A stretch of DNA of 64,000 bases from an uncultured Poribacteria bacterium (lineage in GTDB: Bacteria; Poribacteria; WGA-4E; WGA-3G), in assembly GCA_951828385.1 (NCBI GenBank), contig OX639973.1:1792470-1856469 (forward strand), written 5' to 3'. Shown here in pieces: positions 1 through 64,000 of this stretch (positions are counted from its first letter, which is position 1; every line of letters starts with the position of its first letter). The position numbers and the translations under genes were made by a program. The notes under the pieces were generated by a model. It did no database searches. It worked only from the letters and a program-made list of their open reading frames with translations, and was not told the DNA's origin.

Positions 1-1781
1 CCACCCGTGAGTCTGCTTGTAATCCCGTTTTCATCCAACGCATATACGTCTATTGTTTCATTAAAGATGTTTCCAACCCGGTACTGAACTTGACCACGGT
101 TGCGCGGTTCCGTAGTGGTGTTAAACTCAAGGCGATTCGACTCCGCTTGAAAGTCGCGCCAATACTCAAGTTCATACCAGTCGAGATAGAAATCATAAGA
201 TCCAGGTGGCGTATCGTTGTCATCAAATGCCTCAATGCGCATATAGTTCGTTGTATCGTGGAAGATGAGATTCTCTTGGTTCTTTTCGATGTCGCGGGTT
301 ACAGTATGCGAAGCTTGGCGTTTCCACTCCACATCCCTACCCAGTCTGTGGTTATTAAAGGTGATGCGCGCGACGTGACGCGCACTCCCCCTGCGAGAGA
401 CACCTTGGAATCTGATACGCAAAGTAGCAGTTTGATCAATTTGAAGCCGCGGTGTTGCTCCCGGAATGTCTTCAGGTTTTATAGGAAAATCTTTGCCTCT
501 CTTTCCAATGTCCCCACCGCGGAAGGCAACGCCGAAATAGTGATCTGCCAGTTCAGACTTAACATCAGTACCATCTAAGACATCATGATGCCTATTCTCC
601 TCAAAGCGAACCCGCGTTAAAAAGGCTTTAGGCGATACTAAGTTTGGTGTTTTCGGGGTTCCGTCGCGTTCCGACACCCGCGATGTCTCAAGACCCGCGG
701 CTGGTTCTCCGCGTAAACCGAAACGGAGCCAGTAGACGTTTTCATCGGTAAATTTGTTGTCTGCTAATGCCCGACCATAAAAGACAATCCGTTCGCCAGG
801 GTCAAGCCTATTGTTCTCGTTTTCATCGAAAATATAGACACCCTGCTTCCTACCACTGCTCTCCAATCGAAGTGTATCAAGGTCTATAGTCTCTGGTTCA
901 ATGCCGGTATGCGCCTTAATGTTGTTATAGGTAATATGATACATACCTGTCTCAATGACAGAGATTTTAAAACGGCGTGTGCTCGCATTGATTAGCGACG
1001 GTGCCCTCGGAACGTGATTTCCATCCATAATTCCATAAGGTGTCCGGCGCTGTTTTCGCCACAGCTTTGACTGCTCGTAGTTTCGCAATGTGCCTTGGAA
1101 CAGGTTCTCAAAAGCACGCGGCGGTTCTCGAAAAGTAGATGGAATCGTAGGCGTAAGATTACCGCCAACAACCGCACCCGGAAAATGCACTCGGAACGTC
1201 ACAGACGGAAATATTTTTAACTGCTGCGTTGCCTGATTGTATTGCACCGGGTTAATTTGCAAACTGCCGATGCGCTGATCTCGCACAAAACCCCCAGGGA
1301 TAACTTCTACAAGCTGCGTCGGATAGAACTTGGCGGAAACCCGAGGGGCACCACCGGAAGCCAGCGTAGGAAAAACCGGATCATCCGGCGTGATACCCAC
1401 ATTTTCGATCGTCCTCATCTCCGAACGCGCTTGAATGATCGTAACAACCGGCGTTCCCACGACAGGGATGCCAATGCGCTGCGTGTAAATGGGCAGACGC
1501 GGTTTGCCTATGTCAAGCGTCCGATCCGCACCTGCAAAACGAATATCAGTTTCCACACCTCCGGATTCACCGTCAGTAGCGGAAGTCTGTGTCGTTATCT
1601 TAAGTTCTGGCAGGGTGAAACATGCTGTGAGGGTATCTGCTGTGGTTGCAAGAATCTGAAGCGGTGGCACCGCGTCCCCAGTAACGGGCAGAGAACCCGA
1701 CTGTGTCTGACCTACAGCAACCAGCATTGAAACAGTAGAAAGTGTAAGGACTATGGCTAAAAAAATAAATATCTTTTTCAT
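1..1781 (-). CDS. Secreted C25 (gingipain)-like peptidase, N-terminal part, runs off left edge
   Basis: An uninterrupted reading frame runs from an ATG at 1781 to the window edge (593 codons, no stop). Residues 1-24 form a signal peptide (MKK, then a hydrophobic stretch, then VGQ). Residues about 70-210 resemble the gingipain/PorU propeptide region (LPIYTQRIGIPVVGTPVV, then FYPTQLVEVIPGG). Residues about 290-350 match the beta-rich domain that precedes the C25 catalytic domain (FKISVIETGMYHITYNNI, then a DENENNRLDPGERIVFYGRA-type segment). The Cys/His catalytic domain would lie beyond the edge and is not seen. Upstream there is only a weak AGAAAG ribosome-binding site. Secretion is supported by the signal peptide; proteolytic activity is inference from the family. 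Confidence 0.72.
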   Translation of the reverse strand, partial: MKKIFIFLAIVLTLSTVSMLVAVGQTQSGSLPVTGDAVPPLQILATTADTLTACFTLPELKITTQTSATDGESGGVETDIRFAGADRTLDIGKPRLPIYTQRIGIPVVGTPVVTIIQARSEMRTIENVGITPDDPVFPTLASGGAPRVSAKFYPTQLVEVIPGGFVRDQRIGSLQINPVQYNQATQQLKIFPSVTFRVHFPGAVVGGNLTPTIPSTFREPPRAFENLFQGTLRNYEQSKLWRKQRRTPYGIMDGNHVPRAPSLINASTRRFKISVIETGMYHITYNNIKAHTGIEPETIDLDTLRLESSGRKQGVYIFDENENNRLDPGERIVFYGRALADNKFTDENVYWLRFGLRGEPAAGLETSRVSERDGTPKTPNLVSPKAFLTRVRFEENRHHDVLDGTDVKSELADHYFGVAFRGGDIGKRGKDFPIKPEDIPGATPRLQIDQTATLRIRFQGVSRRGSARHVARITFNNHRLGRDVEWKRQASHTVTRDIEKNQENLIFHDTTNYMRIEAFDDNDTPPGSYDFYLDWYELEYWRDFQAESNRLEFNTTTEPRNRGQVQYRVGNIFNETIDVYALDENGITSRLTG

Positions 1782-2167
1782 TGCGTTGGACGATTCTTTC
1801 TATGGTGAACTTTGGAAATAAGTAGACCGCAGCAAAAACGATTCGCCTTCGCTGACAAACTTTTTTAACTTTGTTGCTTTACACTGTCTTTTTAATTCTA
1901 AAATCTACAGAATAGTTATAACGCCAGTTTGATTAATCATTTCGGCTGCGTTGCGGTTCTATTTTCGCATCACAGAGACGTCAATTGTAGCACAAACTTC
2001 CCAGTTTGTGGCGTATATGACGTCCATTAACAGTGGACGCTACATAAGTCCAACATTTATCAAACTCACGTTAGTTATAAGTTATAAATAAAGAGTCGTT
2101 TAGATGTTCCTAATCCTTCTTAACCAACCACTTATAACCAACTACTTATAACCCTTGACGCTAATCG
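1782..2167. repeat. Gene-free stretch with nested hairpins
   Basis: No gene is visible. At 1986-2043 a closing stem (TGTAGC...GCTACA) encloses two hairpins: CACAAACT-TCCC-AGTTTGTG (1991-2010) and CGTCCA...TGGACG (2021-2039). This gives a cruciform or three-way-junction shape typical of small palindromic repeats. Further right, 2068-2160 carries tandem TTATAA-rich words and ends with repeated CTTATAACC blocks of the type seen around other genes in the window. The divergent layout (C25-like gene and pdxA both on minus) means this is upstream of the C25-like gene and downstream of nothing on plus, so a terminator role is not obvious. Confidence 0.5.
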
Positions 2168-3283
2168 CTAATTCGCGAGTCGCGAAGCGCAATTGAGTGC
2201 TGCAACAAGGCTACTCTCGCTCGCGATACCTTTACCGACTATGTCAAACGCAGTGCCGTGGTCTACGCTGGTGCGGATTATCGGTAACCCTAAGGTGACA
2301 TTTACAAGCTTCCCAAAGCCGAGAAGTTTTATCGGAATATTACCTTGGTCGTGATACATAGCGATAACAGCGTGCCACTTCCCTTGATTTGCTTTGACAA
2401 AAAGGGCATCGGCGGGCAGAGGACCGTCTATCGTACCCTGCTGTGTCTGGGCCTGTGCAATAGCTGGGCGGATAAAATGTACCTCCTCTTCTCCGAACAT
2501 ACCATCTTCACCGGCGTGCGGGTTCAATCCCGCAACGGCCAATCGAGGCTCAGAAATGCCACAGCGGATTAACACCTGTTGCGTGATCCCGATGACATTT
2601 ACGATTCTTGGAATAGAGAGGTGTTTCGGAACGTCAGCCAACGCGATATGGTTTGTCACGAAAGTGACTGCTGGAATGGTTGATGGTGTCGGAAGCACGC
2701 CATCACGATGATCTGCTGAAGCACCCCATCCCGATGATCGGGATCGGGCGACTTCAGAGGGATCGCGTGACTTCCGAGGATGGCCATCCAATGCTTCAGG
2801 TGTGCAAAGCATCATCACAACATCGGGTGTGTTAGTGAAGGCAGCAAGCATTTCTGTGTGTCCTGAATAAGGTAGCCCCGCACGGTTTATCGCTGCTTTG
2901 CAGATTGGAGCAGTCGTGATAGCATCAAGTTCACCGCGCATCGCCAGCTGTGCAGCCACCTCAATCGCTTTAACAGCAGCACCACCAGCACGCACATCTA
3001 TAGTGCCACGGCAAATCTCATCAGGCGATAGTGAAGAAATATCAAGCACATCAATTGTCCCGTGCGTCGCACTTGCTTGCATCGGTGTCTTGATGATATT
3101 AAATTTTAACGGAGGCGCGTCGACGGATATGAATTGACAAGCATCCTGAAGGATAGCAGGACTCCCGATGACAATCGGTTGGCACATTGAATATACGCTT
3201 TTGTGTGCAAGTGCCTTAATAATGATCTCAGGACCGATGCCAGCGGCATCCCCCATCGTTAGTCCAATCTTGGGGCTATGCAA
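2168..3283 (-). CDS. pdxA: 4-hydroxythreonine-4-phosphate dehydrogenase with an in-frame insertion
   Basis: The protein (371 aa) carries the PdxA signature set: N-terminal GLTMGDAAGIGPEI, metal-binding His in SGHTE (H142), TNHIALADVP (H212) and AMYHDQGNIPIK. PdxA oxidises 4-phosphohydroxy-L-threonine in the DXP-dependent pyridoxal phosphate pathway. The start is TTG at 3283, chosen because GGGAG lies six bases upstream. Residues about 161-204 form a polar, low-similarity insertion between MMLC and AVTFVTNH, where the family normally has only a few residues; the inserted DNA holds a perfect palindrome (2728-2744). The C-terminal half stays in frame, so the gene may still be functional. Family call is secure; activity with the insert is unknown. 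Confidence 0.9.
   Translation of the reverse strand: MHSPKIGLTMGDAAGIGPEIIIKALAHKSVYSMCQPIVIGSPAILQDACQFISVDAPPLKFNIIKTPMQASATHGTIDVLDISSLSPDEICRGTIDVRAGGAAVKAIEVAAQLAMRGELDAITTAPICKAAINRAGLPYSGHTEMLAAFTNTPDVVMMLCTPEALDGHPRKSRDPSEVARSRSSGWGASADHRDGVLPTPSTIPAVTFVTNHIALADVPKHLSIPRIVNVIGITQQVLIRCGISEPRLAVAGLNPHAGEDGMFGEEEVHFIRPAIAQAQTQQGTIDGPLPADALFVKANQGKWHAVIAMYHDQGNIPIKLLGFGKLVNVTLGLPIIRTSVDHGTAFDIVGKGIASESSLVAALNCASRLAN
2705..2805. repeat. Palindrome-containing in-frame insertion inside pdxA
   Basis: Within pdxA, ATCCCGAT-G-ATCGGGAT (2728-2744) is a perfect 8-bp inverted repeat with a one-base loop. Beside it GACTTCAGAGG (2750-2760) is repeated as GACTTCCGAGG (2769-2779). The segment maps to the extra residues 161-204 of the protein. 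Boundaries are approximate because they are inferred from where PdxA similarity stops and resumes. Confidence 0.55.
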
Positions 3284-3333
3284 TTTTTTCTCCCTTAATC
3301 GAAGCGAGCAGTGCCTTGATCAGGAGATGGAGG

Positions 3334-3624
3334 CTACAGGTTTACTTGGCGGTAGAGTGTGGTAGCACGCGCGCGTGAGACGTTCCCAGAGGGTAGTTCA
3401 ACAACCTCGTATTCAGACTCGGGCACGTCTTCAATGCTGATCGGATGCCCTTCTCCAGTAGCGGGCGGGGGCCCCGGCATACGAATTATATCACCGACAG
3501 AAAGCGTCTTGCCGGCTTTCGCAACGTGTCCGTTGACGCTCACTGCGCCTTTGCTACAGAGCGTATTAGCAATCGTCCGCCGTTTTACAAGACGGCTGAT
3601 CTGCAGAAATTTATCTAACCGCAT
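3334..3624 (-). CDS. S4-domain RNA-binding protein, RqcP/HslR-like
   Basis: This 96-aa protein opens with the S4 signature MRLDKFLQISRLVKRRTIA, followed by CSKGAVSVNGHVAKAGKTL and SVGDII. The spacing matches RqcP (YabO)/HslR-type S4 proteins, which bind the ribosome or nascent-chain-blocked 50S subunits during rescue. It has about 25 extra residues at the C terminus. It lies between pdxA and lon on the same strand. A ribosome-quality-control role would fit the downstream protease/chaperone genes, but that link is inference from position and family. Confidence 0.8.
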   Translation of the reverse strand: MRLDKFLQISRLVKRRTIANTLCSKGAVSVNGHVAKAGKTLSVGDIIRMPGPPPATGEGHPISIEDVPESEYEVVELPSGNVSRARATTLYRQVNL

Positions 3625-3630
3625 TTTTTA

Positions 3631-3730
3631 GTAGTTTTCAGTACGATTTTTTTTCAAAAAATCTTTCGGTTGTCGGTTAAGAGAAAGACTTTATTATTAG
3701 CGTTGCCCTCTTAACTGAAAACTGATAACT
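3631..3730. repeat. Intergenic CAGTT-type repeat, copy 1
   Basis: Between the S4 gene and lon, TTTTCAGTACGA is followed by a T8/A6 hairpin, then GGTTGTCGGTTAAGAGAAAGAC and, after a short loop, CCCTCTTAACTGAAAACTGATAACT as an imperfect inverted partner (each block shown here is part of a longer arm). The first half is nearly identical to 7896-7960. Confidence 0.65.
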
Positions 3731-3733
3731 ATC

Positions 3734-6181
3734 CTACACAGAGGGTTGGGAAACGACTGGCATTTCTACAGGAACTTCGGGGTCCACGACAGGTTCTGTC
3801 AGTGCCAATTCCAGGACCTCCATCATATCATTGACTTTATGAAAACGAATCCGTTCTCGAATTTCTGTAGGTATATCAACTTCATCTTTCTCGTTGTCCA
3901 CGGGGATGATAATGTCAAAGATGCCGTTTCGATAGGCAGCAAGTGATTTCTCTTTTAAACCACCAATGGGCAGCACTCTACCGCGAAGCGTAATTTCACC
4001 AGTCATAGCGATATCTTTTCGGACAGACTTACCTGTGAACGCGGAAAGGATCGCCGTAGCGACGGTAATCCCAGCGGAAGGACCGTCTTTCGGGACTGCA
4101 CCCTCTGGAATGTGGATATGAATATCCTGCTGCTCAAGCTGCTTGTTAAGCAATCCGAAAAATTCAGCGCGGGAACGGATATAGGCGACAGCGGTCTGGA
4201 CAGACTCACGCATGACTTCCTGAAGCTGCCCGGTCATACTCAGTTTGCCTTCTCCCTGCATCGTCGTCGCTTCAACGGAGACGATATCGCCACCAATCTG
4301 TGTCCATACCATGCCTGTAGCGACACCGACTTCGTCGCGTTCTTCGGCTTTTGTGCGCGTCCACTTAGCAGGTCCGAGATAATCGCTCAAATTGGTGGGG
4401 GTTATTTCAAGGTTAAGATCCGGCGTATCTTCGGTGACGATCTCTCTGGCGACCTTTCGCATGACAGTCGTGAGGGTGCGTTCGAGGTTGCGGACCCCGG
4501 CTTCGCGGGTATACTTATGTATCATCTCATAGATGGCTTCGTCTGTGAAAGTGATATTATCATCTGAAAGCCCGTGACGTTCAAGCTGCTTCGGGATGAG
4601 GCCATTCGGTGTAAAAGTAGCGATGTTGTGCTTCTCGAAATCGGTATAACCCGGTAATTCAATGATTTCCATCCGGTCCTGGAGTGCAGCGGGAATGGTA
4701 ACACGGGTGTTCGCGGTCGTAATGAACATTACATCGGAGAGATCAAAAGCAATATCCATGTAATGGTCACGGAAGGTCGAATTCTGTTCTGGATCCAGAA
4801 CCTCAAGAAGCGCAGATGCCGGATCGCCTCGGAAATCCGAACTCAGTTTATCTATCTCATCAAGTAAGAAGAGTGGATTTTTCGACTTCACATCACGGAG
4901 ACCTTGAATGATACGTCCCGGAATCGCACCGATATAGGTACGTCTGTGTCCACGGATCTCTGCTTCATCTCGAACACCGCCGAGTGACATCCTGACAAAC
5001 TTTCTACCCGTCGCACGGGCAATGGATTTACCGAGCGAGGTTTTGCCAACCCCCGGCGGACCGACAAGGCAAACAATAGGCCCTTTAAGGTGTTTCACGA
5101 GTTGTAAGACAGCAAGGTATTCAAGCACATTCTCTTTCGGTTTCTCCAACCCGTAATGATCTTCATCAAGTATGCGTTGGGCTTCGGGGAGTTGGAGTTG
5201 GTGTTCAGTCCTCTCTTTCCAAGGTAGCGCAAGTATCCAGTCAACATAAGTACGGATGACTCCAGATTCGGCGGATTGCGGCGGTATCTGGGCGAGGCGA
5301 TCAAGTTCCTTAAGGGCTTTCTCCTCTGCTTCTTCGGACATGCCAGCGTTTTTTACCTGTTCCCGAAGTTCATCGACTTCAGCGATGTCATCCCTGCCGA
5401 GCTCCTTCTGAATGACCTTCATCTGTTCCTGAAGGTAGAATTCCCGATGGGTCTTCTGGACGGATTCCCGGACCTGATTGTGAATGTCATCTCGGAGTTC
5501 ATTCCGCTCAAGTGCCTCGTTCAAAAACTGTATGACGAGTTGTAAACGTTTAATCGGGTTGAATTCCTCAATAACATTTTGGCGTTCTGGGGCTGTGAGG
5601 TCGAGAAATCCGGCGATCGTATCAGCGAGAGGGCCCGGTTCTTCTTGCTCTTTGATAAGCGGTTTAACCTCTTCCAAGGTCAAAACATGCGGTTGTGAGC
5701 TGCGCGACTGCTCCTTCTGCCTTGTTTTCGCGTAGTCATTGAAAAGCTTCTTAGTCTCTTTAACGAGAGATTCAGCGGCGGTTGCTAACCCGATCTCCTC
5801 ATGGACAATTTGCACCTCTGCTTGCAAGAAATCGGCGGTTTTCGTATAGCTGAGAACAATCGCCCGCTGTTCTGCAGCAACAGCGATACGGATAGTGCCG
5901 TCACCCGGTTCGTAAGATTCAATGATATTTGCGACAGTGCCGATAGTGTGAAGATGTTCAGGCGCGACATCTGCTCCTTCTTCCAACTCCACTTTTTGAT
6001 GGAGCAGGAGTATCCGCCTATTCGCGCGGAGTGCAGCACGCGTTGCCTTGATCCCCATCTCACGCGCGGCAATTAAGAAAGATCTCGTCTTCGGAAAAGG
6101 GGAATACTTATCGAAATCCGAGGGTAAATCAATAACCGGCAAACTTAAGGTTCCATGTTCTTTCGCTGCTGTCGGATCCAT
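3734..6181 (-). CDS. lon: ATP-dependent Lon protease
   Basis: This 815-aa protein has the full Lon layout: a divergent N-terminal substrate-binding domain (about 1-220), coiled region, AAA+ domain with Walker A GPPGVGKT (374-381) and Walker B FLLDEIDK, and a C-terminal Ser-Lys protease domain with PKDGPSAG (Ser702) and [10 protein letters not shown] (Lys745). The Ser-Lys distance of 43 residues equals that in E. coli Lon. It degrades misfolded and regulatory proteins in the cytoplasm. The start ATG at 6181 has no Shine-Dalgarno sequence but an A-rich leader ending TTAAAAAAAATATG. It is followed by clpX, clpP and tig upstream on the same strand, a classical quality-control cluster. Confidence 0.96.
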
Positions 6182-6189
6182 ATTTTTTT

Positions 6190-6300
6190 TAATGGCTATC
6201 AGCAGTCAGCAGTCAGCAGTCAGTAAAAGAGGTGTTTGGTTAGCTAAAACCTTTTTGCTGATGGTTTCCGATGGCTGAGGGCTGATGGCTATTTCCTCAT
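6190..6300. repeat. Repetitive lon-clpX spacer (CAGCAGTCAG tandem and inverted words)
   Basis: The spacer holds three tandem CAGCAGT/CAGTCAG words, then after about 45 bases GCTGATGG and GGCTGAGGGCTGATGGC words, which form imperfect inverted partners. It resembles the other CAGTT-type spacers in layout but differs in sequence. Confidence 0.45.
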
Positions 6301-6331
6301 AGTAGCAAACGGCTCATCCACAAAACTGTGC

Positions 6332-7870
6332 CTAAGCAGTTTTAAGTTCTTCGGATTTTGTGTAAGTGAGTTGTGGTGGTTCACTGTTGCGCACAGAATC
6401 TTCGGTGATATGACATGCTTCAACATCATCAAGTGATGGGAGACGATAGAGGGTATCAAGCATAATCTTTTCAAAAACGGCTCTTAACCCCCGCGCACCC
6501 GTTTCACGGTCAATGACTTCATCCGCAATAGCGGTTAATGCCCCATCAGTTACATCGAATTGCACACCTTCATACGCCAAAAGATGCCGATATTGCTTGA
6601 CAAGCGCGTTCTTCGGTTCTGTGAGGATACGAATCAACGCCGGCGCATCCAATTCATGGAGCGTGCTAACAACCGGAAGTCGCCCAATCAACTCTGGTAT
6701 AAATCCGTATTTAATAAGATCTTTTGGTGTGGCCTGTGCAAGAATTTCATGAATTTTGGTCTCGCTTTTCGGTTGGATAGGCGAACCGAAGCCGATACTC
6801 TGCTTCCCGAGCCTATCCTTAATGGCTTTATCTAATCCGATAAAGGTCCCACCGCAGATAAACAATACCTTTTTCGTATTTACCGCTATCATCTCTTGAT
6901 GAGGGTGCTTCCTACCGCCACGCGGGGGTACATTCGCGGTTGTCCCTTCCAGAATCTTGAGTAATGCTTGCTGAACGCCTTCGCCGGATACATCGCGGGT
7001 AATCGATGGATTTTCGGATTTTCGCGTAATCTTATCAATTTCGTCAATATAAATGATACCCGTTTCAGCGCGCGCGACATCACCATCCGCCGCTTGAACC
7101 AGTTTCAATATGATATTCTCGACATCCTCACCCACGTAACCCGCTTCCGTCAAAGTTGTCGCATCGGTGATAGCAAAAGGCACATCTAACACCCTTGCCA
7201 GCGTTTGCGCGAGAAGCGTTTTCCCCGTACCTGTTGGCCCGATGAGCAAAATGTTGCTCTTGTCTAATTCAACATCATCAGTCGTATTGCCGTGGTGTAA
7301 GCGTTTATAGTGCGTGTAAACTGCAACCGATAATGTCTTTTTAGCATGTTCTTGATCTATTACGTATTCATCAAGCTTTGCTTTAATCTCTTCAGGGGAC
7401 GGAGGTTCTGTGAACGCGTCCTGTTCATTTTTTGTTTCGGCGTTCGTTGGGTTGGCAGTATTGGTTTCGGCACGTTGGCCAGCACCGCGACCGCGCGCCT
7501 GTGCAGGTTCTCCTTGTTCCTCTTCAAGCTTGTGTTGTGCGTCTGATCCGTCCGCTGCGTTGAAATCCTCCATGGATAAATCAAAACTACCATCCGGCTT
7601 ACGAGCGAGAATATCGTTACAGAGATCAATACACTCGGCAAGACATCTTTCACAGATATTCGCCTCAAGTCCATTAAAGAGTCGTTCGACATCCGTATTA
7701 TCGCGCCTACAAAACGCACATGAAGCGTTATCCGATGTCGATGCTGATAGGCGGACAATACATTCAACACAAATATTGGCGTCCCTGCCCTGAAGGAGTC
7801 GTAAGCGGACTTGTGTACTGTCCTGTTGACAGAAAGAACAAGACACTTCACGATGGGCAGATTGTGACAT
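6332..7870 (-). CDS. clpX: ClpX ATPase with two tandem N-terminal zinc fingers
   Basis: The C-terminal part is standard ClpX, the unfoldase that feeds ClpP: Walker A GPTGTGKT (211-218), pore loop GYVG (244-247), Walker B IYIDEIDK, and [11 protein letters not shown]. At 512 aa it is about 90 residues longer than usual. The extra length is explained by a duplicated C4 zinc-binding domain: CSFC...CVEC (Cys11, 14, 34, 37) and CAFC...CERC (Cys51, 54, 73, 76), then a long acidic, glycine/asparagine-rich linker (about 95-155). The start ATG at 7870 has GGAGAA upstream. It sits between clpP and lon. The second finger could widen substrate or adaptor choice; this is inference. Confidence 0.94.
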
Positions 7871-7895
7871 AGAGGTTCTCCTTTTCTAAATGGGT

Positions 7896-8010
7896 GTCAG
7901 TTTTCAGTACGATTTTTTTTCAAAAAATCTTTTGGTTTTTAGTTACGAGAAAGACTCGATAAGAGCGTTCCCCTCTTAACCAACAACCAACAACCATTAA
8001 CAACTATTAA
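7896..8010. repeat. Intergenic CAGTT-type repeat, copy 2
   Basis: The clpX-clpP spacer repeats the CAGTTTTCAGTACGA + T8/A6 hairpin block of 3631-3670 nearly base for base. It continues with AGTTACGAGAAAGACTC and ends in CCCCTCTTAACCAACAACC and tandem AACAACC/ATTAACAACT words that pair imperfectly with the first half. Confidence 0.65.
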
Positions 8011-8613
8011 CTATTTCCTCTCTGTAGCGCGCTGTGCAACAACATGATCAACGAGACCGTATTCAAGCGCCTGATCAGCAGTCATATAAAAATCGCGGTC
8101 GGCATCAGCAGCGATCTTGTCAACCTCTTGACCGGTATGTTCGGCTAAAATCGCGTAAAGCCGATCCCGCTCCTGTAAGATTTCTTTGGCATGAATGCTA
8201 ATATCGGAGGCTTGACCACCGATCCCGCGTGCCATCGGTTGGTGAATAAGTGCTTTCGCGTGTGGCAACGCGTAGCGTTTGCCGGGCGCACCTGCAGCAA
8301 GCAAAATAGCACCCATGCTATACGCCCTACCTAAACACCAAGTCTGCACGTCTGCTTTGATATACCGCATTGTATCGTAAATTGCCAAACCGGCAGAAAC
8401 AGAACCACCGGGCGTATTAATATAGAGAACAATATCTGCATCTGGATCTTTCCCTTCAAGGAAAAGCATCTGTGCAGTTACGATGTTCGCGAGGACATCA
8501 TCATCAATCGGTGTTCCAATCATGATAATCCGGTCTTCAAGCAAGCGAGAATAAATATCGTATGAGCGTTCGCCTCGGCTGGTTTGTTCAACGACGATAG
8601 GTACAAGATTCAT
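8011..8613 (-). CDS. clpP: ATP-dependent Clp protease proteolytic subunit
   Basis: The 200-aa protein has the ClpP serine protease triad: Ser99 in GRAYSMGA, His124 in ALIHQP, and Asp174 in [11 protein letters not shown], with spacing matching E. coli ClpP. It forms the tetradecameric chamber that works with ClpX, whose gene lies next downstream. The residue before the Ser loop (Ala-Tyr instead of Ala-Ala) is a common variant. The start ATG at 8613 has no Shine-Dalgarno sequence; the leader reads GATTAAAAAATATG, as in lon and the dnaJ-like gene. Confidence 0.96.
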
Positions 8614-8625
8614 ATTTTTTAATCG

Positions 8626-8727
8626 TTGTCAGTTGTCGGTTCGGTTGTTAGTTAAGAGAAAGATTTTAGGATGAACGTTCCCCTCTTAACCAACAACCAA
8701 TAACCATTCTTAACCAATAACTATTCT
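8626..8727. repeat. Intergenic CAGTT-type repeat, copy 3
   Basis: The clpP-tig spacer has GTTGTCAGTTGTCGG, GTTAGTTAAGAGAAAGA, then GTTCCCCTCTTAACCAACAACC and AACCATTCTTAACCA. The AGTTAAGAG and CTCTTAACCAAC words form the inverted arms; the order and wording parallel copies 1 and 2, without the T8/A6 hairpin. Confidence 0.6.
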
Positions 8728-10032
8728 TCAGGTGATTATGAGCGACTGTTTAGCAGATGCCTGATGAATGAGAAACTGATAGATTTTTTCGTGTTGTAGT
8801 TGCCCGCGGAGTTCTTCCAATCGATTGCTTGATTTCAGGAGTGCCGCATATTTTTGAGCGTCCCGATTTTGTTGCTCAGCGGCACGACGGACTTCGTATT
8901 CTAATTCATCATCAGATACATAAATGCCCTCTGCTTCAGCGATAGTATCAAAGATCCATGACTGCTTTGTTTGCTGAATGACATCTCGCCGCAATTCATC
9001 AGGCAGCGTATCCATGTTAATGCCGGCATCTTCGGCGGTTCTCTGTTCGGTCGCCAATTGCTGTTTGACATTTTGAAGCGTCTGCTGCACGTATTGATCC
9101 ACTAACGGCTCCGGAATCGCAATATCCGTTTTTTCTATGAGTTGCGCCAACAACTCCGCCTTTTGTTTATCAACATGCGAACTCGTTTCTTCTTCAACCA
9201 GATTGTTCCATATCAGTCCATAAAGTTGTGAATAGTTTTCATACCCGAGGTCTTTTGCAAACTCGTCATCTAACGGAGGGAGATGCTTCTGTGTGATGGC
9301 GTGCAATGTGATATTATATTGCGCGGATTGCCCCGACAGATCAGGCGTAGGATGTTCTTGTGGAAAATCGATGTCAACGGATTTTGTCTCCCCAATCTGC
9401 ATCCCAATCAGGGTCTGTTCAAGTTTTTCATTTAACGCCCCGATACCCAGTTCTATATCAACATCTTGCCTCGATTCAGCATCAACCCGTTCTTGGTTAA
9501 TTAAGCATTCCCAATCTACGCGAACACAATCTTTCTCCTCAACCGGACGCTCAGTGTCAAGCGGCTCATAAGTTGCCGATTGCGCCTGGAGCCGCGTGAT
9601 ATAGGCATCAACATCTTCACGAGGCACATCAACTGGATTTTTATCGGTTACCAGTTCCTCATAACGCGGGATATCTATATTCGGGCGAATATCAACTGTG
9701 GCTGAGAACGTGAGCGGTTGGTTTTCCTTGACTCGCAATTCATCAAGCGATGGTGTGAAAATCGGTTGGGAGAGTGGGTTGAGTTTTTCCCGATAAATAG
9801 CGTCTTCGTAAGCAGGAGCGACAAGATACCGGACAGCCTCGCTATTCACGTAATCAGGAAATCTCGACTTGAGGATCGCAACAGGCACACGCCCTTTTCG
9901 GAAACCAGGAATCGAGACTTGAGTACGTAAGCTCTCATAAGTTTCCTTTAATGCTACATTAACATCGTCAGAAGGCACCTCAATGTCCAAACGGACCTGC
10001 GTGGTGTCTAACCTTTCAATTTGAACTCTCAA
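8728..10032 (-). CDS. tig: Trigger factor (ribosome-associated chaperone, prolyl isomerase)
   Basis: Trigger factor binds the ribosome at the exit tunnel. The N-terminal ribosome-binding domain carries the signature GFRKGRVP; a central FKBP-like domain (about 150-245) and a C-terminal helical arm rich in charged and Gln residues follow. The start is placed at TTG 10032: GTGAGGA lies about nine bases upstream and the protein then opens MRVQIERLD, the normal family start; an ATG eight codons upstream is possible. The predicted length is 434 aa. It heads the tig-clpP-clpX-lon run and faces the tRNA cluster. Confidence 0.93.
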   Translation of the reverse strand: MRVQIERLDTTQVRLDIEVPSDDVNVALKETYESLRTQVSIPGFRKGRVPVAILKSRFPDYVNSEAVRYLVAPAYEDAIYREKLNPLSQPIFTPSLDELRVKENQPLTFSATVDIRPNIDIPRYEELVTDKNPVDVPREDVDAYITRLQAQSATYEPLDTERPVEEKDCVRVDWECLINQERVDAESRQDVDIELGIGALNEKLEQTLIGMQIGETKSVDIDFPQEHPTPDLSGQSAQYNITLHAITQKHLPPLDDEFAKDLGYENYSQLYGLIWNNLVEEETSSHVDKQKAELLAQLIEKTDIAIPEPLVDQYVQQTLQNVKQQLATEQRTAEDAGINMDTLPDELRRDVIQQTKQSWIFDTIAEAEGIYVSDDELEYEVRRAAEQQNRDAQKYAALLKSSNRLEELRGQLQHEKIYQFLIHQASAKQSLIIT

Positions 10033-10089
10033 GTTTATGTCCTCACGCTTAGGCATTCAAAGCCCGGGTACTTACATCTAATACGAGCA

Positions 10090-10174
10090 TGGGCGAGGAG
10101 GGACTTGAACCCTCACGAGGCGTAACCCCAATAGATCCTAAGTCTATCCTGTCTACCAATTCCAGCACCCGCCC
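10090..10174 (-). tRNA. tRNA-Leu (anticodon TAG)
   Basis: The minus strand folds as a class II tRNA: acceptor GGGCGGG pairs with CTCGCCC, the D arm has GGAATTGGTAGAC, the anticodon loop centres on TAG in GACTTAGGATC, a long variable arm follows, and the T loop has GGTTCAAGTCC. The discriminator base is A. CCA is not encoded. Confidence 0.94.
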
Positions 10175-10269
10175 GAATTCCAGTGAAAGCACACCATACA
10201 TTGTCCCGAGAGTCCGCACGCGACTCTCGTACTGTGTCGTGTGACTTTCGCAGTGTATTCCATTAACAA

Positions 10270-10342
10270 TGCGCCGTGAAGGAATCGAACCTTCAACCGC
10301 CTGATTAAGAGTCAGATGCTCTGCCAATTGAGCTAACGGCGC
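10270..10342 (-). tRNA. tRNA-Lys (anticodon CTT)
   Basis: Acceptor GCGCCGT pairs with ACGGCGC; the anticodon stem TCTGA/TCAGG encloses CTCTTAA with anticodon CTT; the T arm has GGTTCGATTCC. CCA is not encoded. Confidence 0.94.
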
Positions 10343-10439
10343 GCTTGTTCTCTACCGTGAGCGTAGGTGCAGTTCAGCCGTACCTACGCGCTAATTGCTA
10401 TCGCACACCCAAAGCGCGGACTTGGCATCCAAAAGTATA

Positions 10440-10512
10440 CGCGTCCGGAGGGATTCGAACCCCCAACTTATAGTTCCGAAGACTATTGCTCTATCCATTG
10501 AACTACGGACGC
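10440..10512 (-). tRNA. tRNA-Arg (anticodon TCG)
   Basis: Acceptor GCGTCCG pairs with CGGACGC; the anticodon stem ATAGT/ACTAT encloses CTTCGGA, anticodon TCG; the T loop has GTTCGAATCCC. The discriminator is G. CCA is not encoded. Confidence 0.94.
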
Positions 10513-10519
10513 TCATGAG

Positions 10520-10592
10520 GGTGGATGATGGGATTTGAACCCACGCCCTCTTGATCCACAGTCAAGCGCTCTGCCCCTGAGCTACATCCACC
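10520..10592 (-). tRNA. tRNA-His (anticodon GTG)
   Basis: The acceptor carries the extra G(-1) opposite C73 that marks bacterial tRNA-His; anticodon stem CTTGA/TCAAG encloses CTGTGGA with anticodon GTG. CCA is not encoded. Confidence 0.95.
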
Positions 10593-10629
10593 ATATTTTA
10601 AACTCGGTCTCCGTGAGCAGTATGAGAAG

Positions 10630-10703
<74 letters not shown>

Positions 10704-10725
10704 TTGTGTCATCCGCCAGTTTTGA

Positions 10726-10801
<76 letters not shown>

Positions 10802-11017
10802 AAAGGTATACACACTCTCAATTTACAAGCGACACCAGCACTCTCAGAGACTTCACCGAGAGACGTAAGGCACGCTTATTTGTTGCGTTCTACATCCGAT
10901 TCGGTAGTTAAAATTATACACCATCTTTTACCCGATGTCAAATTAAATATGAAAAATGCTTGTGTTTTTTTTACAAATTATGCTATACTATTGACATAAT
11001 TCTAAGGCGAGATTTCC

Positions 11018-11965
11018 GTGCCTCGCATACCCGTTTCTCTGCTATTCCAAATACTGATCGTCATGCTCCTTACACCACAATTCCTGAAACAACTTGACCC
11101 TTTCTATATTCGCGCGAAGCACGCGTTCCGCGGCAAATTCAGAGGCGAACGCCGAAGTCTCAACCGCGGCACAGGTATCGAATTTGCTGACTATCGCGTC
11201 TATGAACCCGGCGATGATTTGCGACATGTTGACTGGAATATTTACGCACGCTTAGACAGACTCTTTATCAAACTCTTCCACACGGACGAAGACCTACCAC
11301 TTCTACTACTCATTGACAATAGCCGCTCCATGGAATTTGGATCGCCAACCAAATTGACGTGTGCTAAACAGATCGCAGCGGCGTTAGGGTATATCGCTTT
11401 AGCACACGCGGACAGTGTGACAATCTACACGTGTGCTGAACGACTCTCGCCCATGCTACCACCAACGACGAGCAAATCGCAATTTCCACGTTTGACAAAG
11501 GCACTCAACGCAATTCCAGCATCCGGACAAACACGACTGACCGAATGCCTTAAGCAACTCCAGATGTACCAGCGACGCGCGGGGATGGTTGTCATACTTT
11601 CAGATTTTTTGGATCCGAATGGCTACGCCGATGGATTCAAATTACTCTCAGGCCGCGGGTTCTCCCTTACAGCAATCCATTTGATAAGTCCAGAAGAGAT
11701 CGACCCGCAAACACATTTGGAAAACATACCCACCGGCGGGGACTGGTGGGTGGAAGATGCCGAAACGGGTGAAACGAAAGCCGTCACAATTAACGCAGAA
11801 ACCCTTGCACAATATAAAGATCAACAGCAGGCGTTTTGTGACAATTTGCAACGTTTTTGCACTGATCAAGGTGTCGGCTATGCACAATTAAAGAGCAATA
11901 CCTCCGTAGAATCTTTCATTTTACAGGAGCTACACAGGGTAGGTTTCACTCAGCGAAATCGGTAA
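11018..11965 (+). CDS. DUF58 (vWA-like) domain protein
   Basis: This 315-aa protein carries the DUF58 core: a G.GIEFADYRVYEPGDD segment with HVDWN about ten residues later, then a vWA-like fold with LLIDNSRSM (metal-ion site DxSxS). DUF58 proteins normally pair with MoxR AAA+ ATPases; a MoxR gene exists at 34589 but not next door. The GTG start at 11018 is chosen for AAGGCGAG about nine bases upstream; an internal ATG at 11063 would remove 15 residues and give the more usual family N terminus. A macrodomain gene follows after 19 bases, so the two are probably co-transcribed. The precise function is unknown. Confidence 0.83.
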   Translation: MPRIPVSLLFQILIVMLLTPQFLKQLDPFYIRAKHAFRGKFRGERRSLNRGTGIEFADYRVYEPGDDLRHVDWNIYARLDRLFIKLFHTDEDLPLLLLIDNSRSMEFGSPTKLTCAKQIAAALGYIALAHADSVTIYTCAERLSPMLPPTTSKSQFPRLTKALNAIPASGQTRLTECLKQLQMYQRRAGMVVILSDFLDPNGYADGFKLLSGRGFSLTAIHLISPEEIDPQTHLENIPTGGDWWVEDAETGETKAVTINAETLAQYKDQQQAFCDNLQRFCTDQGVGYAQLKSNTSVESFILQELHRVGFTQRNR

Positions 11966-11984
11966 GACATAAGGAGATAGCTTA

Positions 11985-12533
11985 ATGAACACAGAAATTA
12001 AACAAACAGATGTGGAACTGATTCAAGGCGATATAACGAAAGCCGAAGTTGATGCTATCGTCAACGCAGCGAACAGCGAACTCATCGGCGGTGGTGGTGT
12101 AGACGGTGCAATACGACGGGCTGGCGGTGCCGCAATTGAGAATGCTTGTGCGGAGATCCGTAGACGCGAAGGCGGGTGTCCTACTGGCAAAGCAGTCATC
12201 ACCCCGGGAGGCGACCTTTACGCGAAATATGTAATTCACACAGCTGGCCCGGTGTGGGAAGGCGGCAATTCAGGTGAAGCAGAACTACTTGCAAGTTGTT
12301 ATCAGGAAAGCCTTCGACTTACTATAGGAAACGACATTCAGAGCATCGCTTTTCCTTCTATTAGCACCGGTGTCTATGGATACCCAACGGAGAAAGCGGC
12401 AGTCGTTGCACTCACTGCGGTGAAAGAATTTGTGTTGCAGAGCAACGCTGTGCCAACAACCATTCAGTTTATCCTGTTTGATGAGGCTACCCATACGTGC
12501 TATGTAGACGCTTTGCATACCTTAAACTTTTGA
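11985..12533 (+). CDS. Macrodomain protein (ADP-ribose / O-acetyl-ADP-ribose hydrolase-like)
   Basis: The 182-aa protein is almost entirely one macrodomain: [50 protein letters not shown], and [10 protein letters not shown], all ligand-loop motifs of YmdB/MacroD-type enzymes that hydrolyse O-acetyl-ADP-ribose or remove mono-ADP-ribose. AAGGAGATAGCTTA precedes the ATG. It lies directly after the DUF58 gene. A second, diverged macrodomain gene is at 27223-27867. Substrate is not determined by sequence. Confidence 0.9.
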
Positions 12534-12558
12534 TTATTCAAAAGTTGTTTGAATTCAT

Positions 12559-12702
12559 TGAAAACCCATTTTTGATAAGAGAAAAGCGGGCGACCGTCCA
12601 CTAATTAAAAACCTTTTTGCGGAACAAAGCGGATCGCTAACTTAGACGAAAACCCGTTTTTCGACAACGGAGAAAACTGAGCAGAGACTCCATAGTTAAA
12701 AA
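12559..12702 (+). repeat. Two tandem copies of a leader repeat before the MFS gene
   Basis: The spacer contains GAAAACCCATTTTTGATAAG... at 12559 and GAAAACCCGTTTTTCGACAA... at 12648, each running about 55 bases and ending in TTAAAAA. The second copy ends CCATAGTTAAAAAG just before the MFS start. A third copy with the same wording lies upstream of the dnaJ-like gene (29662-29724, minus). Confidence 0.6.
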
Positions 12703-12710
12703 GTAAAAAG

Positions 12711-13889
12711 TTGAATAATCCCAAGTTTAGCCGAACTTCGTTGATTCTCCCCATTTACATTCCTGCGTTTTTGCTGGCGACAGGCGGAGGCTTTGTTTCA
12801 CCAACGCTCTCAATCTACATTAAATCATTCGAGTTATCCTACACGTTAACAACAATTGTACTCGCTGTCGGTGTACTTGGAAACATCCCCGCAGGTATTT
12901 TGGTAGAACGCCTCGGGCGCAAACCGTCAATGTTGTTCGGTTTGGTGATGATAGGATTGTCAACTGTCGGTATGGGCGCAGCAACGAACTTCTTCCAACT
13001 CATCGGCGCACAGTTGGTCGGCGGGATCGGAAATGCATTGTGGATGCTCGCCCGACACGCTTATATGACAGATGTCATTCCGATAGCGAATCGCGGGAGA
13101 GCGATTGCCCTGTTCGGCGGTGTGAACCGGATGGGAACCTTCGCAGGACAGTTCTTCTCTATCTTCCTCGGCGTAAACCTACGCCTGCCCTTCTTTATCT
13201 ACACTGGAATTGTGATCCTGAACCTTTTCTTCTGTTTCTTTTTCATTCCAAAGACACACCGCACTCCAAGTGAAACAGCCGACCAAAAAGTTCCCTATCT
13301 GAAACATCTTCTCCAGATTTCGCGCCAGCATGCAAGACTTCTCGCTACAGCAGGCATAGGACAGGTATGTGTCCAGACGCTGCGCCGTGGGTGTCACATT
13401 ATCATCCCACTCTATGCCGACGAGGTCGTCGGGTTAACTACGCAACAGGTACGATCGGTTGTTATGGTCTCCTCAGCAGTAGATATGTCAATGTTTCCGA
13501 TTGCTGGATTTATGATGGACCGGTTCGGTCGAAGATATGCGACAGTCCCTGGGATTAGCATCTTTGCGACCGGAATGGTGTTGATGCCGTTTACAGGCAC
13601 ATTTACGGCGTTGCTGCTTGCAGCGATTTTAATGCGCCTCGGTAACGGTGTCGCTTCGGGGACAATGATGACCCTCGGTGCTGACTTGGCACCCCAGAAG
13701 GGGACAGGTGAATTCTTAGGGTTGTGGCGGCTTACAGGAGATTTCGGCGGTTCAGCGGGACCCGTTATTGTCGGTAATCTTGCCGATTTGTTCGGGTTGA
13801 GTTATTCCGGCTTCGCGTTGGGGGGAATCGGTTATCTGGCAGTGAGCATTTTCTTGTGGCTGGTCCCGGAGACATTGAAGAGGGAATGA
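12711..13889 (+). CDS. Major facilitator superfamily transporter
   Basis: The 392-aa protein is hydrophobic throughout, with about twelve membrane helices. The MFS motif A between helices 2 and 3 is visible (GILVERLGRKPSM) and a second copy (GFMMDRFGRRYAT) lies in the second half. It would sit in the cytoplasmic membrane and move a small solute by a secondary mechanism. The substrate cannot be told from the sequence; drug-efflux and sugar families are both possible. The start is TTG at 12711 with weak AGTAAAAAG upstream. Confidence 0.87.
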   Translation: MNNPKFSRTSLILPIYIPAFLLATGGGFVSPTLSIYIKSFELSYTLTTIVLAVGVLGNIPAGILVERLGRKPSMLFGLVMIGLSTVGMGAATNFFQLIGAQLVGGIGNALWMLARHAYMTDVIPIANRGRAIALFGGVNRMGTFAGQFFSIFLGVNLRLPFFIYTGIVILNLFFCFFFIPKTHRTPSETADQKVPYLKHLLQISRQHARLLATAGIGQVCVQTLRRGCHIIIPLYADEVVGLTTQQVRSVVMVSSAVDMSMFPIAGFMMDRFGRRYATVPGISIFATGMVLMPFTGTFTALLLAAILMRLGNGVASGTMMTLGADLAPQKGTGEFLGLWRLTGDFGGSAGPVIVGNLADLFGLSYSGFALGGIGYLAVSIFLWLVPETLKRE

Positions 13890-14051
13890 ATTTGCGGTCT
13901 TCAGCGTCTGTTTCAAAAGAGACTTGATCGCTTTTTAGGGCTCACCGAACGGTTGCCTCGGACACTGGAATGATTCGGTTTCCGTATAGACATCTGTAGG
14001 AGAGACGGCATCATCCTCCATCAAGTTATTAAAAGTGGGTGACGTTTGGAC

Positions 14052-14900
14052 TTACTCATCATTGTCTTCACTGTTGCCCTCAGGTGGTATGATATCGTCA
14101 ATATTCACATCCTTGAATGGAATGCCGTCGGATTTTGCCTTTCGGTACCTTGTGAGGAGACGCTTTCCTATCTCATCTCCCGGATCAAGATGGACAACTC
14201 CTTCAAGATAGTTGAGGTATTCATCGTCTGTTATAGGTTGGCCGAGAAGCCATTTTAGATTATAATCGACAATAATATGAACTTGTGGGATATCGCCATG
14301 TTCTTGGATGAGTCGTTCACGTTCAAGTTTTGCCCACAGCTGGGGATTTTCCGTTTGGAGTTGATCATTTTTCGATTGGGGGGAGAGTTCTGGCGTGTTT
14401 TTTTTGCGGTTTCGAGCATTTTCAAGGGTGCGCCGCGTGACATCGCTGGGCCAAAGGTGGAGTTGTGCCTCAAGAAAGGTAATGTATTCATCTATAGGGA
14501 CTCGAGTTATTCCCATCGGAGCTTTCAGATGCCATTCTGCGACGGTGTGAACCTGTGGGATATCACCGAACTGTTTGACGAGTTGGGCGCGTAGATATTC
14601 GGCGCGTAAAATAGGGTCTTCTGTGGTATACCAGTCTGGTGGAATTTTTCTTTTCCCGGTGCTGAGTTCGTCTCGGAAATTTTTGGCACGCAGCCGGACC
14701 GCTTCCATCTCTTGAGTACTCAGGTTCGTTTTATAGGCGACGAGCGTAGGATCCCAACTCGGGTGGCTTTCCGTTTCTGCTGCGATTAAATCCAAAGGTG
14801 TTACTGTTTCAGGTGAGTCCTCTGTGCTTCCGCAGCCGGTCAAGAGGAAAAAACTGAGAAGACATAGAAAATAAAAAAGAGAAATCAGAGTTTTTTTCAT
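14052..14900 (-). CDS. Lipoprotein with two ~65-residue internal repeats
   Basis: The ATG at 14900 gives a lipoprotein signal (MKKTLISLFYF..., lipobox LLTGC, Cys23). Two internal repeats share the wording GDIPQVH...hydrophobic...DEY...LE...HL (around residues 110-180 and 190-260), with HGDIPQVHIIVDYNLKW as the clearer copy. The frame also reads through the tRNA-Leu lying immediately upstream, but that extension is not coding. The A-rich leader has no Shine-Dalgarno sequence and lies 14 bases behind the tRNA 3' end, so co-transcription from the tRNA promoter is likely. No known domain is recognised; function is unknown. Confidence 0.8.
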   Translation of the reverse strand: MKKTLISLFYFLCLLSFFLLTGCGSTEDSPETVTPLDLIAAETESHPSWDPTLVAYKTNLSTQEMEAVRLRAKNFRDELSTGKRKIPPDWYTTEDPILRAEYLRAQLVKQFGDIPQVHTVAEWHLKAPMGITRVPIDEYITFLEAQLHLWPSDVTRRTLENARNRKKNTPELSPQSKNDQLQTENPQLWAKLERERLIQEHGDIPQVHIIVDYNLKWLLGQPITDDEYLNYLEGVVHLDPGDEIGKRLLTRYRKAKSDGIPFKDVNIDDIIPPEGNSEDNDE

Positions 14901-14914
14901 TTTTTTTTTGTAGA

Positions 14915-14999
14915 TGCCGGGAAAGGGGCTCGAACCCTTACGCGCATAATGCACACTAGACCCTGAACCTAGCCTGTCTACCAATTCCAGCATCCCGGC
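14915..14999 (-). tRNA. tRNA-Leu (anticodon CAG)
   Basis: Class II tRNA: acceptor GCCGGGA pairs with TCCCGGC; D arm GGAATTGGTAGAC; anticodon stem CTAGG/TCTAG with loop TTCAGGG, anticodon CAG; long variable arm; T arm GGTTCGAGCCC. It sits alone, directly upstream of the lipoprotein gene. CCA is not encoded. Confidence 0.93.
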
Positions 15000-15191
15000 G
15001 AGCAATTATAGTATATCCTAATTCCGGCGCGTTGTCAAATTAAAATCTGAAGAAACGAACGAACAAAAATCAGATTAAACTTGTAACACACTCAATAAGT
15101 CTAATATCATTAATATACCGATCACATTTTTTTGTAGTGGTGTCAAACTGTGGTCGCGATTCTCCGCACAACCAAAAAGGAGTGCAAACTC

Positions 15192-15938
15192 ATGAGAATG
15201 AAAATATTACTCTGCGCGATACTCGCCCTAAGTCTTACAGTCAGTTATAGCCAAGCCGAAATTGATCCGGATAGGATTGTCGGTATCTGGTTATTAGATG
15301 AAGGCAAGGGGGATGTCGCTGAAGACGCATCCGAAAATGGACGTGAAGGTACGATTACCAACGGGAAATGGGAGGACGGCAAGTTCGATGGTGCCCTTGA
15401 AATCAAGAAAGGCGGAACTGTTACGATTCCGCTCGGCAAAGGCATCATTATTGATAAAGTGACTTTCATCCTCTGGCTAAACTTTACTGACATCGCTGGT
15501 CAGCAAAACTACTTCTCTATATGGGATCAGAGCAACAACCGATACGTCCCGTATAAAGAAGGCCCAAACGTCCTTCGAAGTTGGACGAACACTTGGAATG
15601 TTACCAGTGGTGTGACCGTCAAGGCAGGGACGTGGTATCATGTCGCCAATGTCTACGATGGAAAAACTTGTAGTATCTACATTAATGGCGAAGAAAAAGT
15701 CTCGCAAGATGTCCCGAAGTTCCAACTCCAAGACCAAGATCAGACCGCATGGCTCGCCACTGACAAGGGTACCGGCTTCCTCTCCGCCATTATTATGGAT
15801 GAGGTCGGTATCTTCAACGATGCCCTTACCGAAGACGAAGTTCAGGGCATTATGAACGACGGCATCGATTTCACTGCTTTCTCTGTGGAGCCGTCGGATA
15901 AACTACCTGTACTATGGGGTAAACTCAAGGCACAGTAA
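15192..15938 (+). CDS. Secreted LamG (concanavalin A-like) domain protein
   Basis: An ATG at 15192 with AAAGGAG ten bases upstream gives a signal peptide (MRMKILLCAILALSLTVSYS, cleaved about SQA). The rest (about 25-225) is one LamG/concanavalin A-like domain: GIWLLDEGKGDVAEDASENG at its start, TFILWLNF, KAGTWYHVANVYDGKTCSIY, and IMDEVGIFNDALTEDEVQ near its end. The C-terminal tail SVEPSDKLPVLWGKLK recurs as an isolated remnant at 52737. Such domains bind carbohydrate in exported proteins; no catalytic domain is present. Confidence 0.86.
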   Translation: MRMKILLCAILALSLTVSYSQAEIDPDRIVGIWLLDEGKGDVAEDASENGREGTITNGKWEDGKFDGALEIKKGGTVTIPLGKGIIIDKVTFILWLNFTDIAGQQNYFSIWDQSNNRYVPYKEGPNVLRSWTNTWNVTSGVTVKAGTWYHVANVYDGKTCSIYINGEEKVSQDVPKFQLQDQDQTAWLATDKGTGFLSAIIMDEVGIFNDALTEDEVQGIMNDGIDFTAFSVEPSDKLPVLWGKLKAQ

Positions 15939-15994
15939 CGATCTTAAGGTCCCTTCGCTTTGCGGAGGGACCACTCCACAAAGGGAGTGAACCG

Positions 15995-16483
15995 GTGCAA
16001 TACTTTGCGTACGGATCCAACATGAACATTTCTCAGACGCAACAACGGTGCCCCGGTGTCACGCGTATAGGGCAGTCCCAACTCAAGGATTTTCGCCTTG
16101 TTTTTAACTACCACGCTGATATTATCCCCGCTGACGGGTGTATCGTTCACGGTGGACTCTGGGAAATTACTGGAGACCATGAAGCCGCGCTTGATACCTA
16201 CGAAGGTTACCCCAATTACTACGGCAAATATTACCAAGACGCTGTCATGTTCTACAGGATGAAAGAAGCGTCTGACAATTCAAAATCTCCCTCAAGATGG
16301 TACCTCGAAATCATCATCCAAGGATACAAAGATTTTGGGTTAACGCAAGACGACTTTGAAGAGAGCCTCGGTATCCAACAACTTGGGTTAACGCACACAG
16401 ACCTCGAAATGATTCTCGGTGTGTCAATGGAGGAATTAGAACGTTTATTCTCTCGCGTGGCAACCTCTCCTGTCTACCCGTAA
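15995..16483 (+). CDS. Gamma-glutamylcyclotransferase-like protein
   Basis: The protein opens with the GGCT ligand loop MQYFAYGSNM, and the expected catalytic Glu is in ALDTYEGYPNYYGKYY. The GGCT-like fold releases 5-oxoproline from gamma-glutamyl compounds or amines. The GTG start is supported by GGGAG at eight bases. The C-terminal 45 residues (LTQDDFEESLGIQQLGLTH) are outside the fold and contain two short similar helices. It lies close behind the LamG gene. The exact substrate is unknown. Confidence 0.82.
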   Translation: MQYFAYGSNMNISQTQQRCPGVTRIGQSQLKDFRLVFNYHADIIPADGCIVHGGLWEITGDHEAALDTYEGYPNYYGKYYQDAVMFYRMKEASDNSKSPSRWYLEIIIQGYKDFGLTQDDFEESLGIQQLGLTHTDLEMILGVSMEELERLFSRVATSPVYP

Positions 16484-16493
16484 ACCCTGCCCT

Positions 16494-18224
16494 TCAGATT
16501 ACCCGTTTCACATACACATAATACGCCCCAATTGCCAGCTCACCCGTTTCATCCGTGAATTCAGTATGCATGCGCGGCTGTCCAGCGGTGAGATTGAACC
16601 TAAACGTCACGCCCTTCGCATCCGGGGCAATCGCCTGTGTAGCGGTCTGGTCCCCAACGCGAATTTGTGCTGTTGTTAACGCTAACGCTTTTCCACCGTT
16701 GTAAAGATCAATCTGCTCACCCGGAATGCCATCCGTTATTGCTCTGTCTTCGGCGTAGGGCCATCGACGTAGTTCAAAACTATACTGTCCGTCTTCCGCT
16801 ATCTCAATTGCCCAATACCCGTTACACTCCATGCCGCGGCGAATCATTCCCTGATTCCATGCGTGTGATGCCCCGTGCCAATCGTGTGTTGTAATACACG
16901 TAACAGGTTCACTTTGTGTTCCGACGACAATCGGACAATCCTCATCAAACCGTTCAGAAACCAGTTTCCACCACGCTTCATAATGTTCACGGAGTTCTGC
17001 AACAACTTCTGGATGTGCATCCGCAATATCGTGCCGTTGCCCAGGATCTGCTTGAATATCGTAGAGTTCTTTGCCGTTGATGAGTCGCCACTGTTGCGAC
17101 ATCGTCGCGCTGTCCTTCCATTTAATCGGATTTTCAACGCGCTGTGAATCGGTGACAATCACCCGTTCCTCCCACGTTTCCGTCTCATTTTTTAACAACG
17201 GAGCAATACTCGTGCCGTGGAAACTCACACTTGACGAGACTTCAAGATCACAGAGATCTATCAACGTCGGCAATAAATCGATGTTTGCGGTGAGCTCATG
17301 TACTTCTTGCTTTTCCGTGAAGCCGCCCCCGGGCCAATGCATGAACAACGGGACGCGATGTCCACCTTCATAAGGTGATCCTTTTTTACCGCGCATTCCA
17401 GCGTTGTAGCCCGACGCAACGAACTGCCCTGCACCCAGGTCACACCCAGCCGCAGAACCGTTATCGGTCATGAAGATTAGGATGGTGTTTTCCTCAAGTC
17501 CCAAGACTCGGAGGTGATGTCGTAACCGCGCCATATTGTCATCAATATTGGTTATCATGCCATAGAAATTCGCACGATCCCCCGGCACACCCTTCCTTCG
17601 GTAGACTTCGCTGTAAGCATCAGGAACACGGAACGGACCGTGAGGCGCGTTGGTAGATAGATAACAGAGGAACGGACTGTTCTGACTACTTTCAGCTTGC
17701 CGCTCAATAAACGCCATCGCCTCTTGGAACCAGACATCGGTACAGTAACCGTCGAACGGTTGTTCGGATCCGTTGCGGAAATAGGTGTCGTCAAAATAGT
17801 CATTGCCCCAGTAATCAGGCGTTTGGCTGATACCGCCGCCACCGTGGTAGAGTGCCTCGTCAAAACCTCTATCGTGTGGACGGAACGGGTAGTTGTCGCC
17901 GAGATGCCATTTCCCGAACATAGCGGTCTTATAGCCGTTGCGCCGGAAGATATCCGCCATCGTGACTTCGTCGCTGCGGAGAAGCGAACGTCCACCGATG
18001 GTATGCCACACGCCTGTGGAGTTGCAGTAGTGTCCCGTCATAATTCCTGCACGTGTCGGGGAACACGTGGGACCGACATGCAGGTTCTGTAGTTGTACAC
18101 TCTCTCCCGCGAGCGCATCAAGATTCGGCGTATTGATCACCGGATTTCCGGTGCATCCCAAATCGCCGTAGCCTTGGTCATCGGTGATGACAAAAACGAG
18201 ATTTGGTGTCGTCTGTTCTGCCAC
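16494..18224 (-). CDS. Cysteine-type sulfatase (arylsulfatase A family)
   Basis: The 576-aa protein has the sulfatase signature CSPTRAG (Cys54, converted to formylglycine), the metal ligands D15-D16 in VITDDQGYGD, and GKWHLG further on; FMTDNG supplies the late metal site. It hydrolyses sulfate esters from glycans or small aromatics. No signal peptide is seen, so it is predicted cytoplasmic unless the start is wrong. The last 130 residues form a beta-rich extra domain. Sulfatases are numerous in poribacterial genomes, where they are linked to sponge sulfated polysaccharides; this link is background knowledge. Confidence 0.92.
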   Translation of the reverse strand: MAEQTTPNLVFVITDDQGYGDLGCTGNPVINTPNLDALAGESVQLQNLHVGPTCSPTRAGIMTGHYCNSTGVWHTIGGRSLLRSDEVTMADIFRRNGYKTAMFGKWHLGDNYPFRPHDRGFDEALYHGGGGISQTPDYWGNDYFDDTYFRNGSEQPFDGYCTDVWFQEAMAFIERQAESSQNSPFLCYLSTNAPHGPFRVPDAYSEVYRRKGVPGDRANFYGMITNIDDNMARLRHHLRVLGLEENTILIFMTDNGSAAGCDLGAGQFVASGYNAGMRGKKGSPYEGGHRVPLFMHWPGGGFTEKQEVHELTANIDLLPTLIDLCDLEVSSSVSFHGTSIAPLLKNETETWEERVIVTDSQRVENPIKWKDSATMSQQWRLINGKELYDIQADPGQRHDIADAHPEVVAELREHYEAWWKLVSERFDEDCPIVVGTQSEPVTCITTHDWHGASHAWNQGMIRRGMECNGYWAIEIAEDGQYSFELRRWPYAEDRAITDGIPGEQIDLYNGGKALALTTAQIRVGDQTATQAIAPDAKGVTFRFNLTAGQPRMHTEFTDETGELAIGAYYVYVKRVI

Positions 18225-18346
18225 GATAATATCTCCTTCATTTTTTATTTGATAAGTGCATTTTGATAAGATTTTTGGTGCCTCTTACATTCAGACAGCC
18301 AATGTAAGAGGCGCAATAAATTGCGCAACTACGAACCAAGAGGCAG

Positions 18347-19729
18347 CTAACGTAAAACACCTTGTGCTTTCAATCGTGAAATTAACTCGGCTTGTGTGCC
18401 TTGCCCCTTTGTGGAGTTGCAGGCACCACAGAGGAGTTGGAGGTTATCCTCGTGGTCGGTGCCGCCTTGCGATTGTGGCACGATGTGGTCAACCGTCATG
18501 TTCCGAAACGGAAATTGTGTTCTGCACCCGTTACATAAGCCTTCCTGCTTACCGAACAGCGTATGCTTGTGTGTACGATAATTGGGTAACTTCTCACTCC
18601 GTTTCGGGATGTCCGTGCGGTGGATAACGTCTCCGAAAATTCCGATTTCTTTCTTTAACCGTACTTGCACAAGATCAACGGCTTTCGGGGATATGTCAAT
18701 ACCGATCCAGTACCGTTGTAGCCGTTCTGCCGCGACACAGGTTGTGGCACACCCACAGAACGGATCTAATACAATATCTCCCTCATTGCTGGATGCTTTG
18801 ATGATGCGCTCTAATAACGCGACAGGTTTTTGGGTGGGATAACCTGTCCGTTCTTCTCCCGCAGGTGGAAGGACATCATCCCAAATATTACCATAGGACG
18901 CGCCTTTATAATCCTTTAGATACTTCCGCCTCTCCAGCTTTCCATCTGGACGAATAACGATGTTTCCTTTTTCATATTCCTCTTCCAAACGTTCTTTGCT
19001 TAACCGCCATCCAGATGGATGCGGATTGACAAATCCGCGCCATTCATAACAAAGATTTGGACGCTCACCCATATTTGGTGTGCGCCAAATATGGGCTGAG
19101 TCATTGTAATACCTTTGCCCGTTCTCGTCAACGTGCTTGAATTTTTTCAGGATTTCAGATTCTGTCAACTCTCTTTCTGGACGCAACGATGTAGATGAAG
19201 ATGCTGCATAATACAAGAGCATATCAGCATTGTTTCCCCACCGTAAACTGCGATGCTGGGATCCTTTTTGTGTAGATGTTGCACGCCTCCATGTGATTTC
19301 AGACCTATAGTTGTTTTTTCCGAAAATGCTGTCCATGGTAACTTTCAAATAATGGCTTGCAGTCGGGTCGCAGTGCAAGTATATGCTACCAGTCTTTTTG
19401 AGGACGCGCTTCATCTCTAACAACCGCACTGCCATCATAATCAAATAAGACTTCATGCCTTTGCCGTGTGTGAGCTCGGCTGCGTCTATTGCCTGATACA
19501 AGGCAGGTTCGCGGTCAGCAATTTCGCCATGCCATGCGTTGTCTACATCAGACAGCGTCCACGTGTCTTTGAAGGCTGCGCCTGCTGCTTCGCTCCCGAT
19601 GGGTGCAGAATAGTTCCGATTGGAATTGAAAGGCGGGTCAAGATAAATCAGATCAACGGATTCGGTGTCTATGCCTCGCAGGACCGGTAGATTGTCGTTA
19701 GAGAAAACGGTTCGGTTTTTGACGTTCAT
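18347..19729 (-). CDS. Beta-class DNA methyltransferase fused to a C-terminal HNH nuclease
   Basis: Residues 1-365 form an N6-adenine/N4-cytosine methyltransferase of the beta class: motif IV DPPF (31-34) lies N-terminal, then the target-recognition region, then GYPTQKP and motif I DPFCGCATT (322-330). Residues about 390-445 form an HNH domain with zinc cysteines C399, C402, C434, C437 and core DHIVP (D414, H415) and N429. Both activities in one chain suggest a single-gene restriction-modification or nick-and-mark function, but cleavage is inferred. It is flanked by unrelated genes; no separate restriction or specificity gene was seen. Confidence 0.88.
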   Translation of the reverse strand: MNVKNRTVFSNDNLPVLRGIDTESVDLIYLDPPFNSNRNYSAPIGSEAAGAAFKDTWTLSDVDNAWHGEIADREPALYQAIDAAELTHGKGMKSYLIMMAVRLLEMKRVLKKTGSIYLHCDPTASHYLKVTMDSIFGKNNYRSEITWRRATSTQKGSQHRSLRWGNNADMLLYYAASSSTSLRPERELTESEILKKFKHVDENGQRYYNDSAHIWRTPNMGERPNLCYEWRGFVNPHPSGWRLSKERLEEEYEKGNIVIRPDGKLERRKYLKDYKGASYGNIWDDVLPPAGEERTGYPTQKPVALLERIIKASSNEGDIVLDPFCGCATTCVAAERLQRYWIGIDISPKAVDLVQVRLKKEIGIFGDVIHRTDIPKRSEKLPNYRTHKHTLFGKQEGLCNGCRTQFPFRNMTVDHIVPQSQGGTDHEDNLQLLCGACNSTKGQGTQAELISRLKAQGVLR

Positions 19730-19788
19730 AGGTTACGGTTATCGGTTTTCAGTTATTGGTTGTTAGGTTGCGCTGTGCTCTACCCAAT

Positions 19789-20172
19789 CTATACGCTATC
19801 TCTTGTAGGCATGCTAAGGCGGATCTGTACGAAAAGCACTGTGATAGAAATAAGAAAAGTCGCGCCAATTATTGCAATGATCCGATTTACTCTGGCATTT
19901 AGCACCGCGACATCTGTCTTAATTTCATTGACTTTCTCGTCAAGTTTACCAAATTTTTCATCAAATTTCCTGTCAAGTTCATCAAATTTATTGTCAACAT
20001 GAGTGCGCATTTCATCTTCAGATTCATCTATCTTCTCAAGAATCTTTTCAAATTGTGATTGTGACAGAGCAGCAGGTTGTTGCTCTTGTTGTGCAAAAGC
20101 AGTAAAAGTGAGCGAAAAAATAAAAAGTATTCCGAAAATACGCCAGAGTGTTGCCCGCACGTTCAACATCAT
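19789..20172 (-). CDS. Small exported coiled-coil membrane protein
   Basis: The 127-aa protein has a signal peptide or first membrane helix (residues about 8-27, ending AFAQQ), a heptad-rich coiled coil (about 40-92, with repeated KFDEL/KLDEKV words), and a C-terminal membrane helix (about 93-118, IIAIIGATFLISITVLFV). The layout resembles small CCDC90/DUF1640-like coiled-coil anchors. It would probably oligomerise at the membrane. No function is assigned. Confidence 0.68.
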   Translation of the reverse strand: MMLNVRATLWRIFGILFIFSLTFTAFAQQEQQPAALSQSQFEKILEKIDESEDEMRTHVDNKFDELDRKFDEKFGKLDEKVNEIKTDVAVLNARVNRIIAIIGATFLISITVLFVQIRLSMPTRDSV

Positions 20173-20330
20173 CGTTTCCTTTGATTGAATAGGATGAACC
20201 GTAGAAGTGGTATGTTTTTTAGCGGTGATTTTATTTTACTATATCAGAAAAAAGTTGTCAAAACATTGGTTGCGTTGATTTGTGTGTTGGGTTTTACAAG
20301 TTCAACCCCATCTACAAAAGACTGCATGCC

Positions 20331-20357
20331 GCAGGCGAGGTTTGAAACCTCGCCTGC
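20331..20357. repeat. Perfect 13-bp inverted repeat downstream of the aminotransferase
   Basis: GCAGGCGAGGTTT-G-AAACCTCGCCTGC is a perfect hairpin with a one-base loop between the aminotransferase and the coiled-coil gene. On the minus strand it follows the aminotransferase stop by about 25 bases but lacks a U tract, so it may be a repeat element rather than a terminator. Confidence 0.65.
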
Positions 20358-20382
20358 AAGGACAGTTGCATCAGTCCTGACA

Positions 20383-21576
20383 TTATTCCAACGCCTTTTT
20401 AATTCGATCTAACCCACGGTTAATCTCTGTCAACGAGGTCGCGAAGGAGAGGCGCAAATGGTTATCTGCACCGAACCCGTTGCCCGGCACAACACCGACT
20501 CCTGCTGAATTGAGCAGATAATCGGTGATATCCATTGAACCCTCAATCTTCTGTCCACCGATTGTTCTGCCGTAATGTTCAGAAAAATCGGGGAAGATGT
20601 AGAACGCGCCCTGCGGTTTGACATAACTGACCCCGTTGATCTCGTCAAAACGTTGGCAAATGACATCTCGGCGTTCTTCAAACGCTTTTCGCATCGCTTC
20701 GACAGCATCCTGTGATTTATTGTCATTGAGTGCAACGACAGCGGCTTTCTGCGCGATAGATGTCGGATTTGAAGTACTGTGCGATTGGATACGCGACATC
20801 GCTGAGACTGCATCTTCGGGACCCGCAGTATACCCAATCCGCCACCCTGTCATCGAGTAGGCTTTTGATACGCCGTTGACAACAAAGGTAATCGCTTTCG
20901 TCTCCGCGTTAAAAGAAGCCGGACTCTGATGCGTCGCACCGTCATAAAGCAGTGCCTCATAAATTTCATCAGAGATGAGATAGACCTGATGTTTGACAGC
21001 GAGATCGGCGATTGCCTTGAGTGTGTCCAGATCGTAGGTGGTCCCTGTCGGATTACTCGGACTGTTAACCAGGATCGCCTTCGTTTTTGAGGTGATCGCT
21101 GCTTCAACCTGATCCGGTACCATGCAGAAATTCTGTGCCGGTGTTGTCTCAATGACGCGCGGCACCGCGCCTGCAAGCTTAATCTGTTCCGGGTAGCTGA
21201 CCCAATACGGTGCAGCAAAGATAACTTCGTCACCCGGATCACAGATCGCTTGGAAGATGTTATAGATAGTATGTTTGGCACCACACGAAACGATAACTTG
21301 CGAAGGTTCATAACGCAACCCATTATCGCGTTTAAATTTCTCTGTGATTGCCTCGCGAAGTTCGGGCGTACCGGGGACGGGGGTATATTTTGTAAACCCC
21401 GCATCAAGTGCAGCGATTGCGGCTTGCTTGATATAATCGGGTGTATCAAAATCGGGTTCGCCTGCCCCAAATTTGACGACATCTACGCCATCAGCGATCA
21501 ACGCATTAATCTTCGCGGTGATCGCCAAAGTGGACGATGGCGTTACGTTTTGACTCCGTTGTGATAATGAAATCAT
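20383..21576 (-). CDS. aspC: Class I aminotransferase, aspartate type
   Basis: This 397-aa PLP enzyme has the fold-type I landmarks: FGAGEPDFDTP, SCGAKHTIYN, NSPSNPTGT, SDEIYE (Asp203 for the pyridine N), VNGVSKAYSMTGWRIGY (Lys238, Schiff base), and a C-terminal arginine in LRLSFATS. It fits the aspartate/prephenate aminotransferase clade (subgroup Ib). The gene symbol is family-level only. AAGGAGAACC lies upstream of the ATG. The ribosome-binding site plus the first 35-45 codons occur twice more, at 21896-22065 and 25594-25740, always in the same orientation. Confidence 0.92.
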   Translation of the reverse strand: MISLSQRSQNVTPSSTLAITAKINALIADGVDVVKFGAGEPDFDTPDYIKQAAIAALDAGFTKYTPVPGTPELREAITEKFKRDNGLRYEPSQVIVSCGAKHTIYNIFQAICDPGDEVIFAAPYWVSYPEQIKLAGAVPRVIETTPAQNFCMVPDQVEAAITSKTKAILVNSPSNPTGTTYDLDTLKAIADLAVKHQVYLISDEIYEALLYDGATHQSPASFNAETKAITFVVNGVSKAYSMTGWRIGYTAGPEDAVSAMSRIQSHSTSNPTSIAQKAAVVALNDNKSQDAVEAMRKAFEERRDVICQRFDEINGVSYVKPQGAFYIFPDFSEHYGRTIGGQKIEGSMDITDYLLNSAGVGVVPGNGFGADNHLRLSFATSLTEINRGLDRIKKALE

Positions 21577-21624
21577 TGGTTCTCCTTACTTTTAGGTATA
21601 GTCGAAATTGGGCGAGTTTAAGTC

Positions 21625-21867
21625 TTACTCATTTTTCAAATAGTATCGGGCACGAGATTTAGCAAGACGCATCAGGTGTTCAAGTTGTAAACAATGATTG
21701 AGTTCTGCCGTTTCTTCAGAGGTGAGTCCCGTTGTCTTCTCGCGATGGATGAGATCTGCAATACGCTCCTTCGCATCTTCGGATGGACAAAAGTCTATTA
21801 TATTTTCAGGGGTCGTCCCTGCCGCAATAAAATCAACAATTTCTTGATACGCAGGTGATGTATACAT
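21625..21867 (-). CDS. Small conserved protein, antitoxin-like size
   Basis: The 80-aa soluble protein opens MYTSPAYQEIVDFIAAGTTP and ends in a basic helix (LMRLAKSRARYYLKNE). It is wholly helical in character, with SEDAKERIADLIHREKTTGL in the middle. I recall similar proteins in cyanobacteria and Poribacteria but with no assigned function. It is the only gene between the true aspC start and the first aspC 5' duplicate, so it is the sole content of the first cassette. GAGGAGAATTC precedes the ATG. A regulatory role is a guess. Confidence 0.72.
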   Translation of the reverse strand: MYTSPAYQEIVDFIAAGTTPENIIDFCPSEDAKERIADLIHREKTTGLTSEETAELNHCLQLEHLMRLAKSRARYYLKNE

Positions 21868-21895
21868 TGAATTCTCCTCGCTATTACCTGTAGGT

Positions 21896-22054
21896 TCAAT
21901 AAACTCCTTGATTTTCTATTGTATCAAAATCGGGTTCGCCTGCCCCGAATTTGACGACATCTACGCCATCAGCGATCAACGCATTAATCTTCGCGGTGAT
22001 CGTCAAAGTGGACGATGGCGTTACGTTTTGACTCCGTTGTGATAATGAGATCAT
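21896..22054 (-). pseudogene. Duplicate of the aspC 5' end, copy 2 (truncated peptide)
   Basis: From the AAGGAGAACCA ribosome-binding site through codon 45, this DNA matches the start of aspC with only a few changes (for example ATC to GTC, Ala18 to Thr). The frame reads MISLSQRSQNVTP... through GAGEPDFDT and then leaves the homology to end IENQGVY-stop, a 52-residue peptide. It is a partial duplication, not a second aminotransferase. Confidence 0.85.
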
Positions 22055-22103
22055 TGGTTCTCCTTATTTGGTTTTTATGCCTAATGTGCTTCCAATTTGA
22101 ACA

Positions 22104-22440
22104 GGTGAGGTTTCTATATCTCACCATAAGTGTCAATTTTAGAAAAAACCGTGTCGTCCTGTAGGTTGGGTTGAACGGGTACCCTCAAAACTCTGAAAAG
22201 TAACACAAACCTAAACTCTCTCCATAGATCGGACACGAAACAAAAACCGAGAGAAACCCAACGCCTTAGCGGTTTCTGAGATCCTGACGGTGTGAAGTTG
22301 GGTTTCACTGTGTTCTTGGTTACAGATGACAACCCACTGGATTTGAGAGGTATTTGGGAAACATATCTGCCTTCTGAGTTCCGTTCAACCCAACCTACAG
22401 TACTAAATTGACACCTATGGTGAGGTTTCTATATCTCACC
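22104..22440. mobile_element. MITE-like element with long inverted ends and 22-bp flanking direct repeats
   Basis: The element (22126-22418, 293 bp) begins ATAAGTGTCAATTTTAG and ends CTAAATTGACACCTAT; a second block CTGTAGGTTGGGTTGAACGG inside the left end is matched by its reverse complement inside the right end. It is bracketed by identical 22-bp direct repeats (22104-22125 and 22419-22440) that begin GGTGAG and end CTCACC, themselves palindromic. An inner inverted pair GAAACCCAAC / GTTGGGTTTC is also present. No transposase is encoded, so mobility would need an enzyme in trans. Confidence 0.78.
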
Positions 22441-22447
22441 GTGTCAA

Positions 22448-23776
22448 TCATTCCACGCGAATAAGCGGTCTCAAATTCTCTAACGTTGTTGTGCCAATGC
22501 CCTTGACTTTGGTAATATCATCCACAGAATTGAAATTGCCGTGCTTTTCGCGGTATTCAATAATGTCTTGTGCCTTCTTTGTGCCGATCCCAGGAAGTTT
22601 TTGAAGCTCCTCAACAGAAGCAGTATTGATATTGATTGCAACAGGTAGTGGTGAGGATGAATCTTCCCAGACTACCGGTTTATCCGACGGTGTTTCTGGT
22701 TTAGATGGCAAACGGTGCCGCATCTCGTTTTTCTTGTGAAGTGCGCTGTTTTCACTTTTCAAACGTGAAACTTTAGAATTTAGAGTTTCGATTTGCGTAT
22801 TCTTTTCATGTAGTTGTTTTTGCAACTTATCTTTTTCATCCTGAATCTCATCTACTTTTCCTTGCAGGATTTTTTTCTCCCGTCGGAGGGATTCATTTTC
22901 CTTTTCCGACATTATCGTACCCGCTATTGAAGATGGAGAATTTTCATCTAATCGTTTCTGCAACACTTGAATTTGGCTAATAAGTTCCTTGTTCTCGCTC
23001 ACGAGTTTGTTTTGTTTGTTTACCAGTACCGCCAGAATTGCGATACAGATACACATAGCCACGCTTAAAACACCAGCGATATATTGCCAAGAACGACTAA
23101 TCTGTAAGTTAGTTGATTGTATTTCGCGCTTTTTTTTCTCCAACCTCTCAACTTCGTTTTCTAATTCAGTTTTTTCTGCCTTTAATTGATTAACTTTTTG
23201 TTCAAGGCGACCATGCGTCTTAGTTTCCGTTCTGTTTCTCTCTATCAGTTTTTCATTGTTTTGTTTAAATCGCTCAATCTCAATTTCGAGTCTATATCTC
23301 TCTTCACGCATGGACTCTATGGAGCATTGTAAAAGGGTTTCTTTCTCGAATTGATTACGCGTAAGTTTCTTAAATTGATTCCGCCTTAGATTTTCATAAA
23401 ATTCCCAATCATTGGGGGTCGTGCTGTTCGCAAAAACCCCAAACTGTGTATCAGTTGCACAGAGATAAGCCTTCAGTTGCTCATGACCGTAAGTTACGAC
23501 ACCGGTTCGTTTGCACTCTATAATAGCGATAAAATTTTCCGCCTTATCAAGAAGCACAATATCCGCTCTGCGATTGTCGACCCCCATCTGAATTCCACGT
23601 TCTATATCAATAAAAAATTCCTGAAACTCAGGTTTAGAAAAATAATTGATAGCAGCTTCTACGATTATAGTCTCCCGTGGTGCTTCTATGCGACACATAG
23701 GACAAGACTGAAAACGCGGATAACGAGGTTGGGAACGTGAGTGCAAACAACACAGTACTGTGTCTAGGGTTCTCAT
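22448..23776 (-). CDS. Membrane-anchored PD-(D/E)XK nuclease-like protein with coiled coils and a C-terminal HhH domain
   Basis: Domain order in the 442-aa protein: an N-terminal cysteine cluster (CCLHS, CPMC); a PD-(D/E)XK fold of the HSDR_N type (RRADIVLLD, IIECKR: Asp72, Glu87, Lys89; then HEQLKAYLCATDTQFGVFAN); coiled coil (about 155-225); one membrane helix (231-252); a second coiled coil (about 253-355); and a ComEA-like double helix-hairpin-helix (about 380-440, ININTASVEELQKLPGIGTK). The nuclease side and the HhH side lie on opposite sides of the membrane helix. Its nuclease part is related to that of 25725-26738. DNA uptake or defence are possible roles; neither is proved. Confidence 0.82.
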   Translation of the reverse strand: MRTLDTVLCCLHSRSQPRYPRFQSCPMCRIEAPRETIIVEAAINYFSKPEFQEFFIDIERGIQMGVDNRRADIVLLDKAENFIAIIECKRTGVVTYGHEQLKAYLCATDTQFGVFANSTTPNDWEFYENLRRNQFKKLTRNQFEKETLLQCSIESMREERYRLEIEIERFKQNNEKLIERNRTETKTHGRLEQKVNQLKAEKTELENEVERLEKKKREIQSTNLQISRSWQYIAGVLSVAMCICIAILAVLVNKQNKLVSENKELISQIQVLQKRLDENSPSSIAGTIMSEKENESLRREKKILQGKVDEIQDEKDKLQKQLHEKNTQIETLNSKVSRLKSENSALHKKNEMRHRLPSKPETPSDKPVVWEDSSSPLPVAININTASVEELQKLPGIGTKKAQDIIEYREKHGNFNSVDDITKVKGIGTTTLENLRPLIRVE

Positions 23777-23794
23777 AATATCTGCCCAACTTCA

Positions 23795-23845
23795 TTATCT
23801 GAATCGCTCAAGCACTCTTTTGTGAAGCAGAGACCGAGACCTCAT
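23795..23845 (-). pseudogene. Decayed partner ORF overlapping the DUF433 gene
   Basis: A 16-codon frame starts in the ATGA overlap with the DUF433 stop and reads MRSRSLLHKRVLERFR-stop. In the second DUF433 copy (27864) the same overlap starts MRPLFLLDEAELSEMR. DUF433 genes are normally followed by a DUF5615 toxin beginning M+FLLDE; this looks like a degenerate remnant of that partner. The remnant reading is inference from two short peptides. Confidence 0.4.
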
Positions 23846-24204
23846 AAGGTATCTACCGGTTGGGTAGACTTTCTTTTTGCCTCAAGCAATTCTTGGGAAG
23901 CCTTGGCAAAGCGTTCCCGCAATTCAACCACGAAAGGTGAAGGGGTCTGTCGTTGTTCCTGCTCCGCTGCCTCGTCAAGTTGCCGCACGCGTTCAAGATA
24001 TGCTTCCACTTCCTCTGTTTTCGCCAAATAATAGAGGATAGTTGCGTGTATTTTTTCAAGACTTAAGGTCGGATAACGTAGCAGAATCTCTTCCGGACTC
24101 GCGCCCTCCAGATAATCTTCCAACACAATCTCAATATCAATGCGATTGCCTTTGATCCGAATGACATCTTCTTGAACGAAGTCAAAGTAATCTTCCAGTT
24201 CCAT
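23842..24204 (-). CDS. DUF433 antitoxin-like protein, copy 1
   Basis: The 120-aa protein carries the DUF433 core: an N-terminal VIRIKGNRIDIEIVLEDYLE segment, GASPEEILLRYPTLSLEKIH (winged-helix type), and a charged C-terminal helix (EAAEQEQ...LLEAKRKS). DUF433 proteins are typically the antitoxin half of a pair with DUF5615 toxins. Here the partner is missing or reduced to a 16-codon remnant overlapping by ATGA. The gene is about 90% identical at DNA level to 27864-28226. Confidence 0.8.
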   Translation of the reverse strand: MELEDYFDFVQEDVIRIKGNRIDIEIVLEDYLEGASPEEILLRYPTLSLEKIHATILYYLAKTEEVEAYLERVRQLDEAAEQEQRQTPSPFVVELRERFAKASQELLEAKRKSTQPVDTL

Positions 24205-24292
24205 TGCTACGCTCCGTTGGATTGTTGCATCTGCTTGTAGAGAATAGAGAGCATTCCGTATAAGCAGGGATACATATCTTTCCTACGCAGGT

Positions 24293-25222
24293 TCAACTCC
24301 CATTTGATGCCAAAAGGGTTTTGAATTCATCAAGGCTATTTACCTGCAACACTGCGCGGCGCAAATCTTTGAGACGCTGCAACTCTTCAATGGCTTCAAG
24401 CATCGGCTTTAATGTTTGGACACCGCTCTCGCGGAATTGAATCTCCAGGGCTTCAATAATGCCTTCAATGGTACTTTCTCGCGCGCCTTGCTCAATACCT
24501 TGCTCGATACCTTGCTGTAGGATATATCGGTAAGTTGATGATTCTAACATGGGTCCCTCCAACAGATGGCGGATTTCGGCAGGATCGACGATCAAACCGC
24601 TCAAAATCCATTGCCATATCAATAAATTATTCTGTAGATCCGGAGCAAGTGGGAGGGCAAGCGTCATTTTATGACACTGCTCAATCCATCCAACCTCGGA
24701 TACGCCTTCCGGGGATTGCATCAACGGCGTAAACGCTATCAGACTGGTCTGATCCGTGTCAAAAATGGATTGTCCATCAAACTCGCTCAGCCGGACCACC
24801 TGATACTCTATTAGCACTTTGTGTCCCAGAAAGTTTTGGCGATACTCGCCCGGGTCGTTCCCACCGGCATCTGAACGGAGATAAACGGTAAAAGACAAAA
24901 TCGGCAAACCGTATCTTTCAAAGCACCTTCCGAAATAGCCGACCTTACGCTTCAGTATCTCTGGTGCACTCTCGCGACTCACTTGGAACTCAATATGCAC
25001 CAAGACCTCTCTATCGTCAATCTCTGCCTTCGATAAAGTATCCATGCGTCGTATTTCAACCGTTGGCAGTTCTGTCTCAAGTTGTTCTACGAACTTCAGT
25101 CCGGGGATATTGGTTAATTTTTTCAATAAATCTTCGGCGAATGTCCCGAAGATGTCTTTACTCACGATGTCGAACCGGTTGTGCGGTAAGTTTTCCCAAA
25201 ATTCGTGTAAGATATTTTGCAT
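24293..25222 (-). CDS. Rpn/YhgA-like PD-(D/E)XK nuclease family protein
   Basis: The 309-aa protein has the Rpn/YhgA-like core: an N-terminal helical region (DIVSKDIFGTFAEDLLKKL), PD-(D/E)XK core ending VLVHIEFQVS (Glu-x-Gln), FGRCFERYGLPILSFTVYL, and later an IEQGIEQGIEQGA linker. Rpn proteins promote RecA-independent recombination and are associated with transposases. Helical residues 225-300 form a coiled C-terminal tail. It lies in the aspC-bounded island. No active-site test is possible from sequence alone, but the E-x-Q variant is usual for this family. Confidence 0.8.
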   Translation of the reverse strand: MQNILHEFWENLPHNRFDIVSKDIFGTFAEDLLKKLTNIPGLKFVEQLETELPTVEIRRMDTLSKAEIDDREVLVHIEFQVSRESAPEILKRKVGYFGRCFERYGLPILSFTVYLRSDAGGNDPGEYRQNFLGHKVLIEYQVVRLSEFDGQSIFDTDQTSLIAFTPLMQSPEGVSEVGWIEQCHKMTLALPLAPDLQNNLLIWQWILSGLIVDPAEIRHLLEGPMLESSTYRYILQQGIEQGIEQGARESTIEGIIEALEIQFRESGVQTLKPMLEAIEELQRLKDLRRAVLQVNSLDEFKTLLASNGS

Positions 25223-25297
25223 ACTTTGTTGATGAATTTTCCAATTCCTATGTTGAGCGGTTAACAGTTGAAATACGAGGTTAAGCCAAATGTTTCT

Positions 25298-25462
25298 TTA
25301 CCTTTTCCTTCCGATGCCCGAGTAATCAACGTATTTCACGCCCTGCTTTATACGTTTCTGTTGCTGTTTCATTAGAAATTCCATATACGTTTCTAAGTCA
25401 CCAAATAGGGTGACGAGGCGCGCTTTAGCTTTTTGTATGTCTTTTACCGGATTATCACACAT
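25298..25462 (-). CDS. Small basic protein (54 aa), unrecognised
   Basis: The frame starts at ATG 25462 with TTGGAG eight bases upstream and reads MCDNPVKDIQKAKARLVTLF, then ETYMEFLMKQQQKRIKQGVK and ends SGIGRKR. It is helical and basic, and has a proper ribosome-binding site in an otherwise gene-free 500 bp. Coding is supported by the ribosome-binding site and composition only. No function is assigned. Confidence 0.55.
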   Translation of the reverse strand: MCDNPVKDIQKAKARLVTLFGDLETYMEFLMKQQQKRIKQGVKYVDYSGIGRKR

Positions 25463-25593
25463 GAGAGTTTCTCCAATATTGTTTCAGGAGAACCAATACG
25501 GGGCGGCCGATACCCTACATCATGACAAATTTGTTCAATTTTAGAGAGTGTCCGTAATCCCCTGCATATTTTTTAAGTATACCCTCATTCCAG

Positions 25594-25728
25594 TCAATTG
25601 CAATCCTTTTCGTCCGATTTAATTTTGACGACATCTACGCCATCAGCGATCAACGCATTAATCTTCGCGGTGATCGTCAAAGTGGACGATGGCGTTACGT
25701 TTTGACACCGTTGTGATAATAAAATCAT
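25594..25728 (-). pseudogene. Duplicate of the aspC 5' end, copy 3 (truncated peptide)
   Basis: The ATG at 25728 overlaps the stop of the upstream nuclease gene (ATGA). The frame reads MILLSQRCQNVTPSSTL... and follows aspC through codon 35 (GVDVVK), then leaves the homology and ends IKSDEKDCN-stop, 44 residues. The aspC-like AAGGAGAAC ribosome-binding site is retained at the end of the upstream gene. It is a partial duplication rather than a functional enzyme. Confidence 0.85.
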
Positions 25729-26738
25729 TCGTTCTCCTTTGAAAATAGATTTTTAAACCAGTTTACGATGCCTCGTTTTTGCAATTCAATTTTCAGGTCC
25801 GAGAGAGGTTTTTCCAGCCTCTGCATCTTTTCTTCAAGAAGGTTGTCTAACTTTCGGTGGATTTCCTCATGCAGTCCGGACTTATAATTTTCCAGCGTCT
25901 CAATCTGCTGTGTGAGATCTGAAGTGCGTTCAGTTAGATTGTGCTCGGTTTGCGTGATCTGCTCAACTGCATCCATCAGTTCGGATTTCTGGTTTTCTAA
26001 TCCAGCAGTAATTTCACCTTTGAGATCTCTAATTTCATCTCTAAGCCGTTCGCGAGTGGTTATTCCGTCACCAACTCCTTCCTTAAATTTAGAAAGGTCA
26101 ATCTCAGGAATGCAGTTTGCACCCCGATTCTCATAAAATTTCCATTGACTTTTATCTACTCTATTTGCAAAAATACCAAAGCGGGTATCAGTTGCAGAGA
26201 GGTAAGACTTCAACTGTTCAATCCCGTGCCCTACATACCCAGCTCCCTTACACTCCGCAATGGCAGCGAAACTCCCATTTCCATCAGCCAACACAACGTC
26301 AGCGATTCCATTGCGAGTTCCAAACTGAATTTGATATTCCCTGTCTGGAGAAAATCCATTAACCTCAAGCTTATCAAAATGATCATAAACCTCATCTGCT
26401 ACTTTAGTTTCATGGTCTGGACTAATCGCGTAACATTCCGGACACAGTTCGTATAACTCATCTGGAGGACGTGGAAGACATGTAGCACACGATTGAAAAT
26501 TCGCAACTTCGCGGAGGCGGTCACATTGGTTCCCACATTGAGAACATCCTGAGCATTGGCACTGCTCCGTGCTATTTTCTGTTATTGGGTCTACACCAGT
26601 AACATCAATTTGATATCGACTCTGTGAAGAATAGATACTAACATTATCTCGGACGCACACGTTATTCCCTACTTGCACTGGGGAACTTATAGATCCGGAG
26701 CGTACACATTTAATCTGAAGCTCTGGTGGACCGCCCAC
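25725..26738 (-). CDS. Second OB fold (end) + zinc cluster + PD-(D/E)XK nuclease + coiled coil; downstream part of a frameshifted gene
   Basis: Within this 337-aa frame: the tail of an OB fold (about 1-50, QVGNNVCVRDNVSIYS, YQIDVTGV); a dense cysteine cluster (about 60-105, CQCSGCSQCGNQC, CATC, CPEC); a PD-(D/E)XK core (D147, E162, K164 in IADVVL...AIAECKG); and a long coiled coil (about 225-315). The GTG at 26738 is not a natural start: the frame stays open upstream to 26819, where it meets the 26780-27163 gene in the -1 frame. Joined, the product would be about 479 aa: OB-OB-zinc-nuclease-coiled coil. Confidence 0.78.
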   Translation of the reverse strand: MGGPPELQIKCVRSGSISSPVQVGNNVCVRDNVSIYSSQSRYQIDVTGVDPITENSTEQCQCSGCSQCGNQCDRLREVANFQSCATCLPRPPDELYELCPECYAISPDHETKVADEVYDHFDKLEVNGFSPDREYQIQFGTRNGIADVVLADGNGSFAAIAECKGAGYVGHGIEQLKSYLSATDTRFGIFANRVDKSQWKFYENRGANCIPEIDLSKFKEGVGDGITTRERLRDEIRDLKGEITAGLENQKSELMDAVEQITQTEHNLTERTSDLTQQIETLENYKSGLHEEIHRKLDNLLEEKMQRLEKPLSDLKIELQKRGIVNWFKNLFSKENE

Positions 26739-26779
26739 GTCGCAGAGATCCCAATTAGAAACTGCAGCTGAAAAAACTG

Positions 26780-27163
26780 CTAAAACTTTACCTTGTATCC
26801 GGATATTTTGCAGTTCTGGTTTTTTGCTACAAGTTTTGATATTTTATTACTTATCTCTGTAACGTCAAACGCCTTCGCGTTAACCCCGTTAACTTGTATG
26901 TCGCTAACGGTGATCTGGTATTGACTAAAGGAAAAAAAAAGCGTAATTTTCCCATCTATGACTACTACCTGTCCTTGTTCCAACGGAGGAGCCATAACGC
27001 CTTTTGGTATGAAACATCTAAGTTTATTCGATTTGTTTATGAGATAAAAAGCATTTGAAGGTCCATCTGTTAATATCTCTACCTCACCCTGTACCAATAT
27101 ATTTCTCTGTATAGTACTTGATAATATATTCGTTATGTCACTCACATTGTAGATAGTTGGCAT
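26780..27163 (-). CDS. OB-fold protein, upstream part of the frameshifted OB-OB-nuclease gene
   Basis: In-frame product of 127 aa. Residues about 1-95 match the OB fold of the exodeoxyribonuclease VII large-subunit N terminus: YNVSDITNILSSTIQRNILV, QGEVEIL, LRCFIPKGVM, GQVVVIDGKITL and QYQITVSDIQ. Residues 98-115 (AFDVTEISNKISKLVAKN) begin a second, tandem OB unit that is cut short in this frame (ends CKISGYKVKF-stop) but continues perfectly in the -1 frame. OB folds bind single-stranded nucleic acid. The full-length product probably needs a -1 shift at codon 115. Confidence 0.78.
   Translation of the reverse strand: MPTIYNVSDITNILSSTIQRNILVQGEVEILTDGPSNAFYLINKSNKLRCFIPKGVMAPPLEQGQVVVIDGKITLFFSFSQYQITVSDIQVNGVNAKAFDVTEISNKISKLVAKNQNCKISGYKVKF
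26819..26825 (-). other. In-phase A_AAA_AAC slippery heptamer (candidate -1 programmed frameshift site)
   Basis: On the minus strand, codons GCA-AAA-AAC of the OB gene (114-115 end) form the classic slippery heptamer A AAA AAC in the correct phase. Slipping back one base gives CCA GAA CTG CAA AAT..., which stays open for 27 codons and enters the nuclease frame. AACTGC starts four bases downstream, with GCAGTT about 35 bases further as a possible stem. The six A residues could also be a sequencing or mutational indel site. Confidence 0.6.
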
Positions 27164-27222
27164 CTGCCCCTTCTCCTATACTATGTTACACAAAGAACCG
27201 CTCAAAACAGAAAAAAAGAATT

Positions 27223-27867
27223 TCAGAAGTGATTTTTACTTTTTTGTCCAAGAAAACAGGACAAACGAAATCCGAGGACCGACAGTGCCTTCACGTAACA
27301 TACATACGCTTCCTCTTGGAATAGGAAAAACTGAATAAGTCTCGGCACGGAGTCATCATGTCGCTGTGTCTGTTCCACAAATTCTGTCACGGTTTTCAGC
27401 GCAATAGGTGCTGCCTTTTCAAGCGGGTAGCGAAATGTTCCAGTACTAATAGCCGGAAAAGCAATGGATTGAACGCCGTTTTCCACAGCCAATTGAAGGC
27501 ATTCCCGATGGCAACTCTCGAGCATCTTAGGCTCTCCAATTCCGCCTCCAATCCAAATCGGTCCGACAGTATGAATGATATATTTTGCAGAGAGGTTACC
27601 CGCTGTAGTAATAACAGCTTCACCTGTTTGGCAACCACCGTAGTTTTCGCGAATCTCCTCACATGCACGATCAACCTCGCTACCAGCGGCTTGACGAATT
27701 ACTCGGTCCAAACCGCCTCCCCCGCTGAGAACAAGGTCCGTTGGGTTTACAATAGCATCAACCTCTGCATCCATTATATTGCCATGAATGAGTTCAAGTT
27801 GGGTTGGCATAGGTTTACCTCTCATCTCACTTAGTTCCGCTTCATCAAGGAGAAACAGAGGTCTCAT
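27223..27867 (-). CDS. Macrodomain protein coupled to DUF433
   Basis: The 214-aa protein holds a macrodomain from about residue 20: [63 protein letters not shown]-type loop. The usual NAAN in the first loop is NPTD, so the enzyme may differ in ligand handling. The ATG at 27867 overlaps the DUF433 stop (ATGA). The first 15 residues (MRPLFLLDEAELSEM) look like the start of a DUF5615 toxin rather than a macrodomain; internal ATGs at 27825 or 27810 are alternative starts. ADP-ribose linkage to a toxin-like system is inference. Confidence 0.83.
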   Translation of the reverse strand: MRPLFLLDEAELSEMRGKPMPTQLELIHGNIMDAEVDAIVNPTDLVLSGGGGLDRVIRQAAGSEVDRACEEIRENYGGCQTGEAVITTAGNLSAKYIIHTVGPIWIGGGIGEPKMLESCHRECLQLAVENGVQSIAFPAISTGTFRYPLEKAAPIALKTVTEFVEQTQRHDDSVPRLIQFFLFQEEAYVCYVKALSVLGFRLSCFLGQKSKNHF

Positions 27868-28226
27868 AGGACATCCACCGGTTCAATAGATTTTCTTTTC
27901 GCCTCAAGCAATTCCTGAGAAGCCTTAGCAAAACGTTCCCGCAATTCAACGACGAAAGGCGAAGGATTCCGCAGTTGCTCCTGCTCCGCCGCCTCATCAA
28001 GTTGCCGCACGCGTTCAAGATATGCTTCCACTTCCTCTGTTTTCGCCAAATAATAGAGGATAGTTGCGTGTATTTTTTCAAGACTTAAGGTCGGATAACG
28101 TAGCAGAGTCTCTTCGGGACTCGCGCCCTCCAGATAATCTTCCAACACAATCTCAATATCAATGCGATTGCCTTTGATCCGAATGACATCTTCTTGAACG
28201 AAGTCAAAGTAATTTTCCAGTTCCAT
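27864..28226 (-). CDS. DUF433 antitoxin-like protein, copy 2
   Basis: This 120-aa protein is nearly identical to copy 1 at 23842-24204 (for example VIRIKGNRIDIEIVLEDYLE, GASPEETLLRYPTLSLEKIH), differing mainly in the C-terminal 40 residues (RNPSPF against RQTPSPF; IEPVDVL against TQPVDTL). Its stop overlaps the start of the macrodomain gene by four bases, so the two are translationally coupled. Which protein it would neutralise, if any, is unknown. Confidence 0.8.
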   Translation of the reverse strand: MELENYFDFVQEDVIRIKGNRIDIEIVLEDYLEGASPEETLLRYPTLSLEKIHATILYYLAKTEEVEAYLERVRQLDEAAEQEQLRNPSPFVVELRERFAKASQELLEAKRKSIEPVDVL

Positions 28227-28312
28227 CGCTGAATCCCTTGATTTTTATACGCAATAAGTCGTTTTGGGATGAGTTAAGTTAGGATCAACGCTATTTAGCC
28301 TCTCTGTATACC

Positions 28313-28723
28313 TCAATTTAAGGATAGAAAAGTTCTACTATTTTTATCAGCACTTGAGAGTCGTTTCTTCCCTACATATTTGAGATTTTTCAGATCATCC
28401 CTAAAACGTTTGACTTTTTGCTGATATGCCTCACGTGTCCATTTTTGTACAGATGCAATCGCCAATTTGATAAGTGCATCTTTATCATAAACAGGTAGAA
28501 GTACATCTCCTCCCATAAGAATCGCGCCCGTCTCAGTATCAGAGACAGTCCAGTAGTTACCTACTGTTTTTTCAGGCGTGAGTCCTCTGTGAATGACAAG
28601 TCCTATCCATTCGGGTATTGCGTCTGAAACGATTTGATATGCGTCTTGCGCCTCTTGTTTCCACCATTTATCGCCAATACCTGATGATAAATAGAAAGTG
28701 ACTGGCTTGAGTTCATATTGCAT
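28313..28723 (-). CDS. Hypothetical soluble protein
   Basis: The 136-aa protein has no signal peptide or membrane segment. Visible features are a tryptophan-rich N terminus (YLSSGIGDKWWKQEAQDAY), a mid segment NYWTVSDTETGAILMGGDVL and a basic C-terminal helix (WTREAYQQKVKRFRDDL). It does not match a family I recognise. It lies at the end of the island before the dnaJ-like gene. Confidence 0.6.
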   Translation of the reverse strand: MQYELKPVTFYLSSGIGDKWWKQEAQDAYQIVSDAIPEWIGLVIHRGLTPEKTVGNYWTVSDTETGAILMGGDVLLPVYDKDALIKLAIASVQKWTREAYQQKVKRFRDDLKNLKYVGKKRLSSADKNSRTFLSLN

Positions 28724-28785
28724 AACTGCTCCTTTGTCTATTTCTTATCAGGTATCATTGACAGAAGTATGTCAATAGGTTTATA

Positions 28786-29661
28786 TCATAGCGTCTTATC
28801 AAGCTCTTTCAGCAAATTCCGCTGCTTCCGCGACAACGACTTCGGAATCTCCACAACCAACCGGACCCGCAAATCGCCCTTCCGTCCAGAAGCATCCGCC
28901 GCACCTTGCCCACGCAAACGTAATTGCTGTCCCGGTTGCGCACCCGCTGGAACCTTCAGGTCCACATCGCCTGTCAACGTTTGCACCCGAACAGAACCGC
29001 CTAACGCCGCTGTCGTCATAGAGATCTTCGCATCTGTGAGTAGGTCCGCGCCTTCACGAGTCAATGTCGGATGCGACTGTACAGAGACCGTCACCAACAA
29101 GTCGCCAGAAGTACCGATACCGAGGGTTTCGCCGTGTCCCCGAATCCGTAAGGTTTGCCCGTCCTGAATGCCCGGTGGGATTGTCAGCGTAATCCGTTTG
29201 CCTTCGATATTGACCTCTTTCTTACTCCCCAACACCGCATCCGCAAAAGGGATGTTAAGATTCATACGGATGTCACGTCCACGGGTAGGCCCCGTCGTAC
29301 GCCGTTGCCCGAACGCATCGCCGAACGCATCGTCGAATCTACCGAACCCACCGAATCCACCGAACCCGCGCCCGAAAAGATCGTCCAAGTTTATGTGCGA
29401 GAAAATGTCGTCCATATTTTGGTAGCCTTCAAACCCCATACCGTGAACGCCTGCATGCCCGCGGGTATCATAGACACGTCGTTTTTCGGGATCCGAAAGT
29501 ACCGAATACGCATTAGATGCCTCTTTGAACTTCTCTTCCGCCGCTTTATCGCCGGGATTCTTGTCCGGGTGGTACTGGACTGCAAGTTTGCGATAGGCTT
29601 TTTTGATTTCTTCAGGGGTGGCACCTCGGTCAATACCGAGGATTTCATAGTAGTCTCTCAT
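28786..29661 (-). CDS. DnaJ/CbpA-type Hsp40 co-chaperone without zinc finger
   Basis: From ATG 29661 the protein (291 aa) has a J domain with the HPD motif ([14 protein letters not shown]), a Gly/Phe-rich linker (about 75-120, [17 protein letters not shown]), and two beta-barrel substrate-binding domains ([46 protein letters not shown]). The CxxCxGxG zinc repeats of DnaJ are absent, placing it with CbpA/class II Hsp40, which stimulates DnaK. A frame extension to TTG 29706 exists but the J domain begins MRDYYEILG at 29661. The leader is the repeat described at 29662-29724. Confidence 0.93.
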
Positions 29662-29724
29662 ATTTTTAACTATGGCGATTTCTGCTCGGTTTTTCTCCGT
29701 TGTCAAAAAACCGGTTTTTGTTTA
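29662..29724 (-). repeat. Leader repeat upstream of the dnaJ-like gene (third copy)
   Basis: On the minus strand, AAAACCGGTTTTTTGACAAC..., GGAGAAAAACCGAGCAG and CCATAGTTAAAAAT run straight into the ATG. The same blocks, in the same order, end just before the MFS gene (12648-12702). Confidence 0.62.
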
Positions 29725-29810
29725 GGTTTATATCTTCATCAAAAATGGTATGCGACTTCATCAAGACCCGTTTACTGCTAACGGAAGAAAATGGGTCAAA
29801 ATTATCAAGA

Positions 29811-30950
29811 TTAAGAAAGCATCGCGATGAGCACTGCGACATCTCGTAAAGACCGGTGCTGTTTGACAAGTGTTGTTCCGAATTGAAGTGCTGCGCTCTC
29901 TACACTTAGTTTTCGAGAGAGATCAACAATACCTTCAATATCTTTGACATGCGCGGCACCGATGAGGCGGCGCAGCATTTCCAATCCTGCAAACCCAACG
30001 GCATCTTGAAAGATGTTTTCTAACATCTCCGATTTCAATCCAGCATCAGTCATCGTGAATTCAGCCGTATAGGTGTCCCACACTTGCACAACCGCTGTTT
30101 TGAGTGCTGATTGTACACTCAGGTTGCCTTGATGCGAAAAATAGGATAAGAAGTAATTCGCCCAATACAACCCCAAGTCAAATCCGACGGGACCGTAAAA
30201 AGCAAATTCGGCATCAATCACTTTGGCTGTGTTGTCTTGGACGAGAACGCTACCCGTATGTAGGTCGCCGTGGGTTACGCCTTGCTGTGCTGTTAAGAAA
30301 ATCCGCTTGAGATGCTCCGCTTGACGCAAAAAGCCCGTGTCTGCTTTTAAGTGCTGGACATCAGGTGCCAAACCGGGTGTCCAGAAGTTCGTCTCATGTT
30401 CGGTAAACGGAAAAGTGAACACATAATCAGCAGTTATCGACTGCATAGTGGCGTTCGCAAATTGCTGTCTATAGTGTTGTGCGGTTGCGGCGCCAATGTT
30501 ATCGACGTATGTGTGGCTATGTACAATACCCATAAATCGCCCGACCTGTTCGGCGATTGCAGTGTCCACTGTACCAGCGATCAGCGCATCCCGTAGTACG
30601 TACGCGTCTCGGAGGTCCTCCATCGCTATGACTGCTGCGTCCACATCAAAATCGTACAGCACAGGCACCGTGCCGCTCGCCAACCGATTGTAAACGTCAA
30701 GGGCGCGAGACTCAAAAGTCAAACGCTCGGTAGACAACGGGTAGTCGGGACCCAGTATCTTAATGTAGGGCGGTGCGTGTTTCAAGACAAGCGAACGCGC
30801 CGGACGCGCCGCATCTGAGACGCGATAGACGGTGTTGAGATTACCATCGCCAATCTCTTCTATACGGAGCTCCGCCTCCGGTTCAAACACACGGATTTCT
30901 GCGTGTCGCTGGCGAAGGTAATCCGGTAGCGTGGTAAGATTGAGTTCCAT
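29811..30950 (-). CDS. mtnK: S-methyl-5-thioribose kinase
   Basis: The 379-aa protein has the MtnK pattern: GDGNLNTVYRV nucleotide loop, LKHAPPYIKILGPDYPL, catalytic THGDLHTGSVLV, and metal site VIDAEFAFYGPVGFDLG. MtnK phosphorylates 5-methylthioribose in the methionine salvage pathway. It lies 15 bases downstream of asd, so an asd-mtnK operon is likely; the shared theme is aspartate-derived amino acid metabolism. No other mtn genes are in the window. Confidence 0.94.
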   Translation of the reverse strand: MELNLTTLPDYLRQRHAEIRVFEPEAELRIEEIGDGNLNTVYRVSDAARPARSLVLKHAPPYIKILGPDYPLSTERLTFESRALDVYNRLASGTVPVLYDFDVDAAVIAMEDLRDAYVLRDALIAGTVDTAIAEQVGRFMGIVHSHTYVDNIGAATAQHYRQQFANATMQSITADYVFTFPFTEHETNFWTPGLAPDVQHLKADTGFLRQAEHLKRIFLTAQQGVTHGDLHTGSVLVQDNTAKVIDAEFAFYGPVGFDLGLYWANYFLSYFSHQGNLSVQSALKTAVVQVWDTYTAEFTMTDAGLKSEMLENIFQDAVGFAGLEMLRRLIGAAHVKDIEGIVDLSRKLSVESAALQFGTTLVKQHRSLRDVAVLIAMLS

Positions 30951-30965
30951 ATCACTTTCGCAGGC

Positions 30966-31964
30966 TTACAGCAGGTTTTCGGCGATCTGAATAGCGTTCA
31001 AGGCGGCACCTTTACGGAGGTTATCCGCAACGACCCAGAGGTTCAAACCGTTTTCTATGGAGGCATCGTCACGAATCCTACCCACGTAAACTTCATCTTT
31101 ACCTGCGACATCAACAGCAAGCGGATACTGCTGATTGCTCGGATCGTCCATAAGTTTCACACCCGGTGCATCAGCGAGGCACTCTCTCGCTTCGGCTGCT
31201 GTGAGCTTTTCATGCGTCTCAATGTTTATGGATTCTGAATGTGCGAAGAAGACCGGCACTCGGACGGTTGTAGCGGAGACACCAATCGTATCGTCCTCTA
31301 ATATCTTCCGAGTCTCGTTGATCATTTTGACCTCTTCTTCATTATCACCACTGTCTAAAAAGGGCCAATCAAATGCAACGTTGAATGCCATCTGGTGTGG
31401 GAACTTCTCCAAAGTGATCGGTTTGCCTTCAAGGGCTTCAGTTGTTTGTTGGACCAACTCCATGACAGCGCGCCCACTTTTACCGGAAACACTCTGATAG
31501 GTGGAAACGACTATCCGTTTGATGCCAGCAGCATCGTAAATCGGTTTGAGGGCTACCATCATTTGGATAGTAGAGCAATTGGGATTTGCGATCAGCCCGT
31601 TGTGGGTCTTCGCAGCAGCCATGTTAACTTCAGGGACAACCAGCGGTGTGGCCGCGTCCATACGGAATGCGCTGGTATTGTCAATGACGAGCGCGCCTTT
31701 GTCTACGGCTGTAGGGATAAATTCGCGGCTCACGGACGCACCTGCTGATGAAAACACCACGTCTACATCTTCAAACGAGTCGTGTGTTAATTCCTCAATA
31801 ACAATGGGGTCATTTTTAAACGATAGAATCTCACCGGCGGAGCGATGTGATGCCAGAAGTTTGAGGGAAGCGAGCGGAAATGATCGCTCTTCAAGAAGTT
31901 GCAACATTGTGTTCCCAACAGCACCCGTCGCGCCGACAACCGCTACACGATAACTCTCACGCAT
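30966..31964 (-). CDS. asd: Aspartate-semialdehyde dehydrogenase
   Basis: The start at ATG 31964 follows AAGGAAATATCAGAA; a TTG at 31994 would add ten unconserved residues. The 332-aa protein has NADP-binding GATGAVGN (11-18), catalytic Cys130 in NPNCSTIQ, SVSGKSGRAV and the active-site histidine in RVPVFFAHSESI. Asd reduces aspartyl phosphate to the semialdehyde, at the branch to lysine, threonine and methionine. It is the first gene of a two-gene unit with mtnK. Confidence 0.95.
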   Translation of the reverse strand: MRESYRVAVVGATGAVGNTMLQLLEERSFPLASLKLLASHRSAGEILSFKNDPIVIEELTHDSFEDVDVVFSSAGASVSREFIPTAVDKGALVIDNTSAFRMDAATPLVVPEVNMAAAKTHNGLIANPNCSTIQMMVALKPIYDAAGIKRIVVSTYQSVSGKSGRAVMELVQQTTEALEGKPITLEKFPHQMAFNVAFDWPFLDSGDNEEEVKMINETRKILEDDTIGVSATTVRVPVFFAHSESINIETHEKLTAAEARECLADAPGVKLMDDPSNQQYPLAVDVAGKDEVYVGRIRDDASIENGLNLWVVADNLRKGAALNAIQIAENLL

Positions 31965-32111
31965 TTCTGATATTTCCTTTTTTGTGTTGTTCAAGCAAAA
32001 TCTTTAGTAGAATTTAATACTTAATTTTACCACAAACACGCCCCTTAAAGCAAATATTTTGGTAAAGACTGTACATTTGAACGAGAAATTCACTGTTTTG
32101 AAACAAAAAAC

Positions 32112-32140
32112 TTGACAAATACTGCGATTTATGGTATTAA
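32112..32140 (+). promoter_or_regulatory. Sigma-70-type promoter in front of the structured region
   Basis: TTGACA (32112-32117), a 17-base spacer and TATTAA (32135-32140) form a near-consensus promoter. Transcription would begin about 32147 and read into the structured region that follows; no coding frame is in reach. Confidence 0.65.
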
Positions 32141-32146
32141 TTTTAA

Positions 32147-32660
32147 CGCTCTTCCGTCAAATCCCCATGCTTTAGCTTGCGAGATGTAGACGGAAACTAA
32201 CAATGTGATGGACAGCACGAAATGTCCAGCGAAAGCGGAATAAAACCCATCGCTATATTCTAACCTTTAGAGTCGGTGGTTAGCGTCCATATCAAGCCAA
32301 TGCGTCTAAAAACGTAGACGTAGACTGGAATGCGTGAGCGGAGGAGATACCTCCCGAAGTTTCAGGACTTGCCGCACGGCGTTCCCGGTAGGAAGGGAAG
32401 CTGTAAAATGGGTGGAAACAGAGCCAACCCACGACGTTCGCGGAAAATATCAAACGGGCAGGCTTGGCTGCCTAAGGTGGAGCGATAATAAGACGGTTGT
32501 TCAGTTTCCAGTTTCCAGTTACGAGTTACCAGTTAAAGAAACGATCTGATTAATCATAGTCTCTTAACTGGTTACTGGTTACTGGTTACTGTTAACTATA
32601 TCTGAGAAAACCGCAGTCGCTATGAAGCACAAGCCCCTACCTTTAGGTAGTGGGTACCTA
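32147..32660 (+). ncRNA. Candidate structured RNA resembling IS200/IS605 element ends (no tnpB)
   Basis: The region begins after a near-consensus promoter with TTCCGTC...GACGGAA enclosing CCCCATGCTTTAGCTTGCG, the ATGCTTTAGC-type hairpin of IS200/IS605 ends. It ends with CTACC-TTTA-GGTAG flanked by CCC/GGG (32634-32654), a second terminal-type hairpin. Between are GC-rich blocks with no open frame, of the kind seen as omega-RNA (reRNA) beside TnpB genes. A CAGTT-type repeat interrupts it (32501-32598). No TnpA or TnpB is present, so this may be a non-autonomous remnant. The omega-RNA label is inference from pattern. Confidence 0.5.
32501..32598. repeat. CAGTT-type inverted repeat inserted in the IS605-like region
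   Basis: Left arm: CAGTTTCCAGTTTCCAGTTA then CGAGTTACCAGTTAA; right arm: TTAACTGGTTACTGGTTACT repeated once more. The arms pair over about 30 bases with mismatches. It belongs to the same style as the spacers at 3631, 7896 and 8626. Confidence 0.6.
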
Positions 32661-32792
32661 TGACAAGATAGACATATTATGTCAAGGGGTCCTTGTTGGA
32701 GGCTTCTGTTTCTGACGAAGCAGTGTAGGCTGAACTACAGTGCCTATGCATTAATAATTTCGACTAATTTTCAGCATTAGTCACATTTTTTC

Positions 32793-32821
32793 TTGACATA
32801 TCTATATCTGTATAGTATAAT
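32793..32821 (+). promoter_or_regulatory. Consensus sigma-70 promoter for the HU gene
   Basis: TTGACA (32793-32798), a 17-base spacer and TATAAT (32816-32821) match the consensus in both boxes. The predicted start is about 32828, giving a leader of about 115 bases before the HU ATG. Confidence 0.85.
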
Positions 32822-32943
32822 ATAATTACTATTAGTTTTTGTTAAATTCATTTTATGCCTGAGGCGGGAGGCGTGCGATTTCCAGATGATGTTGGTAAAA
32901 GCAGCGTTCACTTATTCAGGCAAAAATTAGAGGAACATTTAAC

Positions 32944-33225
32944 ATGGCAAAATTAACGAAGAACGATGTCGTCAGCAGTATCGTCGAAGCGACCGGACTT
33001 AGCAAGAAAGATGCGAACGCTGCCGTTGATGCTTTTGCTGCGACCATTTGCGAAGCTTTGAGCAACGGCAACTCCGTCGGCCTCATTGGGTTCGGAACAT
33101 TTGAAGCCAAAAAACGACCAGCCCGTACGGGTCGCAACCCACAGACTGGCGCACCGATTGATATTCCGGAGAAAACCGTCCCTGCTTTCAAAGCTGGTAA
33201 GAAACTTCGCGACGCTGCTGCTTAA
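32944..33225 (+). CDS. hup: HU-family DNA-binding protein
   Basis: The 93-aa protein is a standard HU/IHF fold: helical dimer half (VVSSIVEATGLSKKDANAAV), then the beta-arm signature VGLIGFGTFEAKKRPARTGR and NPQTGAPIDIP, and C-terminal helix (AFKAGKKLRDAA). It bends and compacts DNA. AGAGGAAC precedes the ATG. The upstream promoter is a perfect consensus, consistent with high expression, and a factor-independent terminator follows. Which of the HU/IHF subtypes it represents is not decided by sequence. Confidence 0.94.
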   Translation: MAKLTKNDVVSSIVEATGLSKKDANAAVDAFAATICEALSNGNSVGLIGFGTFEAKKRPARTGRNPQTGAPIDIPEKTVPAFKAGKKLRDAAA

Positions 33226-33255
33226 GACCAGCGGTTTTTTCGCTCAGTTTTTTGG

Positions 33256-33309
33256 AAAAGCCGCGAGGCTGTGCCTCGTTTCTACACAGAGGGATGCCTG
33301 CGGCTTTTT
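33256..33309 (+). terminator. Factor-independent terminator after HU
   Basis: AAAAGCCGC (33256-33264) pairs with GCGGCTTTT (33300-33308) around an inner GAGGC-type stem, followed by a T run. It lies 30 bases after the HU stop. Confidence 0.75.
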
Positions 33310-33519
33310 CATGTTACGGCCATCAGTAGAAGTCTCTGCAGATCTCTGCCATAGAGACTGCCTTTACTAACGTATGCCAACACGGGCTATCACCCGCAAT
33401 TAATGATACCAATTTTTGCATGCATGATTTGTGGGTACCCTTTCCAACTTTTTGTCCGCATCGCTTCCAAGCACGCTTTGCAAGCGCGTTCGTTAAAAAC
33501 TGATGTCAGGAGACTCGTC

Positions 33520-34578
33520 ATGTTAATCCGAACGAGAGCCCCAGTCCGCATCGATTTTGCTGGCGGGTGGAGCGACGTTGCCCTCTTCACCGAGCAGTCA
33601 AAGGGGCGCGTTGTTAACGGAGCCATCAATCGATACGCCTATGCAACACTTCGGTGTGAGCGGCAGATAACACAAGACGATTCTGTTGAACTGCAACGGA
33701 TCTTGGATAAAAGCATTCGTATCTATTCCGCAGATTTCGATACCTTCATCGAAGCAGATGATGTCCGTCAGCTTGAATATGATGGAAACATCGATTTGGT
33801 GAAGGCGGCTGTACGGCGAATGTCCATACAAATTGGCGGGTTTGATCTCATCACGCAATCCACCGCACCGCCAGGGAGTGGATTAGGCACCTCCGCATCA
33901 ATGGGCGTAGCACTCGTCGGTGCCCTTGGCGCGCTTAAGGAAGTGACCTATCTCCCATACGAATATGCTGAACTCGCGAGTACCATCGAACGTCATGAAC
34001 TCGGAATACTCGGCGGGAAACAGGACCATTACGCAAGTGCGCTCGGCGGCATCCATTTTATGGAGTTCCAAGACGAAGAGGTAAAGACCTCGCCATTGAG
34101 ATTCCCACCCCATATCCGCTACGAACTTGAAAAAAACCTCGTGCTCTGTTACACCGGGCAGTCTCGACTTTCTGGGAACATCCATCAGAACGTGACGGAC
34201 GCATATAAAAGCGAAGAACCGAGTGTTCGCAACGCACTGGAAGCCCTCAAAACCACCGCCGAGGCGACGAAAACCGCACTTATGCGAGGGCGATTAACGG
34301 AATTCGGTGAACTTCTCACCGAAAATTGGAACAACCAGAAAAAGTTGCATCCCTCTGTCACAAATGACCAGATTGATCGCCTCTTTAAAATTGCTATGAC
34401 GAATGGTGCAACCGGTGGAAAGGCCTGCGGTGCCGGCGGCGGCGGATGCCTCCTATTTTACTGTGAACCGACACGCGAACACCGCGTCCGACAAAAACTT
34501 GAAGACGCAGGCGCGCGGATCATTGATGTCAACTTCGATTTCGACGGACTTCAAATGTGGAAAACCTCAAACGATTAA
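33520..34578 (+). CDS. GHMP-family sugar kinase (heptose/fucose kinase-like)
   Basis: An ATG at 33520 with AGGAG seven bases upstream opens MLIRTRAPVRIDFAGGWSDV, the HddA-type GHMP start (APLRI...GGGTD variant). The ATP loop PPGSGLGTSAS lies at 117-127 and the C-terminal GHMP motif GGKACGAGGGGCLLFY near the end; LGILGGKQDHYASALGG is the middle motif. The 352-aa enzyme would phosphorylate a sugar at C1 or C7-phosphate derivatives such as D-glycero-D-manno-heptose 7-phosphate. MoxR follows after ten bases. Confidence 0.88.
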   Translation: MLIRTRAPVRIDFAGGWSDVALFTEQSKGRVVNGAINRYAYATLRCERQITQDDSVELQRILDKSIRIYSADFDTFIEADDVRQLEYDGNIDLVKAAVRRMSIQIGGFDLITQSTAPPGSGLGTSASMGVALVGALGALKEVTYLPYEYAELASTIERHELGILGGKQDHYASALGGIHFMEFQDEEVKTSPLRFPPHIRYELEKNLVLCYTGQSRLSGNIHQNVTDAYKSEEPSVRNALEALKTTAEATKTALMRGRLTEFGELLTENWNNQKKLHPSVTNDQIDRLFKIAMTNGATGGKACGAGGGGCLLFYCEPTREHRVRQKLEDAGARIIDVNFDFDGLQMWKTSND

Positions 34579-34588
34579 ATACAAAAAT

Positions 34589-35605
34589 ATGGAAAATAAT
34601 ACACAGACTACGCAAACCGCAACGGATATGGAAGCCGCCGAAACGTTAAAAACGGCAAGGGATAACATCTTAACAGAACTCAAAAAGCGAATCATCGGGC
34701 AGAACGAAGTCACCGAGCAACTCCTCATCGCCCTCTTCTCACAGGGACATTGCTTACTCGTAGGGGTACCGGGGTTAGCCAAGACGCTGCTCATTAGCAC
34801 CTTCGCACAGATTCTTGAACTCCCTTTCAATCGCATCCAATTTACGCCAGACCTGATGCCATCCGATATTATCGGCACTGATATTATTGAGGAAGGCGAA
34901 GCGGGGAAACGCGCTTTCCGCTTTATCAAAGGACCCGTATTTGCAAATATCGTCCTCGCCGATGAGATTAACCGAACACCCCCTAAAACACAAGCCGCAC
35001 TCTTACAAGCCATGCAGGAATATAAGGTCACTGCAGGCGGTAGAACATACGCATTGGAACGTCCGTTTTTCGTCTTGGCCACACAGAACCCCATTGAACA
35101 AGAAGGTACATACCCGTTACCAGAAGCACAACTCGACAGGTTTATGTTCCATATCACGATTGATTATCCTGATAAAGATGCTGAGAAAGAGATCGTGATG
35201 ACGACAACAGCAGCGTATGAACCGGAGATAAAAGCCGTTATTACAGGCGAAGAAGTCTTGCAAATACAGCAGGTCGTCCGGAAAGTTCCTATAGCGGAGG
35301 CGATTGTAGACTATGCCGTGGAATTGAACCGTCAGACGCGTCCCTCTGCAGATGCCCATGATTTTATCCAAGATTGGGTCCAATGGGGTGCCGGACCGAG
35401 AGCATCACAATATCTTGTTCTCGGTGCAAAGGCACGTGCGATTCTCCAGGGACGCTATCATGTCTCATACGAGGATATCAAAGCGGTCGCGATACCGGTA
35501 CTCCGACACCGAATTCTGACGAACTTCAACGCCGAAGCCGACGGTATTACAAGTCTGGATATTATCAATAGACTGTTGGAAAAGGTTGAACCACCAGCCG
35601 TGTAA
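34589..35605 (+). CDS. MoxR-family AAA+ ATPase
   Basis: The ATG at 34589 gives 338 aa. Motifs are Walker A GVPGLAKT (59-66), Walker B IVLADEINRTPPKTQAALLQ, sensor ATQNPIEQEGTYPLPEAQLD and C-terminal lid (GASPRA-type GPRASQYLVLGAKA). MoxR ATPases act as chaperones that mature metal-containing or secreted complexes, usually with a DUF58/vWA partner; the likely partner gene is at 11018, far away. It lies ten bases after the GHMP kinase. The leader has no Shine-Dalgarno sequence (CAAAAATATG). Confidence 0.92.
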   Translation: MENNTQTTQTATDMEAAETLKTARDNILTELKKRIIGQNEVTEQLLIALFSQGHCLLVGVPGLAKTLLISTFAQILELPFNRIQFTPDLMPSDIIGTDIIEEGEAGKRAFRFIKGPVFANIVLADEINRTPPKTQAALLQAMQEYKVTAGGRTYALERPFFVLATQNPIEQEGTYPLPEAQLDRFMFHITIDYPDKDAEKEIVMTTTAAYEPEIKAVITGEEVLQIQQVVRKVPIAEAIVDYAVELNRQTRPSADAHDFIQDWVQWGAGPRASQYLVLGAKARAILQGRYHVSYEDIKAVAIPVLRHRILTNFNAEADGITSLDIINRLLEKVEPPAV

Positions 35606-35629
35606 TAAGCGGAGGTTTTAGACAGAGTT

Positions 35630-35848
35630 ATGCGTGCAATTGATACTTTCAAAGTGGATAAGGGAACGCTTTCTGTACTATCCTCTTTTGAAGAAGCCGA
35701 TGAGGCTGACAAAGCATATTGGCATTCTAAAACGCCGCAGGAACGTATGGAGGCCCTTGAATTGATGCGGCAGATTAACTATGGCTACGATCCAACTACC
35801 GAACGACTTCAAAGAGTTCTTGAAATTGCTGAACTCACACCAAGTTGA
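35630..35848 (+). CDS. Small protein overlapping a nucleotidyltransferase gene
   Basis: The 72-aa acidic protein reads MRAIDTFKVDKGTLSVLSSF and has TPQERMEALELMRQINYGYD. It overlaps the following nucleotidyltransferase gene by 68 bases in another frame. Such short helical proteins commonly precede MNT-type nucleotidyltransferases in putative toxin-antitoxin pairs; the role of this one is inferred from position. GCGGAGGTTTT precedes the ATG. Confidence 0.7.
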   Translation: MRAIDTFKVDKGTLSVLSSFEEADEADKAYWHSKTPQERMEALELMRQINYGYDPTTERLQRVLEIAELTPS

Positions 35849-36227
35849 ATATCTTCTCATCGGGGGGTACGCCGTTAGCTACCATGGACATCCACGTACA
35901 ACCGCTGACATGGATATCTGGATTGCAATTCAGAAAGAGAATGCCGAAAAAATGGTTACTGTTTTGAAAGAATTTGGTTTTGACGCACCCCAATTAACCG
36001 CTGACCTCTTTTTGAGACAGAATCAAATTATCCGAATGGGGACCCCTCCAATGAGAATTGAACTTTTAACAACAATCTCTGGAGTCCGTTTTGAAGAATG
36101 TTATTCAGAACGCATTATTGGTGTCGTCGATGATGTTGAGATCCAAATTATCAATCTTGAACATCTGAAACGCAACAAACAAGCCAGCGGAAGGCAAAAA
36201 GATTTAGATGATTTAGAGCATCTTTAA
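35781..36227 (+). CDS. Nucleotidyltransferase (DUF6036/AbiEii-MNT-like)
   Basis: The 148-aa protein has the minimal nucleotidyltransferase pattern YLLIGGYAVSYHGHPRTTAD then MDIWI: Gly-Gly loop, His, PRTT and the catalytic Asp-x-Asp. Beyond is EIQIINLEHLKRNKQASGR and KDLDDLEHL. Members modify RNA or proteins by NMP transfer and serve as toxins or antitoxins in AbiE or HEPN/MNT modules. It overlaps the 72-aa gene, so the two are probably one pair. Confidence 0.82.
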   Translation: MATIQLPNDFKEFLKLLNSHQVEYLLIGGYAVSYHGHPRTTADMDIWIAIQKENAEKMVTVLKEFGFDAPQLTADLFLRQNQIIRMGTPPMRIELLTTISGVRFEECYSERIIGVVDDVEIQIINLEHLKRNKQASGRQKDLDDLEHL

Positions 36228-36310
36228 AACTCAAATCTTGAAAGCGAACCACGGAAGGAGCAGGGCTCATCCGCTTGTCCTAATGACATGGTGTTCACGG
36301 GCCATTTTTG

Positions 36311-37687
36311 ATGAAAATTGCAATTATAGGAACAGGATACGTCGGTTTAACCACAACGGTGGTCCTCTCTTATCTCAACCATGATGTCGCCGCGGTGGAT
36401 AAAGATGAAAACAAATTAACGCTGTTGCACGAAGGCAAAAGTCCGATCCATGAACCCGGCATCCAGAACCTCCTTGAGGAAGTGTGGCATACGATCCGTT
36501 TCACACCGAGCGTAGCGGAAGTTGTACCGGAAGCGGAACTAATCCTAATTGCTGTCGGAACACCACCGAAGCAGAACGGTGAGGCGGATACGCGACATGT
36601 CGAACAAGCCGCGAGAGAAGTCGCACAAGTCTGCCTACCCAATAAGCATTACACGCTTGTCGTCAAATCCACAGTTCCGATCGGCACCAACCAACGTGTC
36701 GCTGAGGTTGTAGAGGAAGTATTCTCGGAACGACGGATCCGAGGGAATATCTCTGTCGCTTCAAATCCAGAATTCTTACAAGAGGGTTTGGCACTACAAG
36801 GCGCGTTCTATCCGGACCGGATTGTCGTCGGGGCAAACAGTGATGAAGCCGTTGATACCTTGCGTCGCCTCTATCAACCCATCCTTGAACAGACCTTTGA
36901 CCCGCCAAGCGAGTTCCCACGTCCATCCGCTTACCACTTGCCACCGATGATGACAACGGATCCGAACAGTGCTGAAATGATTAAATATGCAGCGAACACT
37001 TTCCTCGCGCTTAAAATCAGTTTTATTAATGAGATCGCTGGACTCTGTGAGGAAGTTGCTGCGGATGTAACAGAAGTCGCTCGTGGTATTGGACTCGATG
37101 CGCGTATCGGACACCTATTTCTACGAGCAGGTCTCGGTTGGGGCGGCAGCTGCTATCCGAAAGATACCGCCGCACTCTTAGGGGTCGCAGCACAATCTGG
37201 ATACGAGATGCCGATTACAGAAGCCGCACGCACCGTCAACTTCCGTCAACCGGAACGTATCGTTGAAAAGTTGCGGGGGATGCTCCGGACCCTTGAAGGT
37301 AAAACCATCGGTATCCTCGGCCTCGCCTTTAAGCCGAACACCGATGACATTCGAGAAGCACCCGCACTTGACATCATCCGCGAACTGATCGCTAACGGCG
37401 CAATTGTCCGCGCACACGATCCGATCGCTATCGCAAACGCCCGGCGTGCTTTAAGTGAAAAGCATGAAATGGACAACAGACTGCACTTCATCGAAGATGT
37501 TTACGAACTTTCCTACGACGCAGACGCATTGGTGCTTGTCACGGAATGGGACCTTTATCATAAACTCGAACTGCGTAGACTCGCTAAGCAGATGAAGACC
37601 GCTATTCTTATTGATGGCCGTAATGTTTATTCGCCAGAAGAAGCACGCGCTGCAGGTTTCCACTACATCGGGATCGGCAGAGCGTAG
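36311..37687 (+). CDS. ugd: UDP-glucose 6-dehydrogenase
   Basis: The 458-aa protein opens with the Rossmann loop GTGYVGLTTTVVLS. Other landmarks are AVGTPPKQNGEADTRHV, STVPIGTNQRVAE, SNPEFLQEGLAL and the catalytic Cys281 in GWGGSCYPKDT; GLAFKPNTDDIREAPA lies in the C-terminal domain. It oxidises UDP-glucose to UDP-glucuronate, a precursor of acidic polysaccharides. A loop of about 15 residues (PPSEFPRPSAYHLPP) is longer than in most homologues. The ATG at 36311 is preferred over the adjoining TTG. Confidence 0.94.
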   Translation: MKIAIIGTGYVGLTTTVVLSYLNHDVAAVDKDENKLTLLHEGKSPIHEPGIQNLLEEVWHTIRFTPSVAEVVPEAELILIAVGTPPKQNGEADTRHVEQAAREVAQVCLPNKHYTLVVKSTVPIGTNQRVAEVVEEVFSERRIRGNISVASNPEFLQEGLALQGAFYPDRIVVGANSDEAVDTLRRLYQPILEQTFDPPSEFPRPSAYHLPPMMTTDPNSAEMIKYAANTFLALKISFINEIAGLCEEVAADVTEVARGIGLDARIGHLFLRAGLGWGGSCYPKDTAALLGVAAQSGYEMPITEAARTVNFRQPERIVEKLRGMLRTLEGKTIGILGLAFKPNTDDIREAPALDIIRELIANGAIVRAHDPIAIANARRALSEKHEMDNRLHFIEDVYELSYDADALVLVTEWDLYHKLELRRLAKQMKTAILIDGRNVYSPEEARAAGFHYIGIGRA

Positions 37688-37719
37688 AGGCATTCGGGGT
37701 TACAAATCCCTCCCAGAAT

Positions 37720-38289
37720 ATGGACGCTTTTAAACAACCGGAACCCTTTGATAAAAATTGGCAACGCTATTGCCCACAAAAGCCGTTTCCACCGTATCGC
37801 CATATACCCGGTGTCACGCCACATCCGATTCGCGACCCGCTCGGACACAGTTACGCGATAGAAGAGGAACACGACGCTGAACCGCTGTCCCCGGAATACT
37901 GGAGACAAAACGAGGATTACCTCTACGGTGTAGATCTCTACAATTTCGCCTATTGGTGGGAAGCACACGAGGCATGGGAAGGACTATGGCACCAAGCAGA
38001 AGACACATACCGTCTCTTCCTTCAAGGGTTAATTCAAGTATCAGCATCTTTAATTAAATACCACATGCGGATGTTACGTCCGCTGCGTACGCTTTCTACC
38101 GCGGGCCGCGATAAATTACGGCAAGTTGTCGTTGAATGCGACGATGCATCGGGTAATTATATGGGGCTCAATCTACCAGATTTTTTGGACACCGCCGATG
38201 CCTTCTTTGCCCCTTTCTTTCACGACACCGTTCCAGAAACCACCTACCATCAAGATTCGGTCAAACCGCTGATACTCCTGGAACATTGA
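37720..38289 (+). CDS. DUF309 domain protein
   Basis: The 189-aa protein contains the DUF309 motif YWWEAHEAWEGLWHQAED and RLFLQGLIQVSASLIKYH: two His residues and a Trp/Glu pattern typical of this helical family. Residues 1-70 are rich in proline and aromatic residues and are family-variable. DUF309 proteins are of unknown function. It follows ugd by 32 bases, so it may be co-transcribed. Confidence 0.82.
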   Translation: MDAFKQPEPFDKNWQRYCPQKPFPPYRHIPGVTPHPIRDPLGHSYAIEEEHDAEPLSPEYWRQNEDYLYGVDLYNFAYWWEAHEAWEGLWHQAEDTYRLFLQGLIQVSASLIKYHMRMLRPLRTLSTAGRDKLRQVVVECDDASGNYMGLNLPDFLDTADAFFAPFFHDTVPETTYHQDSVKPLILLEH

Positions 38290-38325
38290 CGTTAATCCCC
38301 ACCTACCTATTTTGAGGAAAGCGAC

Positions 38326-38613
38326 ATGCCGACATTCTTTCCTTTTCTCATCTTTAGTTGTGTGTGTATTTTCATTGTCGCGTTGTTGTTTGTCCTATTT
38401 AAGATTGCGGCATATTTCGGCAGGAGCGATGCTGATGAATTTCGGGCTGTTAGGTGTCCACAATGCCAAACCCGACGAAAACCAGAAAAAACCGGCAAAA
38501 TCAGAAATCTTGTTGAACTTGAGATGCGCTGCCCGCGGTGCGGATTCATCTCATGGGATATTCCACCGAAAACGAACCTATCCACACGTCCTACCGATCG
38601 CGATAATCTCTAA
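38326..38613 (+). CDS. Small membrane-anchored zinc-ribbon protein
   Basis: GAGGAAAGCG precedes the ATG. The 95-aa protein has one N-terminal membrane helix (about 5-28, FLIFSCVCIFIVALLFVLF), and then a zinc ribbon (CPQC at about 45-48 and CPRC at about 70-73). The last four bases overlap the end of the BNR gene on the opposite strand. Zinc ribbons of this kind can be regulators or structural modules; the role is unknown. Confidence 0.75.
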   Translation: MPTFFPFLIFSCVCIFIVALLFVLFKIAAYFGRSDADEFRAVRCPQCQTRRKPEKTGKIRNLVELEMRCPRCGFISWDIPPKTNLSTRPTDRDNL

Positions 38614-39674
38614 ACCGGTCGCCACCGAATAATGCAGAAGTGCGAATTTCCTGTGGCGTTTTCCCATTTACTCACATCGCCGTAACAGGAACCGATGAAA
38701 GTCAATATCTCTTCACCATCTAAACAAATGTGTCGCGGGAAGCCTGCAACATGTCCGTGACAGAGGTAGTAAACTTCATCCGACCAAGTTTTGCCATTGT
38801 CATCACTTACCATCGCACGACCACTACCGAGTTCTCTTGGATAACGGTGGTCATACGCCACAACAGCGCGGTTGTTAGAAAGCCCAACTGCTGCACCGTG
38901 GCATTGTCCATGCACGCTGGTCAGTTGACGGAGGTTTGTCCATGTCGCACCGTTGTCCACCGAGTCGGCAAGGAAAACGGTTTTGTTCGTATGCGGTTGA
39001 TCCGGTGGTCCAGGTTGATACCGGATGACTGCAAGCAGCTGCCCGGGAAAAAGTTCTGCCATGTTGACTTCATTGCCGTAGTCCGACAAAAAAAAGCGGT
39101 TTGAAAAAGTGTGTCCGTTATCGTCAGAAACAAAGACATAAGTGGGGTTCGTGCCTTCGTAAAACGGATCATCACGCCTTTTGATAGGCAAGAGAAGCCT
39201 GCCATCACTGAGTCGTGTCAGGCTTGCACCAGCGACGGTCTTCTGAAATGGCGCGACATCAATTTCACTTGTCTGTTCCCACGTCCCACCTTCATCGTCA
39301 GATACCCAGACAGTGGGTGGTTGTTCTTCACCGCGCTGACTCACGTTAATCAGCTGTCCCTGTCTGTTCGCTTGCAACAACCACCCACTGAATCCGAACG
39401 CGGAAGGATCCCTATTGAGGTGTTCCCAGGTCCTACCGCCATCTATGGACTTGGAGATGATAGTGTGCTGGACTGCATAGATAGTTCCATCGGGAGCCAA
39501 AGCAAGATTCAATCCTTGGTAATGCGCTTCCGGGTCCAAAGGCATACGGGTTTTCTCCACTGGAACCTTGTTTAGCACACCATCGCGGGCATGGAGAATA
39601 TAATCGCCCGCTTGCATATCGCTCAATTGGCTTGGGGTAACAACAACGCCTCCCATGTTTTCAGTTGATAGCAT
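38610..39674 (-). CDS. BNR/Asp-box (sialidase-like) protein
   Basis: The 354-aa protein has five Asp-box repeats of the S-x-D-x-G-x-T-W type: SKSIDGGRTWEHL, VSDDEGGTWEQ, VSDDNGHTFSNRF, DSVDNGATWTNL, VSDDNGKTWSDE. That predicts a six-bladed beta propeller as in sialidases and other glycan-binding proteins. No signal peptide is seen. Strong AAGGAGTCC precedes the ATG. Catalytic residues of true sialidases are not obvious, so exo-alpha-sialidase activity is not claimed. Confidence 0.83.
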   Translation of the reverse strand: MLSTENMGGVVVTPSQLSDMQAGDYILHARDGVLNKVPVEKTRMPLDPEAHYQGLNLALAPDGTIYAVQHTIISKSIDGGRTWEHLNRDPSAFGFSGWLLQANRQGQLINVSQRGEEQPPTVWVSDDEGGTWEQTSEIDVAPFQKTVAGASLTRLSDGRLLLPIKRRDDPFYEGTNPTYVFVSDDNGHTFSNRFFLSDYGNEVNMAELFPGQLLAVIRYQPGPPDQPHTNKTVFLADSVDNGATWTNLRQLTSVHGQCHGAAVGLSNNRAVVAYDHRYPRELGSGRAMVSDDNGKTWSDEVYYLCHGHVAGFPRHICLDGEEILTFIGSCYGDVSKWENATGNSHFCIIRWRPV

Positions 39675-39809
39675 TTGCGGACTCCTTCTACAGCAAATTT
39701 TCTCTTGTCTAACGCGATAACTTATGGCAAAATGTATGACACAGCTTATCCTGCTAATTTACACGATAGCACCGAACGATGCAAGCCATATTTGACGGAA
39801 AAGAAATAC

Positions 39810-40490
39810 ATGAACATATTTGATGCAACTCGGAAATTTTACAATGCGGCAGGTGTCCACCCGACGACTGATCCCGATGACTCAAGATCGAAATTTGCTG
39901 TTGATAGGTACAAAGACCACCTGCCTAAACTGATAAAGCCTGGTATACGTGCATTAGACTTAGGCTGCAATGCAGGACGGTTTACCTTTGCTATGGAAGA
40001 CATGGGCGCAATAGCCATCGGTATTGACTTCGCAGAGATTCCACTCCGCCACGCCAAAAAAGTGGCACTCAGAAGAAGAAGTCAATGTCAATTTAATATC
40101 GGGGATATGGCTGCTCTACCTTACAAAGAGGATTCTTTTGATCTTGCGTTGCTCCCACACAATATTGGGTACTTACCTTACCAGACGCTGGAGAGCCTGT
40201 CAGTCCAGCTTAAACGGATTCTATCAGATAACGGCATTTTCGTTGTAACTATGCACGATGAATTAGTCAAAAGGGCAGGAGAGGAAACTCTTCCAGAACG
40301 ATACGATGTCCAGACCGGTTTGATAGGAGGAAGTCGTACAATTCCAGACAAAGGTACGTACGCGTCGCCATGGTACTTCTGGACAGTCGCCTTTGCTAAG
40401 TACATTGTTGAGAAGCATCTGCCTTTAGAAGAGGTAGAGCAGGTAGAAGAGAATAGATATGTGTTGGTGTTCCGTAACAGAAAGGGATGA
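39810..40490 (+). CDS. Class I SAM-dependent methyltransferase
   Basis: The core begins with ALDLGCNAGRFTFAMEDMGA (SAM loop, motif I) and IGIDFAEIPLRHAKK, then GDMAALPYKEDSFDLALLPH (motif IV region) and LKRILSDNGIFVVTMHDE. The chosen start is ATG 39810 (GGAAAAG upstream), giving 226 aa; earlier ATGs at 39732 or 39675 extend the protein without homology. The divergent BNR gene begins right beside it. Small-molecule methylation is expected; substrate unknown. Confidence 0.8.
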   Translation: MNIFDATRKFYNAAGVHPTTDPDDSRSKFAVDRYKDHLPKLIKPGIRALDLGCNAGRFTFAMEDMGAIAIGIDFAEIPLRHAKKVALRRRSQCQFNIGDMAALPYKEDSFDLALLPHNIGYLPYQTLESLSVQLKRILSDNGIFVVTMHDELVKRAGEETLPERYDVQTGLIGGSRTIPDKGTYASPWYFWTVAFAKYIVEKHLPLEEVEQVEENRYVLVFRNRKG

Positions 40491-40733
40491 AGACTTTCGT
40501 GTGATCTTCTCATACATTGATGTCATTTCGGTACGAAAAGAAATGAAGCAATTTCTCACGACTACGCGAACAAAATTTGTTAGTTAGACGTTTCGGACTC
40601 ATAGATTAGCAAATTGGACACAGCGGTCTAACGATGGATTCCAACGACAGGCCAGTTTTGCCCCTCAGGACGAACACCGCAGCCCGATGCCGGTAGAGTC
40701 AATAGAATAGTCAGCAGAATTTATTTATAATCA

Positions 40734-41258
40734 CTATAGAGTATCAAGTACTGAATTCATTGTAGGACACCATTCTTCATACCCATGAGTAGACAATCCT
40801 ATTTTTGTGCTATATTTAGCTCCTAAATAGGGGATTGCCTGCATTGTAACATACATACCTAAATTGTCCATGTAGAAACGAAAAGTTTCATGGGTCAGCA
40901 CAGGTAATTGTTCCCAAGGCGTGCTTTCAAATACACCTTTGATAAAATATGGGTATTTTGGTGAGTCTTCCGAATACATACCAATTAATGATATTTCTTT
41001 GTCTGTATGATTCTCCTTGATATATGCTACTTCAAGTTCTGTATTGATATCTTGCCAGTCAGATCGAAAAGCAAATACAGTACATCCTTGGATGGGACGG
41101 GTAAATTTACCTATTGCCTCAATTGAAGCACCGTTTTCAGCGAAATCAGGATACCTGATGTCATCTCTCTGAATCACTGGGGACGTGAATAAAGATAAAA
41201 AACGAGCAGGAATCTCCTCAAAGGTATCATCCGGCATAGCCTCATCCGATATTAGCAA
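40734..41258 (-). CDS. Hypothetical protein
   Basis: The 174-aa soluble protein starts with TTG (MLISDEAMPDDTF) and an in-frame stop lies about 50 bases upstream, so the start could be further in. Visible features are a GCTVFAFRSDWQDINTEL segment and acidic and aromatic regions. No signal peptide or membrane helix is seen. I do not recognise the family. It lies in a gene-poor, decaying stretch. Confidence 0.55.
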   Translation of the reverse strand: MLISDEAMPDDTFEEIPARFLSLFTSPVIQRDDIRYPDFAENGASIEAIGKFTRPIQGCTVFAFRSDWQDINTELEVAYIKENHTDKEISLIGMYSEDSPKYPYFIKGVFESTPWEQLPVLTHETFRFYMDNLGMYVTMQAIPYLGAKYSTKIGLSTHGYEEWCPTMNSVLDTL

Positions 41259-41397
41259 TACAGTCTTTTTTATTATTTCTATATCCCTTGTATATATGAG
41301 GTTATCCTATCAGTTAAATCTCCATGGTAACTTCACATAGCTGCGGTGAGCATTTGGATATACTGTAACAAGCGGAAGTTTATTTACGAATCAGAAT

Positions 41398-41758
41398 TTA
41401 GTCTCGCCGTATCTGTGAAGGGGACACTCCCATGAAAAACTCGTAGATCTCAATTACCTTATCAGGGTTCGTGATAAACCACTCTCTTGCCCGATTTATA
41501 TCCTCTGGTGGTATGTGTTTGCCGCGCAGTTTTAAGGCTATGTGTATCCCACTTTCTAACTTTATTTCCTCATTTGTTCTCAGTAAAAGCTCGGTTATGA
41601 CCTTATGCACGAATATCGCGTGCGAGATCGGTATTTACCCTACCAGAAATAGCGTCAGAAACATGTTCATTAAATCGGTGATTTACGTCTCCGATAGTTT
41701 TTCCGACATACTGCTTCCCATTCACCAGATTGGTGATGAGATAAATTTTGCCATTCAA
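41398..41758 (-). pseudogene. GIY-YIG/T5orf172-like gene broken by a frameshift
   Basis: Frame 1 (41603-41758, TTG start with AAGAGGT upstream) reads a GIY-YIG half: KIYLITNLVNGKQYVGKTIG, then NHRFNEHV, and stops. Frame 2 (41398-41610) continues VITELLLRTNEEIKLESGIH then AREWFITNP, matching the C-terminal half of the T5orf172/GIY-YIG-like gene at 55288 (LIIRTDDCEALETEIH, VEWFLTNP). The two frames overlap and differ by one base; no slippery site is seen. A single indel explains it, so the gene is probably dead. Confidence 0.78.
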
Positions 41759-41834
41759 GGTATTTACCTCTTATTTAAAATCAATTGTTATTAAGTGTTC
41801 ACGTAGTTCCATCAGTCCAGTTCCCGATACAACT

Positions 41835-41937
41835 TATAGTAAAACTTGGAATTAATAGGACACTCTGTACCAGTTCGGTTAGGAAACCGAACCTACCGAG
41901 TGATGAAAGTGTCTCTTTATTTTTACGATTCACTATA
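41835..41937. mobile_element. MITE, TATAGTAAAAC family, copy 1
   Basis: The 103-bp element starts TATAGTAAAACTTGGAATTA and ends TTTTTACGATTCACTATA. Inside is GTTCGGTT-AGG-AAACCGAAC. The end blocks AATTAAT, CACTCT, GTGTCT and TTTATTTTT match copy 2 (61271-61396) in reverse. Outer TA dinucleotides suggest TA target duplication. Confidence 0.7.
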
Positions 41938-41996
41938 GTTTCGGTAGAGACCACGCCAAGCATCGCGGATCGTATTTTCTACTAACTACGCTCCTA

Positions 41997-42398
41997 TATA
42001 GTTTACCACATAATTTTTCCAATATCAAGGAAGAGTGCGTTTGTGAAAGTTGTCAAACTACCTTGTTTTTGTCCAATAAGTGCAGGAAACCATATCGTTT
42101 CTGATAAGGCACAAACCCGCACACCCATTGAGAAAATAGCATCTCAAAAGGTCTCAAAGCACTTCTACACACCTTTGAGACTAAAAGGAACCAAAACCAC
42201 GATTTTTATCGCTTTTTTCCAGCACGAAAGATGCCTTGAAAAAGTGAATGCCCAGTTATGATAAGGGTTTCAAAGGTACGGTATTGTAATTTGAGACTTT
42301 TTGACCCTTGTTGAAAGCAGACAAGCACTGGGATTGATGGTTTCCTTTCATTGATCAACTGGATCCCAATGTGCTTGGACGAAAAAAAGGAAACTATA
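41997..42398. mobile_element. 402-bp insertion with TATAGTTT inverted ends, in a methyltransferase gene
   Basis: The left end TATAGTTTACC is matched by the right end GGAAACTATA in reverse, with TA at both limits. It cuts the methyltransferase frame just after the SAM-binding half. The interior holds no recognisable transposase; short frames are low complexity. This looks like a non-autonomous TA-inserting element, but the limits are inferred from the end repeats only. Confidence 0.5.
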
Positions 42399-42637
42399 GT
42401 AAAGCTTACAACAGATTTTGGTTCAAGCTTGATTTTTTCCTCAGCAAAAGCCGTGTATGTTGCATGAATATCTAAATGAATGACATCATAGCCGGCTCGA
42501 CAAAATTCAAGCGTATAACGCCCCGGTCCGCCACCTGCATCTAAAATCTTACCTGTCGCAGGCAGGTGTTTCCGGAGATAATGCATCGTGACTAAAAACT
42601 CCAATTCACCAGTTTCGACTTCATTTTTTTTCTTCAT
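42206..42637 (-). pseudogene. Methyltransferase cut by an insertion
   Basis: Residues about 20-80 form a SAM-binding fold start: LRKHLPATGKILDAGGGPGR, then YTLEFCRAGYDVIHLDI and FAEEKIKLEPKSV. The family-like part then stops and runs into sequence coded by the 402-bp insertion (41997-42398). The remaining frame (SFFSSKHIGIQLINERKP on) is not methyltransferase-like. The methyltransferase is therefore truncated after motif I. Confidence 0.75.
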
Positions 42638-42893
42638 GAATTCTATCTTCGTTGTCAGTGTCCAAGGACTAATTTCAATTTAGGCAAGGATCCTCAGAGA
42701 CTTGTCTAACAACTTAAACCCTATATAGTTTTGAAAATTTGTAATTTTTCCGCTTGTTCGCACACGATAAAACGTGGTAAAATAGTCAATATGCTTTTCA
42801 GGACAGCCTTTGCATTGATTGGTTATTTCAGTTAGACTGAATAAGGACGCACTGATACCGAAAGATTCTCCGAAAGGGGTAGGAGTTCCATAA

Positions 42894-43646
42894 ATGGCGC
42901 AACAAGACGCAATAGAACATCTCGAAACATTCGGCTATTGTTTGATTGAAGATGCGATCCCCGCAGCACAAGCGGATACGATGGCGGAGACGTACTTCCA
43001 ACTCCACCGAAACCCGACGAATCGTCAAACGTTTCAGGATCCGAACGCTGACCTGTATCAAACCCTGTTCGGTGTAATTAATCTCGATGAGATGTGTTGG
43101 GAATGTATCGCGCATCCACAGGTACTACAGGTCGTCCGCCATTTTCTCGGCGACAGCGCACGGTTGGGTGAGGCTTGCACGAAATGGGTCAAGCCACGTG
43201 CACCGCAGGGCGGTATCCATTCCGATTCGACGCATGACCTGCCATCGCACCTTCCCGAAACGCCGTGGATGATTAATTCCATCTGGATGATAACAGACTT
43301 TACCGTTGAAAACGGCGCGACACTCGTTGTGCCATTCAGCCATCGCGCACGGCGTAGACCGTCAGAACAGGATATAACTGAAAGTCACCCGGTCCCTGTC
43401 TGTGGGCGACGCGGTTCTGTGCTACTATGGCACGGCGGTACATGGCACGGACAAGGGGCAAACACAACCGACAACCAACATCGCATGGCGTTGAATATCG
43501 CTTACTATCCTGCCTGGTGGAACCTCATGCGGGAAGGTGGACACCAACCCGTTTTTCCAGAGACTTTTGCACGGATGCCGGAGGATATGCAAGCACTTGT
43601 TCGACATAAAGTGGCAAAACGACGTGAGGACATCTATGAGTTTTGA
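42894..43646 (+). CDS. Phytanoyl-CoA dioxygenase (PhyH) family protein
   Basis: The 250-aa protein has the 2-His-1-Asp iron site: GGIHSDSTHDLP (H-x-D) and the distal GTWHGQGANTTD (His), with NQHRMALNIAYYPAWW as the 2-oxoglutarate arginine region. GGAGTTCC precedes the ATG. The family uses Fe(II) and 2-oxoglutarate to hydroxylate substrates; in Poribacteria many paralogues exist. The substrate is unknown. A Nudix gene converges on it from the other strand. Confidence 0.88.
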   Translation: MAQQDAIEHLETFGYCLIEDAIPAAQADTMAETYFQLHRNPTNRQTFQDPNADLYQTLFGVINLDEMCWECIAHPQVLQVVRHFLGDSARLGEACTKWVKPRAPQGGIHSDSTHDLPSHLPETPWMINSIWMITDFTVENGATLVVPFSHRARRRPSEQDITESHPVPVCGRRGSVLLWHGGTWHGQGANTTDNQHRMALNIAYYPAWWNLMREGGHQPVFPETFARMPEDMQALVRHKVAKRREDIYEF

Positions 43647-43664
43647 TCTGACCAAACGCCCGCG

Positions 43665-44141
43665 TTACTTTTGCGATGCTGTCTTGAGAATTTTCTTGGT
43701 AGCGTCCGAGATGTTAAGTGTTGTGAACGCCGCATCGGACAACGCAACCCAATAGTACGCTTGATGTTCCGTAGGACTCAGTTTGATCTCACCACCCCCG
43801 ACTTCAACATGAAAGTTGAAATGTCTCGTTTTTTTGCCGGAACTGGATGTCCAATCAAAGGATCTGAGATATTTAAGGACCGATGTTACGATAAGTCCGG
43901 TCTCTTCCTTGACCTCTCGGGCGAGTGCGGTGAGTAGGTCTTCTCCGGTCTCCACAGTACCACTTGGAATTCCGACAAATCCACCCATGGAATCAGATAA
44001 AACTCGCTCCAAAAGCAAGAATTTGTTATCTTTATAGATGACCGCGCCGACAACCAGTTTTTGCACGTCGTCTTTTTGAGCATCAGCCAACAACTGCTGA
44101 ATGAGAGTGTGGTCAATATTTGACTGCATACTGTGCTTCAT
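43665..44141 (-). CDS. Nudix hydrolase
   Basis: The 158-aa protein has the Nudix box GTVETGEDLLTALAREVKEE followed by TGL (G-x5-E-x7-REUXEEXGU). Nudix enzymes hydrolyse nucleoside diphosphates linked to a second moiety. Its start overlaps the end of the amidohydrolase gene by four bases (44138-44141), so they are likely translated together. Substrate unknown. Confidence 0.9.
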   Translation of the reverse strand: MKHSMQSNIDHTLIQQLLADAQKDDVQKLVVGAVIYKDNKFLLLERVLSDSMGGFVGIPSGTVETGEDLLTALAREVKEETGLIVTSVLKYLRSFDWTSSSGKKTRHFNFHVEVGGGEIKLSPTEHQAYYWVALSDAAFTTLNISDATKKILKTASQK

Positions 44142-45391
44142 TTAACCCGTTGTCCTGCTTGAAACACCGCTGCTACTCGGCTAAAGGCATCTACATCGCT
44201 CGTCGGATCGCTCTCAAAAGCGACGAGGTCAGCGATTCTGCCCGGTGCGATCGTTCCAATCTCGTCCGCCATTCCAATTGCCTCCGCGGAGATACGGGTC
44301 GCTGAAATGAGTGCCTCTGCAGGTGTAAACCCGACTTCGACGAGCAGTTGCAAGTCGTAATCAAGATGACCGAATGCGAGATTGCCGACCCCTGAATCGG
44401 TACCTGGCACGATCCGGTCACGAAGGTCGTAGTCGAGCATACATCGCATTACATCTAAGCGCACTTCTGCCCGTGCCTCAAGCCGTTGCAATTCAGTTGT
44501 TTCATCATTAGAAATCATATCACTATCTCGCTTCGCACGGAGTTCAACGATGCGTGGATAGCCTGTCCATGCTTGGAGGGTTGGACTAATCCAGATACCG
44601 GATTCCGCCATCATCTCTGCAATTTTGGGATCAAATCGGAGTTCACCGTCTGGATCGAGAAACTCGGCATGCTCCATCAAATCGATGCCCGCCTCAACAG
44701 CGCGTACCATCGATTCCTTCGCACGGCAATGTGCCACTGTGAGGCGGTGGAAATGATGTGCTTCGTGAACAGCGGCGTGCAATTCAGCGACGGTGTAACT
44801 GGCACGTCCGGGAATCGTTCCGACAGTACCACCACCTGATGCCATAATCTTGATATAATCCGCACCTTCGTGAACCAACCGGCGGACCGAGCGGCGCATC
44901 TCATCTTCGCCATCCGCTGTTTCGTTACACATGTGGAAGTGTCCACCTGTGCAGGTAATCGGTCGTCCGCTTACTAAGGTACGGGGACCCGGAATATAAC
45001 CACGTGTGAGTCCTTCCTTGAGCGTAAATCCTACCTTGTTTCTCGCACCGTGCTCACGGATAGTGGTAATTCCTGCGGCAAGGTGGCGTTGCAGATTCAT
45101 CGCGCCAGTCAACACCATCATCTCATCGGTTTCGGAGAACATCTGAACGTAGCTCCGTCCGTCCCCCGCGAGACTCAAGTGCGTATGCCCATCAATGAGC
45201 CCCGGCGTGATACAGACATCACCGAGATCAATAACCTGTACGTCAGGCGGTGTCTGTTTCGCAATCTCTTCTTGATCCCCAACAGCGTCAATCCGCCCGT
45301 TGGTCACAAGAATTGCCTGATCGGTTTTAGCGGATGTGCTTATCCCGTCAACGAGTCGAGCGGCACGAATTTGAACGGTTTGATTCGGCAT
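44138..45391 (-). CDS. Amidohydrolase, imidazolonepropionase/prolidase-like
   Basis: The 417-aa TIM-barrel metalloenzyme has VIDLGDVCITPGLIDGHTHL (HxH metal pair), VHEAHHFHRLTVAHCRAKES, DLMEHAEFL and VPGTDSGVGNLAFGHL (final Asp). Metal-dependent hydrolysis of C-N bonds, as in imidazolonepropionase, prolidase or isoaspartyl dipeptidase, is predicted; the substrate is not. It forms an operon-like run with the CN-hydrolase gene upstream (20 bases) and the Nudix gene downstream. Confidence 0.88.
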   Translation of the reverse strand: MPNQTVQIRAARLVDGISTSAKTDQAILVTNGRIDAVGDQEEIAKQTPPDVQVIDLGDVCITPGLIDGHTHLSLAGDGRSYVQMFSETDEMMVLTGAMNLQRHLAAGITTIREHGARNKVGFTLKEGLTRGYIPGPRTLVSGRPITCTGGHFHMCNETADGEDEMRRSVRRLVHEGADYIKIMASGGGTVGTIPGRASYTVAELHAAVHEAHHFHRLTVAHCRAKESMVRAVEAGIDLMEHAEFLDPDGELRFDPKIAEMMAESGIWISPTLQAWTGYPRIVELRAKRDSDMISNDETTELQRLEARAEVRLDVMRCMLDYDLRDRIVPGTDSGVGNLAFGHLDYDLQLLVEVGFTPAEALISATRISAEAIGMADEIGTIAPGRIADLVAFESDPTSDVDAFSRVAAVFQAGQRVK

Positions 45392-45411
45392 AAATCCAAC
45401 TCCTAATTGCT

Positions 45412-46254
45412 TCAGACTTTCGCAACGAACTCACACCCTTGTCGGAACCATTCTCGAAGGATTGTGTCTTCATTACAAGTCCGTTTCGCCTGTGAACCTG
45501 TCGCCTTTGAAAGGTCTATTGTTGCCGAGACGATATCATCTCCGAAAAATCCAGCCTCTGTGATAACATTACCGTCTGGATGGACAATCTTCGAGTTTCC
45601 ATGCGATGAACCTGTTGCTCGCAAATCATCTGGATTTGCCGGTGTATTCGCCATTACGAGGTAAATCCCGTTCTCCGTCGCGCGTGAAATCGGCATGGCG
45701 CGGTAAGCGGAAAGTTTATATTCTGACAACAAACCTGCCTCACACGAGCAGAAGATGCAGAGCTGCGCACCCATCGCCGCGGGTAACTTAACCAACTCAG
45801 GGTAGCGCACATCGTGGCAGATGATAAAACAACAGTCAACCCCCGCGAGTTTCACAATCGGCAGCTTACCACGATTGTTAATACACCATTTTTCTCCAGC
45901 GAGAAAGGTCTTGCCATAACGGTATTTAAGGCTCCCTTGTTGATCGAAAATCGCTAAATCGTTGTGCCAATGCTCCCCATCGTGGTGCGCGGAACCGACG
46001 ACAACAGCCATCGTGTGTTGGCGCGCAGCCTCGGCAATCTTCGCCTCAGCCTCTTTGAACACCTGCGGAGAAATGCGTTCCCAATAATCCGTCCGGCAAC
46101 AGTAGCCGAACAGACACCCTTCCGGGAATGCCGCAATCTGGATCCCCATCTTCGCACACGCTTCAATCTGTTGAAGTACTTTTGTGGTGTTAGCAGAAAC
46201 ATCTTCACTCGTGAGCAATTGACACGCTGCTATTTTAATTTGGTTCTTAGCCAT
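45412..46254 (-). CDS. Carbon-nitrogen hydrolase (nitrilase superfamily)
   Basis: ATG 46254 is chosen because AAGGGGGGT lies upstream; an ATG 12 codons earlier is possible. The 280-aa protein has the Glu-Lys-Cys triad: FPEGCLFGY (Glu), YRYGKTFLAGE (Lys), IICHDVRYPE (Cys). Nitrilase-superfamily amidases and carbamoyl hydrolases share this fold. It lies 20 bases before the amidohydrolase, so the three genes could act on a common amide-containing substrate; that is inference. Confidence 0.89.
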   Translation of the reverse strand: MAKNQIKIAACQLLTSEDVSANTTKVLQQIEACAKMGIQIAAFPEGCLFGYCCRTDYWERISPQVFKEAEAKIAEAARQHTMAVVVGSAHHDGEHWHNDLAIFDQQGSLKYRYGKTFLAGEKWCINNRGKLPIVKLAGVDCCFIICHDVRYPELVKLPAAMGAQLCIFCSCEAGLLSEYKLSAYRAMPISRATENGIYLVMANTPANPDDLRATGSSHGNSKIVHPDGNVITEAGFFGDDIVSATIDLSKATGSQAKRTCNEDTILREWFRQGCEFVAKV

Positions 46255-46421
46255 CTGAATACCCCCCTTGCGTTTTTGGCATTGTATCACATCCGCCCAT
46301 TTGATTCAAGGGACGGTAATCACAAATTTAAATGGACATACACATTAGAATCCGATATAATTTCCGTAATAGATCGATTATATTAACGCAATCAGATTTT
46401 CTTAGGTGTGAAGGAGGGCCT

Positions 46422-46817
46422 ATGAATCCCATTTTCAGATACACCACGCTAGTAATAATCCTCATACTCATCAGTAACTGTATGCTGATACTTCCAGTGG
46501 AAGCGATGACAGGACCGGAACACCACGTCGATCCGATCGTCGAGCTCGCGCAGGGAGATGCCAGACGCGACGCGGGTTTGAACTTGAGTTGGCTCGCTTA
46601 CGGCGCGGGGTGCTGGATGTTCGCTGTCGTCCATGCAAGCGTAAATGACCCGCCAGTTCCAAGTGATCGACTGTTAGGCAAGTCCCCCAAATACGTTAAC
46701 GCCTATACCGATGAATATAAACGTTCCGTCAAAAATCAACGGATGGAGATGTCGGCAATAGGTTGGGGTGTATCGCTGGCGGCAGCGTTCTGGCTCTGGA
46801 ACATCTTTACGGATTAA
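46422..46817 (+). CDS. Small membrane protein, RLxGKSPxYV family
   Basis: AAGGAGGGCC precedes the ATG. The 131-aa protein has an N-terminal membrane helix or signal (about 6-29), a second hydrophobic segment (LSWLAYGAGCWMFAVVHASV), the motif PSDRLLGKSPKYVNAYTDEY and a C-terminal membrane helix. The gene at 62335 shares the motif as PERLIGKSPEYV. I know no function for this family; it may be specific to the phylum. It is flanked by a CN-hydrolase and an enolase-family gene. Confidence 0.72.
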   Translation: MNPIFRYTTLVIILILISNCMLILPVEAMTGPEHHVDPIVELAQGDARRDAGLNLSWLAYGAGCWMFAVVHASVNDPPVPSDRLLGKSPKYVNAYTDEYKRSVKNQRMEMSAIGWGVSLAAAFWLWNIFTD

Positions 46818-47057
46818 GTAGTCCACAGCGACCTCAACAATCTTCTTTTGATTCGTGACTCTCGGCATCACCCCTCCAGTGATTAGATTTTTTTACTATT
46901 ATAACCCGAGTTGCTATCCAATAGATCATGGATGTTCAAGCACCTGAATTTACTTCATTTATCCCCGCCAATTATCCAACTTACAGATTGACATGCGCTG
47001 AACAATTTGGTATAAGGATTAGAAACCAAGAACGAAGTGCATATAGGAAAACGTATT

Positions 47058-48218
47058 ATGAAAATTACCGACATCAAACCTTACCCCGTTTGGGTGGGAC
47101 ACAGAAACCAACTCATTGTCAAAGTGGAAACCGATGAAGGCATCTATGGGTGGGGCGAATCTGGGCTTTCGAGTCGAGAGTTGGCAGTCGTTGGCGCGGT
47201 GAATCACTACCGAGAATTCCTGATTGGGCGCGACCCGATGCGGATCGGTGCGTTGTGGCAGGAGATGTACCGGAGCCAGTATTTTGAGGGCGGTCGCGCA
47301 TTGACAGGCGCGATTTCGGCGATTGACATAGCACTTCACGATATTGTGGGAAAAGCGTTGAACGTGCCGGTTTACCAACTGCTCGGTGGAAAACAACGCG
47401 ATACTGTCCCCTGCTTTGCTACAACAGGTGCAGCTACAGTTGAGCAATTGATTGAGAATGCGAATTTATTGCTTGAGAAGGGGTGGAACGTCATCCGAAC
47501 CGGTGTATTTCATCGTGCAGCACCGGGTGAAGAAAACATCTTTGAGCCACGCGAGTCGATAAGTCTCACAGCGGAGTGGTTGACGGCACTTCGGGAAGCT
47601 ATCGGATCTGAACCCGTCCTCGGTATCGACTACCACCATCGGTTGAGTGTTGCGGAAGCGGCATCTTTCTGCCAACGTATGCCTTCCGGCACGCTCGATT
47701 TCTTAGAAGAACCGATCCGAGATGAGACCCCAGAGGCGTATGAATCTCTGCGGACGATGGTAGACGTTCCGTTCGCTATCGGCGAGGAATTTTCCAGCAA
47801 GTGGCAATTCCTCCCCTATCTGGAACGCGGTATCACCAACTTTGCCCGCCTTGACGTTTGCAATGTCGGCGGGTTGACGGAATCCATGAAGGTTGCGGGT
47901 TTAGCCGAAGCACACTATATCGACTTGATGCCACATAATCCACTCGGTCCGATTTGCACGGCTGCGACGGTTCATCTGGCGGCGGCGGTTTCCAACTTCG
48001 CTTGGTTGGAAATCCGCACCTCGCCGACAGAAAATGCCGGACGCTATGATGACGACTTATTCCCTATGCAACATAAACTTGACGGTGCGTCTATACCCGT
48101 ACCAGACGGTCCAGGTTTGGGAATCGAAGTCAACGAAGCACTGGTAACAGCACAGACCTTCAAATTCTGGGAATCCCCACATCTACGCCGCCGAGACGGC
48201 TCGCACACAAACTGGTAG
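47058..48218 (+). CDS. Mandelate racemase/muconate lactonizing-type enolase-superfamily enzyme
   Basis: ATG 47058 with AGGAAAAC upstream opens MKITDIKPYPVWVG; an upstream GTG is possible. Of 386 aa, residues 1-125 form the enolase-type cap (YGWGESGLSSRELA, ISAIDIALHDIVGKALNVPV) and the rest a barrel with metal ligands in GIDYHH, LEEPI, AIGEEFSSKW and catalytic His in LMPHNPLGPICTAA. Galactonate or related acid-sugar dehydratase activity is typical for this clade. Substrate is not settled. Such enzymes process sugar acids from polysaccharide breakdown. Confidence 0.9.
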   Translation: MKITDIKPYPVWVGHRNQLIVKVETDEGIYGWGESGLSSRELAVVGAVNHYREFLIGRDPMRIGALWQEMYRSQYFEGGRALTGAISAIDIALHDIVGKALNVPVYQLLGGKQRDTVPCFATTGAATVEQLIENANLLLEKGWNVIRTGVFHRAAPGEENIFEPRESISLTAEWLTALREAIGSEPVLGIDYHHRLSVAEAASFCQRMPSGTLDFLEEPIRDETPEAYESLRTMVDVPFAIGEEFSSKWQFLPYLERGITNFARLDVCNVGGLTESMKVAGLAEAHYIDLMPHNPLGPICTAATVHLAAAVSNFAWLEIRTSPTENAGRYDDDLFPMQHKLDGASIPVPDGPGLGIEVNEALVTAQTFKFWESPHLRRRDGSHTNW

Positions 48219-48269
48219 TAGACCGTAATTGCCAAAACTTCTGAGAACTCAGCGAAGGTAAATATCCGT

Positions 48270-49160
48270 ATGCAAGACAATCCATTTGAAACACGCCGCG
48301 AACTTCGCGGTCGGAGACTGGTAATAGGTGGCATTCTCGCTTTTATCGCCACTATTATTACTGTTTTAATCTTCTTTAAATACAGCAGAGATTCTCCACT
48401 TCCAAAAGCACTAATCGGCTTATTTTTGTACGGGTTTTTCTTTCTGTTTAACTTTGGCGCACTATCCGGTGCAGGTTTGTCTTATAACCGACTGTTCGGT
48501 ACATTTCCGACATGGCGTACGCTTGGACGGTATGCGTTATGGGTGGTCCCGCTTGTCATTAGTGCCATTGCATCTATCTATGTTTTGTACCTTCCACTAT
48601 CTTATGTTTTTCCCGGATTCGTCAAGTCATGGTACCTTGAGAGTTCCCCAGTAATGATTTGGCAGCGCGGTGATAATTACATTCTCGCGAATGCTGTCAA
48701 CTATCTAACGATTGTGTTGATTGCACCTGTAATGGAAGAGTTTTTCGTACGTGGCCTTTTGCTAACGCGATGGACTGCCAAGTGGGATGTGACACAGGCT
48801 ATTCTCACTTCGTCAATTGTCTTTGGACTGCTACATACTAATATCATCGGCGGGTTCTGTTTCGCCTGCGTAATGGCTATTTTCTATATCCGAACAAAGT
48901 CGCTTTTCATTCCGATTAGCCTCCATATTTTAAATAACCTATCTGCTTGGATCATGGGATACATCACAATGGATCTTGACACACCTGCTTCTTATGAAAC
49001 AATCTCGGAATTTCAAGAATCTTGGTGGATAGGGCTGATAGCACTCCTTATTAGTGTCCCGTGTGTTATCTTATTTTGGAGACGCTATGTCCTAAAGACC
49101 AATTGGCGCGTTCCATATCTTTCCGAATCTACTGACTGTGAAAACAACACCACCGGGTAA
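48270..49160 (+). CDS. CPBP-family intramembrane metalloprotease
   Basis: The 296-aa protein has about seven membrane helices and the CPBP/Abi motif set: APVMEEFFVRGLLLT (EExxxR), SSIVFGLLHTNIIGG (FxxxH), SLFIPISLHILNNLSAW (HxxxN). This family includes CAAX prenyl proteases and bacteriocin-immunity proteins. The target is unknown. It lies 50 bases after the enolase-family gene. Confidence 0.86.
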   Translation: MQDNPFETRRELRGRRLVIGGILAFIATIITVLIFFKYSRDSPLPKALIGLFLYGFFFLFNFGALSGAGLSYNRLFGTFPTWRTLGRYALWVVPLVISAIASIYVLYLPLSYVFPGFVKSWYLESSPVMIWQRGDNYILANAVNYLTIVLIAPVMEEFFVRGLLLTRWTAKWDVTQAILTSSIVFGLLHTNIIGGFCFACVMAIFYIRTKSLFIPISLHILNNLSAWIMGYITMDLDTPASYETISEFQESWWIGLIALLISVPCVILFWRRYVLKTNWRVPYLSESTDCENNTTG

Positions 49161-49260
49161 CCCTAAAAATCATCCACATATCATCTGATGTATGCTATAA
49201 TCTGCGAAAACCATGTTACCGTTCACTATTGGATCAAGGCAAGAAGGGACGTGCCAAAAA

Positions 49261-50190
49261 ATGAAAACACAAACGATTAGGTATGGAGAAAACGGCGGAG
49301 TCGAGATTATTGATATTGATGTATCCGATCCGCAGGCGGGTGAAGTGCAGGTTCAGCATGCCGCGTGTGGTGTCTGTGCATGGGATTTAGCGACCTTTCG
49401 TGACGGTGGTTACGTACCTCCGGGTCATGAAGGCGTTGGTTATGTCACAAAAATTGGGGGCGGTGTCCGGGATATTGAGGAGGGGACGCGGGTTGCGAGT
49501 GTAGAATTGGGGTTCGATGGTATCAAGAACTGTTCAACTGAAGACATATACGTGCTTCCAGAATCGGATATTGCGGACGAATATTGGCTTGTTGAGCCGG
49601 TTTCATGTGTTGTAACGGGACTCGACACCGCACCTTTGCGACCTGCCGACAACGTCGCAGTTATCGGATGCGGTTTTATGGGACTTATGTTCGTTCAGGC
49701 ACTGAACCGATTCTACACGCATGACCTTATCGCCATTGATCTCGTTGAGAAACGTCTGAAACTGGCAAAATCGCTCGGTGCGCAACTTACGTATAATCCT
49801 AAGGAAATTGATGCCTCCGAATTGGTATCAGAACTAAGAGCACGTTCAATTGACGTGGTGTTCGACTGTTCTGGCAAGGCTGCGGGGTTAAATCTCGCGA
49901 CGAAAATTGTTCGCAGAGGTGGACATATCAATCTTTTCGGTTGTATCCGAGAAGAAGTGACATTCAACGGTGGCGAGTGGCACGGCGGTGCGTTTAACTT
50001 GGTGAGTTCGTCGCCGGGTGCAAAGATTCGGGATACGTTTCCGCCAGCAATTCGATTCCTTGAGCGGCGTATCATTGACCTCAGACCGCTTGTAACGCAC
50101 ATAGTCCCGCTTGAGGATTATCCAGCACTTCTCAAGGAAGCGACGGATGGAGATGGAAACTACATCAAAGGGGTCGTGAAAGCGATGTAA
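49261..50190 (+). CDS. Medium-chain (zinc-type) alcohol dehydrogenase family protein
   Basis: ATG 49261 with AAGGGAC upstream gives 309 aa. GroES-like half: CGVCAWDLATFRDGGYVPPG (Cys) and HEGVGYV (His); NAD half: VAVIGCGFMGLMFVQALN (GxGxxG) and LVEKRLKLAKSLGAQLTY. VEPVSCVVTG supplies the third ligand. The four-Cys structural zinc lobe is absent, so it has only one zinc site. NAD(P)-dependent oxidation of a polyol or sugar alcohol is plausible. A poribacterial accessory gene follows after 29 bases. Confidence 0.86.
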   Translation: MKTQTIRYGENGGVEIIDIDVSDPQAGEVQVQHAACGVCAWDLATFRDGGYVPPGHEGVGYVTKIGGGVRDIEEGTRVASVELGFDGIKNCSTEDIYVLPESDIADEYWLVEPVSCVVTGLDTAPLRPADNVAVIGCGFMGLMFVQALNRFYTHDLIAIDLVEKRLKLAKSLGAQLTYNPKEIDASELVSELRARSIDVVFDCSGKAAGLNLATKIVRRGGHINLFGCIREEVTFNGGEWHGGAFNLVSSSPGAKIRDTFPPAIRFLERRIIDLRPLVTHIVPLEDYPALLKEATDGDGNYIKGVVKAM

Positions 50191-50218
50191 CGGAGTCACG
50201 TTTGAAAAGGAGAATTCA

Positions 50219-50692
50219 ATGAAGTTTAGGTCGCGTGAAAAGTTGAAATATATGTTTTTGGGTGGATTGCTGACCCTTGCTGGTTTTATGTTTGGTAACA
50301 TGAACAGTGATACCACAGCACAATCTGGGTATGAAACGATTGATAAACTGACCGTCCGAGAGCTAATCGTGCGTAAGGATATAAGAGTAATGAGTGACGA
50401 CATGAATCCGCGAGTTCATATCTCTTGGAACAGAGAGGGTGGACGTGTGGTAACTTATGGTCCAAAAGGGAAGGGTGCCGCTTCTCTTTTGGTTGCGGAG
50501 GGGAATGGCGTTGTGACAGTTCAGGGGTCGAAGGAAAAAACAGGTGCTTCTCTCATGGTTAATGAGGGCGGCGGGGTCCTATCACTTTTCGCACCTGATG
50601 GAAAAGCAAGGATTGTCTTAGGTATATCTGAGGGTGACGGTGTTGCTTACTTAGTCGATAAATTGGGTGCTGCGCGTGTATTGAAACCGTAG
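50219..50692 (+). CDS. Exported or anchored beta-rich protein
   Basis: AAGGAGAATTC precedes the ATG. The 157-aa protein has an N-terminal membrane helix or signal (about 14-33, MFLGGLLTLAGFMFGNM), then KLTVRELIVRKDIRVM and short repeated beta strands ending in GXG-type turns (GAASLLVAEGNGVVTVQGSK, GASLMVNEGGGVLSLF). The repeated strand unit is about 25 residues. It is probably a surface or periplasmic beta structure. No function is assigned. Confidence 0.7.
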   Translation: MKFRSREKLKYMFLGGLLTLAGFMFGNMNSDTTAQSGYETIDKLTVRELIVRKDIRVMSDDMNPRVHISWNREGGRVVTYGPKGKGAASLLVAEGNGVVTVQGSKEKTGASLMVNEGGGVLSLFAPDGKARIVLGISEGDGVAYLVDKLGAARVLKP

Positions 50693-50729
50693 TTAGCAAT
50701 GTATAGACCCAATGATTTCTGAATTACAC

Positions 50730-50869
50730 TACTGGGTTGTCCAGTCTAAAATTGCAAGTAACCCTGTTCGTAGTAGGACAATTCATTGCCCGTTCTGACC
50801 TATGGACGTGCGATAAATCGCACGACTACGAACTAATCTATCTATAATTTTAGTGTGGACAGCCCACTA
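50730..50869. mobile_element. Palindromic MITE-like element, family B, copy 1
   Basis: The 140-bp element has inverted ends TACTGGGTTGTCCAGTCTAA and, in reverse, TAGTGGGCTGTCCACACTAA. Inside are two smaller hairpins, one around GGACAATTCATTGCCC and one GTGCGATAAATCGCAC followed by GACTACGAAC. Copy 2 at 62127 has the same modules with their order reversed. Confidence 0.68.
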
Positions 50870-50943
50870 CAGCGTATCTCATAGATATTTTGAGGGTATT
50901 GCCAATAAGCACTTTGCTACTTTGATTGAATACTGATACCGAG

Positions 50944-52578
50944 TTATCGCACTCGAATGATTCGGCGGCCCGTGAAAATTTGACCAAACATATCCGTTGT
51001 ACGGACGTAGATAACATGCGTACCTTTGGGAACATCCACTGGGAGCTTCGCTTGCCAGATGTGCGATGATTTTACAATTCCGCTAAGCCGTTTCCCTCTT
51101 TGTGGCAGTTCACTGTCTTCCTTCAACTGCGGCTTCATTGTTTCTCGAAGTGCAGTATGCAGTTTCCGCTCAAGGTGGTTCGTATCATCCCGTGCTTTGA
51201 GTGCTTTATAGTAGGGGTCTTCCTGAGGCATATAGGTCATCGGTTGCCATTCACCGTCTTCACTCACACGAATTTCAACTGTTGAGCGTTTGGTGCCTCC
51301 AAAAACGTTAACGATGACATCTGTTTCGCCAGTCTCTTCCGACACAACTTCCCACGGTGCCCATACATTCATCTGATAATTCGCTGGACGACGGGCAGCC
51401 TTAAACCGAATTGAATATTGGTTTCCGGTGAATGTGAAGATGCCGTATCCGTTTGGCGCACCATCTCGCATGGTTGTGTGCGGAATACCGACTTCATCAA
51501 ACGCGCCTGTCCACCAAGAGCCTGATGTGGTTGCGTGATTGTGGTGATGATGTGCGTCGTCGCCGTGCCAACCGTGCTCCGGTCCGACGAAGTCATCCCG
51601 TTGGAAATGTGTGTGCGCTGATAGCGATAACGTATGCGGGCGGCTGCCGAGTAGATTCATCAATTTCTCCACATCCCGCATCTCCTTCAACGGAATATGC
51701 ATGGATACAACAATCAGCTGATCTTTCGGTACCAAAGCAAGGTCATTGCGGATGAACGTCAACTGCCGTTCTCCGATCTCACCCAAGTAGCGAGGTCTGT
51801 CCTCTTCATCGCGGTGAAAGTACACATTGTCGATGTTGATGAAATGGACGGGGCCCCAATCATAGGAATAGCACGTGGGACCGTAAACGCGTTCAAATGT
51901 CTCATCGGCGTACCGGTCATCCGTCGCAAGGAAGTTCATATCGTGGTTACCGTAGACGTTGTACCACGGTATCCCTACAGTAGCCATCACTTCGTTAAGC
52001 GGATGGAATAAGCTTAAATCGTCACCGACCAGATCGCCGAGGCTGATTCCGAACACTGCATCAGTCCCGATAACTTCTTCAACCACATCATGTGCTAACC
52101 ACTCAATCTCTTGCATATTATACGGCTGTGTATCCCCGAAGACGAGTACCTTGAAGGTATCAGCTTCCGGCTGTTCAGTGAGCGGAAAATCAATCGACTC
52201 CGGTAACGGACCCGTTGGCGCGATACCGGCATATTTCAGTCCATCTGGTGAACCGTGTGGTTTGTGAACGTAATAAAATTTCGGGAGCCGATTTTCATCA
52301 ATCGGTGTCATAAACCCACGGGGCTTAATAACAAAGAGAATAGTGTCATCACTGACCGCGAGCGTGTATTGCCCGTTGGCATCAGTTTGGACAATATCTT
52401 CTCCATTAGAGACGCGAACCCCGGGCAACCCCTCCTCGTTGTTGTCCTTCACCTGATTTCCGTTTGTATCCAGAAATACAGTGCCAGTTGCGGTTGAACT
52501 GGCTGCGACACTGTTTCCAACCCCGTAAAAAATCAAGATCACAATTAAAACCGCCAAATTCCATTGTTTGTAAACCAT
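50944..52578 (-). CDS. Secreted metallophosphoesterase with N-terminal SdrD-like domain
   Basis: ATG 52578 with AAAGGATGG upstream gives a signal peptide (QWNLAVLIVILIFYGVGNSV, then AAS). Residues about 28-115 form an SdrD/B-like or carboxypeptidase-regulatory beta domain with a DTNGNQVKDNNEEGLPGVRV turn. Then the calcineurin-like phosphoesterase core: VLVFGDTQ, SLGDLVGD, YGNHDMN, VVSMHIPL and LSAHTHFQ. A histidine-rich segment (HHHHNH) follows. It would remove phosphate from exported nucleotides or phosphorylated polymers. The C terminus has two further beta domains. Confidence 0.9.
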   Translation of the reverse strand: MVYKQWNLAVLIVILIFYGVGNSVAASSTATGTVFLDTNGNQVKDNNEEGLPGVRVSNGEDIVQTDANGQYTLAVSDDTILFVIKPRGFMTPIDENRLPKFYYVHKPHGSPDGLKYAGIAPTGPLPESIDFPLTEQPEADTFKVLVFGDTQPYNMQEIEWLAHDVVEEVIGTDAVFGISLGDLVGDDLSLFHPLNEVMATVGIPWYNVYGNHDMNFLATDDRYADETFERVYGPTCYSYDWGPVHFINIDNVYFHRDEEDRPRYLGEIGERQLTFIRNDLALVPKDQLIVVSMHIPLKEMRDVEKLMNLLGSRPHTLSLSAHTHFQRDDFVGPEHGWHGDDAHHHHNHATTSGSWWTGAFDEVGIPHTTMRDGAPNGYGIFTFTGNQYSIRFKAARRPANYQMNVWAPWEVVSEETGETDVIVNVFGGTKRSTVEIRVSEDGEWQPMTYMPQEDPYYKALKARDDTNHLERKLHTALRETMKPQLKEDSELPQRGKRLSGIVKSSHIWQAKLPVDVPKGTHVIYVRTTDMFGQIFTGRRIIRVR

Positions 52579-52736
52579 ATAAATCCATCCTTTTGACACC
52601 AGCATATTGGGTGGTGTTTTTTGTCAATCATAACATATTTGGCAAAACAGTTGCAAAAAAAATGTCTATAATGTTAAAATACCGTCATTCGCTGGCGCGC
52701 CCACTGATAACTGTCAATTACCGCTTTCGCTGGCAG

Positions 52737-52832
52737 GATTTGAATAACCTTCAAGCCGAAGGATTGGCGGTGGAGCCTGCTGGAAAACTGAGTCTCACCT
52801 GGGGGCAAATCAAGGCTGCTGCGCGCAGATAA
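52737..52832 (+). pseudogene. Detached C-terminal tail of a LamG-type protein
   Basis: This frame reads DLNNLQAEGLAVEPAGKLSL then TWGQIKAAAR-stop. The end matches the tail of the LamG protein at 15192 (SVEPSDKLPVLWGKLK). The preceding LamG domain is absent, so it is a gene remnant left after a deletion or replacement next to the new 52859 gene. Confidence 0.55.
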
Positions 52833-52858
52833 CCGGCAGCCGTTTCGGAGGAAAAATA

Positions 52859-53794
52859 ATGTGTATCTCTCTCAAGAAGCAAAGGGTTTTCGGTGTGCTT
52901 GGAACCATTCTGCTGGTTGGCTCCCTATTTTTGGGTATCACGCCTCGGACCGTTTCCGAGGTCCCGGGCGTGAACCATGTGGTGATCATCGGGTGCGATG
53001 GGATGAGTCCTGACGGCATTCAGAAGGCGAAAACGCCAAATATGGATGCTCTCATGCAGCGGGGTGCCTATACACTGCACGCGCGCGCCGTGATGCCAAC
53101 CTCCAGTAGCCCCAATTGGGCTTCAATGCTTATGGGTGCCGGCCCCGAACAGCATGGTGTCACCTCCAACGATTGGAGACCCAATAAATTTGCGCTCGCA
53201 CCAACAGCAGTGGGAGCAGGCGGTATCTTCCCGACAATCTTCAGTGTGCTGCGGGAGCAGCAGCCATCCGCGGTGATTGCCTGCTTCCACGATTGGAGTG
53301 GTTTCGGTGTATTGTTTGAACGTGAAGCCCTGAACACCATCGAAGATACAGACGGTCCCGTCAACACCACCGATCGCGCCATCGCCTATTTTAAAGCAAA
53401 GCAGCCTGAGCTTACGGTCATCCATCTCGATCACATCGATCACGCTGGACATAATTACGGTCATGGAACGCCTGAGTATTACAAATCCGTTGAAGAGGCG
53501 GATCGGCTCATTGGTGAGACAATTCACGGACTCGAAGCAGCGGGGATGCTGGCGCAAACGATCCTTATCATTACTGCTGATCATGGCGGTGTCGGAAAAG
53601 GGCACGGCGGCGCGACGCTGGCGGAGGTCGAGATTCCGTGGATTATTGCCGGGCCCGGAGTCGCCCCCGCAAAAGAACTGACTTCTTTCGTGAACATCTA
53701 TGATACGGCTGCGACGGTTGCTCATGTCTTCGGGGTGACCGCACCGGATTGTTGGATTGCCAAGCCAGTGTTAGAAGCGTTTGAGTCACCTTAG
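52859..53794 (+). CDS. Nucleotide pyrophosphatase/alkaline-phosphatase-superfamily protein, exported
   Basis: The 311-aa protein begins with a signal peptide (about 8-32). The core has HVVIIGCDGMSPDGI (metal Asp), MPTSSSPNWASML (nucleophile Thr/Ser), HLDHIDHAGHNYG (DxxxH), and TADHGGVGKGHGG (metal Asp-His). This matches NPP/type I phosphodiesterase members that cleave phosphodiester and pyrophosphate bonds. GGAGGAAAA precedes the ATG. It ends nine bases inside the convergent lipoprotein gene. Confidence 0.88.
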   Translation: MCISLKKQRVFGVLGTILLVGSLFLGITPRTVSEVPGVNHVVIIGCDGMSPDGIQKAKTPNMDALMQRGAYTLHARAVMPTSSSPNWASMLMGAGPEQHGVTSNDWRPNKFALAPTAVGAGGIFPTIFSVLREQQPSAVIACFHDWSGFGVLFEREALNTIEDTDGPVNTTDRAIAYFKAKQPELTVIHLDHIDHAGHNYGHGTPEYYKSVEEADRLIGETIHGLEAAGMLAQTILIITADHGGVGKGHGGATLAEVEIPWIIAGPGVAPAKELTSFVNIYDTAATVAHVFGVTAPDCWIAKPVLEAFESP

Positions 53795-54193
53795 ATTCTT
53801 GTTATATTTGATAAAAATCGCTTTAACCTGTAAGACGCTTGTGGTGTTCGTGTTAACGATACTTGTGTCACCTATGTCATTGACGATGGTTTGTTCTCCC
53901 GTCTCTACCCGATCGAATCCTTCAAATATAATGCCATCAGCACCGCTGTCGCGTGCTTTCTCTATTAACGTTTCTTGTAACGTCTCTGTGTCCCCTCCGT
54001 CTGCAGTCGCGTGTCCTATCACCAGATAGCCTTCGGTTACATCATCCTCTGAAAAATAAACATCCACATGGGAAGTAGGCGCATAGGAATCCCCAAGATA
54101 ATCGATATCGACATCATCACCACAAGCGGAAACAAATAAAATCATCAATAGGATCAACACGACGGTTTTTCCATTCACGTTTACGCGCAACAT
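53786..54193 (-). CDS. Small lipoprotein
   Basis: The 135-aa protein has a lipoprotein signal (KTVVLILLMILFVSAC, Cys24 after VSA). The mature part is acidic with YLVIGHATADGGDTETLQET and KARDSGADGIIFEGFDRVET, suggestive of a small alpha/beta fold. Its end overlaps the convergent phosphodiesterase gene by nine bases. Function is unknown. Confidence 0.74.
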   Translation of the reverse strand: MLRVNVNGKTVVLILLMILFVSACGDDVDIDYLGDSYAPTSHVDVYFSEDDVTEGYLVIGHATADGGDTETLQETLIEKARDSGADGIIFEGFDRVETGEQTIVNDIGDTSIVNTNTTSVLQVKAIFIKYNKNLR

Positions 54194-54222
54194 GAGAAAA
54201 CTCCTAATATTTGGTTTTCTAT

Positions 54223-55050
54223 TTAAAACTGATTTGACAGTGTGCTACCGTTTCGATATGAGAAAATCAATGGCAGATGCTCATCATCCGCCAACACGTC
54301 ACCGGTCTTCAACTTCGTAACCACTTCATCGGGCAACGCGCTTTTCTTGCCATTGAACGTGGCATCCTCCGGCATAAAGAGCATTGCAAACGCACGGCGG
54401 GGATGTGTAGTCATATTGGGACCCGCCGCATGCGCGACCATCCCACTGATGAATACACCCGCTCCGGCTTTCATCTCAGCAGCGTAGGGTTCAATCGCCG
54501 CCCACTGCGGATATTCGCGGAACAGTTCGCCGACACCTGCCTCTCCTAGACTGCCACCCACCTCAAAGCCGCTCGTCTTATGTGTACCGGGCAGAAAATA
54601 CAGACACCCGTTCTGAACGGTTATATCATCGAGTGCTACCCAGAACATGATTGCCTGATGTGAATAAAATGGGTCGTATGGATTATCGACATGAAAATTC
54701 GTCGGATTTGCCCAGGGTTGCTTAACCATCGCGTGGTCGTGATACAATCGCACACCCGAAGTACCAGCGAGATCCGTTGCCAGTTTACCCAACTCAGGGG
54801 CGAGAATCAACTGTTTAATCTTCTCACTCGTCTTCCACAAATTAACGCATTGAACAAAGACGTTCGCGTAGTAACTGTCTCCTCCGCTTTGATTGTGATA
54901 CGCATCATCACGCCCTACATGTTGTGTGATAGCCTCATCAACAGCATCCTGCCACAACGACAACTCTGCACCTTGCAGGAAATCGTCAATAATCAGAAAC
55001 CCATTTTCACGATAAAATACAATCTGATCGCTCGTAACTTGTGTGTTCAT
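54223..55050 (-). CDS. Phytanoyl-CoA dioxygenase (PhyH) family protein
   Basis: The 275-aa protein has an iron site in TNFHVDNPYDP (H-x-D) and the distal His in ISGMVAHAAGPNMT, with the 2-oxoglutarate Arg in THPRRAFAMLFMP. It is the PhyH type with IVFYRENGFLIIDDF at the start, as in ectoine and small-molecule hydroxylases. The paralogue at 42894 is more distant than the tandem pair at 59383/60305. Substrate unknown. Confidence 0.88.
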   Translation of the reverse strand: MNTQVTSDQIVFYRENGFLIIDDFLQGAELSLWQDAVDEAITQHVGRDDAYHNQSGGDSYYANVFVQCVNLWKTSEKIKQLILAPELGKLATDLAGTSGVRLYHDHAMVKQPWANPTNFHVDNPYDPFYSHQAIMFWVALDDITVQNGCLYFLPGTHKTSGFEVGGSLGEAGVGELFREYPQWAAIEPYAAEMKAGAGVFISGMVAHAAGPNMTTHPRRAFAMLFMPEDATFNGKKSALPDEVVTKLKTGDVLADDEHLPLIFSYRNGSTLSNQF

Positions 55051-55142
55051 GACATCTTAGGTGATCTAACGTTTCAGTAGTAATAACCCAAGTTGCTCCT
55101 AACAAATTCTGAACGTTCCAACGAGGGCTTAGGCGTTTTCCC

Positions 55143-55208
55143 CACCCCAGCGGGGTGATATGTCTATAGAAACCGCGGTTCACAACTTCTTGCACTCCGG
55201 CGGAGTGC
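55143..55208. repeat. Two GC-rich palindromes
   Basis: CACCCC-AGC-GGGGTG (55143-55157) and GCACTCC-GGC-GGAGTGC (55192-55208) lie 35 bases apart. The first is followed by ATATGTCTATAG, the second by TATGTGCACA, so the two units are similar in layout. They lie upstream of the PhyH gene on minus. Confidence 0.55.
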
Positions 55209-55287
55209 TATGTGCACAAATAGATGGCAACTTAGGTTAGTAATATCATTGGAGACTTTGCTAATACTACATTTAGGGCATTTTCTG

Positions 55288-55989
55288 CTAATCGCTGGTT
55301 TTGGAGTTCTCCGTTCTGTGAATAGACTTAAAGATTCCTTCAACTTGGGCAGGGTTCGTTAGAAACCATTCTACTCCAACAACATCGGCACCTGACTTCG
55401 GATCAAGCCAGCACCCCTTCCTCTTTAATTTATCGTGTATTTCTGTTTCCAGTGCTTCGCAATCATCTGTTCTGATAATGAGTGCTATTTTTGCTTTCTC
55501 AGGAAGTTGCTGACCAATTTGAGCACTGACCCTGTCTTTAACGTTTCCGATAGTCTTACCGATGTTGCATTCGTAAATAGGTGTTTCGTGAGAGTCATCT
55601 ATGTATTTAATGTAATATATGGAGTTTAATCTATAAGTAGGAAAATAATAGAGATAAACAGACTCACTTCCGCCCCCGATAACCTTCATTTTAGATGTGT
55701 CAACGTTCTTTACAACTTTCTCTATACGCCCCCTTTCTTGCTTCAAACGCTGGCGCTGATCAGAGATAGGTCTCTTCCCTGCTTCATTATTCATACCCAA
55801 CATGGCAGCCAATTTTCTATCATTAATGTGTGGGTATAGGTCTGGATTATTTTCGTGTTTGTCCAAATTCATCACGGATAGTGCAATGTATGCTGCTTTT
55901 GTTCTGTTACCGTGTTTGCTTTCTTGTACCATGAGCCTCGCTTTCTCAAACTCGGCCGACTTAAGGTAATCATCATAAGTTTTAGTCAT
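55288..55989 (-). CDS. T5orf172/GIY-YIG-like domain protein
   Basis: The 233-aa protein has an N-terminal helical region (about 1-90), then a T5orf172/MUG113 core: TPIYECNIGKTIGNVKDRVS, ALIIRTDDCEALETEIHDKL and GVEWFLTNPAQVEGIFKS. These domains are a GIY-YIG-related nuclease fold found in phage and mobile-element proteins. The YECNIGKT segment is the GIY-YIG-like strand, weaker than usual. A broken relative is at 41398-41758. It may act on DNA, but catalytic residues are not certain. Confidence 0.78.
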   Translation of the reverse strand: MTKTYDDYLKSAEFEKARLMVQESKHGNRTKAAYIALSVMNLDKHENNPDLYPHINDRKLAAMLGMNNEAGKRPISDQRQRLKQERGRIEKVVKNVDTSKMKVIGGGSESVYLYYFPTYRLNSIYYIKYIDDSHETPIYECNIGKTIGNVKDRVSAQIGQQLPEKAKIALIIRTDDCEALETEIHDKLKRKGCWLDPKSGADVVGVEWFLTNPAQVEGIFKSIHRTENSKTSD

Positions 55990-56066
55990 TACTTTTCCTT
56001 ATCCACAGCGTCTCATTCTTGGTTGACGATTTTTTTAATGCCTCTCGGCGTGCTACTCAAGAGTAA

Positions 56067-56792
56067 TTAATTCATGGAATTTGCGACTATTACAAGGTCT
56101 AATATATTAATTTTGCCGTCACCATTTAGGTCTGCCTTAGCATCAAATTCCTCAAATGCATTGGCAACAATGACCAAGTCTAAGATATTTACCTTTCCAT
56201 CTTGATTTATATCTGGATCAACTGGTACCTGCTCATCTGAAACCTCAAATCTAACAATTTCCGTGAAGTCGTATGCGGTCCTATTTTGAGCTCGATCTTC
56301 TACCGTGCAACTGGTAATACCCCATCTGCCGGGTGCACTACCTTCTGGTAAAAGGAATTTAAAACTGAACTGCTCCCATTCAGTAACATCATAGTCTGGA
56401 TACATTCCATTATGGTGTTTGTCAAAAATATGTTGAAAAACGTTTCCGTGAGGATCCCTTGTATAAAACACTGCTTGATGAGGCCCACTGATATTATCCT
56501 TCATTCTAAAAGATATTTCAACATCTGTCTCGCCATTAGGTGCTTCTGGATTTGTAGGTGTTGCCTTCACATAAATATTGTTGACATCTAATTCAGGAGG
56601 ATCCGTATCAGGCATTGTCGTTTCTATATAAATACTAGGTGCAGGCTCATCGGCAGTAAATCTTTCGTGGCCTTCATTTGATATGTCTGGAGCCGGACGA
56701 GAAAAATATACCCATGTTTCACGGGATACATGATCTCCCATAATTATTGTAGCCACCTCATATTCACCAGATGGAAAGTATTCTGGTTGTAC
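56067..56792 (-). pseudogene. C-terminal part of a dockerin-type secreted protein, cut by IS insertion
   Basis: The frame enters from the IS border (56792) reading VQPEYFPSGEYEVATIIMGD and runs to a stop at 56067. The end is a dockerin-like pair: DINQDGKVNILDLVIVANAF and DLNGDGKINILDLVIVANSM (two calcium loops). The middle has a beta-rich adhesion-type domain. The likely signal peptide lies beyond the IS at 59157-59223. The joined frame is off by one base if the TTGTAC target repeat is reduced to one copy, so the exact original junction is uncertain. Confidence 0.8.
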
Positions 56793-56866
56793 TGCCTACG
56801 GTTTTTTAGGCCACTCCCTAAAACAAGATTGTGCTATAATACAATCTCACTGAAAGGAGTTATCTA

Positions 56867-57151
56867 ATGGCCAAACGAAGAAAATTCACCTCCGAGTTTA
56901 AGACGGAACTCGTTCTGGAGGTTCTTAGCGGTGCGACTTCTCAAGCAGAAGTGTGTCGGCGTCATAATCTCAATGAGGACCAACTCTCGAAATGGAAGCA
57001 GCAGTTTCTTGAAAAAGCCCCCTCGCTGTTTGATTCTACTGATAAACCGTCCAGCGATGCGGAGAAGCGTATCACTCACCTTGAGCATCTCGTTGGGAGA
57101 ATGGCCGTGGCGTTAGACATCCAAAAAAAACTATTGACATGGTTGGACTAA
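56867..57151 (+). CDS. IS3-family OrfA (first copy)
   Basis: The 94-aa protein is the DNA-binding OrfA of IS3 elements: MAKRRKFTSEFKTELVLEVL, helix-turn-helix with SQAEVCRRHNL, LSKWKQQFLEKAP. AAAGGAGTTATCTA precedes the ATG. It overlaps OrfB by 13 bases; an A8 run at the overlap (57123) would allow the usual -1 shift to make the OrfAB transposase. The copy is inactive because its OrfB is broken. Confidence 0.9.
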   Translation: MAKRRKFTSEFKTELVLEVLSGATSQAEVCRRHNLNEDQLSKWKQQFLEKAPSLFDSTDKPSSDAEKRITHLEHLVGRMAVALDIQKKLLTWLD

Positions 57152-57920
57152 CGTTGTCTGAGAAGCGATGCTTCATTTCGGCATTGCAAAAGGAGCATTC
57201 CGTGCGAGATATTTCTGGCATCCTCGGTGTCAACCGGGGTAGTTTCTATTATCACCGCCAAGAGGATCCGTCCGAAGCCGTCCTGCGATCAGAAATAGAG
57301 AAACTTGCTGGACAGTATCCGAGATACGGGTATAGGCGTATCACGCAGTTGCTACAGCGTCAGGGATACACCGTTGGGACCCGACGCGTCGCCCGGTTGA
57401 TGAAAGAGAAGAATCTCTTAGTCTCCGTCAAGCGTGCCGGTCAAACCACAAAATCGCTTCAGGCGGATAAACCCTGGAGCAACCGTCTCGAAAACCTTGA
57501 AGTCTCTCATCAGGATCAGGTCTGGGTGGCAGATATTACCTATATTCGTCTCAAGGGACGCTTCATTTATCTCTGCCTGCTCATGGATGTTTTCACCCGG
57601 CTTATCAGGGTTTCCTGGCATATCGGTTCTCCAGCACTTGAACCACTCTTTGACACTCAAACCGCTCAAAGAAGCATTCTGCCACAGCGTCTGTGAGATT
57701 CATCATTCTGATCAAGGCGTGCAGTATCTTTCAAAGGCCTATGTTACCACACTCGAAGAACATGGCGTTGAGATTTCCGTCGCCCGTCGCGGACGCCCTT
57801 GGGAGAACGGATATGCTGAAAGACTCATCCGCACGCTCAAAGAGGAAGAAGTTGACATCAATGACTATCAAAGCATCACCGAGGCGAGAGATCGCATCGG
57901 ACATTTTGTACTGCCCCCCT
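57139..57920 (+). pseudogene. IS3-family OrfB, first copy, frameshifted and truncated
   Basis: The frame starts MVGLTLSEKRCFISALQ and follows OrfB through FYYHRQEDPSEAVL, RYGYRRITQLLQRQGYTVG, VWVADITYI and LLMDVFTRLIR, then shifts frame near 57610. A different frame carries HHSDQGVQYLSKAY and WENGYAERLIRTLKEEEVD (second Asp and Glu of the DDE triad). It ends at 57911 where the second IS begins (IGHFV then TGCC...). The last 35 residues are missing. Confidence 0.85.
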
Positions 57921-57984
57921 AAATTCGGGCCACTCCCTAAACCAAGATTGTGGTATAATCTCCACGACTTGAAAGGAGGCCCCG

Positions 57985-58281
57985 ATGGCGAAACGAAAAC
58001 GAAGAAACTTCACCCCTGAGTTTAAAGGCCAAGTTGTTCTTGAGGCACTTAGCGGTGAAAGTTCGCAAGCAGAAGTGTGTCGTCGACACAACCTGAGTGA
58101 AGATCAACTCTCTAAGTGGAAGCAGCAAGTCGTTGAAAACGTAGGCTCTCTGTTTGTGTCCACAGAGAAACAGTCCAGCGAGGCAGCGGAGCGGATCGCC
58201 CACCTTGAACAGCTCGTCGGGCGGTTGACTGTGGCATTAGATATTCAAAAAAAAGCAGCGACGTGGTTAGACCAAAACTGA
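57985..58281 (+). CDS. IS3-family OrfA (second, intact copy)
   Basis: The 98-aa OrfA has MAKRKRRNFTPEFKGQVVLE, helix-turn-helix with SQAEVCRRHNL and a leucine-type coiled region at the end (ERIAHLEQLVGRLTVALDIQ). AAAGGAGGCC precedes the ATG. It overlaps OrfB by 19 bases in the -1 frame; A8 at about 58247 is the likely slippery run. Confidence 0.92.
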   Translation: MAKRKRRNFTPEFKGQVVLEALSGESSQAEVCRRHNLSEDQLSKWKQQVVENVGSLFVSTEKQSSEAAERIAHLEQLVGRLTVALDIQKKAATWLDQN

Positions 58282-59111
58282 CGGAGCAGCGAGAAATAGT
58301 TGAGGCACTCCGGACCGATTATTCGGTTCGACAGATATGTGAGGTGCTGGGTTTCACCCGAAGCAACCTCTACTATCACCCCAAGCAGGACCCTTCTGAA
58401 GAAGTCCTGCGGGATGAAATAGAGACGTTGGCACTGCGGTATCCGACATACGGATATAGGCGTATCAGACAGCTGCTACAGCGTATGGGATACACCGTTG
58501 GGTATAAACGTGTCTCCCGCTTGATGAAAGCTTTGAACGTGTCGGTATCCGTGAAACGTGTCTGTCAAACGACGACCTCCGTTGACAGAACGCGTCCGTG
58601 GGTGAATCGCCTCAAAGACCTTCAGGTCTGTCGATGCGATCAGGTCTGGGTCGGCGATATTACCTACGTCCACCTGAAAAGACGTTTCATCTATGTCGCT
58701 CTGCTCATGGATGTCTTCACGCGTATGATCAGAGGATGGCATCTGAGTCAGGACTTGACAGAATCTCTGACCTTGAAACCCTTAGAGACGGCACTCTGTC
58801 AAAGCATCCCGGAGATCCATCATTCCGATCAAGGTGTGCAATATCTTTCAAAGGCTTACCTGTCAACCCTCAGGCATCATGGCATTGAGATTTCGGTCGC
58901 CCGGAGAGGCTGTCCTTGGGAGAACGGGTATGCTGAAAGACTCATCCGAACGCTCAAGGAGGAAGAAGTTCATCTCAACGATTACGAGGACATCCATGAG
59001 GCAAGAGATCGTATCGGTCATTTTATTACACAGGTGTATAATCAGAAACGCCCACATTCGGCGTTAGACTATTTGACACCTATGGAATTCGAGCAACAAA
59101 ACTTGGATTAA
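58263..59111 (+). CDS. IS3-family OrfB transposase (intact)
   Basis: The 282-aa OrfB has the HTH_21-like N part (RQICEVLGFTRSNLYYHP), YGYRRIRQLLQRMGYTVG and the rve-type DDE core: VWVGDITYVHL (D), IHHSDQGVQYLS (D), WENGYAERLIRTLKEEEV (E), ending PHSALDYLTPMEFEQQN. It is probably made as an OrfAB fusion by frameshifting. It is complete, so the element may still be active. Confidence 0.92.
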   Translation: MVRPKLTEQREIVEALRTDYSVRQICEVLGFTRSNLYYHPKQDPSEEVLRDEIETLALRYPTYGYRRIRQLLQRMGYTVGYKRVSRLMKALNVSVSVKRVCQTTTSVDRTRPWVNRLKDLQVCRCDQVWVGDITYVHLKRRFIYVALLMDVFTRMIRGWHLSQDLTESLTLKPLETALCQSIPEIHHSDQGVQYLSKAYLSTLRHHGIEISVARRGCPWENGYAERLIRTLKEEEVHLNDYEDIHEARDRIGHFITQVYNQKRPHSALDYLTPMEFEQQNLD

Positions 59112-59156
59112 CTTTGCGAAATTGTGGTCTGAATAAACGGTGGCACTTCATTGTAC

Positions 59157-59223
59157 CACCATAGACTAATTTAACAGTGATTATTATTCCAATTAAAAAC
59201 TTTGTAATCCCAATCTTTTTCAT
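59157..59223 (-). pseudogene. Signal-peptide fragment of the interrupted secreted-protein gene
   Basis: CCGGAGGTG lies upstream of ATG 59223, which reads MKKIGITKFLIGIIITVKLV then YGGT up to the IS flank. It is a typical signal peptide without a mature protein in reach. With the dockerin fragment (56067-56792) it frames the IS insert, so it is the likely N terminus of that gene. Confidence 0.7.
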
Positions 59224-59382
59224 TAAAGCAACACCTCCGGAAAAATAACTGACAAGGCTTACACACCTAACTCGTAAGATATCATAGGAAAATTGCGTAA
59301 TTCCTAAGACTTTTCATAGAGCGCACCGCTGGTTGTTCAATCGCTCAAACTTGACAAAGACACCTCAAATTATGTGTCCCTT

Positions 59383-60186
59383 TCAATCATAATTGCTCGG
59401 TCGATGATCACCAAGGAGCCGTCTCTGTTGAGGGGTCACTTGCGCGAGGATTGATGCATCAAACTGAAACTTATTCAGATAGGGTGGGTACTTTTGTGTA
59501 ATCATCCGCATGGCATAGTGTACCTGCAAGAGGTAACGGGTTTCGTCACTCGTATTGGCAGAGCCACGATGCCAGACTTCACTGCGGAAGAGCACCACGT
59601 CCCCCGCATTGCATAAAATACTCTCTTCTGTCCGGTTGTTCCACTCGGTTGCGCCATTTGGGGAGCATCCAGAGTAATGGCTGCCCGGAACAAATTTCGT
59701 CGGCCCCAATTCTTCATACATATCATTGAGATAGTAATGAGCAGTCGTAATAAAGATCGGGACTTTAACGCGTGGGTCAGAACGCACATCTGCAGGTAGA
59801 CTGATGGGCAGCCAATCCGTATGTAGCCCCTGATCCGGACGACCCGGTCCTGTTATCCACGATTGCATACCGATGCAATGACAATCCTCGCCGTGCGTCG
59901 CCTCAGCAACTTCAATAATCGGTGATTTATCAAGGAATTGGAGATATAGTGGATCGCGATTAAACGAGTTGTTAATGATTTTGTTAAGGAATCCGCCGCC
60001 ATTTTCAGGCGTTTGGTGTCGATCCAAACACTCTGGGATCGTCTCTAATCGATCCATAGTGGCTCGCAATTCAGCGACTTCCTCAGTGTCAAGCACGCTG
60101 GGGAAATAGACATAACCGTCCCTTTCCAATGCTTCGACTTGGCTCTCTAAGTCGTTATATGCTACGAGTGATAGTTCCTTCGCCAT
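59383..60186 (-). CDS. Phytanoyl-CoA dioxygenase family protein, tandem copy 1
   Basis: The 267-aa protein has iron ligands in GLHTDWLPIS (H-x-D) and the distal His in RSEVWHRGSANTSDETRY. AAGGAGTACTGAAA precedes ATG 60186. It is about 90% identical to 60305-61108 over its length, with local differences (PECLDRHQTPENGGGFLNK against PESHDRDETLENGDAFRHK). Both are likely soluble Fe(II)/2-oxoglutarate enzymes. Substrate unknown. It is downstream of the second copy. Confidence 0.9.
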   Translation of the reverse strand: MAKELSLVAYNDLESQVEALERDGYVYFPSVLDTEEVAELRATMDRLETIPECLDRHQTPENGGGFLNKIINNSFNRDPLYLQFLDKSPIIEVAEATHGEDCHCIGMQSWITGPGRPDQGLHTDWLPISLPADVRSDPRVKVPIFITTAHYYLNDMYEELGPTKFVPGSHYSGCSPNGATEWNNRTEESILCNAGDVVLFRSEVWHRGSANTSDETRYLLQVHYAMRMITQKYPPYLNKFQFDASILAQVTPQQRRLLGDHRPSNYD

Positions 60187-60304
60187 TTTCAGTACTCCTT
60201 GAGGATTTTAAAAATTGTCCAAAGTTTTGTAATTTAAGGCGCGCCCTACTAACTATCCAATCGCTCGAATCCAACAAGGACACATCTAAAATTATGTGCC
60301 GCCT

Positions 60305-61108
60305 TCAATCGTAATTACTCGGTCGATGATCGCCGAGGAGCCGTCTCTGTCGAGGGTTCGCTTGGGCGAGAATCGACGCATCAAACTGAAACTTATTCAG
60401 ATAGGGCGGGTATTTCTGTGTAATCATCCGATTGGCGTAGTGTACCTGCATGAGATAACGAATTTCGTTACTGGTATTGGCAGCCCCACGATGCCAAACT
60501 TCGCTGCGGAAAAGCACCACATCCCCTGCATTACACAAAATACTTTCTTCACCTTGATTGTTCCACTCAGTTGCGCCGTTTGGAGAGCAACCTGAAAAAT
60601 GGCTGCCCGGCACAAACTTCGTCGGGCCCAACTCTTCGGACATATCATTGAGATAGTAATGGGCAGTCGTGATGAAGATTGGGACCTTGACGCGTGGATC
60701 GGAACGAATGTCTGCCGGTAGGCTAATTGGCAGCCAATCGGTATGTAACCCCTGATCCGGCCGTCCCGGTCCCGTCAGCCATGAGTGCATACCGATGCAA
60801 TGGCAATCGTCCCCATGCGCTGCCTCGACAACTTCAATAACCGGTGATCTATCAAGGAATTGGAGATACAACGGGTCGCGATTAAACGAGTTGCTGATGA
60901 GCTTATGGCGGAATGCGTCGCCATTTTCAAGTGTTTCGTCCCGATCATGAGATTCTGGGATCGCCTCTAATCGGTCCATGGTCGCACGCAATTCAGCAAT
61001 TTCGTCGGCATCAAGCACACTCGGGAAATAGACATAACCGTCCCTTTCCAATGCCCCAACTTGGCTTTCTAAATCGTTATAAGCAACGAGTGATAAGGCT
61101 TTCGCCAT
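60305..61108 (-). CDS. Phytanoyl-CoA dioxygenase family protein, tandem copy 2
   Basis: ATG 61108 with AAAGGAGTACCGAAA opens MAKALSLVAYNDLESQVGAL, the same start as the other copy; an ATG 12 codons earlier lacks similarity. The protein has GLHTDWLPIS and RSEVWHRGAANTSNEIRY as iron and 2-oxoglutarate sites. The two genes keep the same leader and flank layout, so they arose by recent tandem duplication. Which reaction they catalyse is unknown. Confidence 0.9.
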   Translation of the reverse strand: MAKALSLVAYNDLESQVGALERDGYVYFPSVLDADEIAELRATMDRLEAIPESHDRDETLENGDAFRHKLISNSFNRDPLYLQFLDRSPVIEVVEAAHGDDCHCIGMHSWLTGPGRPDQGLHTDWLPISLPADIRSDPRVKVPIFITTAHYYLNDMSEELGPTKFVPGSHFSGCSPNGATEWNNQGEESILCNAGDVVLFRSEVWHRGAANTSNEIRYLMQVHYANRMITQKYPPYLNKFQFDASILAQANPRQRRLLGDHRPSNYD

Positions 61109-61270
61109 TTTCGGTACTCCTTTCGGACGATAGCAGGGGATCAACGCTTATCGCTATGATATGTTAACCACAACGAAGTTGTCAATCAAAAAATGTGTCG
61201 GCGTTGGATTTCAAGCGTCCAGATTTCCTGTAAGCACCACCACAAAGCGATTGCCCGATACTTCAACAAC

Positions 61271-61396
61271 TATAGTAAAACCGAAAAATAAATAGACATC
61301 TTTGTAGCATAACCTGTTAGGTTGTGCCTGTCTGAATGCCTGTCATAGGCATTCAGACAGTTTGAGAGTGCCCAATTAATTATGGGTTTTACTATA
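61271..61396. mobile_element. MITE, TATAGTAAAAC family, copy 2
   Basis: The 126-bp element has ends TATAGTAAAACC and GGTTTTACTATA, a perfect 12-bp inverted repeat. The centre is the hairpin CTGTCTGAATGCCT-GTCAT-AGGCATTCAGACAG (perfect 14-bp arms, each shown in part). Read in reverse, AATTAAT, CACTCT, GATGTCTATTTATTTTT match copy 1 at 41835-41937. Confidence 0.75.
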
Positions 61397-61549
61397 AATG
61401 ATCCTGCTGATTCGTTGTGTAGGACTTAAACAAATCTCACAAATATGGTAAAATGTATTAGAAACTATACATTTATTCGTTTGCGGCCCCAAAAGCACAG
61501 ACGAACAGTCTATGCGACAACAACTACCACATTTCAGGAGGATTAAGAA

Positions 61550-61960
61550 ATGAGCCGTTATCTTGAACACGCCAACATGACCGTGAACGACCTTGAAAAA
61601 GCGATCGATTTTCTAACAACCGCCTTCCCAGATTTTCGAGTCAGGGGCGGTGGTGAGAATGCGAACGGAACGAAATGGTGTCACCTTGGGACCGACGATT
61701 TTTACATCGCCTTGTCAGACCGCAAGCATCCGTTCACGGGTGACCGTAAGGGAAGTTATGTAAACCATCTCGGTTTTGCTGTTGATGATGCTGAGAGTAT
61801 CAGAGAACGCTTGCTCGCTGCCGGATACAAGGAAGGTTTTAAAGTTGAACCGCATCCGCATCGAAAGCGCATCTATTTCATTGATGCAGACGGTTTTGAA
61901 TGGGAGTTCGTCGAATACTTCACGGATGAGCCAGCGAAACGGAACGATTATTCACAGTGA
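61550..61960 (+). CDS. VOC-family (glyoxalase/dioxygenase-like) protein
   Basis: The 136-aa protein is a single vicinal-oxygen-chelate fold: YLEHANMTVNDLEKAIDFL, WCHLGTDDFYIAL, YVNHLGFAVDDAESI, GYKEGFKVEPHPHRKRIY and DGFEWEFVEYF (metal Glu). VOC proteins include glyoxalase I, ring-cleavage dioxygenases and resistance proteins. The metal site is conserved; the substrate is unknown. AGGAGGATT precedes the ATG. Confidence 0.87.
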   Translation: MSRYLEHANMTVNDLEKAIDFLTTAFPDFRVRGGGENANGTKWCHLGTDDFYIALSDRKHPFTGDRKGSYVNHLGFAVDDAESIRERLLAAGYKEGFKVEPHPHRKRIYFIDADGFEWEFVEYFTDEPAKRNDYSQ

Positions 61961-61992
61961 AAATAAATTCCGTTCGGGACACAATGCTTGAT

Positions 61993-62047
61993 AAAACTTG
62001 TAGGGTTAAGGCGTGGTGCTTGCCCTACAAGTTTTTTGGTGCACTGC
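61993..62047 (+). terminator. Terminator-like hairpin after the VOC gene
   Basis: AACTTGTAGGG pairs with CCCTACAAGTT across a 27-base loop, followed by T6. It lies about 30 bases after the VOC stop on the plus strand. Confidence 0.6.
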
Positions 62048-62126
62048 CTGTTCTTGGTTTACTCCAACATTTTCAAATCCCTCTATTATGCATTAAATTT
62101 ACTGTGTCACGCAAAATCCAAATTAA

Positions 62127-62256
62127 CTAGTGTTCTGTCAACATTAAAATGAAAGGTAACCTGGTTCGTAGTAGTGCGATTTATCGCACGTCAAGAACGG
62201 GCAATGAATTGCCCTACTACGAACCATCCATCCGTTTAGATGTGACAGACTACTAG
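62127..62256. mobile_element. Palindromic MITE-like element, family B, copy 2
   Basis: The 130-bp element has ends CTAGTGTTCTGTCA and TGACAGACTACTAG in reverse. Inside are GTGCGATTTATCGCAC and GGGCAATGAATTGCCC hairpins with TACTACGAACC. Both hairpins recur in copy 1 at 50730 in swapped order and opposite orientation. The remaining bases of 61961-62334 show no gene. Confidence 0.68.
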
Positions 62257-62334
62257 GACTTACGCAAATTAAGTAAATATCGGACACTGAGATGCAAAAA
62301 GCGGTAATTTCTGTCCTTTAAATCCGTAATCCCG

Positions 62335-62907
62335 TTATAAGGGAAACTTTAAGACGGAATGCGTCAATCCTATTAACACTAATCCGCACCCGGCGGCGGC
62401 AGCAGCTCCAATTATTGCTGATGATCCCTTAAGTCGTTGGGCTTTTGCTCTGTAAGCATTGATATAAAAATCAACATACTCAGGTGATTTTCCAATGAGA
62501 CGCTCGGGTGGAGGATTTGACGACCGTGTTATATCTATAGCAGTAAGCAAGGATAAACCGCAACTTAATCCAATACACCCAATCACTCCTACAGTCCATG
62601 CTCTTTGTAAGTCTGAGTCTAATTCTGAGAATAAGCACGACATGCACGTTCTCGTATCTTCACTCACCTCTACACTATTATTAATTACTATACTAACACC
62701 AATCAGACTCCAGGCAGCACCGAGAAAAAGACCTGCCCCGTTCCATGACAACTTATTCACATCAGTTTCAGCATCCCGCTCAGCAGCGATTTTGGCTTGA
62801 CTTTCTACTGAATTTTGTTGGGCAAGAATGACAAAAGGGTGAGAAAAAATAAGCATCACCATTAGCAGTGCCATAAACAGTGATTGGAACTTTAAATTCA
62901 TTCTCAT
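62335..62907 (-). CDS. Membrane protein, RLxGKSPxYV family, second member
   Basis: The 190-aa protein has a signal-like first helix (about 10-28), then a helix GAGLFLGAAWSLIGVSIVIN, CMSCLF with a Cys pair, AWTVGVIGCIGLSCGLSLLT, the motif PPERLIGKSPEYVDFYINAY, and a last helix (AIIGAAAAAGCGLVLIGL). It is a longer relative of the protein at 46422. No function is known. Confidence 0.73.
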   Translation of the reverse strand: MRMNLKFQSLFMALLMVMLIFSHPFVILAQQNSVESQAKIAAERDAETDVNKLSWNGAGLFLGAAWSLIGVSIVINNSVEVSEDTRTCMSCLFSELDSDLQRAWTVGVIGCIGLSCGLSLLTAIDITRSSNPPPERLIGKSPEYVDFYINAYRAKAQRLKGSSAIIGAAAAAGCGLVLIGLTHSVLKFPL

Positions 62908-63012
62908 AAAAACCTCCTTTTACCGGTTTTTGATCACAATGTGCAATCGGATGCTTGGATAGAAGGTTAGAAGTATATCATCTTCCAACCTTCCGTTCTT
63001 TTCAAATGTGTA

Positions 63013-64000
63013 CTATTTCCGTGTCAACATTTTGCGCGTAACAGAAAAATCGCCTGCGGTAAGCGTATAGAAATACAAACCACTCGCAACCTTTTCACCG
63101 AACTCGTTTTGACCATCCCAATACGCCGCACGACTGCGGTTCTGATACATCCCCGCAGCCTGATACCCAAGTGCCAACGTCCGCACCAATGTGCCGTTCA
63201 CCGCATAGATATGCAGTGTAACATCCGCATCCTTTGCCAAGTGATACGGTATCCACGTTTCAGGGTTGAATGGGTTTGGGTAATTGACAAGTAATTTAGT
63301 CTGCGCTGGTATTATCGTTGCCAAAAGCAGCTCAAGGTTCGCTATACCGCGTTGAAAGGTTATTGAACCATCATCTCTGAGGCGCGCCAAAGCTAGCCAG
63401 GTCTGAATCATTTCGGCATCTAAACTCGGTTGCTTCACAATACTTGCAGGCGCGGCTGCCTCCGATGATTCACCCTCACCAAAGTGCTCAGCAACAATAA
63501 TAAGATCATCAATATCAACAGTCCCATCTCCATTGACATCAGCGCGCTTGTTAGGAAAGCGAACGAGTCCAAAATTCTCGGAAACTATAACCAAATCTGT
63601 CCTATTCACTTTCCCATCCGCATTGATGTCCCAGGCTGGAATAGGCACGCCATCTGTGGTTATTGCCGGTTGCGCATCTGGAAGCAATACGAAGTCTCCT
63701 GGTGCGGTTATGCCTAAGACTACATTCTCAACTTCACCACCGTTGAGATCCGTTCGCTGGATTCCGCCAAGTGAGTTTGCCCAATACACCTTATCTGCTG
63801 CAGTGTCAACAGAAATGCCAGTTGGTCGACCTTGGACTGTGGCGAGTGTTTCAATGTTTGTCCCGTTAAGATTCGCGCGTTGGATCTTACCGGAATTCTC
63901 ATCTATTTCCTCTGCCCAATAAACCTTATCACCTGCTACGACGATACCGTATGGACTACCTATATTGGGTAGAAGTGTATCAAGACCTGTGCCATCAAGG
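63013..64000 (-). CDS. Secreted YWTD-propeller/dockerin/FlgD-tail protein, runs off right edge
   Basis: The frame stays open from the stop at 63013 to the window end; it extends well past a GTG at 63789. In protein order: YWTD beta-propeller repeats (DKVYWAEEIDEN, KIQRANLNGTNIETL, DKVYWANSLGGIQRTDLNGG); a dockerin-like pair (DINADGKVNRTDLVIVSENF, DVNGDGTVDIDDLIIVAEHF); and a FlgD/T9SS-type sorting tail (NYPNPFNPETWIPYHLAKD, GLYFYTLTAGDFSVTRKMLT). The N terminus is outside the window. The tail suggests type IX-like export or surface attachment; that is inference. Confidence 0.85.
   Translation of the reverse strand, partial: LDGTGLDTLLPNIGSPYGIVVAGDKVYWAEEIDENSGKIQRANLNGTNIETLATVQGRPTGISVDTAADKVYWANSLGGIQRTDLNGGEVENVVLGITAPGDFVLLPDAQPAITTDGVPIPAWDINADGKVNRTDLVIVSENFGLVRFPNKRADVNGDGTVDIDDLIIVAEHFGEGESSEAAAPASIVKQPSLDAEMIQTWLALARLRDDGSITFQRGIANLELLLATIIPAQTKLLVNYPNPFNPETWIPYHLAKDADVTLHIYAVNGTLVRTLALGYQAAGMYQNRSRAAYWDGQNEFGEKVASGLYFYTLTAGDFSVTRKMLTRK

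Follow-up and report, generated by a model that had tools for sequence, protein, structure and literature searches.

SNIPE, as set out in excerpts of the paper describing it, is a nuclease bound to the membrane, where it cuts phage DNA as this is being injected; when its transmembrane (TM) segment is missing, it becomes toxic and attacks the chromosome (PMC13190303). It has an N-terminal TM segment, DUF4041 and a C-terminal GIY-YIG nuclease, its adaptor regions vary among homologues, and self is proposed to be told from non-self by location (PMC13190303). The CoCoNuTs, or coiled-coil nuclease tandems, are presented in excerpts of a second paper as a branch of the McrBC type IV systems, with coiled coils and nuclease domains in a restriction setting (PMC11090510). 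Two further points of reference are ComEA, which has a double helix-hairpin-helix (HhH) domain behind a single membrane helix and no nuclease, and the PD-(D/E)XK nucleases, among them the N-terminal nuclease of HsdR, BpuSI, DrdV and BsaXI.

Here we describe a gene at 22448..23776 on the minus strand of a 64,000-nucleotide stretch of DNA (the window) from an uncultured Poribacteria bacterium. The bacterium is a symbiont of sponges. The predicted product resembles SNIPE in being a single-pass protein with one membrane helix, a nuclease expected in the cytoplasm and a diversified adaptor region, and the proposed discrimination by location is shared with the model put forward below (PMC13190303). 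It differs in having an N-terminal HsdR-type PD-(D/E)XK nuclease and a DNA-binding HhH domain beyond the TM helix; Pfam at E 1e-4 matches four families, three of HhH type and HSDR_N_2, and neither GIY-YIG nor DUF4041 is among them, so that by its domains the protein is not a SNIPE. With ComEA it shares a double HhH of the same fold and the single helix ahead of it, and unlike ComEA it has a nuclease. The PD-(D/E)XK fold and catalytic residues are those of HsdR, BpuSI, DrdV and BsaXI; however, at the same Pfam threshold there is no helicase, methyltransferase or specificity domain, and since the SF2 helicase that follows the nuclease in HsdR is absent and the protein is membrane-anchored, it is by domain content not an HsdR. 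Coiled coils with a nuclease domain are held in common with the CoCoNuTs, whereas Pfam finds no McrB-type domain, in contrast to that McrBC branch. By analogy with SNIPE, the protein may cut phage DNA during injection.

Domain organization of the 22448..23776 gene

The domain order claimed in an earlier note on this DNA agrees with the reading of the open reading frame, with Pfam and with an AlphaFold2 model, and is as follows.

22448..23776, minus strand: whole gene, 442 aa from an ATG; Cys/His cluster, PD-(D/E)XK nuclease, coil, TM helix, coil, (HhH)2
23693..23752, minus strand: Cys/His cluster, residues 9-28 (pattern C-x2-H-x12-C-x2-C); conserved in eight of the nine fetched relatives that have such a head
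23336..23677, minus strand: HsdR-type PD-(D/E)XK nuclease domain, residues 34-147 (Pfam, fold, residues D72, E87, K89 and Q100)
23093..23326, minus strand: first coiled coil, residues 151-228 (helix in the model; heptad test on 155-228)
23021..23086, minus strand: transmembrane helix, residues 231-252 (hydropathy against shuffles)
22718..23011, minus strand: second coiled coil, residues 256-353 (helices in the model; heptad test significant for 291-350 only)
22451..22651, minus strand: ComEA-type double HhH DNA-binding domain, residues 376-442 (Pfam, phmmer, fold and NCBIfam; dN/dS 0.19 against the copy in genome G062)

The head residues C9-x2-H12-x12-C25-x2-C28 may form a zinc site. Among the nine fetched relatives with this head one (L104) has lost a Cys, and in another (L067) the spacer is one residue shorter.

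The nuclease domain matches Pfam HSDR_N_2 (PF13588) over residues 50-122 (E 1.4e-8, 35.2 bits, cut-off 25), and D72, E87-x-K89 and Q100 are all intact. In the AlphaFold2 model, built on a 36-row alignment, the ten-residue mean pLDDT is 92-98 over residues 41-150 and 96-97 over residues 381-440; with a whole-chain pTM of 0.45, the model makes no prediction of how the domains lie relative to one another. The modelled nuclease aligns (VIA-align) with HsdR 3h1t at Z 9.9 (rmsd 4.4, 128 aligned), with BpuSI 3s1s at Z 9.9, with BsaXI 8w2p at Z 9.5 and with DrdV 7lo5 at Z 9.1. By curated cut-off, fold and the D...E-x-K residues the protein belongs to the PD-(D/E)XK (HSDR_N) group, as the earlier note had proposed; profile, catalytic residues and fold rule out a false nuclease call, and DNA cleavage is its predicted activity. 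PADLOC gives no match for the protein at E 1e-3, and at a threshold of 0.01 the coil alone matches JetC (E 0.0053).

The tail matches Pfam HHH_3 over residues 379-440 (E 6.9e-24) and, by phmmer against PDB sequences, ComEA chains. Its model superimposes on Geobacillus stearothermophilus ComEA 8dss at Z 13.0 (rmsd 0.9, 65 aligned, 52% identity; VIA-align), and also resembles Tex proteins, at Z 11.0. The NCBIfam model for the ComEA HhH repeat region, TIGR00426, is reached with 82.5 bits (cut-off 53.1), whereas the full-length comE model TIGR01259 is not (88.1 bits against a cut-off of 152.35); judged by these profiles the protein has a ComEA-type HhH region, yet is not a ComEA.

The membrane helix and its orientation

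The best 19-residue hydropathy is 2.89, a value reached once when the protein was shuffled 20,000 times, which rules out a chance call and bears out the membrane helix of the earlier note. A hydrophobic helix lies at the equivalent place in both other genes with the HhH order (see below), and in the AlphaFold2 model the membrane segment falls within a continuous helix of residues 191-278. Heptad periodicity as high as that of residues 155-228 is found in 1 of 5,000 shuffles, and as high as that of residues 291-350 in none of 5,000; in residues 256-280 it is not significant (501 of 5,000).

That the nuclease and HhH parts lie on opposite sides of the membrane, as the earlier note had it, is likely. 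Since no signal peptide is evident by eye and a single helix follows 230 residues of folded N-terminal sequence, the nuclease would be cytoplasmic and the HhH domain outside the inner membrane; the periplasm is its probable place because the ordinary ComEA of the same genome, a protein of 137 aa, also has one TM helix ahead of its HhH. The charges flanking the helix favour a nuclease-inside orientation in the gene of genome G049 only, and are uninformative in the window gene and in G062, so the positive-inside rule is no proof of topology for two of the three genes.

A nuclease family in Candidatus Poribacteria

Searched alone against 84 genomes of the phylum, the nuclease domain gives matches at E 1e-3 in 59, and a 31-row profile gives matches in 61 of the 84, from four of 21 genera; some of the matches in both counts are weak ones, lying inside RpoB or in open reading frames of about 700 aa. 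With E 1e-16 as the limit, 102 rows from 52 genomes remain. The 80 stretches fetched cover part of all matches and hold 86 nuclease open reading frames from 49 genomes, which together with two window genes make up a family set of 88 members.

Pfam at E 1e-4, among the best 25 of 43 families, finds HSDR_N_2 in 56 of the 88 members, TPR_8 in 17, an XseA-type OB domain (tRNA_anti_2) in 13, DprA in 4, Macro in 4, HHH_3 in 2, DnaJ_C in 2 and RpoB domain 6 in 1, and NCBIfam concurs (XseA 13, DprA 4, Macro 4). Other members end in coiled coils with TM helices, in a tail of four-TM type or, once, in a vWA-like tail (L090; Pfam VWA_2 E 2.6e-5, just below cut-off), and TPR and plain membrane tails are as common among the partners as DNA-handling domains. 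The N-terminal parts of L074, L085 and L161 are unconfirmed PrimPol-like candidates; that of L161 matches Pfam BT4734-like_N below cut-off (E 0.017), and that of L085 has no Pfam match. With PADLOC one of the 88 members matches TerY (E 1.5e-47), 32 match MTase_I and fewer match LmuB and JetC, these being weak or partial matches.

The active-site D, E and K are intact in 80 of 93 scored domains. The losses fall in both DnaJ_C fusions, four of five RpoB-borne copies and seven others, two of which are truncated; one truncated nuclease copy is in G065. The two DnaJ_C-nuclease-DnaJ_C proteins, both beside aspC, have lost the catalytic Glu (L108 3798-4862 and L111 3789-4850). DprA is fused to a nuclease with intact D, E and K in L084, L088, L097 and L127, and as all four genomes (G027, G028, G030 and G083) keep another full-size DprA, the fusion is in none of them the only DprA.

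The wider HSDR_N family occurs beyond Poribacteria. Close relatives of this nuclease module were found only in Candidatus Poribacteria by sequence search: a pattern search of genome_contigs (84,980 species) picked out 80 stretches, of which 34 were confirmed, all 34 from Poribacteria. Within the reach of such scans, which is close relatives only, the nuclease domain has no tblastn match at 1e-3 among 72,556 plasmid and 50,697 phage records, and none of 72 pattern-matching stretches of viral_contigs was confirmed; a phage or plasmid origin is thus unsupported. Recent copying of the domain within the window genome is likewise unsupported, the other copies there being 32-50% identical to the window protein. 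The best-ranked open-licence papers returned by a literature search contain no nuclease-ComEA fusion, no account of this nuclease family and no RpoB insert.

The dnaJ-aspC interval

The gene lies between aspC and dnaJ, which in the window are 7,209 bases apart. The interval is arranged as follows.

20383..21576, minus strand: aspC-like aminotransferase (the name is our reading), one border of the interval
23842..24204, minus strand: DUF433 gene directly upstream of 22448..23776; a second copy is at 27864-28226
24293..25222, minus strand: Rpn-like open reading frame (our label), recurrent in the interval; NCBIfam Rpn E 0.0078, below cut-off, and no Pfam match
25725..27163, minus strand: sister gene, OB-OB-Cys cluster-nuclease-coil, frame-broken into open reading frames 26780-27163 and 25725-26738
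27223..27867, minus strand: Macro-domain gene; four other loci have Macro and nuclease in one fusion
28786..29706, minus strand: dnaJ-like gene (the name is our reading), the other border

Family genes are found at this interval in 23 genomes: the window genome and 22 fetched ones, where they lie beside one or both borders (both borders fall within one fetched stretch for 12 of the 22, and in G062 the borders are on two contigs). The forms present are an OB-nuclease with a separate Macro gene, OB-nuclease-Macro fusions, a Zn-nuclease alone, Zn-nuclease-OB, DnaJ_C-nuclease-DnaJ_C and the HhH type. Fourteen comparison genomes were picked for showing no family gene here, so that absence in them is by choice; dnaJ and aspC are still neighbours in all 14, 59-1,556 bases apart. 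The gap is 93 bases in G061 and 59 in G043, others of the 14 hold DUF433 or Rpn-like genes, and remnants persist as an OB in G052 and a Macro in G082. The dnaJ-aspC interval is therefore one of gain and loss. DUF433 is the sole recognised gene between the borders in four of the 14, and the two DUF433 genes of the window interval are identical at 112 of 120 residues.

The earlier note described the gene at 25725 as an OB gene sharing its nuclease with 22448..23776. The kinship holds and the protein is an OB-nuclease; it is not free-standing, being the 3' part of one OB-OB-nuclease gene that includes the open reading frame at 26780, with a change of frame near position 26820. The 488-aa product of an unbroken relative (L122) aligns in one frame over residues 1-117 and in another over 121-488, and the break may be either biological or a sequencing error. 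The view that the two genes are variants of one system is supported, in that they share a domain family, the interval and exchangeable partners; an OB-nuclease gene accompanies the HhH-order gene at the interval in the window genome and G062, and none is seen there in G049.

Directly beside 22448..23776 (the DUF433 gene was checked and an 80-aa open reading frame at 21625 left out) there is no methyltransferase or PADLOC-matched gene, and none of eight window proteins scanned by Pfam matches an HsdS family. Further away, at 18347-19729, the window has an N6/N4 DNA methyltransferase fused to an HNH domain (Pfam), and G049 has a similar gene beyond aspC. One branch of the family has a nuclease, a TM segment and a Cys-containing tail (L130, L133, L135, L137-L140, L142, L143 and also L132). 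A match to the window methyltransferase lies near it in nine of the ten fetched loci, those in L137 and L139 being short fragments only, and L135 and L140 have Pfam N6_N4_Mtase. This TM-tailed branch is possibly a restriction-modification system with a membrane-bound nuclease.

Just downstream of the gene, at 22156-22403, is a MITE-like element of about 250 bp, with terminal inverted repeats of 23 nt (96% complementary) and enclosed by 22-bp direct repeats at 22104 and 22419. It has 31 matching pieces in the genome, 22 of at least 100 bases; at 2369336 one such piece has the vWA-like nuclease gene about 350 bases away.

Distribution of the HhH version and exchange of modules

The full nuclease-TM-HhH order is present in three of the 84 genomes: the window genome (G000), G062 and G049. 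The G062 copy (L157) is full-length and 84% identical to the window protein, and that in G049 is frame-broken between the nuclease and TM parts and also near the Cys cluster; these two copies rule out an orphan fusion or an accident of assembly. All three genomes keep a separate ordinary ComEA. ComEC was found in each of 15 genomes searched and a PF02481 (DprA) match in 83 of the 84; ComEC and the separate ComEA make DNA uptake plausible, with the fusion as an extra to it.

A tree resting on 62 columns only separates the three HhH tails, as one group (support 90/93, and 94% of 200 bootstrap trees), from 21 ordinary ComEA sequences of the phylum. In the nuclease tree the G049 nuclease falls with the OB-nuclease-Macro branch, and one clade of the three nucleases is rejected (AU p 6.6e-8) in a test on 25 rows of our choice, run after the tree had placed G049 elsewhere. 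The same TM-HhH tail with a different nuclease beneath it suggests that the parts are exchangeable in nature; with its broken frame, the G049 copy may be a leftover of the swap and not a working protein.

A more recent exchange is visible between the window genome and G062, where dS is 0-0.15 in residues 31-270 and 0.49-1.06 in the rest of the tail. In aspC, dnaJ, a kinase gene, asd, the Rpn fragment and ComEA it is 0.61-0.77; RpoB, with 28 residues aligned, is of no use as a baseline. From the low dS relative to tail and flanks, a block of about 700 bases with the nuclease, coil and TM helix was most likely swapped between the two lineages after they split, its boundary being read in steps of 30 codons. 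In this one genome pair the HhH domain is under purifying selection (dN 0.143, dS 0.742, ratio 0.19), and the nuclease, with five synonymous and nine nonsynonymous changes, has counts too small to judge. Against G073, over 146 aligned residues, the nuclease has dN 0.175 and dS 1.6 (near saturation), in the same direction as the HhH.

Proposed function and alternatives

Our leading reading, which is also that of a DNA-entry guard in the earlier note and is held tentatively, is that the product of 22448..23776 is a SNIPE-like, membrane-straddling nuclease that guards a point of DNA entry and is aimed by a domain borrowed from DNA uptake. A long helix would cross the inner membrane once, with the HsdR-type nuclease and Cys/His head in the cytoplasm and, carried into the periplasm by a coiled-coil stalk, the ComEA-type HhH. 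This domain would bind periplasmic DNA (phage, transforming or plasmid) without sequence specificity, binding would retain the protein where DNA enters, probably in clusters formed through the coils, and the nuclease would cut the bound DNA as it emerges inside. Being fixed in the membrane and dependent on DNA beyond it for its concentration, the enzyme would spare the chromosome. Natural transformation brings only one strand into the cytoplasm, and since single-stranded DNA suits an HsdR-type cutter poorly, phage or plasmid DNA would be the better target.

The intact nuclease signature and fold, the ComEA-like HhH under purifying selection, the membrane helix and the precedent of SNIPE speak for a guard. 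Relatives carry other DNA-binding or uptake and recombination domains (ExoVII-type OB in 13 of 88, DprA in 4 of 88), and since the genomes keep a separate ComEA or full-size DprA, these domains look like extra copies joined to a cutter; we read them as uptake domains re-used to aim a nuclease. The occupancy of the interval, its remnants, the broken HhH frame in G049 and the truncated nuclease in G065 are defence-like genetics. Against a guard we count that the charges around the helix are uninformative in two of the three genes, that PADLOC matches neither the whole protein at E 1e-3 nor its DUF433 neighbour, that action of both end domains on one DNA molecule is an assumption, that TPR and membrane tails are equally common, and that the order is found in only three of 84 genomes. 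If true, this would be a second, unrelated solution to the problem solved by SNIPE, that of finding foreign DNA by its place of entry, with a receptor domain of natural transformation serving as bait; one nuclease with many partner domains would also offer a natural series for testing how nucleases are aimed.

A wider reading, possible and on the unlikely side, is that Poribacteria hold a combinatorial nuclease arsenal, in which one HsdR-type cutter receives the ComEA HhH, DprA or ExoVII OB at the dnaJ-aspC hotspot and elsewhere, each variant waiting at a different step on the path of incoming DNA (periplasm, membrane exit, cytoplasmic single-stranded DNA).

The main rival to the guard, itself unlikely, is that the shuffling is the story: domains are reassorted in a recombination hotspot, selection acts on the nuclease module (selfish, or through conflict between strains), and the HhH-TM part is a mere tether or by-product. 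One tail on two nuclease lineages, the exchanged nuclease-coil-TM block, the TPR and plain membrane tails and the presence of the module even inside RpoB all fit this. It sits poorly, however, with the purifying selection on the HhH domain, with the presence of TM helix and HhH in all three genes, and with the recurrence of OB, DprA and HhH among the partners.

A component of DNA uptake, also raised in the earlier note, would have the outer HhH pass DNA to the transporter and the inner nuclease trim it for nutrition or recombination. The ComEA-type HhH, the near-general ComEC and PF02481 matches and the DprA-nuclease fusions in four genomes speak for it; yet the order is rare and in one genome frame-broken, the DprA-fusion genomes each keep another full-size DprA, and because the three HhH-order genomes keep an ordinary ComEA we judge such a role quite improbable.

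Placing both end domains in the cytoplasm, with the helix no simple anchor or the topology reversed and DNA tied to the membrane for cutting or repair, is highly doubtful. The flanking charges leave the orientation unfixed in two of the three copies, and the HhH also matches Tex proteins, which are cytoplasmic; but one helix of 22 residues is too short to bring the chain back to the same side, and the ordinary ComEA of the window genome likewise carries its HhH behind a single TM helix.

A membrane-bound restriction enzyme paired with a DNA methyltransferase such as the 18347-19729 gene is the least probable, and very improbable indeed: the methyltransferase matches near the TM-tailed branch and beyond aspC in G049 point that way, but in the window aspC lies between the two genes, and the other fetched dnaJ-aspC loci, in stretches that differ in reach, match by a fragment in L075 only.

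A degenerate nuclease copy within RpoB

In the window's genus 36 genomes have an RpoB match; the frame is 1,709-1,817 aa long in 32 of them, and the match to RpoB domain 6 is split in all 36. The insert carries a degenerate copy of the family nuclease domain (profile-profile probability 99.0, E 2.2e-18), and that of the window genome (G000:C1:5318000-5326000, L195) scores 46 bits to the nuclease profile. A nuclease match is present in all five RpoB read within the genus and in none of six outside it. Inserts were noted in L195, L196, L201 and L203; among the 12 stretches fetched for RpoB, that of G062 is without a complete RpoB open reading frame and that of G030 is no rpoB place. The RpoB of G072 (L126, 2256 aa) has two further nuclease copies, one with D, E and K intact; the two are nearest to a tandem pair in G082.
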